A stretch of DNA of 64,000 nt, taken from contig NC_049987.1 in the NCBI RefSeq assembly GCF_000003815.2, forward strand, positions 4,525,146 through 4,589,145, written 5' to 3'. The notes under the pieces were generated by a model. That model was not told the DNA's origin and did not search any database. It worked only from the letters and a program-made list of their open reading frames with translations. Of this stretch, positions 1 through 64,000 are shown piece by piece; the stretch's first letter is position 1; every line of letters starts with the position of its first letter. The DNA is from Branchiostoma floridae. Its lineage: Eukaryota > Chordata > Leptocardii > Amphioxiformes > Branchiostomatidae. Position numbers and translations under genes: made by a program.

Positions 1-553
1 TTTCAGTGTCACAACCATCATAATCATCATCATCATTGTCTTCCACAGTTTTTTGTTTGATGCTGGGAGTTGCGCCCCCTACCATCTGTACCCCATCTCT
101 GCAAGGTCTGGCTCGATTGTCAGTGTTACCATCTACAACAGAGTATGGCGGAGAAGAGCTTAGGATAGCATTATAGTCTGGGGTCTTTGGCTCTGCCTTA
201 GGTTTGGCGCAAACAGTTTCATACTTTTCTGGTTCTGAACCTGGTTCTGATTTGACCTTAGAAAGCACCGGGAAAGTGTTGCTGTTTAAGGCTTCTCCAG
301 ACGAGGCACTTTGTTCACCCTGTGCTTCTGTGGTGCCTGTATTATTTGTATTACTAGTTCTGTTAGGGTCGTCACGTAGAGAACTCTTTCCCAGGGTTGT
401 CTCCGTACGTTGTCCTGCTACAAAGGATGTGTTTCGAGCACAATGTTTTGGGCCGTCAAAGTCAGGGTCATACGGTTCCTCCTTGATATTAAGGTTTTCT
501 TCGTTCTTCTCTTCATCTGAGTCTTCATTACTGGGACACTCGACATCTGACAT
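1..553 (-). CDS. C2H2 zinc-finger protein, copy 1 (N-terminal part, cut by window edge)
   Basis: The open frame starts at an ATG at 551-553 (protein begins MSDVECPSNEDSDEE) and stays open to base 1, about 184 codons. It is closely similar to the first quarter of the zinc-finger gene at 5074-7314, with the same acidic, low-complexity N-terminus, IKEEPYDPDFDG and KSEPGSE blocks and the RTETTLGK segment, so it is the 5' part of a tandem paralogue. The zinc fingers themselves would lie left of the window. The psi-K-x-E type motifs (IKEE, VKSE) look like SUMO-attachment sites, which is inference. A splice acceptor (ttttttgcag) precedes the exon at 622, so the exon has about 70 bases of 5' leader. 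In the frame joined to the upstream exon this leader stops before the ATG, so translation should start at MSDVEC. Probable nuclear DNA-binding protein; target unknown. Confidence 0.8.
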   Translation of the reverse strand, partial: MSDVECPSNEDSDEEKNEENLNIKEEPYDPDFDGPKHCARNTSFVAGQRTETTLGKSSLRDDPNRTSNTNNTGTTEAQGEQSASSGEALNSNTFPVLSKVKSEPGSEPEKYETVCAKPKAEPKTPDYNAILSSSPPYSVVDGNTDNRARPCRDGVQMVGGATPSIKQKTVEDNDDDDYDGCDTE

Positions 554-1193
554 GTTTGGTAAAAACAAAAAGCTTCAAGTTCAACTCCACTGAGCCAGGG
601 AAGACCACAGTAACTCTTTATCCTGCAAAAAAGAATAGATACAGCGATAAGATCATCATGTCATAAAGTGTCAGAGTGGGCTGAAGCTGCCCAGAGCTCC
701 CTAAGCTGTTCTAATCTATTAAAGGAGACCAAAACTTTGGTTCCAATGGATAATATATTTTTTTAGGATTCTGAAGTAAAAAATAAAATCCATATTACGT
801 CACAGTTTATGTAAGTACTAGTAGACACTGAGTCCTGCGCGCATCAAAAATAATAAAACATATTAAATTTGGGACAGCAGGACGGGGGGGCATGGGGGTT
901 TGAAGCATTGGGACAGCCGTACAGAGGGGGGGGGGGGGGGGAGGGGGCAGTAGGACAACAAGACAGAGGGGCTTCAAACATTGCGAGAGCAGGACGGATG
1001 GAGTTTTAAGCATTCCGGAAGCACTACTTTACCAGTGCAGTATATCTGAAGTAGTTCACGAGTTGACAGAGAAGCTGGTCGGCAACATGCTAACGTTACA
1101 GTACACAAAGGGAACAAGCAGAGTATAGAATATTATACTATTAAATATAGCAGATAAAATCAACGCAACGGTCTAACGCAATACCAACCTTAC

Positions 1194-1472
1194 CTCAAAG
1201 AATCTAACGACGCAACGGTCACCCTTAAATACTCGGATGTGCTCTCCCGAACCAAGAAGAAATTCTGCCGTGTCGAGTAGCCAGAGAAATGCATAGGAAG
1301 CTTTTACTTCCGGTGGGTCATTGGACACCAAGGCTGCAGTTTTGATATCTTCCGCAAGGAGGCACAATTGTACCACGGTGTACTGCACTATGGAAGAGGA
1401 AGGCAAGCTGACGACTTTCTTTAAAGCAAAATATGAATTTATTTTGTCTTCAGCCAAAATATGAGCATCCAA
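1194..1472 (-). other. Putative 5' exon of zinc-finger copy 1 with a 93-codon open frame
   Basis: A 93-codon open stretch (begins MDAHILAEDKINSYF) ends exactly at a consensus splice donor (TTTGAG then GTAAGG, intron starting at 1193), phase 0. The equivalent exon of copy 2 lies near 8317-8640. If spliced to the acceptor at 622, the frame stops after 13 codons, upstream of MSDVEC. So this is either an untranslated/uORF-bearing 5' exon or a relic of an older N-terminal coding exon. No family recognised. Confidence 0.45.
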
Positions 1473-2068
1473 GATCGATTTATTTTCTGAATGGTATTAA
1501 CAGTTACGTGTTACAGTATCTTTTTTTTTTTTTCAAACTAGCAGAAAATGAGGCGGACGAATCACAGAGCCAAGCGATAAGACTGTGAATAAGATAACGT
1601 TACAGGTGGTTGACCGAAAGATCGATCCTGGATACCATTATACAATTAGTAGTTCAACCAATGAGAGCACAGTAATTAGCTTTTCGACCAATGGGAGAGT
1701 GGCTGCATGTACGCCCGTCAAACATGTGCATTCCTATTGGGATTGGTCTATCGCTTAAAAACTAGGAAGCCTAAGACTTAACAGGTGCCCAAGACTACCC
1801 CAGTGACGGAAAGGCTTTCTGCCCCGGGCTCCGAAGAGCTGAAATCCGATCGAACCATGATAAGACTGGATGACAGTTTATATATACATGTATGTCTGAA
1901 TCCTAGCTGCTCATAAAACTGTTAATGTTGTTATGTCTTCATTCTCACGTCCATCCCACTATTTCCATGGGCCACACTGATTTAATTTTATGGATGACAT
2001 CCGCGCGCTCACTACTTATCGGCACATCGTTAAATATGAATATGCAAATTAGTACTTTATTTACATAA

Positions 2069-4263
2069 GGCCATGTTGATTTGATTATATGGATGACATC
2101 CGCGCGCGCATCAATTTTCGGCCGTTTCCGAAATTAAAAAAAAAAGGTTTTCAACCATACTTTAAATCGTACAAAGCAGATTCATCAGAATAAGAAAATA
2201 TATGCCGTTGGTTGCAAAAATAAATATCGGAAAACGTATATGAATGTCATAGAACATTACAAGGTCAAAGAATATGTGAAAGAACAAATATGAAGAATCT
2301 ATTGTTCGCTATACTATATTCTGTGTGTTCAGTCATATGTTCAACCTGTCTGACCACTTTAATTTGATTTCATAATGGAGTTAATTTTTTTTTTAAACTT
2401 TATGGCGACGCCTAATAGTATAGGGCTTATTCAGTCACGTGATCCACCCTCCGGACGCCATGGCAACGAGCGAAGTCGGCCATTTTGGGGTCCACTTTGA
2501 GCGCGGCTCACAGCGGCTCGCCATGCAACTCTCCGTAAAAATTGAAAGTATTTCTTATGCAACGCACAATTTCCCTTCAAAACGTTTAGGTTCATAATCA
2601 GGGTGTGCTATCTTGTGGTGGGATGTTGGTCTAGCACTGGTAAAGCCTACACACATCGGGTAACAGTTAAGTTTGTTTCGCGTTTCAAGCAAAGCCGGGA
2701 CGGGACGGGAACGAAGTCATGTACGAATGTACTAGTGCTACGACTCGGAAACAAATGTGGGTTTCTGTCATAAGTAGAGCTCATCTTACTGGTAGAATTT
2801 TCAGAACGAATGTGTGTAGTACAAATTTTGTATCTGAACGATGGGTCAGGTAACTTTCAACGACGGTCGACTGGGTACCTACTCCGGCACAACGTAAATA
2901 CATGTACATGGACCTACACTCCACTAAAGCAGGAAGGACAAAATAGAGCCGCACAAACAGCGAAGCCAAGAAATGATAGGAAGAACATATTCCCAGGTTC
3001 TGTGAAGAATTTCTATGAAACAAAAGTACAACATTTAACGTTAATAATGGCTATCACAGTGTCTGTGAACAACAACGTCACAGCTCACCCACAAAATTCA
3101 CTATCAACTGATACTCCACTGTCACTGTTGCCGTGCTCAGGCGGGGACCCGGAGTGGGTCAAACTTTCCCTCACTGATAAATGGAAAAATGGGCAATTTC
3201 CACCCGATTTATGTAGTGAAAATAAGATTTAAGGTTGCAGACCCTTTGTATAGTCAAACATCGTGCAACCCACTTCACTTTCTTCGGACACTTGGAGACC
3301 CACGCTGTACATCGCTGTACTGTGTAGCGCATGGACCCCAAGATGGCGGCGCACGGGAGCAAGGGGTGATGACGTCACGTGAATAAGCCCTATAGATTGC
3401 GACCGTTTGACAAGAATTCCCAAAATCTCGTGAATGTCAGGAATTCTTCTACAGGCATGTGTAGTTGCATCATCCCTTTAGAGGGGAATAACTCGGGAAT
3501 GGGTTGATCGATCTTCATGATATTTGGAATGTAGATAGCTTCAGAGATGCCTTACATAATTAAATGTTAATTATGCAATTCAGGGGCTAATATGCATAAT
3601 TAATGAGCAACGTTTATGAAGCCACAGTATTTCATTACTACTAGGGCAGTTAAACATGCCATATGCAACTAGAAAAGAGACAAATATCGATAAACATCAA
3701 TTTTGCAAATTGTTACCTAATCTACATAATTAATGAGAAATTGTTACAAAATTGTTAAAACAAAAACTCCATTCTTGCGACATTTGGTAGCAACATGTAC
3801 GTTAAGTTGAACATGCGGAGGTAAGTCATGCAAATTAGGGTCTCATTTACATAATTTATGAGAAAATGCTACAATTATAGCTTTCTTTGCTAAAACATTT
3901 TTTCCGTGAATACATTGTTAGGTAGGGGAGATTTACTGATACGTCTTATTCAAATGAGGACCCCATTTGTATAATCAATGAGAAACATTTATGATAGGTC
4001 ACTCATCATAAGAGATCAACTTTGTTTTTAACAGCAATGCCCTACAAACATCCATCACATAAAACAATCTTCATACATACAGTTAGACAAAAGGACAGAA
4101 CACAAATACAACACACCTACAACAACAATAATTAATTCTTATAAACAATAAAACCGTTGCCATGGCAATAGTTTTTATTGCCACACTTATTATTTTTTCG
4201 CACGCTCGCATCAGTTTTTGGATTCCCAGAGGATGTCATCCATATAATCAAATCAACATGGCC
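2069..4263. mobile_element. 2.2-kb inverted-repeat element, TAA target duplication, with nested insertion
   Basis: Both ends carry the same ~33-base inverted repeat beginning GGCCATGTTGATTTGATTA. It is flanked on both sides by TAA (2066-2068 and 4264-4266). The paralogous site in the second segmental copy, around 9605, reads gcataaatgataagg with a single TAA and no insert, which is a true empty site. The 3-bp TWA-type duplication suggests a PIF/Harbinger-type element (inference). No transposase frame is visible. About 1.2 kb of it is native sequence and the rest is the nested element at 2421-3392. Related short elements are at 8909, 21671 and 27876. Confidence 0.85.
2421..3392. mobile_element. 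Nested ~970-bp element with TAGGGCTTATTCA..CACGTGA termini
   Basis: Inverted termini TAGGGCTTATTCAGTCACGTGA (left) and the matching right end TCACGTGAATAAGCCCTA are flanked by TA on both sides. It lies inside the 2069-4263 element, so it arrived later. It carries an open frame of 140 codons (2810-3232, plus) and shorter antisense frames, none recognised, so it is probably non-autonomous. Both ends contain the E-box palindrome CACGTG, and near both ends short 'gatggcgg/gccattttgg' motifs resemble YY1-like sites (inference). Confidence 0.7.
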
Positions 4264-4815
4264 TAAGTGATGTGGACATACGAGAATAATCTTGAAGAAG
4301 AATGGGAAGATAATCAAATGATATAACGTAAGCAAATGAGGACTTTTTTGCACAACCAATTACAAACACTTCTAATATGTCATTTGTATCATAGGTTAAC
4401 ATTATTTGGTGAAGGTATAAGGCAGTGGAATTCTAGTTAATTGCAATGTGACACTCCTATGTTCATTTACAATAAAATGTCAAAAAAAGATAACATTACG
4501 AAGTCCACAGAATGGGACAAAGTTGGTTGTTCGTGATGAAAATGCTGTTTCCTACCCAATGTTAGGAAGCACAGTTTTGTTGACAATACTGTATGACAAG
4601 GGTCCTCATACACAAACAAATGTTTTATTCAAGACTGACCACGTTTCCACCTTCCTCAAAACAACTCTGACTAGTTTTGCTACGTACTGCAGCTAGGTGT
4701 CGCTGCTAACACATGCGGTCCCAAACGTTAAGCATTTACACATCTGTTAGCATGCACCGACACATCCTTGTGAAACGTTTAAAGGGTTCGTTCTAAGTTC
4801 TATTATCTTATAGAA

Positions 4816-4915
4816 NNNNNNNNNNNNNNNNNNNNNNNNNNNNNNNNNNNNNNNNNNNNNNNNNNNNNNNNNNNNNNNNNNNNNNNNNNNNNNNNNNNNN
4901 NNNNNNNNNNNNNNN
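4816..4915. other. Assembly gap (100 N)
   Basis: Exactly 100 N, the usual placeholder for a gap of unknown size. It falls at the junction between the two segmental copies, so the junction sequence and possibly more copies may be hidden here. Confidence 0.99.
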
Positions 4916-5073
4916 ACTATTTGTGAGCCATTGTTTATTCAACCTATTTCTATACTCTAGTATCAGATAATACTAGGTGCTTCGATACAGCAGTTACAAC
5001 AGGTCTGTGTTTACAGGTTTTGAATATACGGGTTTTGGATACAATGTGTTTAGTAGCAAGTTGAGTCAATTGT

Positions 5074-7314
5074 TCATTTTGCATTCCCCTTCCTGGATGA
5101 TACTGCCGGCCTAACTCTGTGCACATAGCAATGCCACTCCACCTTACTTCGGTTCTCAAACGTCTTCCCACAGATCTGGCACAAAAACACGAATGTCTCC
5201 CGTTTGATAACGCTGACGTGCTGCGAGAACATGTGACCGAAGAAGGACTGTTTCGTTATGAACTGTAGATGTTTGCACTCTGGAGACATGCAGCGGTGAG
5301 GTTTCCTGATGTAATCTCTGTGCCAGTGTGACATATGTGTGTGCGTGCTACTTGCAGTAAAAGTCTGACCACAAAACTCGCAAGTGATGTTTGCTTTGGG
5401 AGCGTGCGGGATCATGTACAAGCGTTGGATGGAGTCTGAGCTTATCTCGAAGTTCAAAATGTTTGGACTCTTCCGGATTTCTGGTGGAAGTTGAGTCAGC
5501 CAGTGCCAGGCTAAGTGGTCACGTGCCTCAGCAGCTGTGTACAGTTGGACCTTTGAACTTTGGATAGATTCAAAAGTGCACATGGTGCATTTAAACTGAG
5601 CCTTACTACCACTAGCATATTTGGACTTTAAATCCTTCCGCGGCCAACCCGGCTTCGGTTTCCCAGCGTCTGTTCGAAAGCTCACGGTCGGTTGCATGTG
5701 ATGGTAGAAGTGCCACTCCAAGTCTGTTCTGTCACAAAACTGCATCGCACAAAACTTACACTTCAGATATGGCGATGGTGCCATTACTAAGTCACAGTGC
5801 GCCGCAAACATGTGGCGGAAAAGCTTGGCTTGATGGAACGTCGAGTATGATATCTTCTCGCACCCTGTCCCGCCACAGTTTCGGGTCTTGTTTTCCAAGT
5901 GAACTTTGGAAACGTGTCCCGCTCTACCATTCATAGTACTGAAGTTCGCATCACATAAACCACAATGATACCTACCGTCCACTTCGGAAAGAAATGTCCC
6001 AATGTAAATACCCTTCAGTAGATCCACCTCCTCGCGATTTATTTTCAATGTTTTCCCTTGCAGCTCTTCGGGAAGCCTACACTGGAAGTTGAACGATATC
6101 TGGCTACCCGGCCTGGTGTATTTCCTTGTTCCAAATTTACTAGGAAATATCTGCGTGCCAATCTTCGTAGTACTAGTAACTGCTGACTCAATCTTTTCGC
6201 TCGCTAACCACGGATGAAAGTGCAGGTAGAAGTGTTCTTCAGCTTCGGAGAGCGGCATCAGGACGGGCGGGCACGGTCTGTTGCTTTCCAAGGAACAAAT
6301 CTTGCAGAAGTAGACGACTTCCCTACACTGGTGGTTCTCTAACAGAATCTTGCTGGCAAAAGTTGACGAGCAGAGATCACACATCATAGCTGTTTCATTG
6401 TTAGAGGCAACCTTACTTATCTCTGCATTGTCTTTTTCTTCACACTCCTGCTTCACAACTGTATTCCCTGGTGTGGTGACATTCCCTTGTTTTTGCCTTT
6501 TATTGGCACCAACAGCAGACTCTTGATGACCTCGTTTGACCTGTCCCAAGGACATGTGAAGGTCACATGATGTCCCGCTTCCTGCCTCTAATAAGGACAG
6601 ATTGACATCCTCTTCATCTTCGTCCTTTGGTGACGACTGGGCGCCAATGTCAAGGTTTTTTTGTACCAAACTTGTTTGAGTTGTGTGGCTCTTGGTTTCC
6701 CTTACAGGCACAAGATGTGAAGATGTAACGGTCCACCTCTTGAATGGAGCTTGTTCTTCATCTTGGCCCTCTCCTCCAAATGATGGGATTTCAGTTTTAC
6801 CATCTTCATTACCATCATCATGGCATTTTATTGCTTTACACAGAGGTGGGTCCTTATTGTCTTCCATAGTTTTTTGTATCATCTGCACACCATCTCTGCA
6901 AGGTCCGGCTCCACTGTCAGTGTTACGATGCACAGCAGAGTACAGCAGAGCACAGCTAAGGATAACATTATTCGGCTCCTCCTTAGGTTTGGCGCAAACA
7001 ATTTCACACTTTTCTGATTCTGAACCCGGTTCTGATTTGACCTTCGGAAGCAGGGGGAAAGTAGACGAGGCACTTCGCTCACACTCTGCTTCTGTGGTAC
7101 CTGTATTGTTTGTATTACTAGTTCTGTTAGGGTCGTCACGGAGAGACCTCTTTCCCAGGGTTGTCTCCGTACGTTGTCCTACTACAAAAGATGTGTTTTG
7201 AGCACAATGATTTGGGCCGTCAAAGTCAGGGTCATACGGTTCCTCCTTGATATTAAGGTTTTCTTCGTTCTTCTTTCTATCTGAGTTTTTACTGGGACAC
7301 TCGACATCTGACAT
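5074..7314 (-). CDS. C2H2 zinc-finger protein, copy 2 (single large coding exon)
   Basis: The frame runs from ATG at 7312-7314 (MSDVECPSKNSD) to a stop at 5074, 746 codons. An in-frame TGA lies just upstream of this ATG, which fixes the start. The first ~290 residues are acidic/serine-rich with SUMO-like KxE sites (IKEEPYD, VKSEPGSE, VKQECEE) and a basic ANKRQKQ stretch, a possible nuclear signal. The C-terminal ~450 residues carry about eight C2H2-type fingers with long, irregular spacing, among them CDLCSSTF, YHCGLCDANFSTMNG, LKCKFCAMQFCDRTD, ITCEFCGQTFTASS and FLCQICGKTFENRS, each followed by paired histidines. Probable nuclear nucleic-acid-binding protein. No named orthologue recognised; targets unknown. 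A 5' acceptor at 7381 (tttttttcag) shows a leader exon is spliced on. Tandem paralogue of the gene at 1-553. Confidence 0.88.
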   Translation of the reverse strand: MSDVECPSKNSDRKKNEENLNIKEEPYDPDFDGPNHCAQNTSFVVGQRTETTLGKRSLRDDPNRTSNTNNTGTTEAECERSASSTFPLLPKVKSEPGSESEKCEIVCAKPKEEPNNVILSCALLYSAVHRNTDSGAGPCRDGVQMIQKTMEDNKDPPLCKAIKCHDDGNEDGKTEIPSFGGEGQDEEQAPFKRWTVTSSHLVPVRETKSHTTQTSLVQKNLDIGAQSSPKDEDEEDVNLSLLEAGSGTSCDLHMSLGQVKRGHQESAVGANKRQKQGNVTTPGNTVVKQECEEKDNAEISKVASNNETAMMCDLCSSTFASKILLENHQCREVVYFCKICSLESNRPCPPVLMPLSEAEEHFYLHFHPWLASEKIESAVTSTTKIGTQIFPSKFGTRKYTRPGSQISFNFQCRLPEELQGKTLKINREEVDLLKGIYIGTFLSEVDGRYHCGLCDANFSTMNGRAGHVSKVHLENKTRNCGGTGCEKISYSTFHQAKLFRHMFAAHCDLVMAPSPYLKCKFCAMQFCDRTDLEWHFYHHMQPTVSFRTDAGKPKPGWPRKDLKSKYASGSKAQFKCTMCTFESIQSSKVQLYTAAEARDHLAWHWLTQLPPEIRKSPNILNFEISSDSIQRLYMIPHAPKANITCEFCGQTFTASSTHTHMSHWHRDYIRKPHRCMSPECKHLQFITKQSFFGHMFSQHVSVIKRETFVFLCQICGKTFENRSKVEWHCYVHRVRPAVSSRKGNAK

Positions 7315-7949
7315 GTTTGCTAGAAACAAAAATCTTCAAGTTCGAGTCCAAAGCCAGGGAAGACGACAGGAATTCTCTGTCCTGAAAAAAAAAATGTATA
7401 AACTCAATGGACACAGCAATAAGATCCTCAAGTCAAAGTGTCGTGGTTAGAGCTACCCAGAGCTCCCAAATCTGTTAACTGGTATAACGTAATACTAACG
7501 AAGGACTTGCTGCATCATAAATGCATAACAATCAGTTGTATCCAGAGCGCCACAAAAGGGTTGCCCCATTTTTAAGGTTGTTTCAATGTTTGAGGTCGTT
7601 TGAGTTGTTTAGGCAGACCGCTGATGTATGGGGACAACAGGACAGTTTTGAAGCATTGGAACTAGGGCTGGGTATCGGTACAGCGTACCGGTACAAAACC
7701 GGTTTTTCTTATTGGACCGGTCCAGATAAATCGGACCTGAAAAAAATAGGTGGACCGGCTGTTGGACCGATTGGAAAATTATCAGATTATTTTATCAGGT
7801 ATTCACACGTTTTGGCGCTTGCAGATGGAAGAAAATAACAAGAGTGAAGTAGAGTAGAGTTTATATTAATTTCTACCAAGTTTTACAGCCAATCGTACAT
7901 GTGCAGCTAGCGTTGTAGGATTTTAAACGCCAGTTTTCCGTCTAATACT

Positions 7950-8049
7950 NNNNNNNNNNNNNNNNNNNNNNNNNNNNNNNNNNNNNNNNNNNNNNNNNNN
8001 NNNNNNNNNNNNNNNNNNNNNNNNNNNNNNNNNNNNNNNNNNNNNNNNN
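7950..8049. other. Assembly gap (100 N)
   Basis: Exactly 100 N, inside the first intron of zinc-finger copy 2. Reading frames that cross it are not real. Confidence 0.99.
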
Positions 8050-8316
8050 CCCCTTCCAGACGGGGAACATTTTTAGGCTGATATAACGCATCGCGGCTTT
8101 ACTATACCGTTTTCTTTGAGATCTACCGTAAGAAGTCAATACGGCTACGTACAGGGGTTTATTTTGAAGCATTTGGAACAGCAGGAACAGTATATTATTA
8201 GTACGTAGTTGACAGAGAATCTGCGGCAGGTCGGCATCACAAACAAAGGGGGACGAACAGAGTAGAGCAGATGAAACTAGACGGAGATATAACGTTTTCT
8301 GCAATACCAGACTTAC

Positions 8317-8640
8317 CTTGAAGACCTTAACAACCAAACGTTTCCCTTCAAACACTCAGATGTGCTCTCACGAAGCAAGAAGAATTGAAGCAAACGCTAC
8401 CGCTATATCGTGTAGCCAGAAAATGCATATCCGGTGTAGCCAGAAATGCATAGGAAGCTTTTTACTTCCGGTAGGTCATTGGGCACCAAGGCTGTAGTTT
8501 TGGTATTTTCCGCAATGAGGCACAATTGATCCACAGTGTAAACCACAAGGAACGCAAGCTGGGGACTTTCTTCAAATCAAAATATGAATTCATTTTGTCT
8601 TCAGGCCAAAATCTGAGCATTCGGGATTGATTCATTTTCT
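8317..8640 (-). other. Putative 5' exon of zinc-finger copy 2, frame broken
   Basis: Homologous to the exon at 1194-1472 and also ends at a good donor (TTCAAG then GTAAGT). The open frame seen in copy 1 is disrupted: after EDKMNSYFDLKKVPSL the reading frame shifts and stops, and a ~20-base block containing 'tgtagccagaaa' is repeated in tandem. This supports the exon being non-coding now, at least in copy 2. The 5' limit is approximate. Confidence 0.45.
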
Positions 8641-8908
8641 GAATTGTAACGGTTGCAAGTGAGCCCTCTTTTCTTCTTCTTTTTCTTTCAAATCAGTGGA
8701 AACTGAGGCGGACGAATCAGAGAGCCAAGCGAATAAGGCACAAGTGGTTGACCAAAAGACCGATCCTGGATACCCATTACAAAATAAGTTAATTGCACAT
8801 TCTTGCTCGTAGGCTAATTGCAGGTAACATGAGAGACTCAAACAGTATAAGAAAACATTATAGCAAGTGTGCACTCTCGTCTGAAATCTACCTCTAGATT
8901 CTGGGTTA

Positions 8909-9416
8909 GGCCACAGCAAGTAAATTTATGGATACATGACATGCTCTGCAGACTGCAAAAATAGTGCGATAGGGCGAAAAAAAAAGATGGGTGAAATAAA
9001 CAAGATGGCTATATTTTCAAAATAGGCACCATAAAGTTGTAATGAATGTTGTAACAAGAATTAAAGGGACAAAACATGGTATCAGAGCCAACAAGGCATT
9101 CATTCCTGTATTCAAGACATGAACTGGTGTGGTAAAAGTGACACTAGTGTGGTAAACTGGCATCACCAACATAGTTGGTAACCACTCATGGCTTCCATAA
9201 GTTGTATTTCTTCAACTACAGTCCTGGGTACCTCGCAAGTGTTACTTCTACAAGTACAATGTTTAGGCTACAACACAACATATCTGCTCATTTTGGTACG
9301 TTATCGTCATGTTGACCATCCCTGCAGAAGAAAAATAAATCTTGTTTTTTTTTCTGAAATCAGGCGAAAATTAATGCGCGCGCTGATGTCATCCATAAAA
9401 TTTACTTGCTGTTGCC
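8909..9416. mobile_element. ~510-bp GGCC-ended inverted-repeat element (MITE) between gene copies
   Basis: Left end GGCCACAGCAAGTAAATTTA and right end TAAATTTTATGGATGACATC in inverted orientation match the element at 27876-28410. The right flank is TAA and joins sequence shared with copy 1 of the segmental duplication (taagactggatgacag, near 1860), so this is an insertion specific to copy 2. The left flank is TTA, so the duplication is not perfect. Confidence 0.7.
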
Positions 9417-10486
9417 TAAGACTGGATGACAGTTACTACATATCTGAACCCTATAGCTACTCATGAAACTCTTGTACTCCTTCATTATCACGTCCATCCC
9501 ACTATTTCCATCGGCCATAATGATTTGATCTTATGGATGGCATCCTACTCACTATTCATCGTCACATCGTTAAATATAAATTATGCAAATCAGTACCTCA
9601 TTTGCATAAATGATAAGGACATACTAGAATAATGTTGAAAAATTTAAGAGATCAAGATGGAAGATAATTTATAATATGTCATTCGTATAGGTTAACATTG
9701 GGTGAATTTTTAGGGGCCATGGAACTCTGTTTTATTGCAATTAATGTGACATGTCTATTCATTAGGTTAAATGTAAAAAAAAAAGATTATATTACAAAAT
9801 TCATAGAATGGGGAAAAGTTTATTGTTCGAGATAAAAGCATGAAGTATACGTAGTTGAGTCAATTTTTCTTGTGGATGAGTCTATTTTTCCATCATCCAA
9901 CGATTTACGTTACACGGTTACGCTGTTTCCTACTCAATATGTTAGGAATCACTAGTTTTGTTGATAAGACTGTACAAAAAAATAAACTTCGCACACAAAC
10001 AACTGTTTTATTCAAGACCGAAATTTCGACCTCCCTCAAAGCAATTCTCACTAGTTCTGCTAGGTGTCGCTGCTAACAGATGCGACCCCAAACGTTAAGC
10101 ATTTACACATGTTAGCAGCGACACCTAGAGCTGCAGTTCGTGACAGAACCAGCCAAAATACTCAAAAGAAGGCGACAGGCAGTCAAAGAATAATCGGTCT
10201 TGAATAAAACACTTGGTTGTGAACTTTGTCATCCAGTAAATCTCCAAGCAGATCCTACGATGGCATAAGATAGTACCAAACTGACCAAGGAGTTTGGTCA
10301 GCTCATCATTCATGAGGTGAAACGTATAATTTGCAAGTAGCCAAACAACTCCTAGGCCGGCTTCACTCCTTTGGCAGCTTTTGATATTATCTTATGCTAC
10401 TGCTTAGAGATTATCATCCAGTAACCTAACAACCCTATGAAACCGTTAAAGCCGAACAATTGTTGGTTTCTCTCCGATTTCTCCAG

Positions 10487-11083
10487 GTACCGAGCTATGG
10501 TCAACTACTGGGCAGCTTGATTTGTGTCTTTGGCACTACCACCATCAATATCGCCAACATCAAACTATACTTTAACACCAAAAACCTCTACCACGCTCTA
10601 GTAGTCGCCTTCTTTGCCTCCTTGTGTACTTCCTTTCTTCAGGTACTTTCTAGGTACGTGCTACAAAGAGTTTCTTGCTTGCTTGCTTCTGCTTATATGA
10701 ACGGTATGGGTTTTATTCTTGCTGTTGTTTTGATGGCAATACCGGGCGACACTTGGGTTGTTTCTGACCAAGTTGTGGTGTATCTCGCCATCATAGCTGG
10801 ACTGTGCGCTGTTTGTTTCATGTGTTTTCTTCGCAGCTTACAGCTAGAGGTTGCTCTAGTGGTGGCCGTTGTTGCACAACTTCGCACAGTCGTGGCGCAC
10901 TCTTTACTACAGCGTTACGGCAACGAAAAGGGCGCTACCATTACGGGATGGGTGGGGGCAGGAATGTTGCTGCTGGGAATTATCGTAGTCGCAGTCTTGG
11001 CGGTAAGGCAAATCTGGAGAGATGACAAGAGAGCGCAGTTTTTGAGTGACATGGACTTTGGACGGGATGTCAGTGACAGATGA
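10487..11083 (+). CDS. EamA/SLC35-like multi-pass transporter, terminal exon only
   Basis: The exon begins after a good acceptor (tttctccag at 10478-10486), is open for 198 codons and ends with a stop at 11081-11083. The peptide (VPSYGQLLGSLICVFG...) has about six hydrophobic segments separated by short loops and a charged C-terminal tail. The pattern fits the second half of a drug/metabolite transporter (EamA) fold such as SLC35G-type proteins: helix pairs, a conserved glutamine-rich 'VAQLRTVVAHSLLQ' and the GWVGAGMLLLGIIVV final helix. Substrate unknown. It should sit in a cell or organelle membrane. The full protein would need upstream exons for the first ~4-5 helices; none is visible between 8640 and 10486. 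This is therefore either the end of a gene with distant or gap-hidden exons, or an isolated fragment. An AATAAA lies at about 11572. Confidence 0.6.
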   Translation, partial: VPSYGQLLGSLICVFGTTTINIANIKLYFNTKNLYHALVVAFFASLCTSFLQVLSRYVLQRVSCLLASAYMNGMGFILAVVLMAIPGDTWVVSDQVVVYLAIIAGLCAVCFMCFLRSLQLEVALVVAVVAQLRTVVAHSLLQRYGNEKGATITGWVGAGMLLLGIIVVAVLAVRQIWRDDKRAQFLSDMDFGRDVSDR

Positions 11084-12640
11084 CATGGTAATGTTCGTTT
11101 GGGGCCGCATCTGTGAGCAGCGACACCTATGCTGCAGTGCAATGTGAGGAAGGTGACAGACGGTCACCAAAACGTCGATGGAAATAGAATTGTTCTGTGT
11201 ACGTACGCGTGTCTGGCGAATACATTGGGTTCAAAAGACGTGCCTCAACATATAAGGACTACCCATGGCACACACACACCATTGAGTCTAGCTAGGAGAA
11301 GGGGCGCTTCACAAAGAAACTGAACAGTGGTAGTGCAAGACCCCTCCCACCTCAGCAACATCATCCTTTCACCTGATGATGACAACCCACAGTGCAAAAG
11401 ACTGATCCCATAGCCCGTCCAAACGTTTGAGCGCGAAACAAGAACTTGTATTTGACGGACATGCATCTACGCTCTCTGATTGGTCAAACCGATAATTGTC
11501 ACTCTCTCATTGGTTGAACAGCTAATTGAGATAGGCAGTCAGAATCGGTCTATTTTAGGCACAGGGTATTTCAATAAAAACCCCGCTCAACCGGATTGCC
11601 CCACACAAAGACTCGTCTGTTATAAGACTGTCAAAATCCAGGTTAAGATTGCCTTACAATGTAGGTATCACATGTCTGTCTGTATCCGTCTGATCAAGAA
11701 TTGTTTAATCATTTATTTTTTTATTTATTTATATTTATTTAATTGTTTAATTGCGAAGAACTGTTTTGATTCTGTGAATCATATTTCAAGTTTTAATCAA
11801 CTCTATTCGTTGTTGTAATTTAGTTTTCTAATGGGCACCTGTGAAAGTCAACGCAATTCTGCATTATATTGGATACTAGTAATCACTTGTAAGTAAATAC
11901 TTGGCTGTCATGTTTGATAGAGTTTGGAAGTCTGTATCAATGAGTGATACAAGTAGTTGTAAAGCTAAGAGTGTCGATAAATTAAAATGCAGATTCAAAG
12001 ATAATCAAAGAGGTGTTGATCATGAATAAAAGACCACAGACAAGATGCTGCTATGTTAATATCATGTTTACCAAGCTATATTTATCTTTATGACACAATA
12101 GCATAAACATTCATGTATTCTACAGTCACTGTGTTTTTATGTTCCTCAACACCTTTTGGTACCTCACTGTACACTGAAAATTATACATGAAGTACAAAAT
12201 GTATACAGTTAAAGTGTACAATACTAAAACATAAGTTTAAAAACACTCAAAACAGAAAGCTGTGTAAACAACTGCCTTTACTATATGCTACGTTTATTCT
12301 GAGAGTCCCTTCTTATAACATTGGAGCTGACATGTTGTTCAATATGACAGAAATTACAAGTCAAAGTACTGGTAAGCTACTTTTGTATAATATTATGTAC
12401 ATCACTCACACACATTGTTCTTTGTAGATACAAAGGTTATAATAAAAGTACCACGTTGGAATCTATAGCTTTGGTGAGGATACACTACACTAGTACAGTA
12501 TTATACATTGTACAAGGCTATGTTGACAAAGGTTTCACATCCAGGTGATGATATTCAAGGTAACAGTTACTAAAGATACTGTAGGCCTTTGAATGAATTT
12601 CAATTCTTGGTTACTTGATGGCGGGGCTGTATCGGGCTTG
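11084..12640. other. Intergenic sequence, no gene seen
   Basis: The 3' flank of the transporter exon carries a short copy of the AGCGACACCTA repeat at about 11118. The rest is AT-rich sequence without a convincing coding frame, splice pattern or RNA gene. Confidence 0.5.
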
Positions 12641-12745
12641 AAATTTTTCCGTCCCACTCGGGGCCTCTATGCTGTGATTTGGATCCCCTACGCTGTGACT
12701 TGGGCCCCTATTCTGTTATTTGGGCCCCTACGCTGTGTTTCAACC
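12640..12745. repeat. Short degenerate tandem repeat (~21-26 bp unit)
   Basis: Four imperfect units built on 'gggcccctacgctgtgattt' lie between 12655 and 12740. No coding potential. Confidence 0.6.
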
Positions 12746-12951
12746 ATAGGGGACTTTTCTGTTCTTTCATAACAATAAGGTGAAAAAACTTTGGCTTTCT
12801 GTCACTCAATTTGGCCCTCAAAATGAAGGTAACAGTGTTCCTATGGGTTACGATTTAAAAAATTTCCAGTGGAAGAATTCCTCCAGACCCCCATAAATGC
12901 TCACACCTGTATTGCTTCCCCCTTGCATTTGTTGCACTATGATGCCACTTG

Positions 12952-13156
12952 CAGGGTTGGACAAGTCCACTAGTCCGATTGTCTCGGGCAAGTGAATGTG
13001 CCAATCGGACAAGCGAATGTCCTATCCCCCTTGCCTGATCGGGCAAGTAAGATTTTTCCAACAGTGAGATTTTGATATTAGTTGGTTTGGGCAAGGTAAT
13101 TTTCTATGTACTAGCCCGATAGGACAAGTGAATTTTAGAAAACTTGTCCAACCCTG
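12952..13156. mobile_element. 205-bp foldback element, CAGGGTTGGACAAGT termini
   Basis: Left end CAGGGTTGGACAAGT and right end ACTTGTCCAACCCTG form a 15-base inverted repeat. ACTTG lies directly outside both ends. CAGGG termini are typical of hAT-type MITEs, although those normally duplicate 8 bp, so the class is tentative. The interior repeats the words 'cgggcaagt' and 'cggacaag' many times. Confidence 0.7.
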
Positions 13157-13246
13157 ACTTGCTGTGAAAAAGTCCTAGTGAAAACACTGAGTACAACAGG
13201 AGGTTCAGAAGAGTCTTAAAAGAAGAAAACCTCGTGGCTACAAAGT

Positions 13247-16200
13247 CTACACGGCGGTGCCTCTCTCCAAGTTCTGTTTGATCTCGGCAGTGTACTTTCC
13301 GTAGAAACGCTCCGCCTTCTTGTTGAAGCGCATGTTACGCTCGTTGATATAGTCGATGTCCGCATCGTCGTTGAATCCGCGTCTTCTGCTGAACTTGGCC
13401 CTCTTGTCGATCCTAAAGAGATAAGGGATTTAGTACATAGAAATTCAAATCTTGGGAAGGCATCTTGATTGGGGCTGCATCCATAAAATATACTAGAGAA
13501 ACAGCAAGGACACTTGCCGACATACTGTCTTTTCTCAATTTAAGTACGCACTTCCCAAAGTGGTTCAAAATCAGTTTGCAAAGCTTTATCTGATGTCAAA
13601 GGATAAATTTCAAAGAAGGTATTGACAAATTAGAGGGAAGGAATGAGTTAGCTAGAGTTTCCAATCTCCCAACAATATTTGGAAGCTCTTGAAAGAAACC
13701 CAGCTCGAAAAACCTTATTCATACTAGTATATACCAGAACTGATAAGGACATGTTGCTTCTTTACGTCACAAATTTCAATCAGTCAGTCGAGTAGCCATC
13801 AGCATGGCGTAAGTCTCAAACAATGGAGGAGCGCCAAACTACATTTGTATGACAGACTGATATAAAACAAGTGGGATATTACATTGACCGTGGGGGATAT
13901 TTTCAGTACAGTAGGCTTTTCAAATTTTGATGAACAGTTATGCTGGGATTGGGGATTGAGACCATAACAAAGGTAAAGTAAAACAAACTGTTATAGCTTT
14001 TGAAATAACTTTCACACAAATCTTGAAATTTATACTAGTACTCACTGTTTTTCCACGTCTGCTACTAGTCTGTCTACGGCTTCATCAGAGTCCTTCCTTG
14101 TTACATCAACCAGTGTGTTCATGTCGGGGTAGAACTTCTCACCCCTATAAACAACAACAACAACAACACAAACATGGTTACATCAACAGGTGTGTTCATG
14201 TCTGGGTAGAACTTCTCACCCCTGTATACAACAACAACAACAACAACAACACAAACATGGTTACATCAACAGGTGTGTTCATGTCTGGGTAGAACTTCTC
14301 ACCCCTATATACAACAACAACAACAACACAAACATGGTTACATCAACAGGTGTGTTCATGTCTGGGTAGAACTTCTCACCCCTGTATACAACAACAACAA
14401 CAACAACAACACAAACATGGTTACATCAACAGGTGTGTTCATGTCTGGGTAGAACTTCTCACCCCTGTATACAACAACAACAACATTCTAAACTTGTTTC
14501 AGAGGCAGAGATGCCACTTACTACCAGCCTGGGTTCCATCCAGATAGTAGTTTGCTCCAACTATATTATACATAGTTGTTTCTTGCTCCGATGTTTATTA
14601 CACACTATATGCAGTCGCTTCTCTGCTATTCTGTCTGGGAACCTTGACATCTTTAACAGGGGTGCCTAAGCATTTGCACGAACCCTATGAAATTCGTACG
14701 AATATTATGTGATACACACGAATCACTATGCGAAAACGCACGAATATTATGAAATTCGCACGAATCACTATGCAAAAACGCACGAATATTATGAAATTCG
14801 CACAAATCACTATGTGACACACACGTAGCCTTATGTGATCTTGCACGATCCTTATGCTCAAATTGCGCAGCCACTGGTGTGATCACGTGACAGAGGGAGC
14901 GGAATATTCAAGATGGCGGCTTCGCCGGTTCGGCGACTGAAAATACGATGTAACACGCCGAAATGAAGCTAAACAGTAGCTCACAGGCTATCAAATACAT
15001 CTTTGCGACGGTAAATGTCCATTCCATGCCTTGAAGTATAAATATCTCGGGTACAAACGCTCAAAATCATGCCTCCTCCCGGCCGCCGTTTTTGCATAAG
15101 GATCGTGCAAATCACATAAGGCTCGTGTGTGTCACATAGTGATTCGTGCGAATTTCATAAAATTCGTACGATTTCGCATAGTGATTCGTGCGAATTTCAT
15201 AATATTCGTGCGTTTTCGCATAGTGATTCGTGCGTATCACATAATATTCGTACGAATTTCATAGGGTTCGTGCAAATGCTTAGGCACCCCTCTTTAATGT
15301 CTGAAATCATCCAAATTTTGGATGAAGGCACTGATTGGTTCATACACACGAGCGTATTAAGGAATGGGTTCAAGCGCTTGTTCGAACAAGCGTTCCAACA
15401 CCCCAAACACAAACAAGTCCGATTGCAGGAGGGCCTGTTGTCATCGAACAAGCACTCCAACACCAAAAGGTTTGAATATACAGTTCCCCAGACAGGTAGC
15501 AGAAGCAAACATAAGAGCGAACAGCTACTACCCGGATGTACCCAGGCTAGCCAACTACTGGACTACAACAAAAGACACACAATTTAGATATATTATGTTA
15601 CAATTTTAGACTCTATATTTGTACACACAATAAAGTGCTTACGAACAAGCTAGCATGTAAATATACATGTAGTGGATAAAAGCTATACCTGACACTCCTT
15701 TTTACTTACAGTTTTATCAACAATGAAATAACATATTTGCTAGTACTAATACTGATATCAATAATAAAAAGAAAACTGACTATAGACATTTAAAGAGTGT
15801 GCTCACATTTTGTCCCTCTGTTGCTGGTAGTGTTCCATGTCTGGTTTCATCTTCTTAGTCAGGGCCTGGTACTGTCGGAGTCCTGCCGCTTCATACGCTA
15901 TGTGGGAAATATACACCGGTATAGTAAATGCCATGAGTATATCAAGGATTGGACTACACAGCCACATTCGAGCCTGCAGAGGACAACCTTCCTACTGATC
16001 TTCCAAAGGGAAGAGACTGCCAACAACAGTAAATGGTATGAATGTTAATGTGTTCACTTGGAAGAAGTCAAAATGGTTGTTGTTTACCTTGTAGTGACTA
16101 GTGTCACAAAGATCAGCAAGTTTTTTTCTTCTGATTCTTTAGAAGGGTGTATTGTTACAGGGAGAGTCGCTACCCCTCCCCATTTAACATGCTTGCACCT

Positions 16201-19200
16201 CCTCAAACACAGGACCATCATTTTACATCCCTTCCTAAAGATGGTGCAGTCCTAACTGAGATGCCCTTCCCAAGATTTGAACCAACAGTCACTAATTAAT
16301 AGGAACCAACAGCTCAACTGTGAGGCTGCTACCAGTTGAGCTACAGGGACATCCCTTACACATAAATGTACAGTAATTCTTTATTTGTTACAGAATTTTT
16401 ACCATTGCAATTCTTTCATTAGGGTGCTGAGGCCAGCTAGAGCCTTGTTTCTACAGCTAACATTAATGCTGTGAGCTACTCTTTTTCCCCAACGGCTAGA
16501 TTTTCCAAATGCAATATTAAATGGATTTACAGTACTACAGACTTTATATATCTATTCACACAAAGTCGTACTTGAGAATCCTGGATCAGGGTTTTTCTTC
16601 TTCTTCTTTCTCTCCCATTTCTCCACCTCCTCAGCTGTCCACTCTAACATGCGGAGCCTGTCGTAGTCTTCACCCCTCTCTTCTGCCTCCTAGCAAACAG
16701 AACACAACCACAATGGTTAACATTATACAAGAAAGTCTGTTTGCAAGTACATGATGGGAACATAGGTGACAATGAACAGTGATAAACTACTCAAATCCCT
16801 GTATATTAACTATTTCTAAACGGGTTGGTTTGATATTATATCGAAATAGTGAAACTGTCATTAGGCCACAACAAATCAATTTTATGGATGACATTCTCTG
16901 CAGACTCCAAATTTAATGAGGATGAAAAAAATAGATATCTAGATTTTGAAAGTACAATGTAGACACCATAAATGTTGTAACAACAATTCATGGATATCTA
17001 GATTTTGAAAGTACAATGTAGACACCATAAATGTTGTACAGGTAAAAACAATTCATGGATAAGGTTTTGTATCATACTTGTGGCTACTCTCCATTCTATA
17101 AGCTTAATTACACCTTTTCTCAAGCATATTCTTTTATGAGCAAATTTCAAACTTTTTGGACATGAAAACAGTATCCTTGCTGGAGGTCAATGACCTGCTT
17201 TGAGGAGCTCTTACAGCCAATCAGGGAAAGAGTAATTTTTACCTTTCTTTTCTTCTCATCCTCCTCCTTCCACTCTTCCCTCTTCCTCTTCTGTTCAAAG
17301 TTGGCAGGAAGTTTGTTCCTACGATCCTCCTCCACAACCTCCTGGTGGTTCAGCTTTCTGGCCTCATTCTACGACAAGAAACCAAACAACTCGTTCATTG
17401 ACTCATTCAGACACATGTATTACCTAGTGGCACATAGGTCAGCAAGTTTCCATACTGCTTCTGTAGCAGGGTATATTATTACAGGGAGGGGCAGCTAACT
17501 TGACTTGCTCAAGGTACTCCTCAAACACAGAACCAAACTTACAAAAGTATGTCACATATTTTCACATCTTACCGACTGCAAGAGCAATCTACGGTACCAC
17601 AGGACCCGCTCATCTGTCCGTCCTGGGACAGAAATTTACTTGTTGGCACAGAACAAAAATTTACCCTATCTGTCCTGAAAATCTGAACTTCATGACATGA
17701 AATTGATGATATTGTATTTTTATAAGCTTAAAATGACATTTAACATAGAAAACTAGCAACATGGGTGATCAGAGCTTGTCCATAACATGCGATATGAAAC
17801 CGGAAGTTCTGCTATTATAATAGTACCATAAAAAGCCACTAGGGGGCCAAAAATCTAATAATTTCAAGGTATCATAAAGACCTACCCATATATCAAATAT
17901 CAATTGGATCCATTGAGCCAAAATACAAGTTAATGCTGTTGACAGACACAAACACAAACACACATGCAAACGTTCCTCCAAACACAACCTTCATACTGAA
18001 AGTAATCAACCCTGGATAAAAGGATTAACATAAGAAAATAAAATCTCACCCTCTTGAGACTAAGCTCCTGTAGCTTGGCCATCCGCTGAGCTCTTCTGTC
18101 TGCCGCTGACATGGACCCTGAAGAGGTTGGCTCTGACGTGCTGCAAGAAGCCTGGAGAGAACAAGGCAATCACTAATGATAAGTTTCAAAGCAAGGCTTG
18201 AAAGTTTATTGAGAACCACCCGATTGAGTAGGGATAAAGCCAGGCATGCGTCAACGCGGACGCACTTTTCTTAGAATAACAAGAAATTTGATGCCCCTGG
18301 GAGCCCTATACTGGGGAGAAAATCCTCTAAAAAGCATGAAATTCTGATTGACCAGGGATGCTACCAGGTCATCTGTGGTCACAGTCTTCTACTGTGACAT
18401 CTGTAACAGTATTTTTGCCTCTTAGGATACCTTAGAAATTTTAGAATGCACTGTTTTAACTTAAAATCATCAAAAACTCTGCACCATGGAAGGTGGATGC
18501 CCCCAGACCCCCCTACAATAGTCACTTACCGTGACTCACCAATAAGTTTGGACTCCCTATTATAAAATCCTAGCTAAAAGCTGATCACTGATCACAAAGG
18601 AGCGGTTGATGAGGAGTGGTTCCGTGTACTGATGTAGTATGAACTCCTCTATCCAACCGAAGAAGTCTACTCTACTCTATATACCAATCCGCATGGCATA
18701 GTACATTGTATGTGGATTGCGACGTCAACTGTAGTGTAACTATAATTTTATCCAGACAGAAATTCGGGCATGGATAATTTATTTGGTGATGGAATGTTTT
18801 CAAATAATTTATGAGCGAGGCTATTGACACACCCAGTGTGTCAATAGCCTAACAGGCTATTGACACACTGAGTGTGTCGATAGCCTGTTTAGGCTATTGG
18901 CACACTGAGTGTGTCGATAGCCTGTTAGGCTATCGACACACCCAGTGATAGAAACCACTAAAATGAGGAAATCTTACGGTTATATTTGACAATCAACACT
19001 CTGAAAAATACAAATGGCATCCTGTGTCCATTATCAACCCAAAATACGATCTTTTTCACGTGTTTACGGCACAATTTTAAACATCGGAATCTGCTATCAT
19101 ATAGGGTGCTAGTTTTACTGTCGCCGCATGTGATCATGGCAGCCATGTTGGATCGGTTAGGAACACGTTTTCAGCTGTGTTTACCGACGAATTCCTGCCT

Positions 19201-20217
19201 TATTGGAGAATTTTCGGCCTCAAAAACTTATATCACCAAGGAAGCGAAGTTATAGTTGTTGTTTTACCTCCATTATTTTTAATGTGAAAGAAATATTCTT
19301 CCGAGTCGCTGCCGATAGCGCCGGAACCACACGGCCGAAAATTATGACATGTTTTGTGGTCAGTGTTATTTTTGGTTCATATTGTTAACAGAAACTTTAA
19401 AAGTTGTTTATAAATAAAATATTCTTATATCAAATGGATGTTTAAAAAGGGACAAGAAAAATTGAAAAAAAAATTAAAAAAACTCCGGCGCGGACTCGAA
19501 CCGGGTCAGAGCTGGTATCATGAATTCCCGGGTCAACGCTCTATCCACTACCCTACGTCATACATACACGATGATGGCTGTATTATTAGGTATCCAGATG
19601 TAGGGCATAACTTGAATACGTCCGTTCATTCCAAGATTCAAAGATTCCAATGTCTAATCTTCCGAACAATGTCTAATCAACTATTGCTTGTGTAAAATAT
19701 TGCCGGAAAGGCATGTTACAAGCTCTGATTGGCTGACTGGCATCTCGGTGTGTCAATAGCCTGTTTGGCTATTGGCACACTGAGTGTGTCAATAGCCACA
19801 GCGATAATTTATAATTTGTAGTAGCCACTACGCAAGTCGCTACTATACCTAGCCTCCACCAGGCTTGGAGAGTCACGTACTAACTCCTCTGGCCGGCAGA
19901 CTCCCCTAGCACACTACTAGTATTCCATCTATTTGTCCAATTTCTACTACTTGACAAACATCGATCCGAGGAGCCTGGTAGAGGCTAGCTAGCTGCGTGG
20001 TATGAAATAATTTTTGGTGGAGATTCCAAAACAGTCTGCCTTTTTTACACCACAATTGGGTCTAAACTTTGTCTAAGCCTCTGAAAATTCTACTATATCG
20101 TGCTTTGTAAAGTTGTGCTTCTAAATATGGAGCTAAAAATACATAATTCGCGACTCATCGGGAAAATTAGACAATTTTATGGCACAAAAACTTACGCTTC
20201 GTACTTACCGACGCCAT
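13247..20217 (-). CDS. syf2: Pre-mRNA-splicing factor SYF2, complete, 7 exons
   Basis: SYF2 (p29/GCIP-interacting protein) is a nuclear component of the NineTeen/Prp19-associated spliceosome. Coding exons: 20209-20217, 18050-18151, 17243-17368, 16572-16689, 15807-15897, 14046-14144 and 13247-13412, joining in frame to 236 residues (human SYF2 has 243). All introns are GT-AG. The C-terminus is nearly invariant in the family: [28 protein letters not shown] and final LERGTAV. The middle is a charged coiled coil ([32 protein letters not shown]). The first coding exon carries only three codons (M-A-S). The gene is divergent to ACOT7 across a 309-bp shared promoter. Oddities: the acceptor and start of exon 6 are repeated four more times upstream in intron 5, and introns 1, 4 and 5 carry SINE and MITE insertions. 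Confidence 0.96.
14104..14487. repeat. 77/83-bp minisatellite containing the exon-6 acceptor of SYF2
   Basis: Five units end at 14141, 14218, 14301, 14378 and 14461 (marked by acccct), with alternating periods of 77 and 83 bp set by the number of CAA triplets. The first unit overlaps the true start of SYF2 exon 6. The other four repeat, on the minus strand, an acceptor-like TATACAG or TATATAG followed by GGGTGAGAAGTTCTACCCAG. Confidence 0.9.
14657..15290. mobile_element. ~634-bp element with ~200-bp internally repetitive inverted arms
   Basis: It begins CAGGGGTGCCTAAGCATT and ends with the complement AATGCTTAGGCACCCC. The flanks share TCTTTAA on both sides (14650-14656 and 15291-15297), consistent with a 7-8-bp target duplication. 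Each arm is built of repeats of 'gcacgaatcactatgcgaaa' and 'cgcacgaatattatgaaatt'. The interior holds a CACGTG-containing, GC-richer core with 'aagatggcggc'. No coding frame. Probable hAT-type non-autonomous element, in SYF2 intron 5. Confidence 0.8.
16080..16358 (-). mobile_element. tRNA-derived SINE in SYF2 intron 4
   Basis: On the minus strand an A-box-like TAGCTCAACTGGTAGCAG (about 16326-16343) and a B-box-like GGTTCAAATC (about 16275-16284) are spaced as in a tRNA head with a variable insert, followed by a non-tRNA body. A related body without a clear head occurs at 17415-17600. The 3' limit is approximate. Confidence 0.7.
16928..17058. repeat. Two-copy tandem repeat of ~62 bp
   Basis: The block 'gatatctagattttgaaagt' through 'aatgttgta' occurs at about 16940-16980 and again at about 16994-17038. 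It follows a truncated GGCC-type MITE end at 16864. Confidence 0.7.
17415..17600 (-). mobile_element. SINE body fragment in SYF2 intron 2
   Basis: Shares with the 16080-16358 element the order 'ttacagggag', 'cttgc', 'tcctcaaacacag' and 'cacat', without a recognisable tRNA-like head. Limits approximate. Confidence 0.5.
18822..19799. mobile_element. ~1-kb element with clustered hairpins in SYF2 intron 1
   Basis: The left end holds four half-sites of AGGCTATTGACACAC / GTGTGTCAATAGCCT arranged as consecutive palindromes (18822-18953). The right end repeats the same words (19748-19799). The interior contains a tRNA-like segment at 19478-19562. No transposase frame. The exact target duplication is not clear. 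Confidence 0.65.
19478..19562 (-). ncRNA. tRNA-like segment (SINE head or tRNA pseudogene)
   Basis: On the minus strand a perfect B box GGTTCGAGTCC (about 19495-19505) lies downstream of an A-box-like TAGTGGATAGAGCG, flanked by short GC-rich stems (GACCCGG, CCGGAG). The long spacing between the boxes and the weak acceptor stem argue against a functional tRNA; it is a likely tRNA-derived SINE head within the surrounding element. Confidence 0.55.
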
Positions 20218-20526
20218 GTTGATGATGATGATGACTGTACGTGTGGGTGACGTCACGAGATAACTCTGACGTCATAAGGTCATACAGTCAACGTCCTCAC
20301 GGTCACTTCCGGTTTTCCTGACGTTCCCACGCGCGACACATCTAGTAGAAGCACGTCAGCAACACTAAAGTGCAAGTCACCCAGACTGTAGTCAGACTGA
20401 AATACCAAGGGAGACTTTGGCCTCAAGAACTGAACCAAGTGAAACCGGGCAGCACCAAGAGACCACGTTTTACAGCGACAACAAACAAACAACAACAACA
20501 ACAACACCTCGGGTGCAGCCGGGTGG
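20218..20526. promoter_or_regulatory. Divergent SYF2/ACOT7 promoter with two CRE sites
   Basis: Only 309 bp separates the SYF2 start codon (20217, minus) from the ACOT7 start codon (20527, plus). It holds two perfect CRE palindromes TGACGTCA at 20248-20255 and 20267-20274, and an ETS-type site CACTTCCGG at 20304-20312. These are classic elements of housekeeping, bidirectional, TATA-less promoters. No clear TATA box. Confidence 0.75.
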
Positions 20527-23500
20527 ATGGAGGCGGTTCTATCCCGAATCTTCAAGTATTCACAGATTTTTAGTTCGTCACGCTTCATCCTAGGCCATCA
20601 CAGGTAAAAATTACATATCTAGCTAAACATTTAAGCAGTAAAATTTACTGAAAATTATCTCTCTCGCGGTCCGCGATTTTAGATGTTATAATTTGAAGGT
20701 GACCTTTATTTTTACAGCAATCTCTGATACCCTAAGAGCTCTTATAATTTCACCAAGGTGTATAACGTCAAGGTGTATAACGTTAACGTTATTTATATTT
20801 TCGGTGCGTGTGTTAAAAATTGTGTCACATCATAATTGAAAACGAAGGTCAAGTTTGATAATGGCCCCCTAGCGACTTTCTATGATACTGCTGCATATTA
20901 AACTTCTGGTTTTGGTATCTTTATAGCTGTGAGGCATGTGCTTAGGACCCTTTTCTCAGCATTCACAGCATCTACTACGGTTTAGGGTAGGTGTTTTGCA
21001 TATTAAGACCACACAATTAGCCCTTTTTACAGTAACACACTGGATGTGTTCTAATACTAGTATTATGTTCATCATCATTATCATCACTACTATCACCATC
21101 ATCATTATTACTCAACACATTGGGTACTGTCTATGGCACCCAGGCTTCAAATACACCCGATATATTACTCTCATGTTACTGTCATTGATTAACCTTTAAC
21201 GTATCACTTTTTGCAGATTTGTTTATAAGAAGTTCCTCGGACCTACAACCACTACAACACACCGGCTCTTTTCCACCAGCGATAGAACCAACAGAAGCAA
21301 GATGGCCGCTTGCAGCACGAGCCCCGCCATTGTGAGTCGTATCATGCGTCCTGACGATGCCAACATCAGCGGGAACGTACACGGTGGGAATATCCTGAAA
21401 ATGATAGAGGAGGCAGGGATTATCGTCAGTGCACGACACTGTAACCGTTACGCCGGGGAGGAGGGGCGAGATCCATGCGCTCCCAGTCTGGTCAGGATAG
21501 AGAGGATGGACTTCCTGCAGCCAATGCATGTGGGTATGTACATTTCAGATATTACCTATCACTGTATCAGACATGAGTACGTTTCCTCTCACTGCTCTAC
21601 TATCCATCCATCCATCCATCCATCCATCCATCCATCCATCCATCCATATATACATTCTTGTTTCCTCTTAGGCCATGTTGATTTGATTATATGGATGACA
21701 TCCTCCGGGAACTCCAAAACTGATGCGAGCGAGCGAATAAAAAAAAAAGTTTGGCCAAAAAAAAAGTTGCCTTCAGTATGAAATCAAAGTGGACAGGAAG
21801 GTTGAACATAGGACTCTGGACCTGAATTTTCTGTACTGGTACCTCCCCAACCAACAATAGATTTTTTTTCTTTCCGTCCTTTCACATTCTTATTCTTTGA
21901 CTTTAGATTCATTTTGGCATTCTATATATGGCATTAGTTATCTGTTTTCTAATACTTTTTTTTCAATCTACGGCATATTTGTGCTCATTTTAAAGCTGCT
22001 TTGCACAATTTATTGTGTAGCTGAAAACTTTTTTTTTTTTGGAAATGGCCGAAAATTGGTGCGAGCGCGGATGTCATCCATATAATCAAATCAACGTGGC
22101 CTTACTGCTGTACCATTCTTTCACTCATTCAGTCATTCATTCATTCATTCTCCTTCCTTTTTGAAGTTTTTCCCTTCGTTTTCTTTCCATCTTACTTTCT
22201 TTTCTCTATCTCTTTCTTTCCTTTTCCGTTTTCCTTTCCTTTCTTCCTGGCTTTCCTTCTTTTTTCTTTCCTCCTTCCTTCTGTCTTTCTTTTCGTCTTT
22301 CTTTCTCTCATGGAAGGAATTTATTCAAAGCATTCATCAAAAACATTTAAGGCTAATCTGTAGGAATTTGGGCTGTATTGTGGGATTTGGAATGACCCAT
22401 GATACCACATAAATCTTTGCCAGTGTCACAATTACTCTTGAACTTGATGTCTATCCTTCTTTTCCTCCCAAGGTGAAGTTGCCCAGCTTCAGGCAGATGT
22501 GACCTTCACTGGACCACATTCCCTGGAAGTCCAGGTCCAGGTGTGGGCAGAGAATGTCCTCAAAGGGAGCAAACGGCTGACCAACAAGGCAACTCTCTGG
22601 TACGTTCCCTTGAGTATAGAGAATTAAAATGTTACACATGACAAATGGATAAGAGTTCTGGTGGGGAGCTTTCAGAAGGCTCTTGTCATCTTTCCCTGGA
22701 CAGCCAGAGAACTACGCGGCAGTTATCAGGCTTTTCTTGGGCCCCTAGCAACATGCGCCTTGAGTCTAATACTGTGCTTTACCTTGCCCCTAATGACAAG
22801 TCCCGTAAATTGGATCTACCCGGCCAAGGGAGTGGGCAGCATAGTAACTACTTGGCTGGGTAGATCTGATTTATGGGGTGTGTCGCTTATAATAGGTCAC
22901 GGCTAAACGTACAGTAACCCCCTTGTGATTCTCTGGCTGTCCAGAGTACTGCCATCTTTCTTCAGCTCTGATGTTGCGAGTAGTCACGTGACCTTGGAGT
23001 CAAAGGTCACACGGTCATGTGACATGGTTGTGCTGTCGATGGGGGAAAGGCTGTGGCAGTCTTGGTCATTGTTTATGATGGGTATAGGGATCTGATGTTT
23101 AATTACCATGTTCAAACTGTCTGCTCTCTCTGTCAAGAATTGTAATCTCTGGTTTTTGTGTGCCTTCATGCATGTGTTGTGCAACTGCAGATGAGTCTCT
23201 CTTGTGCTCAGTGAGCCTCATATTGAGATCCTTTCTGTCTCACTCGCTTAGGTACGTTCCCGTTTCTACCGTGGCCAAAACCACGGCCGAGGTGCCGCCC
23301 ATGATCTACCAATCAGAGCAGGCAAGGGAGGCAGGACAGAAAAGGTACAACTACCAAAAGGCGCACAGGGAAGAGAACGACCACGTGGTGAATAACGTCC
23401 TGGAACATCGACCAATGGACTTGGAGGCCGAGCTCCACACCGTACGGTACTCGCAGTCTTCTCTCATCCACCTGGTGAACCCGTCCGACACCGCCATCCA

Positions 23501-25480
23501 CGGGTTCGCCACCGGAGGCTGCACGTTGAAGCTGATGGACGAAGTGGCGGGCATCACGGCGGCACGGCACGCCAGGAACCGCGTGGTGACGGCATCCATC
23601 GAGGCGACCAACTTCCACCGCCCGGTACCGAAGGGCAGCCTGATGCACCTGATGGGCAGGATAACCTTCACTAGTGGCAGGTGAGATTTGAACACAGCTG
23701 GACTATAAAGAGAAAATTATTAAGGCTTATTCCAGACATGCAGTTTGATTCTAGAAAACCTTATTCGTTTGTACATATATAGATTTACAAAAGAATTGTA
23801 AGTATGATACTAGTATATACTGGGTAAAAGGATCAAATGGATTTTATGTAGGTTGCATTTAGATGTATCCAGGCTAAGGTTCCCAGAAGTCTGACTCAAA
23901 ATTCTGGCTCAGGTTCCAGAATTCTGGTTGGAGAATTGGCTTTGTCACTGGTGACACCTATTTACAATCTACTTGGCACTGGTGGGCCCTACAAATGGAT
24001 GTCGGATGGCCTAGAAAAACGTGTCATGGTAGCGCCTGGAAAGTTAAGCCACATGAAAAGTCAAGAACGGTGTTCAAGTTTAGCGTCCAGCCACTCCAAA
24101 GCACCATCCCACCACTGCCACCAATGTAACTTATAGACCATGCAAGCACACAGCTTTACATGTACACAATGACTATCAGAAGTAAACTGACTTTAATGAA
24201 AGAGGGGAATGGATTGGTTGTTAGAATATCGACGACCGGACCCGTTCGCAGTAACGTATGAGTACTATGAGTTCTACTACTTAACATATACATTTTGTAT
24301 ATACTAGTTGCCATTCATTAATCCTCCTACCTGTCCAGAACAATGGAGATCGAGGTAGCTGTGGATCTGGAGAAGATGACCAATGGGGGAGTGACAAAGG
24401 AGCGAGCAGTAACATCGTTTTTTACATTTGTGTCACTGGGGGCTGATGGGAAACCCATTCCCATCCCTCCTCTCAAGGTAAGGGGATGACTGTATTACTA
24501 GTATTTAAGAGTTTATGACACTAAAATGATGATGATGATGATGATGAATGACACTAAAACACAACATTATCTTATTACTGTAAATGCATTATAAGTTTGC
24601 GGGAATTTAACTTCACGGTAGCGGGAAAAAGGACTTTTTGCAGTGGTTTTATTTTTGCGGTAACACCATAGACTGTGCACAGTCTAATACCATAATAGAA
24701 AAATGTTAGCGGTGGTTTTAAGTTTGTGGTGAAGTGGTCACCGCAAAAACCGCGAATATTAATCCACCCCGAACATTTCTGCATTTACAGTACACGTAAC
24801 AAGAATAGTATCACTCCACGTTAACACCAAATAGCACCCAGTAATGTTGTTGAAACTTGTGCCATCAAATATCATTCTTCAGACTCAAGATTTTGTTGCA
24901 AGGTAATCCAATTTGTTGCAAGGTAATCCAATGATAACTAGTTTGGAAACTAGCACCATGGTTCATGAAAAACATATTTTTGATAAGCAAACAGCACCTA
25001 ATTATTGTGATTTTCTGTAGTTGTTAACTTAATACAATATATCCTTCTGCTGCTTTTCAAAGGCACTTTTTTGTTGAGCTGTGACGTTATTGACAGACAT
25101 AGTTGGATTACCTTGCAACAAAATGTTCAAGTGTGAAGAAGGATTTTTTCGATGATGCAATGTTCAACAACAGGAGAAGCCTTATAGGGTGTATATGTGG
25201 TGCAAACGTGCATGTCTTTGCCTTGCATTTGGTTGATCGTGACTTAAATTACTGGCCAAGTCATACCAAAGACATATACATACTGCCTTTTCTACATTGA
25301 GGGGGTGAAGCCTGCTATCTCTGATTGCCTTGTCAGATTCATACATGTATCCCTCCATTTATTTAGGTTACAACAGAAGATGAGAGGTCCAGATTTGAAG
25401 AAGGAAAAGGAAGATATGAGAGAAAGAAAGCTGAGAGAGAAGCTGCCAAGAAAATGGAGACACAGATCCATCAAAATTAG
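20527..25480 (+). CDS. acot7: Cytosolic/mitochondrial acyl-CoA thioesterase 7 (double hotdog), complete, 6 exons
   Basis: ACOT7 hydrolyses long-chain acyl-CoAs to free fatty acid and CoA. Coding exons: 20527-20603, 21217-21533, 22473-22599, 23252-23680, 24339-24477 and 25367-25480, joining in frame to 400 residues. The first hotdog domain carries [17 protein letters not shown] (Asn79, equivalent to catalytic Asn24 of mouse Acot7). The second carries [13 protein letters not shown] and [13 protein letters not shown] (Asp270, equivalent to Asp213). The linker [12 protein letters not shown] and C-terminal tail [18 protein letters not shown] match the vertebrate protein. The first ~50 residues are rich in R, S, F and L without acidic residues, a likely mitochondrial presequence; an internal Met at 55 (MAACSTS) could give a cytosolic form. 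Oddities: second-domain HGFVHGG of vertebrates is HGFATGG, and intron 3 begins with a copy of the next exon's first bases. AATAAA at 26142. Confidence 0.96.
21600..21650. repeat. (ATCC)n microsatellite
   Basis: About eleven ATCC units in ACOT7 intron 2. A shorter ATC-rich tract lies at 21061-21110 in intron 1. Confidence 0.95.
21671..22101. mobile_element. 431-bp GGCC-ended MITE, TTA target duplication
   Basis: Inverted ends GGCCATGTTGATTTGATTAT and the complement are flanked on both sides by TTA (21668-21670, 22102-22104). Same family as 2069-4263. In ACOT7 intron 2. No coding frame. Confidence 0.85.
24578..24790. mobile_element. 213-bp foldback element CTGTAAATGCA..TGCATTTACAG, TA duplication
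   Basis: Inverted ends CTGTAAATGCA are flanked by TA on both sides, with a Tc1/mariner-like TA target. The arms contain complementary words such as 'gcgggaattt / aaccgcgaat' and 'gcagtggttt / aaaaccgc'. In ACOT7 intron 5. Confidence 0.8.
24891..25124. repeat. ~230-bp foldback repeat in ACOT7 intron 5
   Basis: TTTTGTTGCAAGGTAATCCA at 24891-24910, repeated once in direct orientation immediately after, faces its complement TGGATTACCTTGCAACAAAA at about 25103-25122. Confidence 0.7.
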
Positions 25481-25664
25481 CAGATCAACTATATTAGAGA
25501 TTAGTTGTCCATGTGTCAACCACTTGCATTGGAATGTTCTTGTTTTATGTGTTTGTAGTGCAGTAGCCTGGGTACTATCCTCAGTAGTCATTTGTTCGCT
25601 AATGATAGATTGAGCCAGCAATTATGAAACACAAGAGTCAAGTAGTACAGTCACTCTAGATCTT

Positions 25665-25735
25665 GGCTCCTAGGATTCGAAACCCGCTGTCGCCAGCTTA
25701 CGAACCCAGCGTACTAACGGCAAGGCTAAAAGGTC
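25665..25735 (-). ncRNA. tRNA-like segment (SINE head or pseudogene)
   Basis: On the minus strand TTAGTACGCTGG (A-box-like) and GGTTTCGAATCC (B-box-like) occur in tRNA-like order about 200 bp after the ACOT7 stop codon. The B box carries an extra T relative to consensus, so it is not a canonical tRNA gene. Confidence 0.4.
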
Positions 25736-26141
25736 TGGACCACATATTTATATTGTATGATTATGTTCATATTTTAGTGCATAGATTACATAGAGTTCAA
25801 TCTGCAGTTCTTTGACAATTTGTTCATTTTAGTTTTTACAGCTTGAAGCTACAATAACTGTACAGTAGTTGTGAACTTGAAGTCTGTAAATGTCTTTAAT
25901 GAAAAATCCATATACAAGTTGAGAGAAAGTAGATTTACAAGTAAATTTACCAGTGACTTGTGCAAGCCAGATGTGAAATGATATGTGATAGCAAAATGTG
26001 AAATGATAATGTTAGGTGTTGTACCTATAGATACACATTGTGTGCTATCAGTCAAGTTTTTATGAAGCTTGGTAATTATATGAAAATGTCTTTCTTCCTC
26101 CCCTATTCAGTACTGACTAGCTTGATGGTAATCAAATGTGC

Positions 26142-26147
26142 AATAAA
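26142..26147 (+). terminator. ACOT7 polyadenylation signal AATAAA
   Basis: Canonical AATAAA about 660 bp after the ACOT7 stop, directly before the element at 26153. It is the best polyadenylation candidate for the gene. Confidence 0.5.
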
Positions 26148-26152
26148 TCTTA

Positions 26153-27034
26153 CGAGGGGGGTTCAATAAGTTCTTGTCCTCACCAAGAAATAACAAGCAC
26201 AACTCAGATTTTCAGGCACAACTTCATAGTATGAAGTCTTTTATCAATATCCTCCAAATTTCAAATCATTGGAGTCATTACTTTCCAGGCATTCGTTTTT
26301 CCTAAATTAGAAGGTAAGTGGCGAGAAAAAAGTTGTGTGAATTGTGATCAGACATGTGTGGGTCTAGTTTCCCATGCCATAAATTAACAAAAGACGTTGT
26401 CAAAATGTTTGATAATGATTCTCTTCCTATTTCAAGCAAAAAGAATTGGGTTTCTAACTTCCAGCAGCGCAAATTGACCCACACACTCAGGTCAGGTCAA
26501 TTGTCCACGTTTTTTTCCTTCTCCCTCACCTAACGTTACTGGGTGTCGCCTGCAAAGTAATGATCACACTAATTTGAATTTTGGTACATATTTATATAAG
26601 ACTTTATACTTGACATCTATGCTTCGAAATCTGAGCTGTGCTTATTTTTTCTCGGTAAAGTCGGGGACTTATTGATAACCCCACGTACATGTATAAAGTC
26701 TTATATAAATGTGTACCAAAATTCAAATTATTGTGATCATCATGTTGCAGGCGACACCCAGTAACGTTAGGTAAGGGATAACGAAAAAAAAAGGTGGACA
26801 ATTGATCTGCAACCTGAGGTGTGAGGTCAAATTGTCTGATCACACTTCACCCTTCTTTTTCTCCCCACTTACCTTCTAATTTAGAAAAAAACGAATGCCT
26901 GGAAAGTAATGACTCCAATGATTTGTAATTTGGAGGATATTGATAAAAGACTTCATACTATGAAGTTGTGCCTGAAAATCTGAGTTGTGCTTGTTATTTC
27001 TTGGTGAGGACAAGAACTTATTGAACCCCCCTCG
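26153..27034. mobile_element. 882-bp near-palindromic element, TA target duplication
   Basis: Ends CGAGGGGGGTTCAATAAGTT and its exact complement are flanked by TA. The inverted arms extend well beyond the termini: the words 'actccaatgatttg', 'ttggaggatattgataaaag', 'ccttctaattta' and 'tgatcacactaatttgaatt' all occur in both orientations, so the element is built as two arms facing each other. An internal 'acttattgataaccccacgta' near 26680 is a relic element end, suggesting fusion of two copies. Related single-arm copies are at 27088, 42962 and 45182. Tc1/mariner-type (inference); no intact transposase. Confidence 0.85.
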
Positions 27035-27087
27035 TAATTGGAGAAATTGTTGATGGATCTTTATAATGTTTGGTATGGGATCACTTA

Positions 27088-27623
27088 CAAGGGGTGATCA
27101 ATAAGTCCTCTGCCTCACCTAGAAATAATAAGCACAACTCAGATTTTGAAGTCTAGATGTCAAGTATAAAGTCTTGTATGAATGTGTACCAGAATTCAAA
27201 TTATTGTGATCATTACTTTGCAGGCAACACCAAATAACGGTAGGCACAAGAGAAGGAAAAAACATGGACACTTAAGCTGCAGCCAAAGGTGCGCGCGTCA
27301 ACTTGTGCTGCTTAAAGCCATGCAGTCACATACTTCTTTCTACTCGAAATGCGAAGGGAATCATTATCAAACATTTTGACAATGTCTTTTAAGTATTTAC
27401 AGCATGGGGAACTCGACCCACATGTCTGATCACAGTTCAGCCTTGTTTTTCTCGCCACTAACCTAGTACCGATTTTCAAGAAGACATTGCCTGGAAAGTA
27501 AGGACTGCAATGATTTTAAAGTTTAGAGGATATTGATAAACGACTTCATACTATGAAGTTCTGCCTTGAAATTTGAATTGTCTTTATTTCTGGGTGAGGC
27601 TGACAAGTTATTGATCAACATTG
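27088..27623. mobile_element. Diverged copy of the GGGGTGATCAATAAG element family
   Basis: Ends CAAGGGGTGATCAATAAG and CTTGTCAGCC...CAATG-type complement are flanked by TA. The interior follows the 42962-43508 copy through 'caaattattgtgatcattactttgcagg' and 'gaatcattatcaaacattttgacaatg' (two separate words), with small deletions. Confidence 0.75.
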
Positions 27624-27686
27624 TAAGTCTAACTGGTAAGATAAAAAACTGAAACGTTGCACCTGAACAAAAATTAATCTTTTGAT

Positions 27687-27828
27687 GTCAATGCTAGTTA
27701 ATAATGAAGGAACACTGAAGAAGTGACTAAGAGGCACAGTCATGCAACTCTAACACAGCTTTATTCACAACATGTGGATCAGTGAGTAGTGGCACAATTT
27801 GTGTTCTATCACCTAATAACTACTAAAA
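27687..27828. repeat. Dispersed repeat, second copy at 52456-52600
   Basis: A ~140-bp block containing 'aacacagctttattcacaac' and 'cacaatttgtgttctatcac' recurs nearly unchanged at 52456-52600 in the same orientation. Class unknown. Confidence 0.75.
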
Positions 27829-27875
27829 TGGCCGTTAAGCTCGACCACATGCCATCACTCTGACGTATGACATTA

Positions 27876-28410
27876 GGCCACAACAAGTAAATTTTATGGA
27901 TGACATGCTCTGCAGACTGCAAAAATAATGAGATAGGGCGAAAAAAAACAAGATGGGTGAAAAAAACAAGATGACTAAATTTTCAAAATAGACACCATAA
28001 ACGTTGTCAAAAGAGTTGAAGTGACAAAACATGGTAGCACTGACAACAAATCATTCATTCCTGTATTCAAGAAGTGAACTGGTGTAGTAAAAGTGAAACT
28101 AGTGTGGTGGGCTGATATTACTTACCAAGTTGGCAACTACACTCGTAACGTTACACATCATGACTTCCAAAGTGGTGCCACTTTTACAACTATCCAACTT
28201 GTTTCACTTCTATAACTACAGCCATGGTTACCTCGCCAATGTTACATCTACAACTATAATCATTAGGCTACAACACAACATACTTTCCGATTTTGGTACT
28301 TTCTCGTCATGTTGACCATCTCCGAAGAAGAAAAAAAATTTTTTTTTCTGAAATCAGGCGAAAAATAATGAGCGCGCGGATGTCATCCATAAAATTTACT
28401 TGCTGTGGCC
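27876..28410. mobile_element. 535-bp GGCC-ended MITE, TTA target duplication
   Basis: Ends GGCCACAACAAGTAAATTTT and its complement are flanked by TTA on both sides (27873-27875, 28411-28413). Close relative of 8909-9416. No coding frame. Confidence 0.85.
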
Positions 28411-28413
28411 TTA

Positions 28414-29183
28414 CAACAATGTTCCCAAACCTGAAAAACCAGGTCCCTTGTGTTACATATACACTGCAGGGATATCTGTATCGGGTCGTACCTAAAATCG
28501 AAACATTTTGGTCCTCTTCAACAAGCTGATTGAAGTGAGTCATTTCAATACTGTCTTTGTTACAATAGAAGACTAAGTAATCGGTAAAAAGATTTTCTTG
28601 TTGCACAGTTCATAATTAAAGTATGTAAAAAAATAACGAAGGCCTGGTTAACAACGCTGGGAAAGTGTGCTTCAGTTTGTAATTTCTCTACCTGTAGCTT
28701 ATGTGATTGCTAAAGAGACGATACTATATGTATCAAGAACACACGTCTTTCGTCACCCTTCCCTTAGAAGTTGACAATAGATATATTCTTTCGCAATCCG
28801 AAAATCGCGTTGTGTTGCAACATTTGAGACTGGAGCTCATAGCCTTTGGCGAAGTAGACAAGGACGCAGAATTCTCTTGAAGCGTGTCCTCTTGTCCTTG
28901 GAACGCCTGCTGACAATAAAGGGTGGACTCATTGGAGTAAATAGCCAGTCACATAGTATATAACAGTCGTTGATGAATACAAGAAAAGTTTTGGTGCAAA
29001 GACAGAGTACCTGGCGTTGATTGAGTAATTGTAAGATGCATATGACGATTGACCATATCATGGATGACTTTCAACTTTCTAACACATAGGTTGGTGAGTT
29101 TCACACAGTTCGACAGACCTAGAACCCAAGCATCGACTTGACTTGACGAGTCTGAAGACAACACTAACGAAGAACAAGGAAAG
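28414..29183. other. Upstream region of the acyltransferase gene, no gene seen
   Basis: No ketosynthase or other coding segment recognised on either strand. A stop codon lies in frame 16 codons before the acyltransferase ATG, with a possible acceptor (gacgag) between them, so a short 5' exon cannot be excluded. Confidence 0.4.
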
Positions 29184-30476
29184 ATGTACATTGTGGCTGT
29201 ATCAGCAAAGACATGGCAATCCTTGAAGCTGTCAGTGGAGGACCTGATCACACATTTGGAGCAAACCCCGGACATATCACTTGAACAACTCTCCTACACA
29301 TCTCTACTAAAAAGAACGCACCACAATTTCAGGTTAGCGGTGTCAGGTAGCTCTGTTGAGGACATCAAGCAATCTTTAGAGAACGGCGTTGCGGGTATAG
29401 AAGGAGCAGTACGCGCAAGGACAATCAGACGGAGGAGTGGTTGTAGGGAAGACTCAGAGGTTGACAAACATGTCATTTTTGTTTTCTGCGGACAAGGATC
29501 GTTGTGGGATGGAATGTGCCTGGAACTGATAAACAAAGAGCCTGTATTCAGGAGAAAGCTGTCTGAAGTCGATTGCCTACTTCGTCAGTACGTTGAGTGG
29601 TCTCTCCTTGATAAGCTATCAGAGAAAGAAGACTTTCAAGTCCCGTTGGTAGCACAAGCTATTGTTTTCACCACCCAGGTCGCACTGTTTGCACTTTGGC
29701 AGTCGTGGGGCATCACACCAGATACCATTATCGGTTGTTCAGCTGGCGAAGTGGCTGCAGCGCATTGTTCCGGCACCCTGTCACTACCGGAGGCCGTACG
29801 TGTCATTTACCATAGGGGTCGTCTGCAAAATGAAGTCACTGGCGGGAAGATGCTTATTGTCGGGAATCTCCCGGTAAAGAAGGTGCTAGACTTGTGCAGT
29901 AAAGTCTCGGGTAAAGTTGACTTGGCTGCCGAAAACAGTGCCTCCTCCTGTACACTATCGGGTGATGATGATGCAATAGACGAGTTGCATGAAGTTCTGA
30001 GGACGATGAACGAGAGCGATATGGCCGGCCAACTGTTTCTGAGAGAGCTAGATCTGCCTGCCTGTCATAGCCACCGGATGGAGCCGATCCGAAAAGAACT
30101 AGAATCAGCGTTGAGAGATCTACGTGGCCAGCTGCCTACTGTAGAACTGTACTCAACTGTCACAGGGAAGAGAGCTACGAAGGAGGACTTTGTAACTGGA
30201 GAATACTGGGGGAGAAACGTTAGGCAGCCGGTGATGTTCAGCAGCGCGATATCAGAAGCCTTGAACCGTGAAAAACGAAACATCGTTGTTGAGGTCGGTC
30301 CCAAGGCTTTTTATAGGACTAACATCAAGCAAATTGCATCGGATGAGTCTGAGGTGATGTTGACCCACGTGGCGTCCATCAAACCAAACCAAGAGCATCA
30401 AACCATCCTGCGCAGTCTTTGCGATTTGTATGAAGTCGGTTTGATGCCGAACTGGGACGCTTTCTTCGTGAAATGA
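29184..30476 (+). CDS. Stand-alone type I PKS/FAS-type acyltransferase (AT) with KS-AT linker
   Basis: An intact single-exon frame of 430 codons. Residues 1-90 look like the KS-to-AT linker of type I polyketide and fatty acid synthases (VAVSAKTWQSL, SLEQLSYTSLLKRTHHNFRLAV). Residues ~96-400 are an AT domain: oxyanion motif GQGSLWDGM at 103, nucleophile loop GCSAGEVAAAH (Ser186), Arg211 in YHRGRLQ and His295 in PACHSHRMEP. The spacings Ser+25=Arg and Ser+109=His match malonyl-CoA:ACP transacylases, and the Arg predicts a carboxylated extender such as malonyl-CoA. The C-terminus (YEVGLMPNW) is where an AT domain normally ends. The usual GHSxG is GCSAG here. No KS, KR, ACP or TE lies beside it. 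It may act in trans on a separate carrier protein, or be a truncated PKS still open by chance. AATAAA at about 30846. Confidence 0.85.
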   Translation: MYIVAVSAKTWQSLKLSVEDLITHLEQTPDISLEQLSYTSLLKRTHHNFRLAVSGSSVEDIKQSLENGVAGIEGAVRARTIRRRSGCREDSEVDKHVIFVFCGQGSLWDGMCLELINKEPVFRRKLSEVDCLLRQYVEWSLLDKLSEKEDFQVPLVAQAIVFTTQVALFALWQSWGITPDTIIGCSAGEVAAAHCSGTLSLPEAVRVIYHRGRLQNEVTGGKMLIVGNLPVKKVLDLCSKVSGKVDLAAENSASSCTLSGDDDAIDELHEVLRTMNESDMAGQLFLRELDLPACHSHRMEPIRKELESALRDLRGQLPTVELYSTVTGKRATKEDFVTGEYWGRNVRQPVMFSSAISEALNREKRNIVVEVGPKAFYRTNIKQIASDESEVMLTHVASIKPNQEHQTILRSLCDLYEVGLMPNWDAFFVK

Positions 30477-30685
30477 ATGTAACCTTTATCCGCGGGATGA
30501 CCTATATCCGTTGCTTTCCATAACAGGTTATCTAGGGACATGAAGTCCACGGAAGGTGGTTTCAAACTGTATCATTTTGAAAACATTTCAGTTTGAAAAC
30601 GCAATACGTCGACTTGATTAGATATTCAGAAGTACCCTGTTTTTAAAACCAACGGATATTGGTTACCCGGCGGATAAAGGTGAAC
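30477..30685. mobile_element. ~209-bp MITE abutting the acyltransferase stop codon
   Basis: Right end 'cggataaaggtgaac' followed by TA. The left end is 'gtaacctttatccgcgggat', lacking the first ~16 bases (GTTCACC...) seen in the relative at 33482. The left edge begins within about 3 bases of the stop codon TGA at 30474-30476. Member of the family that also forms the outer element at 33482-37484 and a fragment at 39154-39200. Confidence 0.75.
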
Positions 30686-30845
30686 TATGGTTACACTCCT
30701 ACGGACGTGTCGCGTTAACAGTTTGCTCCAAAGCCACTGTGGTTCGAAACCGAGACCGAGAAAGCTGTAGCCTGTGGACGAAAATAGGTAGCGCACGACA
30801 TTGGTATTTTATTGTTGGTGTACATTATTACAAGCAAAGGTTCAC

Positions 30846-30851
30846 AATAAA
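30846..30851 (+). terminator. Probable polyadenylation signal of the acyltransferase gene
   Basis: AATAAA 370 bp downstream of the stop codon, beyond the MITE, so the MITE would form most of the 3' UTR. Confidence 0.5.
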
Positions 30852-31999
30852 GAAATGCGTTAATCCATTGCATTTCTCTGTCTGTTTCTTCACATGGACA
30901 AATTACCTTAAATTGGAATTTATTCCAACACAACAGCGGTATTAGTACTAAAAACACAGTTAAAAAGGAGTATGAATGCTGGCTTATTCTTTGTAAAAGC
31001 TATTCAGTTCATTGTGTACATTGATGCATTCATGTGTTGAAGAAAACAACTTATCTTGAATTATAAATTTGCATACATATCGCCAATAAGCGCGAGATAG
31101 GCGTTTTTTATTGTTCAGCGAATCATATTTTCTATTTATCAATACAAAATCATATCTTGTTTTACTCAATACTGTTCCAACGATTCCAAAACAACTAAAC
31201 ATTACAAACTATTATGAGGATTGTAAGAATATCTCAAGCTAAAAATTGACATCTGAACTCGCCAAAAGGATATCTATGTGAAATTTGACGCATTTGTTGT
31301 GACATACCTATATTTGTCAGTTCTTTGGATAATTTGACGGTGTCCTTCTAGCTTACAATGTACGTACTGTCGATTTCATTGATGTAACGTTAAAACTTAT
31401 AAGTACAGTCTGCAAAAAAAGTTCTTAAACAGAAATTTACTGATCCACTGCTTCGTGGAGGTTTCAACTTTAGTGAAACCATTTAAAGGCTTAGAAAAAG
31501 TTGAAAAATAGTAATTTGTTTTGTCAGGCATATCTAAATGAGTAAATGAATAATAGCTACCAACTCGCTCGAAACATGTTCAAATCACGCCCACTTTATT
31601 CCTAATTCCATCCGTTGTTCTAATATTTACCTCGATTCATTTTGTCTCTCCTTAATCCTTTGTAGTTTTAAAACATGTCAGGTATTGTATCATCAATGGC
31701 AATATAAAGTGAAATAAGAAAACATTTTGCAAAAGCATGGACTGCTGATGCCCTCCAGGCAAAAAACAACGCCTTTATTGATAAGCAGAAAAGCTGCACC
31801 TTTATTACATGGATATTACAATGAGATCAAAAAGAAAATGAAAGCAAAACGATTTGGATTAGTGGCAGTTAACATGCTTTGTAAAATGGTTACAAATCAT
31901 TAAATATATTCAATTGGTTTAAAACTACAGATCATGCTATCAACACAAACGACGCAGTAAGTACTTTGAAAGTTCTAAAGAAACGGATAATTGGCATTT

Positions 32000-32030
<31 letters not shown>

Positions 32031-32068
32031 ACACACACACACAGACACAGACACACACACACACAGAT

Positions 32069-32099
<31 letters not shown>

Positions 32100-32108
32100 A
32101 CTAGACAC

Positions 32109-32147
<39 letters not shown>

Positions 32148-32988
32148 CACATTCACACACACACAGACACACACAAGCACACATCACAAACAGAACAACT
32201 CAACTTCGTGATTGCAGGATTTACAACAATTCTATTGCAGGTAGCTGTAATTACGTTGTATATATTCAATTGGATTTGTTGAATTCCTTTTTTACACCAT
32301 TGTAAAAGTGGACACTTATAATTTAACGTCAAAATTGCTGCTTTCCTTTTATAGTTTAAAGATGTCTGCATTTCTAAAGTTGAATCTTGCAGTTTCGAAT
32401 TTGTTCGAACGATTGTCAATGAATATGAGATTTTTTGTTGATGTTATAGCTAGTACTAAATAAAACAAGCGTAAATGTCTAAATTAATTTATTTGTTTAT
32501 TAGTATTGCATACCTAGTAAACTGCCTCATGGCATGATACCACACCAAGTTTGTACTGAAAACTTGAACAAAGCTAGAGCAAGTAAACAGGTCATGTCTA
32601 AATTGACTTGTTTGAGCTGAAGCAGGCAAAGTTGAATTCACGGAGATTCCTCACACTCTAAGATTGGTGCCTACCGGTACAGTACCAGGAAAATCATTTA
32701 GGTACTGGTCTAGAATACCGAAACATCATTGTATCAGTAAGATGTTGACTTATATAATTATTTGCTAAAACGTGTTATTGCTACCACAAAGATAGGCACT
32801 TTGTCCTGGAAACAATAAAATCAATGTACGGACGTTGGTGTCAGCAACATCTTTGATTTGTCTGAAATGATGTGTTATCTGCCACCTGGAGCCTAAATAA
32901 ACATTCTATCAATTACTGTTTATTCAAATTTCTGTCATCATCGTAGACCACAGGGTACAAGTTTAAATCCAGACCTGTACCTAAACCT
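30852..32988. other. Intergenic, no gene seen; contains a microsatellite
   Basis: AT-rich sequence without convincing exons. The only notable structure is the AC/AG tract at about 32000-32205. Confidence 0.5.
32000..32205. repeat. Compound (AC)n/(AG)n microsatellite
   Basis: CA-repeat runs interrupted by CAGACA and CATACA words, then a pure AG run at about 32115-32142, then CA-rich again. Open frames here are repeat artefacts. Confidence 0.97.
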
Positions 32989-33343
32989 CATTCTCCTACG
33001 CAGAGACATCCAACGGCACCAGCAAACCACCTGCCTGTACTCTGCTATCTCAACCGTCACCATCAGTTCCTGTGGGCGTCGTCACAATTAAACCAGCTGT
33101 CAGCCAATCAGAGAATAGGCCTTTCAGTTTTCAAAAGGGATATCGCATATATCCTGTTATTTGCCATACATTGTACCTGTTACAATCGTTGTGCAATAAA
33201 CTTGACTATATAAGGGGAGCTCATTAATATCTATTTGCAGGGCGGTCAGGAACTGATGGTGACAGTTGAGATAGCAGAGTACGGACAAGATCTAGAACTA
33301 GGCGATTTGCTGGCGCTGTTGGATGTTTCTGCGTAGGAGAATG
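32989..33343. mobile_element. Foldback element, CATTCTCCTACGCAGAGACATC termini (copy A)
   Basis: Left arm 'cattctcctacgcagagaca' / 'tccaacggc', right arm complement '...ttggatgtttctgcgtagg' and 'agaatg'. The interior includes 'ctgtactctgctatctcaac' and its complement 'gttgagatagcagagtac', and 'cagccaatcagagaataggc'. Relatives lie at 37990 and 40347. This copy ends 30 bp from the P450 stop codon. Confidence 0.8.
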
Positions 33344-33373
33344 CTAGGTACGCAGCAGTACACTCTGGGCTTC

Positions 33374-36300
33374 TCAAGTCCTGGCTTCCACCTTCAGGAA
33401 GAGTCCACCTTCTATCTGGTTACCGAGGGTGTTCTGGAGGCGAACGGGGATCTGAGATGGAAACATCAAAAAGTAACGCTAGTTCACCTTTATTCGTGGG
33501 GTAACCTATATCCGCTGTACCTAAAACAGGATATTTAGGGATATCACGTTGATGGACTGAGGTTTCAAATCGCATATTTTCCACTGTCCGTCGACTTAAA
33601 ATGCCGAAATACCCTGGTGTTAACACTGTGCGAAAGGGTGTGATTTCCGGACAAAGTCGGAGTTGACATATTTTTGGACATGCTAAATATTCGGACTGTG
33701 TCCGGGCACGATGTTCAATATTTCCCATATCTGGAAATATCATGAGTCAGGAATTGTCTTGTTATGTATCCGGACAAATAAGACTTTCCTGCTTTTCAAG
33801 ATACGCGCCATTGACGTTTCTTGCCTCCGAATACGTGATATGTTCTACATTCTTTACATATCCAAGGTCCATATATTTCGATAAGGAATACCCGGACAAA
33901 TTAGGAGTTTGCACGAAGCATGATGTGCATTATTTCTGGGCCATTGTCAGATGACATTTTCAATTCATTATGTCTCAGAATATCATAAGTCATGAAATGT
34001 TTCAGCACATGGCCGGACGGATAGAATTTTTCCGTTCTTCCGAATACGTGTCAGGGACGTTTCATGTTTTCGAATTCATACTATTTTCTTTTCTTTCCAT
34101 TTACGAGACATATCCGCGACAGATATTCCATGGATTAGTTTTAGGACAGATTCGAAGTTAGCATATTCTGACCGTTACCGATAAAGGTATTCTATACGTG
34201 AATTGTGAACCGGTGATTGTTTTATTGCGCATCTGAACAAATAAGACTGCATTTTTTTGCCGAAATTTTCGCTCCTTCCGAATTCATATTCCGTTCCATT
34301 TACGACAGATGTCCAAAACAGAAACATTCCAGAGATAAGTTTTCGGACAACTTAATGATTAACAAATTACTTTTCTTGTCATACATGAATCTGAGATTGT
34401 TTTGTTGGGTATCCTTAAAAAGGTTTCCTATCTTGTCAAATACACGTCATTAACGTTTTTGCTTCTGTATATGTGTTTTTATTCTACAACGAGTATGCCC
34501 GATGTCAATGTATGTTTACTCTTTAATTTTCTGGTAATTGAAGCTTAAGCTTCCATATACATGTGCAAATATACTGACATCTACATTTACAATCAAATGA
34601 CACAGAAAGCAATCTTTGCGATGGTAACAATTATGAGCCAAGTATTATTGTTTCTTTGCATATCCGGACAATATCTTGAACAAAGTTCAGTCAAAACACT
34701 CCACCCCAGCGGTGCAGTTTGGGATAGGTCCATATCCGGACAATATCTTGAACAAAGTTCAGTCAAAACACTCCACCCCAGCGGTGCAGTTTGGGATAGG
34801 TCCATATCCGGACAATATCATGAATAAAGTTCAGTCAAAACACTCCACCCCAGCGGTGCAGTTTGGGATAGGTCCATATCCGGACAATATCTTGAACAAA
34901 GTTCAGTCAAAACACTCCACCCCAGCGGTGCAGTTTGGGATAGGTCCATATCCGGACAATATTTTGAACAAAGTTCAGTCAAAACACTCCACACCAGCGG
35001 TGCAGTTTGGGATAGGTCCATATCCGGACAATATCATGACAAAAAGTCACTCATGATATTGAATACCAGCGTTGCTGTGTGGGAATGGCCCATATCCGGA
35101 CAATATCACGAGGCAACTTTACTCGTAAAGCGGTTATGCAAGCTGTGCAAAGTGCCGAGCAGACCAGTGCGTTGGCATGTCAACGGCGCGCCTACTGGGG
35201 CAGTCGTTGCAGATAACAGCCTACACCGCGCCACAGCGTTTGCTGCTGTGTACAACTTTGAAACTGGTAAGTACATGATGCATTTATTCACAAAAATAAT
35301 GCACAATGCCATGTGTTTCCGTGAAACAGGCATGATGGATGACACTAACTTGCTTGGAACCATCTGGAGGAGTCCTTAGGTAACAAGACTATATTAGGAA
35401 GTCACATGACTTGACTAGACCAATAGAAGACCAGCTGGTGACAGCAGTTAGGTTTGAAACTAGAATTGAATCTCAGTTGCCGCTGCCGCTAGCCGCTACC
35501 GGACCAAGAAGTGAGTAGTGTAGCTCTCTAGTACATAGATTGTATATACATAGCAGTTACCGTTCTTAGTTCCGTATATGTCTGTCAGCAATGTCTGTTA
35601 TCCCTTCCTAGTGTTTTGTGTATTTAATAATTAGTAGTGTGATCTCTTTGTAAAGATTGTTGTATGATAGATCACTTCTCTTTCAGCTGGAACCCCCGCG
35701 TGTCATCCCCGGCTTGTTTACAAATTGCCCGTTCCATAGTTAGCTGTAAGTGCCGTAACGGTTGCTTCTAAACTTTCCTGTCCTGTTGTTTTGGCTGGCT
35801 AAATCTTTAATAGAACCAAGGAGAAACTGTAATTTCCACACTAGGACCAATGTGATTGTGTGCATATAAAATTCCATTCGTTCTCTGGGGGTCCTTATCT
35901 GTGCCATCTGTGTGGCCCGCACCCTTTGATGATAGCCGACTCCAGATTCCTGCCTTTGTCCCCGTCTTGTCCTGCTGTGATTTTTATGGCCGTGTTGTTT
36001 GAATAATTTTACATGTACCGTTCATGGGTTCGGGGCAGTTACTAGCCGTTTTTTTTTTTTCATTCCAGCCGCTGAGCCTCTGTTTCCCAATCGCCTGTCC
36101 TGCCATGCCGACGACCGAGGCCTACCTCCTGGTAACACTTACGACAGTCTGTGCCCGGTGCCGTTGTATCCGGAATATCCTGCCAGAACTGTTTCTACTC
36201 TGAAGACGGACGGTGCCTGGACTATGCAATGGAGCGGACTGTCCTCGAGACGTGCCGTCGATATTGCGGGGTCTTGCCAGAGCATCTTCCGTCGCCAATG

Positions 36301-39300
36301 ATCGTCCACTACCACAAAGACGCAGAAGAGGGCGCCCCGGACGATGATTCCACAGTCAACACGATACGGACTTATAGAGGACTTGAAAATGGACTGTCGT
36401 ACTGATTTCGTAATGACATTTTTATCCTACGAATATTGATTGTATGGTTTATAACGTTAGACTTGTGTCGGATACTGTACATTTGATATTGTACATTTAA
36501 ACTGATCAGTTTTGTTATGATGTTATTGACTTGGGCTTGATATTATTGGATCTGACAGTGAACTGTTTAACTTTGGCTTCATTCGAGCTTCACTTTTTGT
36601 GAAGACCAATGAGGTTGTAGTGAGCTAAAACTTCCTTGGTAAGACTAAGAGACAAATGCATATTGATTTGCCCCTTGACGTTAACATGATCTGTTCCTCC
36701 ACATAATGTATTTGTTGTGATACTTGTGTCATCTGATTTATACAGGAAAGTCTTTGAAAAGCTTTCACAAAATGTAGCCTTACCGAGTTAGCACTTTCGG
36801 GGTTGAAACGGACAGGAAACGTTAAATATTAGGTATTTAGCATGATCGTAAAGTTACTGGATATTCTGAAATAATGTGTTGTATTGTTCCTATGATGTTT
36901 CAGTATATCTTAAGTTTATGCAACCTTTCCGGGGCGTAATAGCCCCGAACGCGCTCAGAAAATATGAAATATTCGGAACGTGTTTTGTCTCCAAAGAGTC
37001 CTAGAACGTTCCATTACTTGAAATCCGGATATGCGACATGATTATATGGTCCCATTCTTGACTCCTGAAATTATCCGGATTAATACGAAATATTCGGAAC
37101 GTGATTTGTATCCAAAGAGTCCGAACACGTTCCATTACTGGAAATCCGGATATGAGACGTAATTATTTGGTCCCGTTCTGGACTTCTGAAATTATCCGGA
37201 TATATACGAAATATTCGGAACAGTGGTTTGTCTCCAAAGAGTCCGAAAACGTTCCATTACTGGAAATCCGGATATGAGGCAGGAATTAAATGGTCCCGTT
37301 CCGGACTCCTGAAATTTTCCGAAAACGCAGGGGAGTCATGTCAGATTTCGTCCGGATATTGTCCGGATATATCCAGAAACGGTCCCGATCCGGATGTATA
37401 CAAACATAGAAACGTCCGGAAATGACACCCTTTCGCACAGTGTAAATACAACGGATAAAGGTTACCCTGCGAATAAAGGTGAACTAACGTTAAACATGCT
37501 GATGATTAAAAATCCTTCCCACATCTTTCGGTGAATAGGTGCAGTTCCCATCTCAAGTTTACAGCCTTTGTGCCACACGGGCCACTGCGATATGGGTTTG
37601 TTTACTAATAATAAATTGTTTTTAACTGTCAAAGTCTTTCATACTCTTATATTTTTCTGTTGCGCAGTACTTTTTGGCCGATTCAAAAAAAAATCGAAAC
37701 TTCAAAGAAGCTTCAAAGTAAGCAAATTTATGCCGTAACTTAACGAAAATTTCTACTAATGTCGTGGAATGTCAAAGTCAGTCCCAAGGTGAAAGAAGAA
37801 GATGTTAAAGAACAAAAACAAAGAATCCATTGGTCGGTACACCACACTGTCACTGATCTCACAATGAAGGTAACTTTTTTTCGTGCGCTCGAACCAGTTT
37901 AAGGGGTTCCCAGAGGATGCTATCGATATAATTAAATCAACATGGCCCATAGCTAGCTTGTTATTATATAATGTATGAAGAAAAAAAACATCCTCGTACG
38001 CAGGGACACCCAACAGCGAAACCGCCTGTCAAGATATACCCTGCTTTCTCAACCGTCTCTCTTAGTTCCTGTGGACGCCCCCCCCCCCCCCAAGTAACTG
38101 TCAGCCAATCAGAGAATAGGCCTTTCAGTTTTCAAAAGGGGTCTCGCACATATAAAGGTAAGCTCGTTAATATTCATAAGCAGGGCGGTCAGGAACTAAG
38201 GGTGACCGTTGAGAAAGCAGGGTACATCCAGACAGGCGGTTTCGCAGTTGGATGTCCCTGCGTAGGAGGATGGAAAAAAATTGTGTTCGCAAGTCTTCAC
38301 TTACCACAGTCTTGTCGCAGGTGACGAAGCGGAACTTCTGCAGCATCTTGGCCAGAGCGAACTTGAGCTCCAGTTGAGCGAGGCGCATGCCCACACAGAT
38401 CCTGGGCCCAGCGCCGAACGGCAGGTAGGCGTATGGGTCACGTGACTCCTTCTCCTCCTTGGTGAACCTGGACAAAAATCCATTATTCCTATACTCTGTT
38501 ATGCTCCTTGGAAGATTTTGACAGAATTGCCTCTGCAGTTCCAGAGCAAGCCACTTGGGGGTCCAAACATACATCACTTCGTCCTTACATCACAAGCTAT
38601 CTGCCACCAAAAAATACAGACCATAGCATGTCCAGGTCAAAAGATACAAAAAATCGAAGGTCTGCTGCAGTACCAAGGTTACATACCAGGCAGCCCAAAA
38701 TTGACCTTGATCTTTGTCTTTGTAACACCTACCCACATACCAAATACCATCGTATTTAATCCGTAAAGAGGTTCTTGAGTTATGCTGACCACATTGTGAA
38801 TATCCGGAAACACAAAGCAAGTTTTATACCCTCTTGATGAACCACTATTTCCACCACCTCTGACCTGCGCTACCGCAGACACACACCGTTCCCAACAAAC
38901 CTATTTCGTTTTTCACAAGTGATATCCAAGGAAAATTACAAACCTCTCAGGCTTGAACTTCTCTGGTTCCGGCCAGAGTTCAGCGTCATGGTGAATCGCA
39001 TAGACGGGCACGCTGACGATCATGCCGGCCGGGATGTGCAGACCCTTCACCTCCGTATCTTCCTTGCAAATGCGGTCAAACCTGACAACAGGACACATCT
39101 AACGTGAGACCCTCAATCTAAGACTGCTTCTGATCCGCCGAATCTAACGTGCCTAGTTCACCTTTATCCGAGGGGTAACCTACATCCGTTGTATTTGAAA
39201 ATGGGACACCTGTATACATTATTCACAGGTTTTGTTGAAAAGGGAAGTCTGCGTTCTTGTTCTTGTCGACATTTGCAATCCTCATACCCCTGTCACATTA

Positions 39301-42300
39301 TCGACGATTTTCGGGCGTATCCATGAAAGATCGGCCATATTTAAGATATATTTAAGATCGACAGAGGGTTGCGCGTATTTTTCACCTGAAAACCGTCCCT
39401 GTCACATATAAGACATACTTTGTACCTTGTAAAATTGTTGTGAAATCAAGTTATTGTTATAAGCGAGGCTCGTCGTCGTCCGATCGATTTTTGCCAAATG
39501 TGACAGGGGTATCAGGACTTTATAGCAGCATGCAAGTCGAGTGAGGAACTAGGAGAGAAGTGCCAAAGGCCTGTCAGGGATCCAAACCTAGAACCTTTCG
39601 ATTCTCACTCACAACACTAACCAAAAAAACAATTTGCCATATTTTAGAAATTTTTAAGGGTAAACAAAAACACTTATCTTTAAACATCCCTTGAATAAAA
39701 AGAGACCTACCTAGTAGCCGCAGGGTACATCCTCAGGGTCTCGCTGATGCACATGTCCAGGTAAGGCAGGTCATGGACGGCATCATAGTCCAGCTTCTCC
39801 TGGAAATGGAAAGTAAACGGTTTTATATCATGAGTTTTATTACAAATTCTTGCCGTGGGCTAATTACAGGTAACATGAAAGGGATACAGTGTAAAACAAT
39901 AAAGCAATAGTCCGAAAGCTCTCTAGATTCTGGGTTATTGGGTTCGACTTCTTTTCTGAGGACAGTGGAAGACTAAAGATCCCACCTTTTCTATTACGTG
40001 TGCGTTTTGTGATGATAGAAGGAGAAATGTTTTCGTTTTGTCAGTAAACGTGGAAAAATTTTGGTGGAGTTTGGGGGCCTCTTCATACAGCTCTGTTTCG
40101 TTTGTGGTCGTAGCGAACAGTCTGAAATAGAATGGATTTCGTCTTCCACTATGTTTGATGTGCATTATTTGCAAGTTAAGTACAGGCCTACGAAAGGAAG
40201 CTGCAGTTGGACAGTCGAAAAGTTAGGCACGTCCAATTTTGTTTTGGAAACTACAGTTCACCCTTGCATTCGAACAATTCATACAACACAGATTAAGCTA
40301 AGACTTCAGCTCAGATTTTATCCAGATGCCGCTCTGGATAATTCCCCTACGCAGAGGCATCCAACGGCGCCAGCAAACCGCCTCTTGTCTGTACTCTGCT
40401 ATCTCAACCGTCATCATCAGTTCCTGTGGGCGTCGCTACAAACCAGCTGTCAGCCAATCAGAGAATAAGCCTTTCAGTTTTCAAAAGGGATCTCGCACGG
40501 TTGAAATAGCAGAGTACAAACAAGAAGCGGTTTACTGGCGTCGTTGGATGTCTCTGCGTAGGAGAATGTTCTGGATCTAAAAATGTACAAACTTGATCCA
40601 ACTCACGCGTTTCTTGAGTAGAGCGTCGATCTCCGCGTGGACTTTGCCCTGAGCCTCCTGGTTCACTGCCAGGTTGTAGGCTGTGAGAGAGATGGTGTTG
40701 GCTGTAGTCTCGTACCCGACCACCCACAATATGATGGCGTTTCCTTTGAACTCCATAGAGGAGATGCCGTGCTTCACGACGTCATTGGGTCCCTTTTTTT
40801 AATTGCAGAATTCGAAACAATAATAATAATAACTTTATTGCAAGATCATGCCTGAGGGCTAATTGCAAAGTAAGATAGTGGTATACAGAACATGAACATG
40901 ACATCTATTTCAAATCTATGTCTATCTAAACTATCTGAGGGGTTTGACTTTTTTTTCATATGCAATGGGATCCACTGTGCAACATTTTCGGGTATAAACG
41001 GGTTGGACGACTTAAGCAAGAAGACTGTTTTTTTGTTGGTCGCTGAGGTGTGAAAAGCTTGGAAAAAATTTGCAGATTTCGAGGAATAATTTCCTTCTTT
41101 CGGGATAGTATTGTGAACATATTGTGACAGAAAAAATGAATATATATATTATATACTGCACAATACGTAGTACTAGCAGTCTATACACCAGAGTCCAGAG
41201 GTAGCTGGAAAAATAGTAGGAATTGGCCAAATAGACTGAATGCAATATGACACCCCTAAGGAGTTAGTCGGCAATAGTATATTTTGCGACCTAATTACAA
41301 CTGGGGTATAGCCATAATTTGAGTGTCGATTTAGTAAGTCTTAGGTCCCAATTCCCAACCCGGGGCCCGGCAGGGTAGCTTACGGAAACGAAAAATGTGA
41401 TATAAATGGCAACACAACACACAGGACGTTACAAAAATTGTCATTAGCATAATTTGTGTATGTTCCTTGGTAAACGGTTTCATTTTACGTTTCTGCGAAC
41501 ATCCCGACCTGCCCCGTTTCGGAAATGGGACCTAAGCTTAAGGCATTTTAGAGCGGGGCCCGGCCGGGCTGTTTGTGGAAACAAAAAATAGAAATGTATA
41601 GGTAAAAGTATACACAAATAATACCCACGACTATTCTCTTTACGTCTTTACGTAGTTTGGTGCGTGTCTTCCATAGCATGCTTTTCGTTCCCGAAAGCTG
41701 CCCGGCCGGACCCCGGTTTGGAAAATATGACGCAGGCCTAATAAGTGAGCAAGGTTGGGCACCTTCTTGTCCAGTTCCTCGTTGTGAGCCTGAAGCATCA
41801 GCTGAAGGAGGTCCACTGGTCTCTGTGAATGTTTAAATGGTTTGAAATCGTTACTGCATGAACCAAATGGTGAGAATGAACTGAAATGATAAAACAGTAT
41901 CCATTGTCTTTCGACAGCGACTCATAAAAAGGCTACAGATTTTTCAGATGCTGACGAAATCTGGAGCATGCCTTCGGAAACGTTTGACCCTTTACAAACA
42001 CGTGCTTTACACAGTTACCCAGAAACCTTAAAGCTTTTGACGTGTAAGATTGGTGATGGCTCTAGTAAGACATTTTCATATAAAACGGAACCGAATTCTT
42101 TATCTAACTATATGTTCACGTATATAACATGATATCATAGCTAATCTGTTTATTACTGCGTAAATCTGTGAATTACACGACAAGACCTCACCGTCCCATT
42201 CGACTCGCCCTCTCTCATGCTGATGACCGAGTCCACCGCTTCTTTGAAGTAGTCCAACGCCTTTTTCGGAAAAAGGGTGATCCCAAAACGTTCCAGGATC

Positions 42301-45300
42301 CCGAAAAGCGACGGGAATAAGACTGTAGAAATATTAATTAGAACGAGCACACAAGTAAACAACATCGGAAAAATCACAATAACAGAACATCAAGACAACT
42401 TCAAGGTTAAGGTCAAGGGGCCGGCCTCACAATGACTTTCCTTTCTAATCTTACGTTCTGGACATCCTATATGTACATCTTTACATTTTGGTGATAGACA
42501 GCCTTTGACATCAGGAAGAAAAGAAAACGAAGTGTAAGTATTTGTTTGATCTGTTTGGCACAACCGGTTAACCACCCTCGATGATGGTAAGCGTACATCA
42601 ATTTATTTAATTATTTATCTATTCATTAGCTCGGCTGTGTACATACTGCCCAACTAGCCATGGGCTATTGTCAAGGGCTAACCCTAGCCTCTACCAGGCT
42701 TCGTGGTTTGGTGGTCTAATTGTAGAAATTGGTCAAATAGAGTAAATACTACGCTAGGGGAGTCAGCCGGCCGATTAGGGACATTCTCCAAACCACACAG
42801 TCTTCCGGGAGGGACGTAAAACGGGGGTCCCGTGCTCGAGGAGGTGCCTCGACCACGTTAAACAGCCTCATTACTCATACTTGGGGTACCTACTGGCTGG
42901 CAAAATACACCAGATGATTATTATTATAACACAACCATATAAGTCGATAAAGTATGTAGCACGAGGGGTGATCAATAAGTTCTCGGCCTCACCCAGAAAT
43001 AATAAGCACAACTCAGATTTCAAAGCATAGATGTCATGTATAAAGTCGTACATGAATGTGTACCAAAATTCAAATTAGTGTGATCATTACTTTGCAGGCG
43101 ACACCCAGTAACGGTAGGTACCGAGGGAGAAGGAAAAAAACGTGGACAACTGAGCTGCGACCTGAGGTGTGCGCGTCAACTTGCGCTGCTGGAAGTCAAA
43201 TACCCACTTCTTTCTGCTTGAAATGGGAAGAGAATCATTATCAAACATTTTGACAATGTCTTTTGTTAAAGAATTTGGGGCGTGGGGAACTCGACCCACA
43301 CATGTCTGATCACAATTAACCCTTGTTTTTCTCGCCACTTACCTTCTGATTAAAAAAAACGAATGCCTGGAAAGTAATGACTGCAATGATTTGAAATTTG
43401 GAGGATATTGTTAAAAGGCTTCATACTATGAGACTGTGCCTCAAAATGTGAGTTGTGCTTATCATTTCTGGGTAAGGCCGATCGCGCGAACTTATTGATC
43501 ACCCCACGTAGAGTGGACTCATTACACAGCTAACCAACATCTATCGAATGTCACGGCACCTCCTCCAGCAGTGTGCAAGATGTCAGTATCTTGAGGAATG
43601 AATCCATTCTACCATATACTTCGATGAAGGTTAGACTTCCAGGTAATAAGATACGCCAAAAGCAGTTACTCAAGCAACTGGATATGGTTCTTGGAAACGG
43701 TGATACGTTTCAGATAACATCCGTTATCTTTCGTCAGTGACACTGAAGAGATCTTGTTGAAGAGATCCCAGACAACAGGAGCCAATTAACTCATTCGCAT
43801 AAACTCCCATTCCCATTTGTCATACCATTTGTTTCCTATTGGACAACTAAAAACTGTCTCCATATATCAAAGCATATAAACTCGTAGTTAGGATCTCTGT
43901 CACTGACGAAAGATGTTATCTGAAATGTCTGACCGTTTCCAAAATCATATTCGGTTGCTTGAGTGGTTGCTATTTGGCATAACACAGCCATATCCATTTC
44001 ACACATTACATGCTCCTCTGTCCGTCACATGCAATCTTTGGGTCCCCGACCCTTGCTCATGCCCAAGCGTTCACGTCTTGCCAGCCTGAATAAAGCTAAG
44101 GGCACGACTCGCCGTACGTGCAATTTGTCCGTACATTTTTTGGGGAGGCCACGTCCGCCATAGCCTGGAATCCAGCCGTGTTGTGCTTTGGTCGCCCCCT
44201 GAGGTACGCTTCCTGCCAACATAGTGCTGGCAGGAAGCGTAGGCCCTGGGGAACGACCAAGCCAGGCTACGTCCGCTACGTATATCTGAAAACGTTCAGG
44301 CTGTACAGGTCAGGCGTGTCGCGCATACTGGCACGTTCTGGGGCTGAATCCGAAGCCCGATGGCACACAAAGTTTTGCCTGCAAGTAAAGTTCTACGGCG
44401 TGTCTACGTGCTCCAAAATCCGTCGGATTCCCTACGAATTCGTACGGAGGCTGTACTTACCACTTACGGATCCCAAAAGATTGCCCACGTTTTGGTACGT
44501 AGACAGCACGTATTTGCATGTACGGCGGGTTGTGTCCCTAGCTTACACGAAGAAATTTAGACGTAACCAGTTCAACCGTTGCACCTGCCACTTTTCAGTT
44601 GCAACTCAGACCAGGGACAAACTTGGATCCGGCCCAGCGAGGAAAAAAAAATTGGAACACCAGTCCCAAAAACAAAACAAAAAAAAACAGGCCCAAAACA
44701 ATTAATACTCACTGCTTCATGTCAAACTCTGTCCCCTTCTTTTGATTCTCCGCCAGGCTCGCCACCAGTCTTTCAGCGCAGTGCTCGATCTGCGCCGCCA
44801 TCTGTGAGATTACAGTGCAGAAGAGAGCATAATTATATGATTGTCCTTGGTCAGAACTGCACTTGTTACAGCTCAGTGGTACTTACAGAACTCTCTCTCA
44901 CACCGCTGACTCTGAGACGATCTGAACTAGCTATGCAGAACGTATGCACACTCCTTGTCCCCTGTCTTCAGAGACTGGTTCCCACCGTGCCGCGAGTAAC
45001 CGGCTACACTGTCTGACTTTAAAAGCTAAGGCTGCTTTTTTGACAAAGAGTTCAGTAACTATATGGTGACCTTATTTAGTAATGTGTAAATAGTATATCA
45101 GATTTTAACCCAGCTTCTGAATTGTACAGCATCAGATTTTGATTGTAAACAAGCCTGTTATTTTAAGCCCTGGGGCTGCTACGTGGGGTGATCAATAAGT
45201 TCTCGGCCTCACCCAGAAATAAAAAGTACAACTCAGATTTAGAAGCATAGATGTAAAGTATAAAGTCTTTATGAATGTGTACCAACATTCAAATTAGTGT

Positions 45301-48300
45301 GATCATTACTTTGCTTTCTGCTTGGAAAAGGAAGAGAATCATTATCAAACATTTTGACACGTGTCTTTTGTTAATGACAAATACTAACGGCATGGGGAAC
45401 TCGACCCACACATGTCTGATCACAATTAACCCTTGTTTTTCTCGCCACTTACCTTCTAATTAAAAAAACGAATGCCTGGAAAGTAATGACTCCAATGATT
45501 TGAAATTTGGAGGATATTGATAAAAGGCTTCATACTATGAAGTTGTGCCTCAAAATTTGAGTTGTGCTTGTTGTTTCTGGGTGAGACCAAGAACTTATTG
45601 ATCTCCCCTCGCACACGGCGGTACAGACTTCATGAAAGCGTATAGAAAAACTTGGAAATGATTTGGGGCTGATCTAGGTTTAAGACGTAACCGATCATCA
45701 GCGTAACAGCAGCTTTTACCTCAACAACATGTGGCAAACTCTGCAAGAGTAGAATTGGACTCATGGAACAGATCGTCCAATAAGAAGAAGCAAGACAAAC
45801 CTGTTTTAGTTTCCCGGAGCTGAAGGTAGGGGTGATGGCACTCCGGACCCTTTTCCAGTCCGCGTCTTTGAGTCCGAGCAAACTGTTGTCAAAGATTTCA
45901 CCTTGACCGGGAAGAGGCTGCAGTAGTTTGAGCAATGCAATATCAAACAAAAGTTGGCAAAGCTCTCTAGGTAAGAACTTTTGAAAAGATTGAAACTAGC
46001 CTGCAGACATACGTACACTTGTCACCCCCGAGTATATTTGGTCATCTACATCCAGGCAAATACGACAGGTTCGCGTGGCGCAAATGCAAGATATTGTGTA
46101 CAGAACACCAGATTTCCTGGGTTCGAATCCTGCTATGCTACCAAACTTGTGCCCCCTTTTTTTGGTGATCACGCTTAGCTCACTTTGGTATATGGTAATG
46201 GTAACCGGCCATGTCCATGTCTAAGAATATTACCGTATACACCTGGATCTAAGGCCGGTTTAACAATGCGGGAATAACATTTAAAAGTGTGGCAATAAAA
46301 ACTATTGCCATGGCGGACGGTTTTATTGTTTATAAGTATTAATGATTTTTGTTGTAGGTCTGTTGTATTTCCTTTCGCCTGGCTGTATGTATGAAGATTG
46401 TATTACGCGATGGATGTTTGTAGGGTATTGCTGTTAACAAGCTTAAGAAGGACGGTCTCTTGTGACAAGTGACCATAAATGTTTCTCATTGATTTTACAA
46501 ATGAGGTCCTCATTTGCCAATCGGATATATCCTTAGCTTAACAGTAATCCTGATATTTCTCTCTTTATTATGGCTTATAGAGTTACATATGGCATATTTT
46601 TAAGCATTCTAACATGAAAATGCAGTGTAATTATAAAGCTGCCCTCATCAATGAGGCAAATACTATTAGCCCCTTAATCCACACTGCGGCAGGCACTGGG
46701 CACATGGTGACCAGATGTGCCACAAAAACTGAAGGAAACACAGTGAAGAGAGAGTCGCATGCCTGTGTAAAAATTCCACAGATGCCTGCGGAAATCTGGG
46801 AATTCTTGTCAAACGGACGCACACTATAATGTCAGGCGGAGCCCCTGAGGCGTCCGCCAAAAACGAAACGACTTGTACCTTGTTGCGAAACGACTTGTAC
46901 CTTGTTGCGAAACGACTTGTACCTTGTTGCGAGACGACATAACCTGTTGCGAACTGACGTTTGCGAACCAACTGACGTTTGCGAACGAACGAAAGAAACA
47001 ACTTGTAACCGGTTTGTTTGTTTGTTTGTTTGTTTGTTTGTTTGTTTGTTAGGAATCTCCATTAGTTGAAAACATCAAACTATTCTCCCTGGAGTCCTGT
47101 ACATACAATCCAATAAAATACATTACAACAAATTACACATATAATGTCGATCTGAGGTTACGGCGCTGAAGCTTCAATTCAGCACCTTGTTATATTTCGC
47201 TATTTCTGCAGAGAAATTAACGTGCACGGAAACCCGGGTACTGCATATGTATTTTTGAATAATATTTATAAATGTCAGTTAATGTCAAAGATAGAGTTTC
47301 AGTAGAATATAAGGTTATAATATCTTTTCCAAGTCACTCACCCTTCGGTTGGTGAACTTGTTGATCTCCTTCACCGTGATTTCCTTGATGATCTCCAAGT
47401 CACCGACCATGAGGTTAGGTACCCTGCCTTCGAAGTACCTGAAATCAGCACACAAGAGTTATACACAACTTGAAAGTTCATCTGTGTTGGTAGAAGTCAT
47501 TATTGAACTAATTAAACTGTAACACATGGCGCCCACCGTCTCTGTTCATGGCTGTTTAGCTCTGATGTAGACAGTCATCCCTGAACAGAGACGGTGGGCG
47601 CCATAGACTTCCTGCAACCTACGATCAACACTGCTTACTCAGTCACTTGTTCTATCTGCATAACGTGACGTCACGACAGCAGTGGCTTGTTCATTCGTTG
47701 ACAAAGACTGGTGCTGTTCAGTCGAAAATTTGGGTGAGTCCAATTTTTGTGTTGGATATTACAGTTTAACTAGTTCAAGAATAGTTGTACACAGTTGTTC
47801 CATTCTGTCACCGTCATCATTTCGGACTTTCTGCCCGGTGTCACGTCCAATTTTTCTTCGTGGTTAGTGTGCGTGCGTGGAGTCAGTTCTAGGGTTTCGG
47901 GTAGAGTTAAGTGCTAGCCTCCATAACGCGACCCGTCTTCCTCTCGGGTATATTGGAAACCCCCAAGCAGTTTGAAAGCAAAAATATTTGGCAGGAGCAA
48001 AATTTCGGATTGAACCTGGATGACAGGTAATTTGGTCCATATAAGTTTGCTGACTTCACTCAGCATGTATAGCGAAGGACTTACCCATAGACTTTGTTGT
48101 ACTTCTCGTAGCATTCCTTGTCGAAGAGGTTAACTCCCTGGAATCAAGACAACGACGAATTGTTACGCCAGACGAAAGGTACACAACAAGGTCTTCAACA
48201 ATGTGACCATTGAAATGGTACCAGAATGTTAGAAACTATAGTGTGAGCTCAATGAAAGCAGTGTATCGGAAATGTGATCAATTAAGGTTGATGTGAAAAT

Positions 48301-51127
48301 TTACGGTGTTTGTTTCGCGTTGAAACAAACTCAAATTGTACTACAAACGTAATATCTATAATCTCTTTCTCTCTCTCTCTCTCTCCCTTTCTCTCTCTCC
48401 CTCTCCCCCCCCCTCTCTGGGTTATGAATCGAACACGCTGCCGATTGCGCCAAACGACCCCACAATTACATTTTCAGGCGAAACATTCTAGTACAATCAA
48501 CTCTAGGGCGATTTTGAAATTCGGCTAAAGCTCGTTGTTGGCAGTGTAACAACAAAGACATTAAGGGTAGTAGGGATACACCATGTGCGGGTTTACCTAA
48601 AACTGTTCAGTAACGTGGCCGATAACAACAATGTGCAACACACCTATTTTTCTGCTCAACACACTTATTTTTCTGCTCAAGACACTGACATCTTTTACAA
48701 AACACACTTTTTTCTGTGCAACATACTTACTTTTTTTGCGCAACACTCTTACTTTTTTCTGTAAAACACACTTTTATTTCTGCGCGGCACACAAACTTTT
48801 TTTGCAAAACACGCTTTTTTTTCTGCGTGACACACTTACTTTTCCGCGCGGGACACTTAGTTTTTCTGTGGTGCGCACCCCTCCCATTATTCAGAACAAT
48901 AACGCTATAGACACCGACCTTCCAATATTCCAGGTAGTTTCCAAACAACAGGACGGGTTTTGGATTCGGGATTCCCAGCTTCTTGAAGGTGGAGAGCGGC
49001 CACACCAGGTATTTGAGTAACAATTGCAATGACAGAGGAACAGGGTTATTGGACGTTCACATGGACAAAATGTGTTGTCATTCTAGTAGGTAATATTTCT
49101 ACTGTGCTACTTTCAGTTTAAGTTGAGCTAAAGGCCGTACTAATCGAATCAAGATCAGGTCGACTCGGCCCTTCACTAGCTAGCTCGGCCCAGTCAACTT
49201 GGCTCAACCCACTTGTCCATTCGGCCAGGGTTAGACTTCTGGGTTGGGTCGGGTTGGGTTAGGTTAAGGTTAGGGGTTGGAGTTAGGGTTGGGTTAGGTT
49301 AGGTTAGGTTAGTGTTAGTGTTAGGGTTAGGGGCTGTTTATGTTAGGGCTAGGAGTTGGGGTAGGGTTATGGGTAGGGTATCGATTAGGGTTGGGGTTGT
49401 GGTGGGGGTGGGGTTAGGACTTCGGTTAGGGTGTTGAGGCTTATTGACCACGGTGTCTTTCCGAGCTGGTCCAATTTGCCAATTTTTTGGGCCGAGTTGG
49501 CAAAGTGCCAAAACGTGTATGTCGGGTGGGTTTGCAGTAAAACAAGCAACACTGAGAAAGCTTTACTCATTTCCATTGCCCCAGGTATCTAATAATGAGC
49601 ATATGATATTTCGGAAAATCAACCAAGAAACGTTAAAGCTAAAGGCACAACCCGCCGTACGTGCAATTTGTCCGTACGTTTTTTTCGAGGCCACGTCCGC
49701 CACGTACTTCTGAAAATGTTCAGGCTGTACAGGGCAGGTACGTCGCCCGTACTGGCAGATACAAGGGCTGAATTCTAAGACCGATGGCACACAAAGTTTT
49801 GCCTGCAAGTAAAGTTTTACGTTGTATCTGCGTGCTCCAAAATCCGTCGGATTTCCTACGATTTCGTACGAAGGCGGTACTTACCACTTACGGATCACAA
49901 AAGATTGCCCACGTTTTGGCACGTAGACAGCACGTATTTGCACGTACGGTGGGTTGTGCCCTTAGCTTAAGTGGAAAACAAGACACGTTGATTTGAACAT
50001 TGGCACGGACTGTTTGCTCCCATTTGCACACGGGTTCGTCCCCACAGATACTGCTTTCCACTAGACGGCTGTCTATGATATTTCTTCGAGCGATCTGCCA
50101 AATGTGTGAATGTTTCCTCAGCTTGCCTCCACCAGGGGTACGGATAGTCGAATTAGGCAAAAAGGGAAATAATTTGGCCACGGGACAGTTAGCCTGGCGG
50201 GGAATCAAAAGACACACCAAAAATCAGTTATTCAAGCAACTAGATATGGTTTTGGAAACGGTCAGACGTTTCAGGCAACCACCCTGTGCTGACCAAAGTC
50301 CCGTGGCAAACATTCTCCCTATCATGAGTTCAAGTATAGACTATAGCTACCGGAGTCGTTAATAATCGCTTTTTTTGGACAAGCCCGGTCGGAGAGTCAA
50401 ATACCGTTTTGTTGTCGGGATCATGAAAACAATCATGCATGGTTAAGTCTTTCGGATCATGGATAGGACCTTGTACGGCAATGGTGTTATGCACACTTTA
50501 TGCATATTTAGGAACCTTCGACAGCCGTGACACTTTGCAAGTACATTTGTATATAATGTATTGTCCAAATCTGAGGTCTTCTAGCGACTTATAATGACGT
50601 TCAAGTCAATGTGCAAAATTGACGTTTGACATGTTGGCACTTAGAGAACATTCAGAGTTTGACTAAAGGTTTGTGTCGTACTGTTTGTATTCACCAGCCC
50701 CCCTTAAGGGTCCCCACACTAGTACGAGAGCATGTTGGGCATTTTGGATTGGGTACTAACTTAAGTCCGCTTGCTAGTTTTAGTTGCTCTCGAAAGACCC
50801 ACTTCCGCCAGTAAGGAAGCGGACCTTTGGGGAGTGACTAGGCTGGACTCCAGGCTAGGACAGGGTGTTAGTCTCTGTTTCGTGGCTACCAAAATGGGTG
50901 AAATTATCCATAGCACGCTTGACAACACTATTTACATTACACTTCACTCACTCACACTACACACTATGTCCCGTAGCTGTTTACAGCTGGTTACCTTACT
51001 CTTAGTGGATAGTTAAGACCGCCAGCGACTACCAGTAAATACGTGCGACGTTCACTTACAGGTACAACAGCATCGCACACAGTCCTGCCAGCCCCCAGGT
51101 GGGGGAGAAAAGCAAGAGGTCCAACAT
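33374..51127 (-). CDS. CYP3-like cytochrome P450; 13 exons found, one expected exon missing
   Basis: Microsomal haem monooxygenase resembling CYP3A. Exons (high to low): 51060-51127, 48919-49012, 48085-48137, 47342-47438, 45801-45917, 44713-44801, 42192-42322, 41763-41822, 40607-40792, 39711-39799, 38944-39081, 38305-38467, 33374-33451; about 454 residues. Visible: N-terminal membrane anchor [20 protein letters not shown], proline hinge KLGIPNPKP, helix [10 protein letters not shown], helix I VGYETT, ExxR (ETLR), PERF, haem loop [10 protein letters not shown] and a C-terminal exon [17 protein letters not shown]. Two defects: between 44713 and 42322 the phases do not match and ~50 residues typical of CYP3 (the 'FGAY-MDVI' region) are absent; and the exon-2 acceptor at 49013 reads AA instead of AG. 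It could be a pseudogene, a mutated allele or an assembly error. The last intron (33452-38304) holds a large transposon. Confidence 0.88.
34661..35092. repeat. 72-bp tandem array, six units
   Basis: Units start at 34661, 34733, 34805, 34877, 34949 and 35021 with TATCCGGACAATAT; a further unit start lies at 35093. The first five are nearly identical; the sixth is diverged. Because 72 is a multiple of 3, every frame reads as a 24-residue repeat in both directions, giving spurious long frames. Confidence 0.97.
35100..36301 (+). other. Possible two-exon gene inside the CACTG element, unrecognised
   Basis: Exon A (about 35100-35265) reads [20 protein letters not shown]...NFETG and ends at a good donor (AACTG then GTAAGT). 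Exon B starts after a strong acceptor (long T tract, cattccag, about 36067). It continues in the same frame as [20 protein letters not shown] to a stop at 36301. An overlapping frame of exon B is cysteine-rich ([19 protein letters not shown]) and open to 36405. Base composition is more GC-rich than the rest of the element. Could be captured host sequence or a decayed accessory transposon gene. Confidence 0.35.
37990..38274. mobile_element. Foldback element (copy B) next to the P450 haem exon
   Basis: Left arm 'tcctcgtacgcagggacacc' and right arm 'ggatgtccctgcgtaggagg' are inverted. The interior shares 'cagccaatcagagaataggc' and 'tttcagttttcaaaagggg' with copies A and C. Ends about 30 bp from exon 38305-38467. 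Confidence 0.8.
39480..39610 (-). mobile_element. tRNA-derived SINE fragment in a P450 intron
   Basis: On the minus strand TTAGTGTTGTGAGTGAG (A-box-like) precedes GGTTTGGATCC (B-box-like) at tRNA-like spacing. Body limits unclear. Confidence 0.45.
40347..40568. mobile_element. Foldback element (copy C) near a P450 exon
   Basis: Left arm 'cctacgcagaggcatccaac' and right arm 'gttggatgtctctgcgtagg' are inverted. Same interior words as copies A and B. It ends 39 bp from the donor of exon 40607-40792. Confidence 0.8.
41338..41745. repeat. GC-rich inverted/direct repeat next to a P450 exon
   Basis: The word 'cggggcccggc(c/a)ggg' recurs at about 41361 and 41557, and its complement 'gcccggccggaccccgg' occurs at 41700. 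The associated 'ggaaacgaaaaat / ttttcgttccc' also recurs. Consistent with an inverted-repeat element; exact ends not defined. Confidence 0.5.
42962..43508. mobile_element. 547-bp element CGAGGGGTGATCAATAAGTTC, same family as 26153
   Basis: Ends CGAGGGGTGATCAATAAGTT and AACTTATTGATCACCCCACG are inverted; right flank TA, left flank CA. It lies in the intron where the missing P450 exon should be. Confidence 0.8.
43655..43985. mobile_element. ~330-bp foldback element, GCCAAAAGCAGTTACTCAAGC ends
   Basis: Left arm 'gccaaaagcagttactcaag' / 'ggaaacggtgatacg' faces a right arm 'tgaccgtttccaaaatcata' / 'gcttgagtggttgc'. The words 'gttatctttcgtcagtgaca' and 'tcactgacgaaagatgttat' also face each other. 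Relatives at 50212-50280 (one arm) and 53462-53561. Confidence 0.7.
44088..44542. mobile_element. Inverted-repeat element AAGCTAAGGGCACGAC with a nested palindrome
   Basis: Left end 'taaagctaagggcacgactc' and right end complement '...ggttgtgtccctagctta' share GCCGTACGTGCAA. A second copy at 49635-49970 lacks the internal palindrome at 44163-44275, which is therefore a later insertion. Confidence 0.75.
45182..45611. mobile_element. 430-bp element CGTGGGGTGATCAATAAGTTC, same family as 26153
   Basis: Inverted ends as in 42962-43508, left flank TA. It is internally deleted by about 110 bp relative to that copy. In a P450 intron. Confidence 0.75.
46070..46142 (+). ncRNA. tRNA-like segment (SINE head or pseudogene)
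   Basis: Plus strand 'tggcgcaaatgc' (A-box-like) and a perfect B box GGTTCGAATCC at about 46121-46131, followed by a TTTTTTT terminator at about 46158. Stems are imperfect, so a functional tRNA is unlikely. Confidence 0.5.
46868..47052. repeat. 24-bp tandem repeat followed by a (GTTT)n tract
   Basis: Three units of 'aaacgacttgtaccttgttgcg' at about 46864-46933, then a diverged unit, then about ten GTTT units at 47012-47050. In a P450 intron. Confidence 0.9.
47525..47604. repeat. 80-bp hairpin in a P450 intron
   Basis: ATGGCGCCCACCGTCTCTGT at 47526 faces ACAGAGACGGTGGGCGCCAT at about 47585. The arms match over about 23 bases with a ~34-base loop. Confidence 0.9.
49230..49440. repeat. Degenerate TTAGGG/TTAGG-like tract
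   Basis: About 200 bp of G/T-rich sequence dominated by GGGTTAGG, GGTTAGGTT and TTAGGGTT words in one orientation, in P450 intron 1. The sequence resembles an interstitial telomeric repeat but is heavily mutated. Confidence 0.75.
49635..49970. mobile_element. Inverted-repeat element, second copy of the 44088 family
   Basis: Left 'aaagctaaaggcacaacccg', right complement '...gtgggttgtgcccttagctt'. The interior matches 44280-44540 ('gatggcacacaaagttttgc'). Confidence 0.75.
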
Positions 51128-51340
51128 GGAGAATTTTTCTTGTAGACTGTAGACCGGAACAGTTCTCACAACAGTTCGACCTCTCTGAGAAAAATGCTGA
51201 CCTGCTGCATCTAAGAGTCGTTCTCGTTGTCACCCCTGGCGTATCCTGCGCACTTTATATGGTGGCGTCTTGCTGTCGTCAACTTGATTTCAACGACCTA
51301 CTGGTCGAGCTACGTGTTTGTATAATAATGTTGACTAAGA

Positions 51341-52165
51341 CAATTCGGATTTAATAGGTCGTCACGAACGACCGGTAGGGCGCCCTAATCTCCAAGCAGA
51401 CGTGGGGTGTTTTACGTCTGTTTTGTACTATACCTTCGGCTTTTGTTATTATTGTTATTACTTTGTGACTGGAGGGTAACCTCCGTCGACAAAGTATTGT
51501 GAATTGTTTTTTCGGTGAGCGTTCGCACCTATATCTCTATGTTCCGTTTGCCGCATTCGTATGTGGTTTGGCACGTCGCCTGCACACCGGTGAAATGATG
51601 CACGTACCTTTCTTTTGGCCGTAGCTGTTGTTATAATCGATGTAATAATTTCAGAAATCCCCCCTATATCTTCCGTATTGTGGAACAGACAATGTTGTTT
51701 CGGCGTTTGATAACTAGCTTATCTGCAAGCAGATACGCTGAGTTATGTGAACAGATGGCGCACCTGTATCTCTACGTTATCCATCGGTGTTTCGGAGCAG
51801 ATTCGGATTAGGTCGTCACGAACGACCGGTAGGTCGTCCTAATCTCCAAGCAGACGTATGGTGTTTTACGTCTGTTTTGCACCTTCTTACCTTCGGCATT
51901 TGTCGGAACTCGCCAACGTTCCGTTCGACACCCACTCGGGTGATCTCGAGTACAATGTACTCGAATTTCGGGTCACACTCGGAACATAAAACGAGCACCT
52001 TCAATACCGGTATGACAATGAATGTGGCGTCTTGCTGGGGTGAAGTTGAAGAGCTAAGTGTTTGTATAATAATGTTGACTTAGCAAATTCGGTTGTCACG
52101 AACGACCGGTAGGTCGTCCTAATCTCCAAGCAGACGTATGGTGTTTTACGTCTGTTTTGCACTAA
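51341..52165. repeat. Thrice-repeated ~80-bp motif with an internal palindrome
   Basis: Copies start at about 51341, 51801 and 52083. Each contains CACGAACGACCGGTAGG, then 'cctaatctccaagcagacgt' and 'gtgttttacgtctgttttg'. A second shared word, 'tgtttgtataataatgttga', precedes the first and third copies, suggesting a tandem duplication of ~740 bp with another copy between. Confidence 0.85.
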
Positions 52166-52455
52166 GGGGCTCTTTAATTTGCAACTTAGGACTCTTTTTG
52201 GCGACGCCTCATGGGCGAGCCTAACAGTATATAGAATTCCCAGAATTGTACAGGAATTTCTGGATATGTTTCCGCGCGTGCGTAGTTGCATCATGCGGGA
52301 CTAAACAATTACCTTCACGGGTAAGCTTTCCAGTTGTTCGCAGGGCACAGACCGATATACACGTGCACAGCAGTGTTTATATTTTTGGTAGCTCTTGCAT
52401 TCTAAGTGGGGTATAATGAAAGAATTTTGATCATCATTCAACTATTCAACTTTTA

Positions 52456-52600
52456 TTGTCAATGCTAGACTAAAAATAAAGGAACACTCAAAAAGCGACT
52501 CAGAGGCACAGTAGTGCAACTCTAACACAGCTTTATTCACAACATGTGGATCAGTGAGTAGTGGCACAATTTGTGTTCTATCACCTAATAACTAGGTAAT
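52456..52600. repeat. Dispersed repeat, partner of 27687-27828
   Basis: Nearly the same ~140-bp block in the same orientation, 25 kb away. Confidence 0.75.
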
Positions 52601-53461
52601 AACATTGGTCCCCGACAAGCATCTTCACGACTCTATCTTCATGGACGTAACTTGGCTCGCATGCTTTACTACGGTGACCATAATGTAGCACACAGAACTA
52701 TGCTAATGTGAACAGCAGTGTCACAGCGCCCCCTTGCAGTTGCTGTACAAACTTCACTCAGTTCATGCTTTACCAGTTCTTGATACATGTACATGTACTT
52801 TCATACTCCATACCCATGAAAAGCTATCAGTTTCATAAGGCTTACTACCCTCTACTTATTCCCCACCAACAGCTTTAAAACAATCCTTTTAGTATAACAA
52901 TTCATTACAAAATGTAATTCAATAAGCAAGCTTTTAATGATAAATTTCAAGAACAGTACATATAACCAATTCTGAATTTAGCTCAAATAATTAGAAAATA
53001 AAATACATAATTTTCTTCATAGTTTTACATAATTGTAGATGATACACAAATAACGTTATCCAACGTTCTAAAGAAAGATTCAACTTAAGTCTCCCAACAC
53101 TGACACAAAGTGTAGTGTACAATAGCCTGGTAACCATTCTCCACAGGCAAGCTTACAGGTGTTTCGCCTTACATGTTTGACAGTGGACGAGGGTATGGTT
53201 ACCTGGCTAGGTGTACAACCATGCTCACTCAAGTACACCTCAACAACCTTAACCCTGTATCATTCTTCAGTATTCCATCCGAACTGAAATATAGCAAACC
53301 CTTCATAACTATCACCACACACAAGTTATCACTGTACACTATTCAGATTCCATATTTTTTCTAGTTGACATCTAGACTTACACCAACTTGCGAGAACACT
53401 TTTTCTACGCTCATCTCTTTTTATACAACATTAGATGTTTTCAAAAACCATGGCAAAGTAG

Positions 53462-53561
53462 GCCAAAAAGCAGTTACTCAAGCAACTGGATATGGTTTTG
53501 GAAACGGTCAGACGTTTCAGAGACATGTACATAGTTGCTTGAGTAACTGCTTTTTAGCACA
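53462..53561. repeat. 100-bp hairpin element
   Basis: 'ccaaaaagcagttactcaag' faces 'gttgcttgagtaactgcttt'. A short relative of 43655-43985. Confidence 0.8.
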
Positions 53562-54470
53562 TCTTTATTTACCTGAATGTCACATCTTCATTGATGCATG
53601 TCAGGGAATGCCTCACCAAAGTGTACTAACTAAAGTACCAAACAGTGAACACATACTAACACGTTCAGTGAAGAATACATTGTAATGTAGTTGTAATGCA
53701 TGTGGTCAGTGCTGCATATATAACATACACATTCTATAAGTACATTGTACAATGATTGTACACAAACAACATACAGCTGTTCTATGTATATCTACATATT
53801 CTATCTGTAGAGTCTGCACTGATAAGCATAATCTACTACCAACCTTGAACAATGTTATCTTTGAACAATATAGTACAAGTACTGATGATTTCAGAAATAC
53901 AAGTAGTTTTCTTATGCAGTGCTTATTGCGTTGCAGTTGAAACCACACTTCAACCAGACCGAAAGATGAGCATTTCTTTACTCTCCGAACATTTGTACAT
54001 AGTAGAACATGCATTCAATGTCTTTGAAGTTACACGTTATTCCCTAGTGTATCCTGAATGCTTTCGGTACTTGTTAAGTCAATAATAAGTTGTCAAATTG
54101 TACACACTTAAAACATGATTACACCAAAGTTCCCAAAGTTCTTTTATTAGTAAGGGGGGTTGTAATACTATATAGTTACAACTATCGGTACAAGTACTTA
54201 TAGTTTGACAGATTTTACAAAATGCATATTTTCCTTTATCTTTGTGTCTACCTTGTACCCCCCACAAACTAGGTTGGGTCGGTTTAGTTCAAGGAAATAG
54301 GTAAGTACGCAAGAAACTTTATCATAAACGCAGTGCATTACGTTAGTATCCATATACATTGTACAAATGAACTCTGCATGATTGAAAGAAAAATTGTTGA
54401 CTGAAGCAATTTTACTTTTTAATATCTTTAAGACGCTTAAATTTATCCTCGGATTTGTTTTTCCTCTTCC

Positions 54471-57400
54471 TTAGACAGATTCCTTCTTGGTGAGTTTGGT
54501 TGCCGTGACGACACCGCCCGGGCCGGCCAATGACGTAAAGCCCATCAGGTCCAGGTCGATCTGTCTGGCCGCCTGGCGACCCTCTGAGATGGCGGTCACC
54601 ACCAGGGACTGGCCTCGCCGACAGTCTGCGAAAATATATGAATTTTCCTCATTAATTATGTAAATCAAGCCTAATTTGCTTAATGAGATACCACAAGTTG
54701 GTCTGCATCAAAGCTACCGAATGTACAGTTAAGATTGATTCTCCCCTAAGAGTCTTAACTTACATGTATTCTGTTTCAAAGTGTGCTTCCTACTACCAAA
54801 AAATCAAACACAAGACATCAAAACAAGAATTTATGCTGCAACACTAAAGAAGGGTGCTAGGGGGCCAAAATATAATATTATTTCTTTGATAACCACATAC
54901 CAATTTTCAAGACAATCAATCCATAGCTTCTTGAATTATACCCTGCTAAACCACAATACGTCATACAAATGCTACCTAAACACAACCTTTTAGAGAAGGT
55001 TACAGTAAATAATACAATGAAAACAATCTGACTGTTCTTCATAACATTAACTTGTAAATATTGACTCATCAGTAGTTTTGTAAATATCTTGTGTGTTTGC
55101 TTTGGTAGACATTTGCTAGTAAATCTTGTGCTTCGAATCTAAAATACTATATATTTTTGATATTAGTAGGTGCAGACTAAGACGCAAATATATGCAAATT
55201 AAGTACTAACAGCATTGTACAATTATTGTACAATGCTGTTAGTACTTAATTTGCATATATTTGGGTCTTAGTCTGCACCTACTACTATCAAAAATAACCA
55301 AACTGAAATAACGTACCTCCAGCGGCATACAGCTTGGGAATGTTGCACTTGTATGGAGCACTGGAGGTGTCAAAGTTGGAGCGTGGGTCCTGAAACACAG
55401 ACAGTCATAGTATTACTATATATACAATCCTTATTGCAGCCAAGCACTGATAATTTGTGCAACAAACATGTACATTTTAATGACTGTATATTCTACAGCC
55501 ATTAGGGAATTTTCTTTGCTACCAACTTTCTTTTCTTTAACCTTATTGGATTTCACACATGCTGTACCCCTGTGACTTGCACTACCTGTCAAATTAGCCA
55601 AACTAGCGCTAGCGCAGAATAAAATGTTGGAAAAGCTAAGTATTTAGTAAACATGTATGTGGAAACAACACCAGTGCTGTATGGGTCATGCAGGTGTTGT
55701 TAGCACATACATGTACATGTAAATTGACTGTGTCTCTACTATGAATTCAGAGATCATCATGACAATAAATTCATTCACAAGGCTGCCTTTGCTTTGCGCT
55801 AAATATAGGGGCCAATAACACTTAACATAGAATACCCTAAATAATTCTCTAAGACTTAAAATTAAATTTGAGTACCCTGATTAAAGTTAAATTTGAGTAC
55901 CCTGATTACATATAATATGGAATTAGATTGTCTAATAACACTATATAAAAGGGCATGCAGAACACATTGCTTTGCTAGAAGCCAAAAAACAAAATCACAA
56001 GAGGGAGTAACTACCAGGTCCACTCCCAGCTCATCAGCGATGGTGTTCTCAGGCCCCAGGAAGCCCATAGCCAGCAGGATGAGGTCAGCTTTGAAGATCC
56101 TTTCACTGTCAGGCACGTCCTTCATCTGCCACCTGCCGGACTCGTCACGGACCCACTGTATCTTCACGGTCCGCACCCCCGCCACGTTACCTTTACCGTC
56201 ATCCAGGAACTCCTGTGGGATGGACCAATGACAGTCTGTTAAACCTTCCATCTGTTACACAAAATAAACTGTCAATCACAATTAGTAGTTCGACCAATGA
56301 TAGCATGGTGAACACAAGTTAGACCAATGAGGTGGATGCATGTCCACAAAAACCAATTTGCCTTTTTATATCCTTATTTTGCATTTCCATGTTTTGACAG
56401 AGGAGGGCAGGTCTATGGTTTGGTGCATTCCCTATACCTTATAAACATTAACAAGATGAAAACAGGCACGCTGCCTGTTACTGTAAATCGATTACTGTTT
56501 CCCAAACTAGTCAAATTTTGTGACAGTGAAAGTCAAAAGCTAGCAGTGTCTGTTTTCAGTGTCACAGCTAAAACAATAGATTATAAAGTAACACAATTAA
56601 GGACAGAGCAGATGTTTGTGTTGTGATAAGTTTACCATGAAATCAGAAAACTTTAAAAAAAACACACTCGGTGAAAATTATATCATTTACTGTAGCCTGA
56701 TCAGTGTATTCCTTTATCATCTTTTGTTTCTTCTTCTTAAGGTGGCGTCACTGTAGGGTAATGGTTAGAGCGTTGGGCTCAGAATTACAGGCTCCGGGTT
56801 CGATACATGCACCAAATTTGGAACATCACTTTACACGATATATCCACAATAATGGTGGAGTGATGCTTACTGAGCCTCTGTGATAGAATGTCTAAGTGTG
56901 CCAAAAACATGCATGAATTTGGTGCAACAATGCATCAACATCCAAAATGTCGGAGGATGAAACATTTTCTAGAACATATTAGAAAGTGCTCCTAACCTTG
57001 CTGAGGATCTCAAAGTGCCGGGGATCCTTGCCGTACTTCAGTCTAACCTCCTCGTGACCATAGTCCACGCGGAACACACGGGGCCACAGCGGCCACGGGT
57101 TGTTGTCTGCACGCTCCTTCGGGGGCTCGGGGAGGATCTCAAACGTTGTGACAGTCTTGGCACCCTGAAGAAGGCACATAATGATTTGTTCTTTCTGTTA
57201 GTACCTGACTGTTATGACATTAAACAAGGTCTACCCACCCAACCAATGATAGCATGGCAATTAAAGGTTTGACTAATGAAAGAGTGGCTGCATAGCATAT
57301 TTGATTTTCATGTTCATTGTTGTTTTTATGTAATCTTATGTTTTGATGGAAGTGGGTAGGGCTATAGGATCTGTGTCTCTTCCCCATACCTAAACACTGT

Positions 57401-60400
57401 AGCATGTCCAGGACAAAAATACAAAAAAAGGAAGTTTTGTTGCAATGCCAAGGTAGCACACCTGGGGGCCTAAAATTGACCTTGATCTATGACCTTTGTC
57501 TTCTCAACATCTATATACCAAATATCATCACAATCCATCTAGAGGTACTAATGCTGAAAACAAACAGACACACAGACCCAAAACAATACCTCCATTTTAT
57601 GGAGGTAACTATCTATGTACCATACACACCTGTCTAAGTGCAGTTCCGATACAGTCCACGCCTGTGTCCCCACCACCGATGACCAGCACGTCCTTATCCT
57701 TAGCCATGATGGGGCTGATGCTGGTGTTTCCGTGCTGCTTCTTCTGCCACTTCTCCAGGAAACTCATCGCAAAGTGGATTCCTTCCAGCTTTCGGCCTGA
57801 ATTAATGCAAAAGGACAAAAGTTAAAGACCTCCAACATAAACACAACAATTTTTTAAGCATACAGTAAAGTAATGAATACCATACTGGACACATTGTTCA
57901 ATCCCAATAATTGAATGATGTATCTCTGTCAATATTTTTTTTAATTTTGTGTCATACATTTGCTGATTGTGCATCTACTTTGTCTGATTCACAGTATGGT
58001 CGCAAACCTTTTTTTGGAAACAGGCAACAATTGATATGTGGACAGTGTTCAGCACCAAGGATAGATATCATCCACATAATTAAGTCAGTGTGGGTAGACC
58101 CTATAGCTCATATGGAAAGAGTTCAAGGACACCGATGTTCTAACACTGGAAAAGCACTCAGTCCTCTTGCACATGCGAGTGTTGGCCTGTTGTCATCGAA
58201 CGAGCGCTCTAGAACCCATTCCTTAGCAGGGCTCGAAATTCATTTTTGGGAATAGGTGCACCCAACCCAGAAAATTGGGTGCACCAAAATATTTTTGGGT
58301 GCACCACATAAAATAAAGTATAATATCAGAATAACCTAATTGCAAACCTACTAAACTAGTAATTTGAATGGAGCTCTTCAGAAATAGGAAGTACTACGAC
58401 AGCCACTTTATTATCTTTCTAACACATAGATGTCAAGAATATGGTGTTTACTTAGTATACTGACATCTTAACATACATAAGCCTATGAGAATATTTGGGT
58501 GCACCCTGTGCACCCACAGAAAAAAATTGGGTGCACAGCTCCAATTTTGGGTGCACCTGGGTGCACAAAACCCCAGTATTTCGAGCCCTGTTTAGTTCGC
58601 TCATTAACTGATGTGTTAGCACATAATGGTTTGAATGTGCAGGTCTCCAGACGGATAGCAGAAGCAAACATAGGAGCTAACTACTATCCGGATGGTACCC
58701 AGGCTACTTATGTGCCACTAGGTACCATATGGTAAACAACAACAGCATGTCCAGACATACACACCTGGGATAGGTAGGTCACGTGGCCACGTGGCTCCAC
58801 ACGACAGCAGGACTGCGTCGTTGTCCTCCAACAGTGTCTTTGCCGGCAGATCCTTCCCGATCTGGGTGTTCTTCACGAAGACCACACCCTCTTCAGCCAT
58901 CAGGTCTACCCGACGTTGTACCACCTGCAATAAAGAACAGGAGGAAGCATTCACATATAGGAATACCCTAATAATATAGGAATATTATCATTTGCCACCC
59001 CTCAAAGTCTTCAAGGAGACTTAAGAGCGTAGGGCTATTTATATGGATGTGGCATGCAGAAGCAGCACATCCTGGCAGGATGGCCTTAAATTGCTTAAAG
59101 CTAAGATACTGACTATGGCCACTCCAATCAAATTTCTTGGTTCTTGGATTTTTTCAGAAAAGGTATGGAGCAGGAGGGCATAGAAATTTCTAAAAAAAAT
59201 TTGCAAGAGATTTGATGACATAAAGAACGATAATTTTTCAGCTTGAAAAACACCTGTCACGGAACGATACGATGATGATGATGACCTGTTTGTTGAAATT
59301 TATCAAAAGTACAGATTTTATGTAATGCAAATATGTCCTTAGCAAATTCTGCATAATCTCACCTCCTTGCTCAGTTTCATGGTAGGGATGCCGTAGCGCA
59401 ACAGTCCACCGATCTCATCATTTCTCTCATACACAGTCACAGCATGCCCAGCCTGCAAGGGTAAAAGTATAGTCCAGTTGTCACATAGAATCAACATTCT
59501 AATTAAAAATGTGTGGATGGTGTTCAGCACCAGGGACAGGTGTGTTTGAGTGTGTGTAGCACTAAGGACAGGTGTGTTTGCTTGTGTGTGGATGGCGTTC
59601 AGCACCAAGGACAGGTGTTTTTACCTGTGTGTGGATGGCGTTCAGCACCAAGGACAGGTGTGTTTGGTTACCTGTGTGTGGAAAGTGTTCAGCACCAAAG
59701 ATAGGTGTGTTTGCTTGTGTGTGGAAGGTGTTGTGTGCAAGGAAATGTTTGCTTGTCCATGTGTATGTGTCGCTGGTGTTCAGCACCAAGGACGGTCGTC
59801 TTTGTGCATGTGTGGATAGAAAAGAAAACCACAAGGGTACAACATTGGGGCATGAACAGTATCGACCCCTGAACCTCTTGTTCATGCGCCCAACACTCCA
59901 GCCATCATAACGCACCAGCAACAAAACAAACAACGAAACCAAACATCTAGAGTCCTCACCTTGCACAACTGCGCTGCTGCAGCCAGGCCGGACGGCCCGC
60001 TACCGACCACGGCCACCTTCTTCCCAGTGGACGGGTACTGGTGGGGTACGATCCATCCCTGCTCGAACGCGTGGTCAATGATGGCACACTCAATGTTCTT
60101 GATGGTCACAGGCTTTGCATTGATCCCCAAAACACAGGCACCCTGGAAGAGGGAAGATAACACCACTTCAACTTTTTGATGATAGTAGCTGCTGACTCGA
60201 CATACATGTATGACACCCCCTAATTTAAAATAAACTTAAGATGTATGTAAGATGGACAGACCCTTGCCTAAAGTTTGCCAAATCCGTAGTCAAGTTTACA
60301 CCAAGCTTAGAAACTTGAACAACCTCTGAGCAGTAAGCTCAAAAGTCAAACTTCTTGTTTTATGAACACCACTCTGCCATACTGTGTAAAACTCCAGAAT

Positions 60401-63085
60401 GCATTAAGAACGATGAATCCTGTGCATGTCTTAAAAACATAATTCATCATAAATGTAACCATAGATCTTTTGTAACAATTTTTGTATAACTTACATAAAG
60501 TTGTATTGTACATCATTGACTGCAATTCAGCCCTTATGTTATCAGATAAATTAGTTCCATCTACATGTGAATTATCTCATTCTCAAGGTTACTGACCTCA
60601 CAAGGGGCAGGGCAGACCCTCCCAGTGAATTCTGGGAAGTTGTTTGTCTGCAGCAGCCTGTCCAGTGCCTCCTTCCATTGGTCCTGTGGAATCATACATG
60701 GTACAAATTATTTCTTGGTTTAATTTCATTTAATATATATGGAAACACAGTTTACAATGATGGAGGACACAAAGATCAAACACATTATACAAAATAGCAT
60801 ATTAAGTATCTGTATCCATAACTGCTAAGAAGTGATATGAAGCAGTCTCTTAAACGAGCACAGTATTGGGGCCTTAAAAATGTACCTAATGTGTGTGCAT
60901 GTACATTTGTAGCAATCAAATGTGTATCCGATGTTTCTGCCACAACAAAAAGGAGATATCAAAGATTTTCTGCATACATGTAAGAAAAATAGAGATAGAA
61001 GACAGGGAGACAGAGAGGGAAAGAGAGAGAGAGAGAGGGAGAGGGAGAGAGGGGATGGAGAAAGAGGGAGAGAGAGGGGGGGGGACTTAAGAGGGAGTGT
61101 GGGAGGTAGAGAGTCTTTCTTATCCTAATATTCTGTGAAGACTATCTTTTTTGTTATGACTTACATGGAAGACGAGGTCGTTCCATTTGGGGATGATGTT
61201 GCCCAATGGACAGCCACTGTGGGACTGGCAGAAGGGAACTCCACAGTCCATACATCTGAGGAGAAAGCGGGTTAGACACAGTGTTATCATCAAATTTACA
61301 CTTTGTACAAAGGTATCCTACATTAGAATAAAAGTTAGTTCCAGACATAATTGACTTACTAACAAGCTTTTGTCAGTCCTGTGACCCTTCTAAAGTTGAT
61401 GGATCCCGGTAATATGAAGCCTATGTCGTATATCCTCAAAGGAAGCATGATGTTGGCAATGGATCAAAGGTGCCCAGCAGTTGGTATCGGCCCCTATCTT
61501 GGTTGAGGTCAGCCTATACCAACTGCTGGGCACCTTTGATCCATTGCTGATGTCACACTTCTATTCAGGTCACATGACATGATTTGGGTCATATCAGCTT
61601 GAAAAGGGTCAGAGGACTGACTGATAATAATAGCTTGTAGGTGAGTGCTTTGTGATTGAGTATGGAAATCACATGTAAAACTTTCGGTACAAGTCATGAT
61701 TGATGTGTACTCTTAAACAAAAAATTACCGACCCACAGATTGTATACTCTTTCATCACATTCATCACGATACATGTAGTACAAGTGTAGAACAAACTCCA
61801 CATTCAGGCCTTTTTAGGATTAAAAGAAGAAATGTGAAAATTGTATCTAAAACAAATTTCCCACTGTTGGCTTACCTGGCAGCTTGCACCTTGAGCTGAG
61901 AGCGGACACCCTTGTGGTTATAGATCTCCTTCCAGTCGTTGAGCCTCTGTTTGACGTTACGGTAGGCGTCCGTGTTCCTCTCGTACTTCACAAAGCCGCG
62001 AACCTTGTCCAACTTTTCCATCACCCTCTTCTCATTCTTGGTGTCCATCTCAGCATCCGGGATGGTGTCCTCGATGTCTAAGACTCCAGGTTCCATCTTG
62101 GGCTTCTTTCTCGCCTCGGGGGACTCCTGCGCACCCTTCTCTGGTTTCCCATTGCCGTTGGTACCGTTCACCAGCTTGTTGTCGTCGTTTGCCACAGGTT
62201 CGTCGGCAACCTGCATGGCCTCTTCCTCTTTCATTTTTTCCAGTGCCTTGCGATACTCGTGGGGAAATATCTGCAGTGGTGGAACAGTTGCAAGTAAAGC
62301 GATGATCCAATTACACATGTACTTGTTTTCACCATCAAAAATTTTACCGGGATATCTTAAAACAAATTTCCGAAATAAAGGTAATTACACTCAATGGAAA
62401 ACCTTAGAATAACAGCTGGTTCACCTCCTCTAAAAGTATTGTTTTTGTCAGAGTCTGTGTGTTTGTAGCTACAAGGCCAGATTCTTTTGATAGATTTGTT
62501 CAAAGTTTGGCATGTTGGTAGCTATTGAGGTCCAGATGATGCGTGGCAATTTTGGGTACCAATGACTAGCAATATTTGCAAGTAATGCAGAATTAATGTA
62601 CAACTTGAAAGTAGTGTGGTTCACTATCAAAACATCTGTTGGTCTCCTAATGGTAACCAGTACACACTGCTAGCAGCTGATTAGCTACTCTAGCAAAGGT
62701 TAGGTTATTGCCTATTAAAGTTAACGTCTGCATATATTACGAATAAAGAACTTCATGTACATTTATACGTGTAACAGAGGACATAAATGGAAACAGGTTT
62801 TAAAGAAATTGTTATTCCTGGTAAAGTGGGTACCAAGCACCTTGGCCCACACAACAGACACTACTTAGTGGAGGTTTGTGTCCTACAGACTCTTGTTTCT
62901 TACTGACCTTGACAAACTGAGGTTGGTACTCAGCCCAGTTCTGGAGGACCTTCTGGGCCATGACAGAACCCGTGGCTTCGTGGAACTGCTTGATGGTGTC
63001 CTTCAGGAAGCTGACATCTTCCTCCTCCTCCACTGGGTCCAGAGATACCTGCTCCAGGTTACACTTGGTCTGGAATGTCTTCTCA
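54471..63085 (-). CDS. NADH-dependent glutamate synthase (GOGAT), C-terminal half, 12 exons, continues past window
   Basis: GOGAT converts glutamine plus 2-oxoglutarate to two glutamates using NAD(P)H. Exons: 62908-63085, 61876-62270, 61165-61255, 60597-60683, 59960-60142, 59363-59452, 58765-58924, 57630-57796, 56997-57164, 56015-56212, 55317-55389, 54471-54625. All are GT-AG and in phase, about 648 codons. The first two exons are the alpha-beta linker ([15 protein letters not shown], then an acidic, poorly conserved stretch). The rest is the GltD-like beta domain: [4Fe-4S] ligands in CMDCGVPFC and [12 protein letters not shown] site [16 protein letters not shown](P) site [13 protein letters not shown] and C-terminal [14 protein letters not shown]. 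The glutaminase and synthase (alpha) domains must lie right of 64000. This single-chain fused form is the eukaryotic NADH-GOGAT type, absent from vertebrates. Introns carry several hairpins, a SINE and a hAT-like MITE. Confidence 0.95.
55165..55287. repeat. ~123-bp near-perfect palindrome in a GOGAT intron
   Basis: 'tagtaggtgcagactaagac' at 55165 through 'gcattgtacaat' faces 'attgtacaatgctgttagta' through 'cttagtctgcacctacta' ending at about 55287. The arms are about 60 bases with almost no loop. Confidence 0.92.
56748..56905 (+). mobile_element. tRNA-derived SINE in a GOGAT intron
   Basis: Plus strand GGGTAATGGTTAGAGCG (A-box-like) and GGTTCGATAC (B-box-like, about 56798-56807) at tRNA spacing, then a non-tRNA body. 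Confidence 0.6.
58227..58590. mobile_element. 364-bp hAT-like MITE in a GOGAT intron
   Basis: Ends CAGGGCTCGAAAT and ATTTCGAGCCCTG. The interior is rich in the direct/inverted word 'tgggtgcacc'. CAGGGCTCGAA ends are typical of hAT MITEs. An exact 8-bp duplication was not confirmed. It interrupts an older repeat also seen at 15385-15560 ('cagaagcaaacata', 'ggatgg/tacccaggcta'). Confidence 0.75.
61452..61550. repeat. ~99-bp hairpin in a GOGAT intron
   Basis: 'caatggatcaaaggtgccca' / 'gcagttggtat' faces 'ataccaactgctgggcacct' / 'ttgatccattg'. Arms of about 31 bases with a ~36-base loop. Confidence 0.92.
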
Positions 63086-63412
63086 CTGTGAGGAGGCAGT
63101 GTTTTCACTCAAGTTAACACTGTATTCTATATATCTGTATCAGTAAAGCAGGTACAACTGCATAACCGCCTTATGGTCTAACACACAAGATTTGTCTAGG
63201 CACAATGTATTTGAATGTGGTTTTATGTTTACAGCTTCTTACACTGTGATTTCTTACACTTGGTCTGGAATGTCTTCTCACTGTAAGGAGGCAGTGTTTT
63301 CACTCAAGTTAACACCTATCTCAGTGTATATCTGTATCTGTAAAGCAGGTATAACCGAGCCCAACACACTATATTTCAATCCACAGTGGTTTTATGTTCA
63401 CAGCTTTCGTGG
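63058..63412. repeat. ~200-bp tandem duplication spanning a GOGAT exon edge
   Basis: The block 'ttacacttggtctggaatgt' to 'tcactcaagttaacac' at 63058-63120 recurs at 63254-63317, and flanking words (gtaaagcaggta, tggttttatgtt, acagctt) recur in the same order. The duplicated part contains the first ~25 bases of exon 62908-63085 plus its acceptor. Confidence 0.88.
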
Positions 63413-64000
63413 AGATTTTTTCACTGCAAATTCAACATTTTTTGTCGCTTCCTCTGCCCACCTGACCCCTTGTCTAAATGTATCATGTACTATGCACTAC
63501 ATTGTACAGTTTGATGATGTTTCATTGGTCACTGGTATGCATATGCTGAGTATGGATACAGTTAGATCAGTGACAGTTGATCAAAGTGATTATTTAAAGG
63601 GGCATTCCACTCCAGAATGGAGTGTTATTTTACCATAGATAATATATCAATTAATACATGATCAGCTGACCTTTTGTGGAATTCCATTTGTGGCGAATTA
63701 CGCAACGTGTGTTTGTAAAACAATATGAGACTCACTAAACCCATGCAGACCCTACCCATGTATTCCCTATACGTGAAGACATTTACTTCATCGTGAATAT
63801 TTTCGACAAAAATGAGGGGCGCTTAGCAAAACCAAGAAGGCCAATTGTTCACAAGATATCAAAGAACACATAACATGACGTGTTTTTCTAAGCGCCCCTG
63901 AAATAAGCTTTGTAACCAAACTTAAGTCAGGCGTTGGCAGGCAGATCGTATTTAGCCATAGGCTGAGATTGATTGATTTAATTAGAGGGTACTTGTGGAG
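63413..64000. other. GOGAT intron sequence, no exon seen
   Basis: No coding exon recognised up to the right edge. A hairpin formed by AGGGGCGCTTAG (about 63814) and CTAAGCGCCCCT (about 63888) is the only clear structure. Confidence 0.5.

Follow-up and report, generated by a model that had tools for sequence, protein, structure and literature searches.

A stand-alone type I acyltransferase gene in amphioxus, likely derived from the giant exon of a polyketide synthase

Can an acyltransferase (AT) of the type I polyketide synthase (PKS) kind stand free of its synthase in an animal genome, and what would such a protein do? The question is raised by one open reading frame, here called SA1, in a 64,000-nucleotide stretch of the Branchiostoma floridae genome (the window, C9:4525146-4589145, in an assembly of 513 Mb and 431 contigs; coordinates without a contig name are window positions). 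The original prediction described SA1 as an intact AT with its KS-AT linker at 29184-30476, with no other PKS domain nearby, and proposed a role like that of the trans-acting ATs of bacteria.

The open frame and its relatives

The coordinates of the frame proved exact, and its domains and active-site residues are as follows (the parent is P1, a synthase of the same genome described below).

29184..30476, plus strand: SA1, a stand-alone acyltransferase ORF of 430 aa comprising KS-AT linker and AT; stop codon at 30474-30476
29184..29474, plus strand: KS-AT linker (flanking subdomain) and connector, from Pfam CurL-like_PKS_C (52 bits) and alignment
29475..30404, plus strand: Acyl_transf_1 domain, Pfam PF00698 (179 bits)
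29487..29498, plus strand: CGQG oxyanion loop, residues 102-105 (GGQG in the parent), with Gln104 kept
29733..29750, plus strand: GCSAGE nucleophile elbow (GHSVGE in the parent) with Cys185, Ser186 and Ala187, from alignment
29814..29816, plus strand: Arg211, the carboxylate-binding Arg, kept; invariant in one alignment and nearly so in another
29934..29936, plus strand: Asn251, kept, at the alignment position of the Asn described as pairing with the GHSxG His (role: PMC4186864)
30063..30068, plus strand: Cys294-His295; catalytic His kept, with one codon lost and a Cys gained directly before His295

The Acyl_transf_1 score exceeds the Pfam cut-off (179 bits vs 32.7), and the protein ends with the AT domain. 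From stop to stop the frame spans 29142-30476 (444 aa), preceded by an in-frame stop seen by eye at 29139-29141. Its ATG corresponds to an internal Met of P1 (QGKMYIVAVSA), so the SA1 protein would start at the first linker strand; the first strand predicted by AlphaFold2 covers residues 2-8. The AlphaFold2 model, built from an input alignment of 30 sequences (10 amphioxus and 20 of 37 bacterial loci), reached a pLDDT of 90.0 and a pTM of 0.90, and its top PDB matches in Foldseek are PKS AT crystal structures, so that, judged by its predicted fold, the frame is more than a product of chance. Among sequences with solved structures, AT domains of type I PKSs come nearest (E 1.4e-49), and the match to a free malonyl-ACP transacylase in the PDB is weaker (5.6e-20). 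Whole-genome profile searches, in which only the best candidates were scored, placed 0 of 35 KS matches and 0 of 14 ACP matches inside the window, in line with the claimed absence of other PKS domains; nearby KS or ACP exons, which would have spoken against the original prediction, were likewise not found in it. As a 430-aa ORF in a window without such matches, SA1 shares by its sequence the free-standing gene structure of trans-AT acyltransferases, and the sequence evidence supports it as a genuine type I AT gene that stands alone. Upstream of SA1, on the same strand, lie two 4HBT thioesterase frames (21200-21778 and 23103-23681), which we take to be an ACOT7-like gene at 21200-23681. A phage tblastn comparison gave seven records below 60% identity (23-28% in the five matches listed) with no annotation, and has no bearing on the locus.

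A protein search with SA1 found 16 places in the genome; the published count of pks genes in B. floridae is 13 (PMC4604110, in excerpt). One is SA2 (C9:14911479-14912765, minus strand; 88% protein identity to SA1), a second intact stand-alone copy with its own 479-aa frame and also with GCSAGE. The P1 AT at C9:14923157 is 87% identical to SA1 over 430 aa and lies inside a 2370-aa frame (C9:14922569-14929678) that encodes a KS-AT-DH-KR-ACP-AMP-binding synthase, its AT having GHSVGE. P2 (C5), P3 (C4) and P4 (C9:12.86 Mb) are 78%, 61% and 54% identical to SA1. The Pfam scan of synthase frames covered P1 and P4 in two pieces each, and found KS-C, AT, DH, KR, ACP and AMP-binding in both frames, the ACP of P4 scoring below cut-off. 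SA2 lies ~10 kb from the P1 AT, head-to-head with P1, whose first KS match is at C9:14917396, so that shared regulation is possible; SA1 lies 10 Mb off on the same 25-Mb contig. The synthases also differ among themselves: the P3 KS (L013, C4:19506001) has GTGTPDWDTVEAS where P1, P2 and P4 have GTGTPVGDPVEA, and the P4 AT (L014, C9:12860207-12861436) has FCGMG for FxGQG, with the oxyanion Gln changed to Met and GHSVGE intact.

The altered active site

Ser186, Arg211 and His295, all claimed as retained, are present, giving SA1 the Ser-His dyad and carboxylate Arg of type I PKS ATs, and the elbow indeed reads GCSAGE in place of GHSxG, a motif that is usual, not required, for the Pfam family. The accompanying claim of canonical spacing is not quite right: the distance between Ser186 and His295 is 109 in SA1 and 110 in the parent and SA2, a codon having been deleted before His295: the sequence before the catalytic His is KAAYHS in P1, PAAYHS in SA2 and PACHS in SA1. 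Among the 15 amphioxus AT places that bear the elbow motif, 13 have GHSxGE and two, the stand-alone SA1 and SA2, have GCSAGE; this count omits a linker-like match (L024) and six PF00698 matches covering at most profile positions 1-78. GHS is found in 37/37 bacterial loci, which were chosen by patterns that did not include the GHSxG His residue. GCSAG as the ancestral state is ruled out, since P1 to P4 and nine more amphioxus AT places carry GHS.

On the stem leading to SA1 and SA2, GGQGT changed to CGQGS, GHSVG to GCSAG and HSHQ to HSHR; the common ancestor of the two kept Ser186, His295, Arg211 and Gln104. Seven of the 17 stem replacements fall inside catalytic motif windows that make up 42 of 418 columns (p = 0.0006), the five windows being based on published motifs but drawn after the alignment had been seen. 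Private changes show no excess there (3/20 in SA1, 2/22 in SA2, 1/8 in P1). Replacements to Cys on the three stand-alone branches number 6/59, where 2.8% would be expected (p = 0.006 in a post hoc test), and the resulting active site is Cys-rich, with Cys102 and Cys185 in both proteins plus Cys294 in SA1 or Cys251 in SA2. A disulfide or metal site arising from this excess would be speculation, and we build nothing on it. Position 251 is Asn in SA1; in SA2, Cys at 185, the GHSxG His position, and at 251, the position of its described Asn partner, puts a Cys-Cys pair in place of the His-Asn hydrogen bond.

Search for partners

If SA1 were a true trans-acting loader, it would supply malonyl or methylmalonyl to AT-deficient or slow modules, as bacterial trans-ATs do. 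Several of its properties would suit such a role, including a folded linker (predicted) on a stand-alone AT, an intact Ser-His dyad and Arg, and the purifying selection described below; furthermore, a bacterial malonyl-specific AT retained transacylation when its GHSxG His was changed to Ala (PMC4186864, in excerpt). Its clients are harder to find. The 35 KS matches, many of them single exons, were grouped to loci by nearness (best candidates only), and each PKS-type KS locus has an AT match except C1:34262584. This PKS has the first part of an AT only, followed by a 100-N assembly gap over the AT region; the lack of a full AT would favour a loader, though the gap sits exactly there. The KS and AT genome searches thus revealed no clearly AT-less synthase, the sole candidate being gapped over its AT, and the bacterial-style trans-AT system that had been proposed is not borne out. 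In addition, the GHSxG His that SA1 has lost is described as a strictly conserved residue of ATs (PMC11775670, in excerpt) and is present in all 37 bacterial loci. We regard a loader as doubtful, and rank it second after the reading favoured below.

Further details of the KS and ACP matches deserve mention. The C1 family PKS with the gap at its AT site (L056, C1:34264499-34272319), which would otherwise look AT-less, has a frame end that appears NRPS-like by eye. In two C1 family PKS genes, at C1:15893947-15898023 and C1:28850150-28854262, a pair of N-terminal KS exons stands ahead of a single KS and AT; these doubled exons may serve as alternative first exons or be what is left of another gene. 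A KS match without AT nearby at C7:7556463 (467-aa frame) is presumably the mitochondrial KS. Two of the 14 ACP matches, at C4:9694113 and C7:4474692, sit in short frames that are not near PKS loci.

Origin by duplication and selection since

The flanks of SA1 hold the following features.

28406..28857, plus strand: upstream flank common to SA1 and SA2, not matched at the P1 AT; first part repetitive
29088..29089, plus strand: AG of a candidate 3' splice acceptor that would end an intron in the 5' UTR (ttctaacacatag), by eye
30482..30681, plus strand: MITE-like insertion whose terminal inverted repeats measure 49 nt (82% complementary); neither SA2 nor P1 has it at this point
30694..30771, plus strand: remnant of parent post-AT coding sequence, now past the stop; 97% to SA2, 88% to P1
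30776..30941, plus strand: 3' region common to SA1 and SA2 only (89%), with AATAAA at 30846-30851 by eye

P1 and SA2 match over 1506 bp of DNA (88.4%), inverted and ~10 kb apart, wholly within the P1 giant exon. The P1 piece copied (~1.5 kb) runs from the KS end through KS-AT linker and AT into the first part of the post-AT linker, and SA2 keeps a KS tail ahead of the linker and ten residues past the AT. The SA1/SA2 match extends over 1340 bp (89.6%); inside the ORF, gaps among SA1, SA2 and P1 measure 3, 6 or 9 nt. A clade of SA1 and SA2 is ahead of the other two topologies by ~61 lnL units (KH p 0.0018 and 0.0026) and is backed by 33 sites, vs 15 and 10 for the alternatives. Positions 28609-28860 occur at just two places in the genome, SA1 and SA2, with 73% identity, and genome searches gave no match at P1 for them or for 30776-30941. 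Since these flanks are common to SA1 and SA2 and are not in P1, SA1 derives from a gene that already stood alone; the MITE-like insertion starts 5 nt past its stop codon. The P1 AT is the likely source of both copies, and SA1 is, as far as its sequence tells, a duplicate of the AT domain of a giant PKS exon in the same genome, a relationship that the original prediction missed. A retrocopy origin is ruled out, as both ends of the P1-like piece fall within an exon and SA1 has non-coding flanks in common with SA2.

Such a partial duplicate could be a recent gene fragment drifting to loss, its frame open by chance. Codon models (423 columns; SA1, SA2, P1, P2 and P3; custom GY94-type script) give the stand-alone branches jointly an omega of 0.42, vs 0.18 elsewhere, in the synthases (p = 1.6e-5). 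The relaxed dN/dS named beforehand as a refutation is thus seen relative to the synthases, yet omega = 1 is rejected for these branches jointly (p = 5.9e-7) and for the SA1 branch (omega 0.277, p = 2.6e-6), as it is for the SA2 branch (omega 0.475, p = 0.014). For SA1 the rejection holds whichever of the three topologies is used (p = 1.9e-5, 1.7e-4 and 1.9e-3). On the SA1-SA2 stem omega is 0.91 and does not differ significantly from 1 (p = 0.85); the motif changes may therefore stem from relaxed constraint and not from adaptation. Pairwise, SA1 and SA2 differ by a dN of 0.069 and a dS of 0.242. A neutral 1311-nt frame would stay free of stops with a probability of 0.007 at 157 substitutions, 0.0008 at 222, and 0.21 when just the 45 changes unique to SA1 are counted. 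Non-coding controls between SA1 and SA2 are mixed, with 73% identity in the unique upstream flank and 97% and 89% downstream, around an ORF of 89.6%.

Drift would accord with the near-neutral stem and the weaker constraint than in synthases, with a P1-derived piece that starts and ends within coding sequence, with the absence of Asn251 from SA2, and with downstream non-coding pieces conserved as highly as the ORF. However, it is at odds with the low omega of SA1, with gap lengths divisible by 3 in two copies that are both open, and with an upstream flank more diverged than the ORF, and we consider it improbable. By these models SA1 is under purifying selection since the split, with constraint weaker than in the synthases; taken alone, an origin from the P1 AT together with constraint appears highly probable. 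That SA1 instead belongs to a larger spliced gene with exons outside the ORF is very improbable: a candidate acceptor stands ahead of the ATG (by eye) and P-family KS matches fall in several exon-sized pieces, but the window lacks KS and ACP matches, a stop stands at the AT end, the AATAAA-bearing 3' region is common with SA2, and by eye no pyrimidine-rich acceptor lies between the in-frame stop at 29139-29141 and the ATG.

Proposed role and known systems

We favour the reading that SA1 is a young AT-derived enzyme, trans-acting on malonyl-type thioesters with a leakier, editing-like chemistry; the whole statement, origin included, has in our estimate a probability of about one half. In the proposed sequence of events, the 1.5-kb piece of the P1 giant exon was probably copied, inverted, ~10 kb upstream of the P1 AT, giving SA2 and then SA1. 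Ser186 would receive (methyl)malonyl from CoA or from a carrier protein, with the retained Arg211 holding the carboxylate of the acyl group, and the acyl group would pass to ACP or to water. The GHSxG His is thought to shield the acyl-enzyme, and with Cys in its place a larger hydrolytic share is expected; with Arg kept and His lost, carboxylated acyl groups should still be bound and more of them lost to water. The likeliest role would be auxiliary or editing, in trans on carrier proteins of amphioxus PKS or PKS-NRPS, not that of sole loader of AT-less modules. An argument by analogy against editing is that PksD-type hydrolases are without the Arg, which SA1 retains. More tentatively, amphioxus may, independently and fairly recently, have split the acyltransferase of a cis-AT synthase off into a free family with a Cys-rich site, an editor that removes malonyl-type units and combines an elbow like that of hydrolases with an Arg clamp like that of transferases.

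Published chemistry at the elbow bears on this proposal. The His to Ala exchange mentioned above gave ~7-fold more malonyl hydrolysis (PMC4186864, in excerpt), and bacterial AT-like acyl hydrolases often have G(A/S/V)SL for GHSL; elbow swaps in PksD itself had little effect (PMC11775670, in excerpt). PfaB acyltransferases have a Tyr at the GHSxG His position, and replacing it by His or Leu reduced their activity (PMC12895367, in excerpt), so this elbow position matters. None of the excerpts covered reports a test of Cys at the position. The original prediction suggested that the Cys beside Ser could alter transfer rate or acceptor; the excerpted literature on the GHSxG His points at least as much to hydrolysis or editing as to transfer. 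Methylmalonyl ATs have a [YVW]ASH motif, with a small residue before the His (PMC12895367, in excerpt), and by analogy the small residue before His295 could widen extender choice in SA1. Free helper enzymes acting in trans occur in the nemamide PKS-NRPS pathway of C. elegans; the excerpted account names five, none of them an acyltransferase (PMC8363725).

To our knowledge, the origin of free ATs and AT-like hydrolases from megasynthases has so far been deduced from bacterial lineages that separated very long ago. A single animal genome here contains the domain that is the likely source together with its first and second copies, at 87-90% identity, and the shared active-site changes map to one short branch. 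If active, SA1 would be the first free-standing AT of type I found in an animal, as judged from the open-licence literature searched, which is not proof of absence. If it is an editor, it would correspond in an animal to the trans-AT and acyl-hydrolase helpers of bacteria, and its likely source synthase still lies head-to-head with SA2.

MCAT and FabD, like SA1, have a free-standing malonyltransferase fold. SA1 differs from mitochondrial MCAT and bacterial FabD, for which no linker and FabD as nearest relative would be expected: its type I KS-AT linker is present, and the PDB ranking places it nearer type I PKS ATs. The P1 AT resembles SA1 in linker plus AT, Arg and Ser-His dyad, and differs in having GGQGT, GHSVGE and AAYHS within a 2370-aa frame, whereas SA1 is free and has CGQGS, GCSAGE and PACHS. 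Bacterial stand-alone ATs of the PksC and DisD type share with SA1 the free AT fold, the Ser-His dyad and the Arg; unlike SA1, they conserve GHSxGE and xFHS (PMC11775670, in excerpt) and serve AT-less modules, of which the amphioxus genome searches gave no clear example, whereas SA1 keeps the KS-AT linker and would derive from a cis AT. Finally, the AT-like acyl hydrolases PksD and PedC are free-standing, as is SA1, and often have a small residue for the GHSxG His, a frequent and not a strict feature for which the excerpted source names A, S and V, not the Cys185 of SA1; their Arg is usually changed to Gln or His, an absence called diagnostic (PMC11775670, in excerpt), whereas SA1 keeps Arg211.
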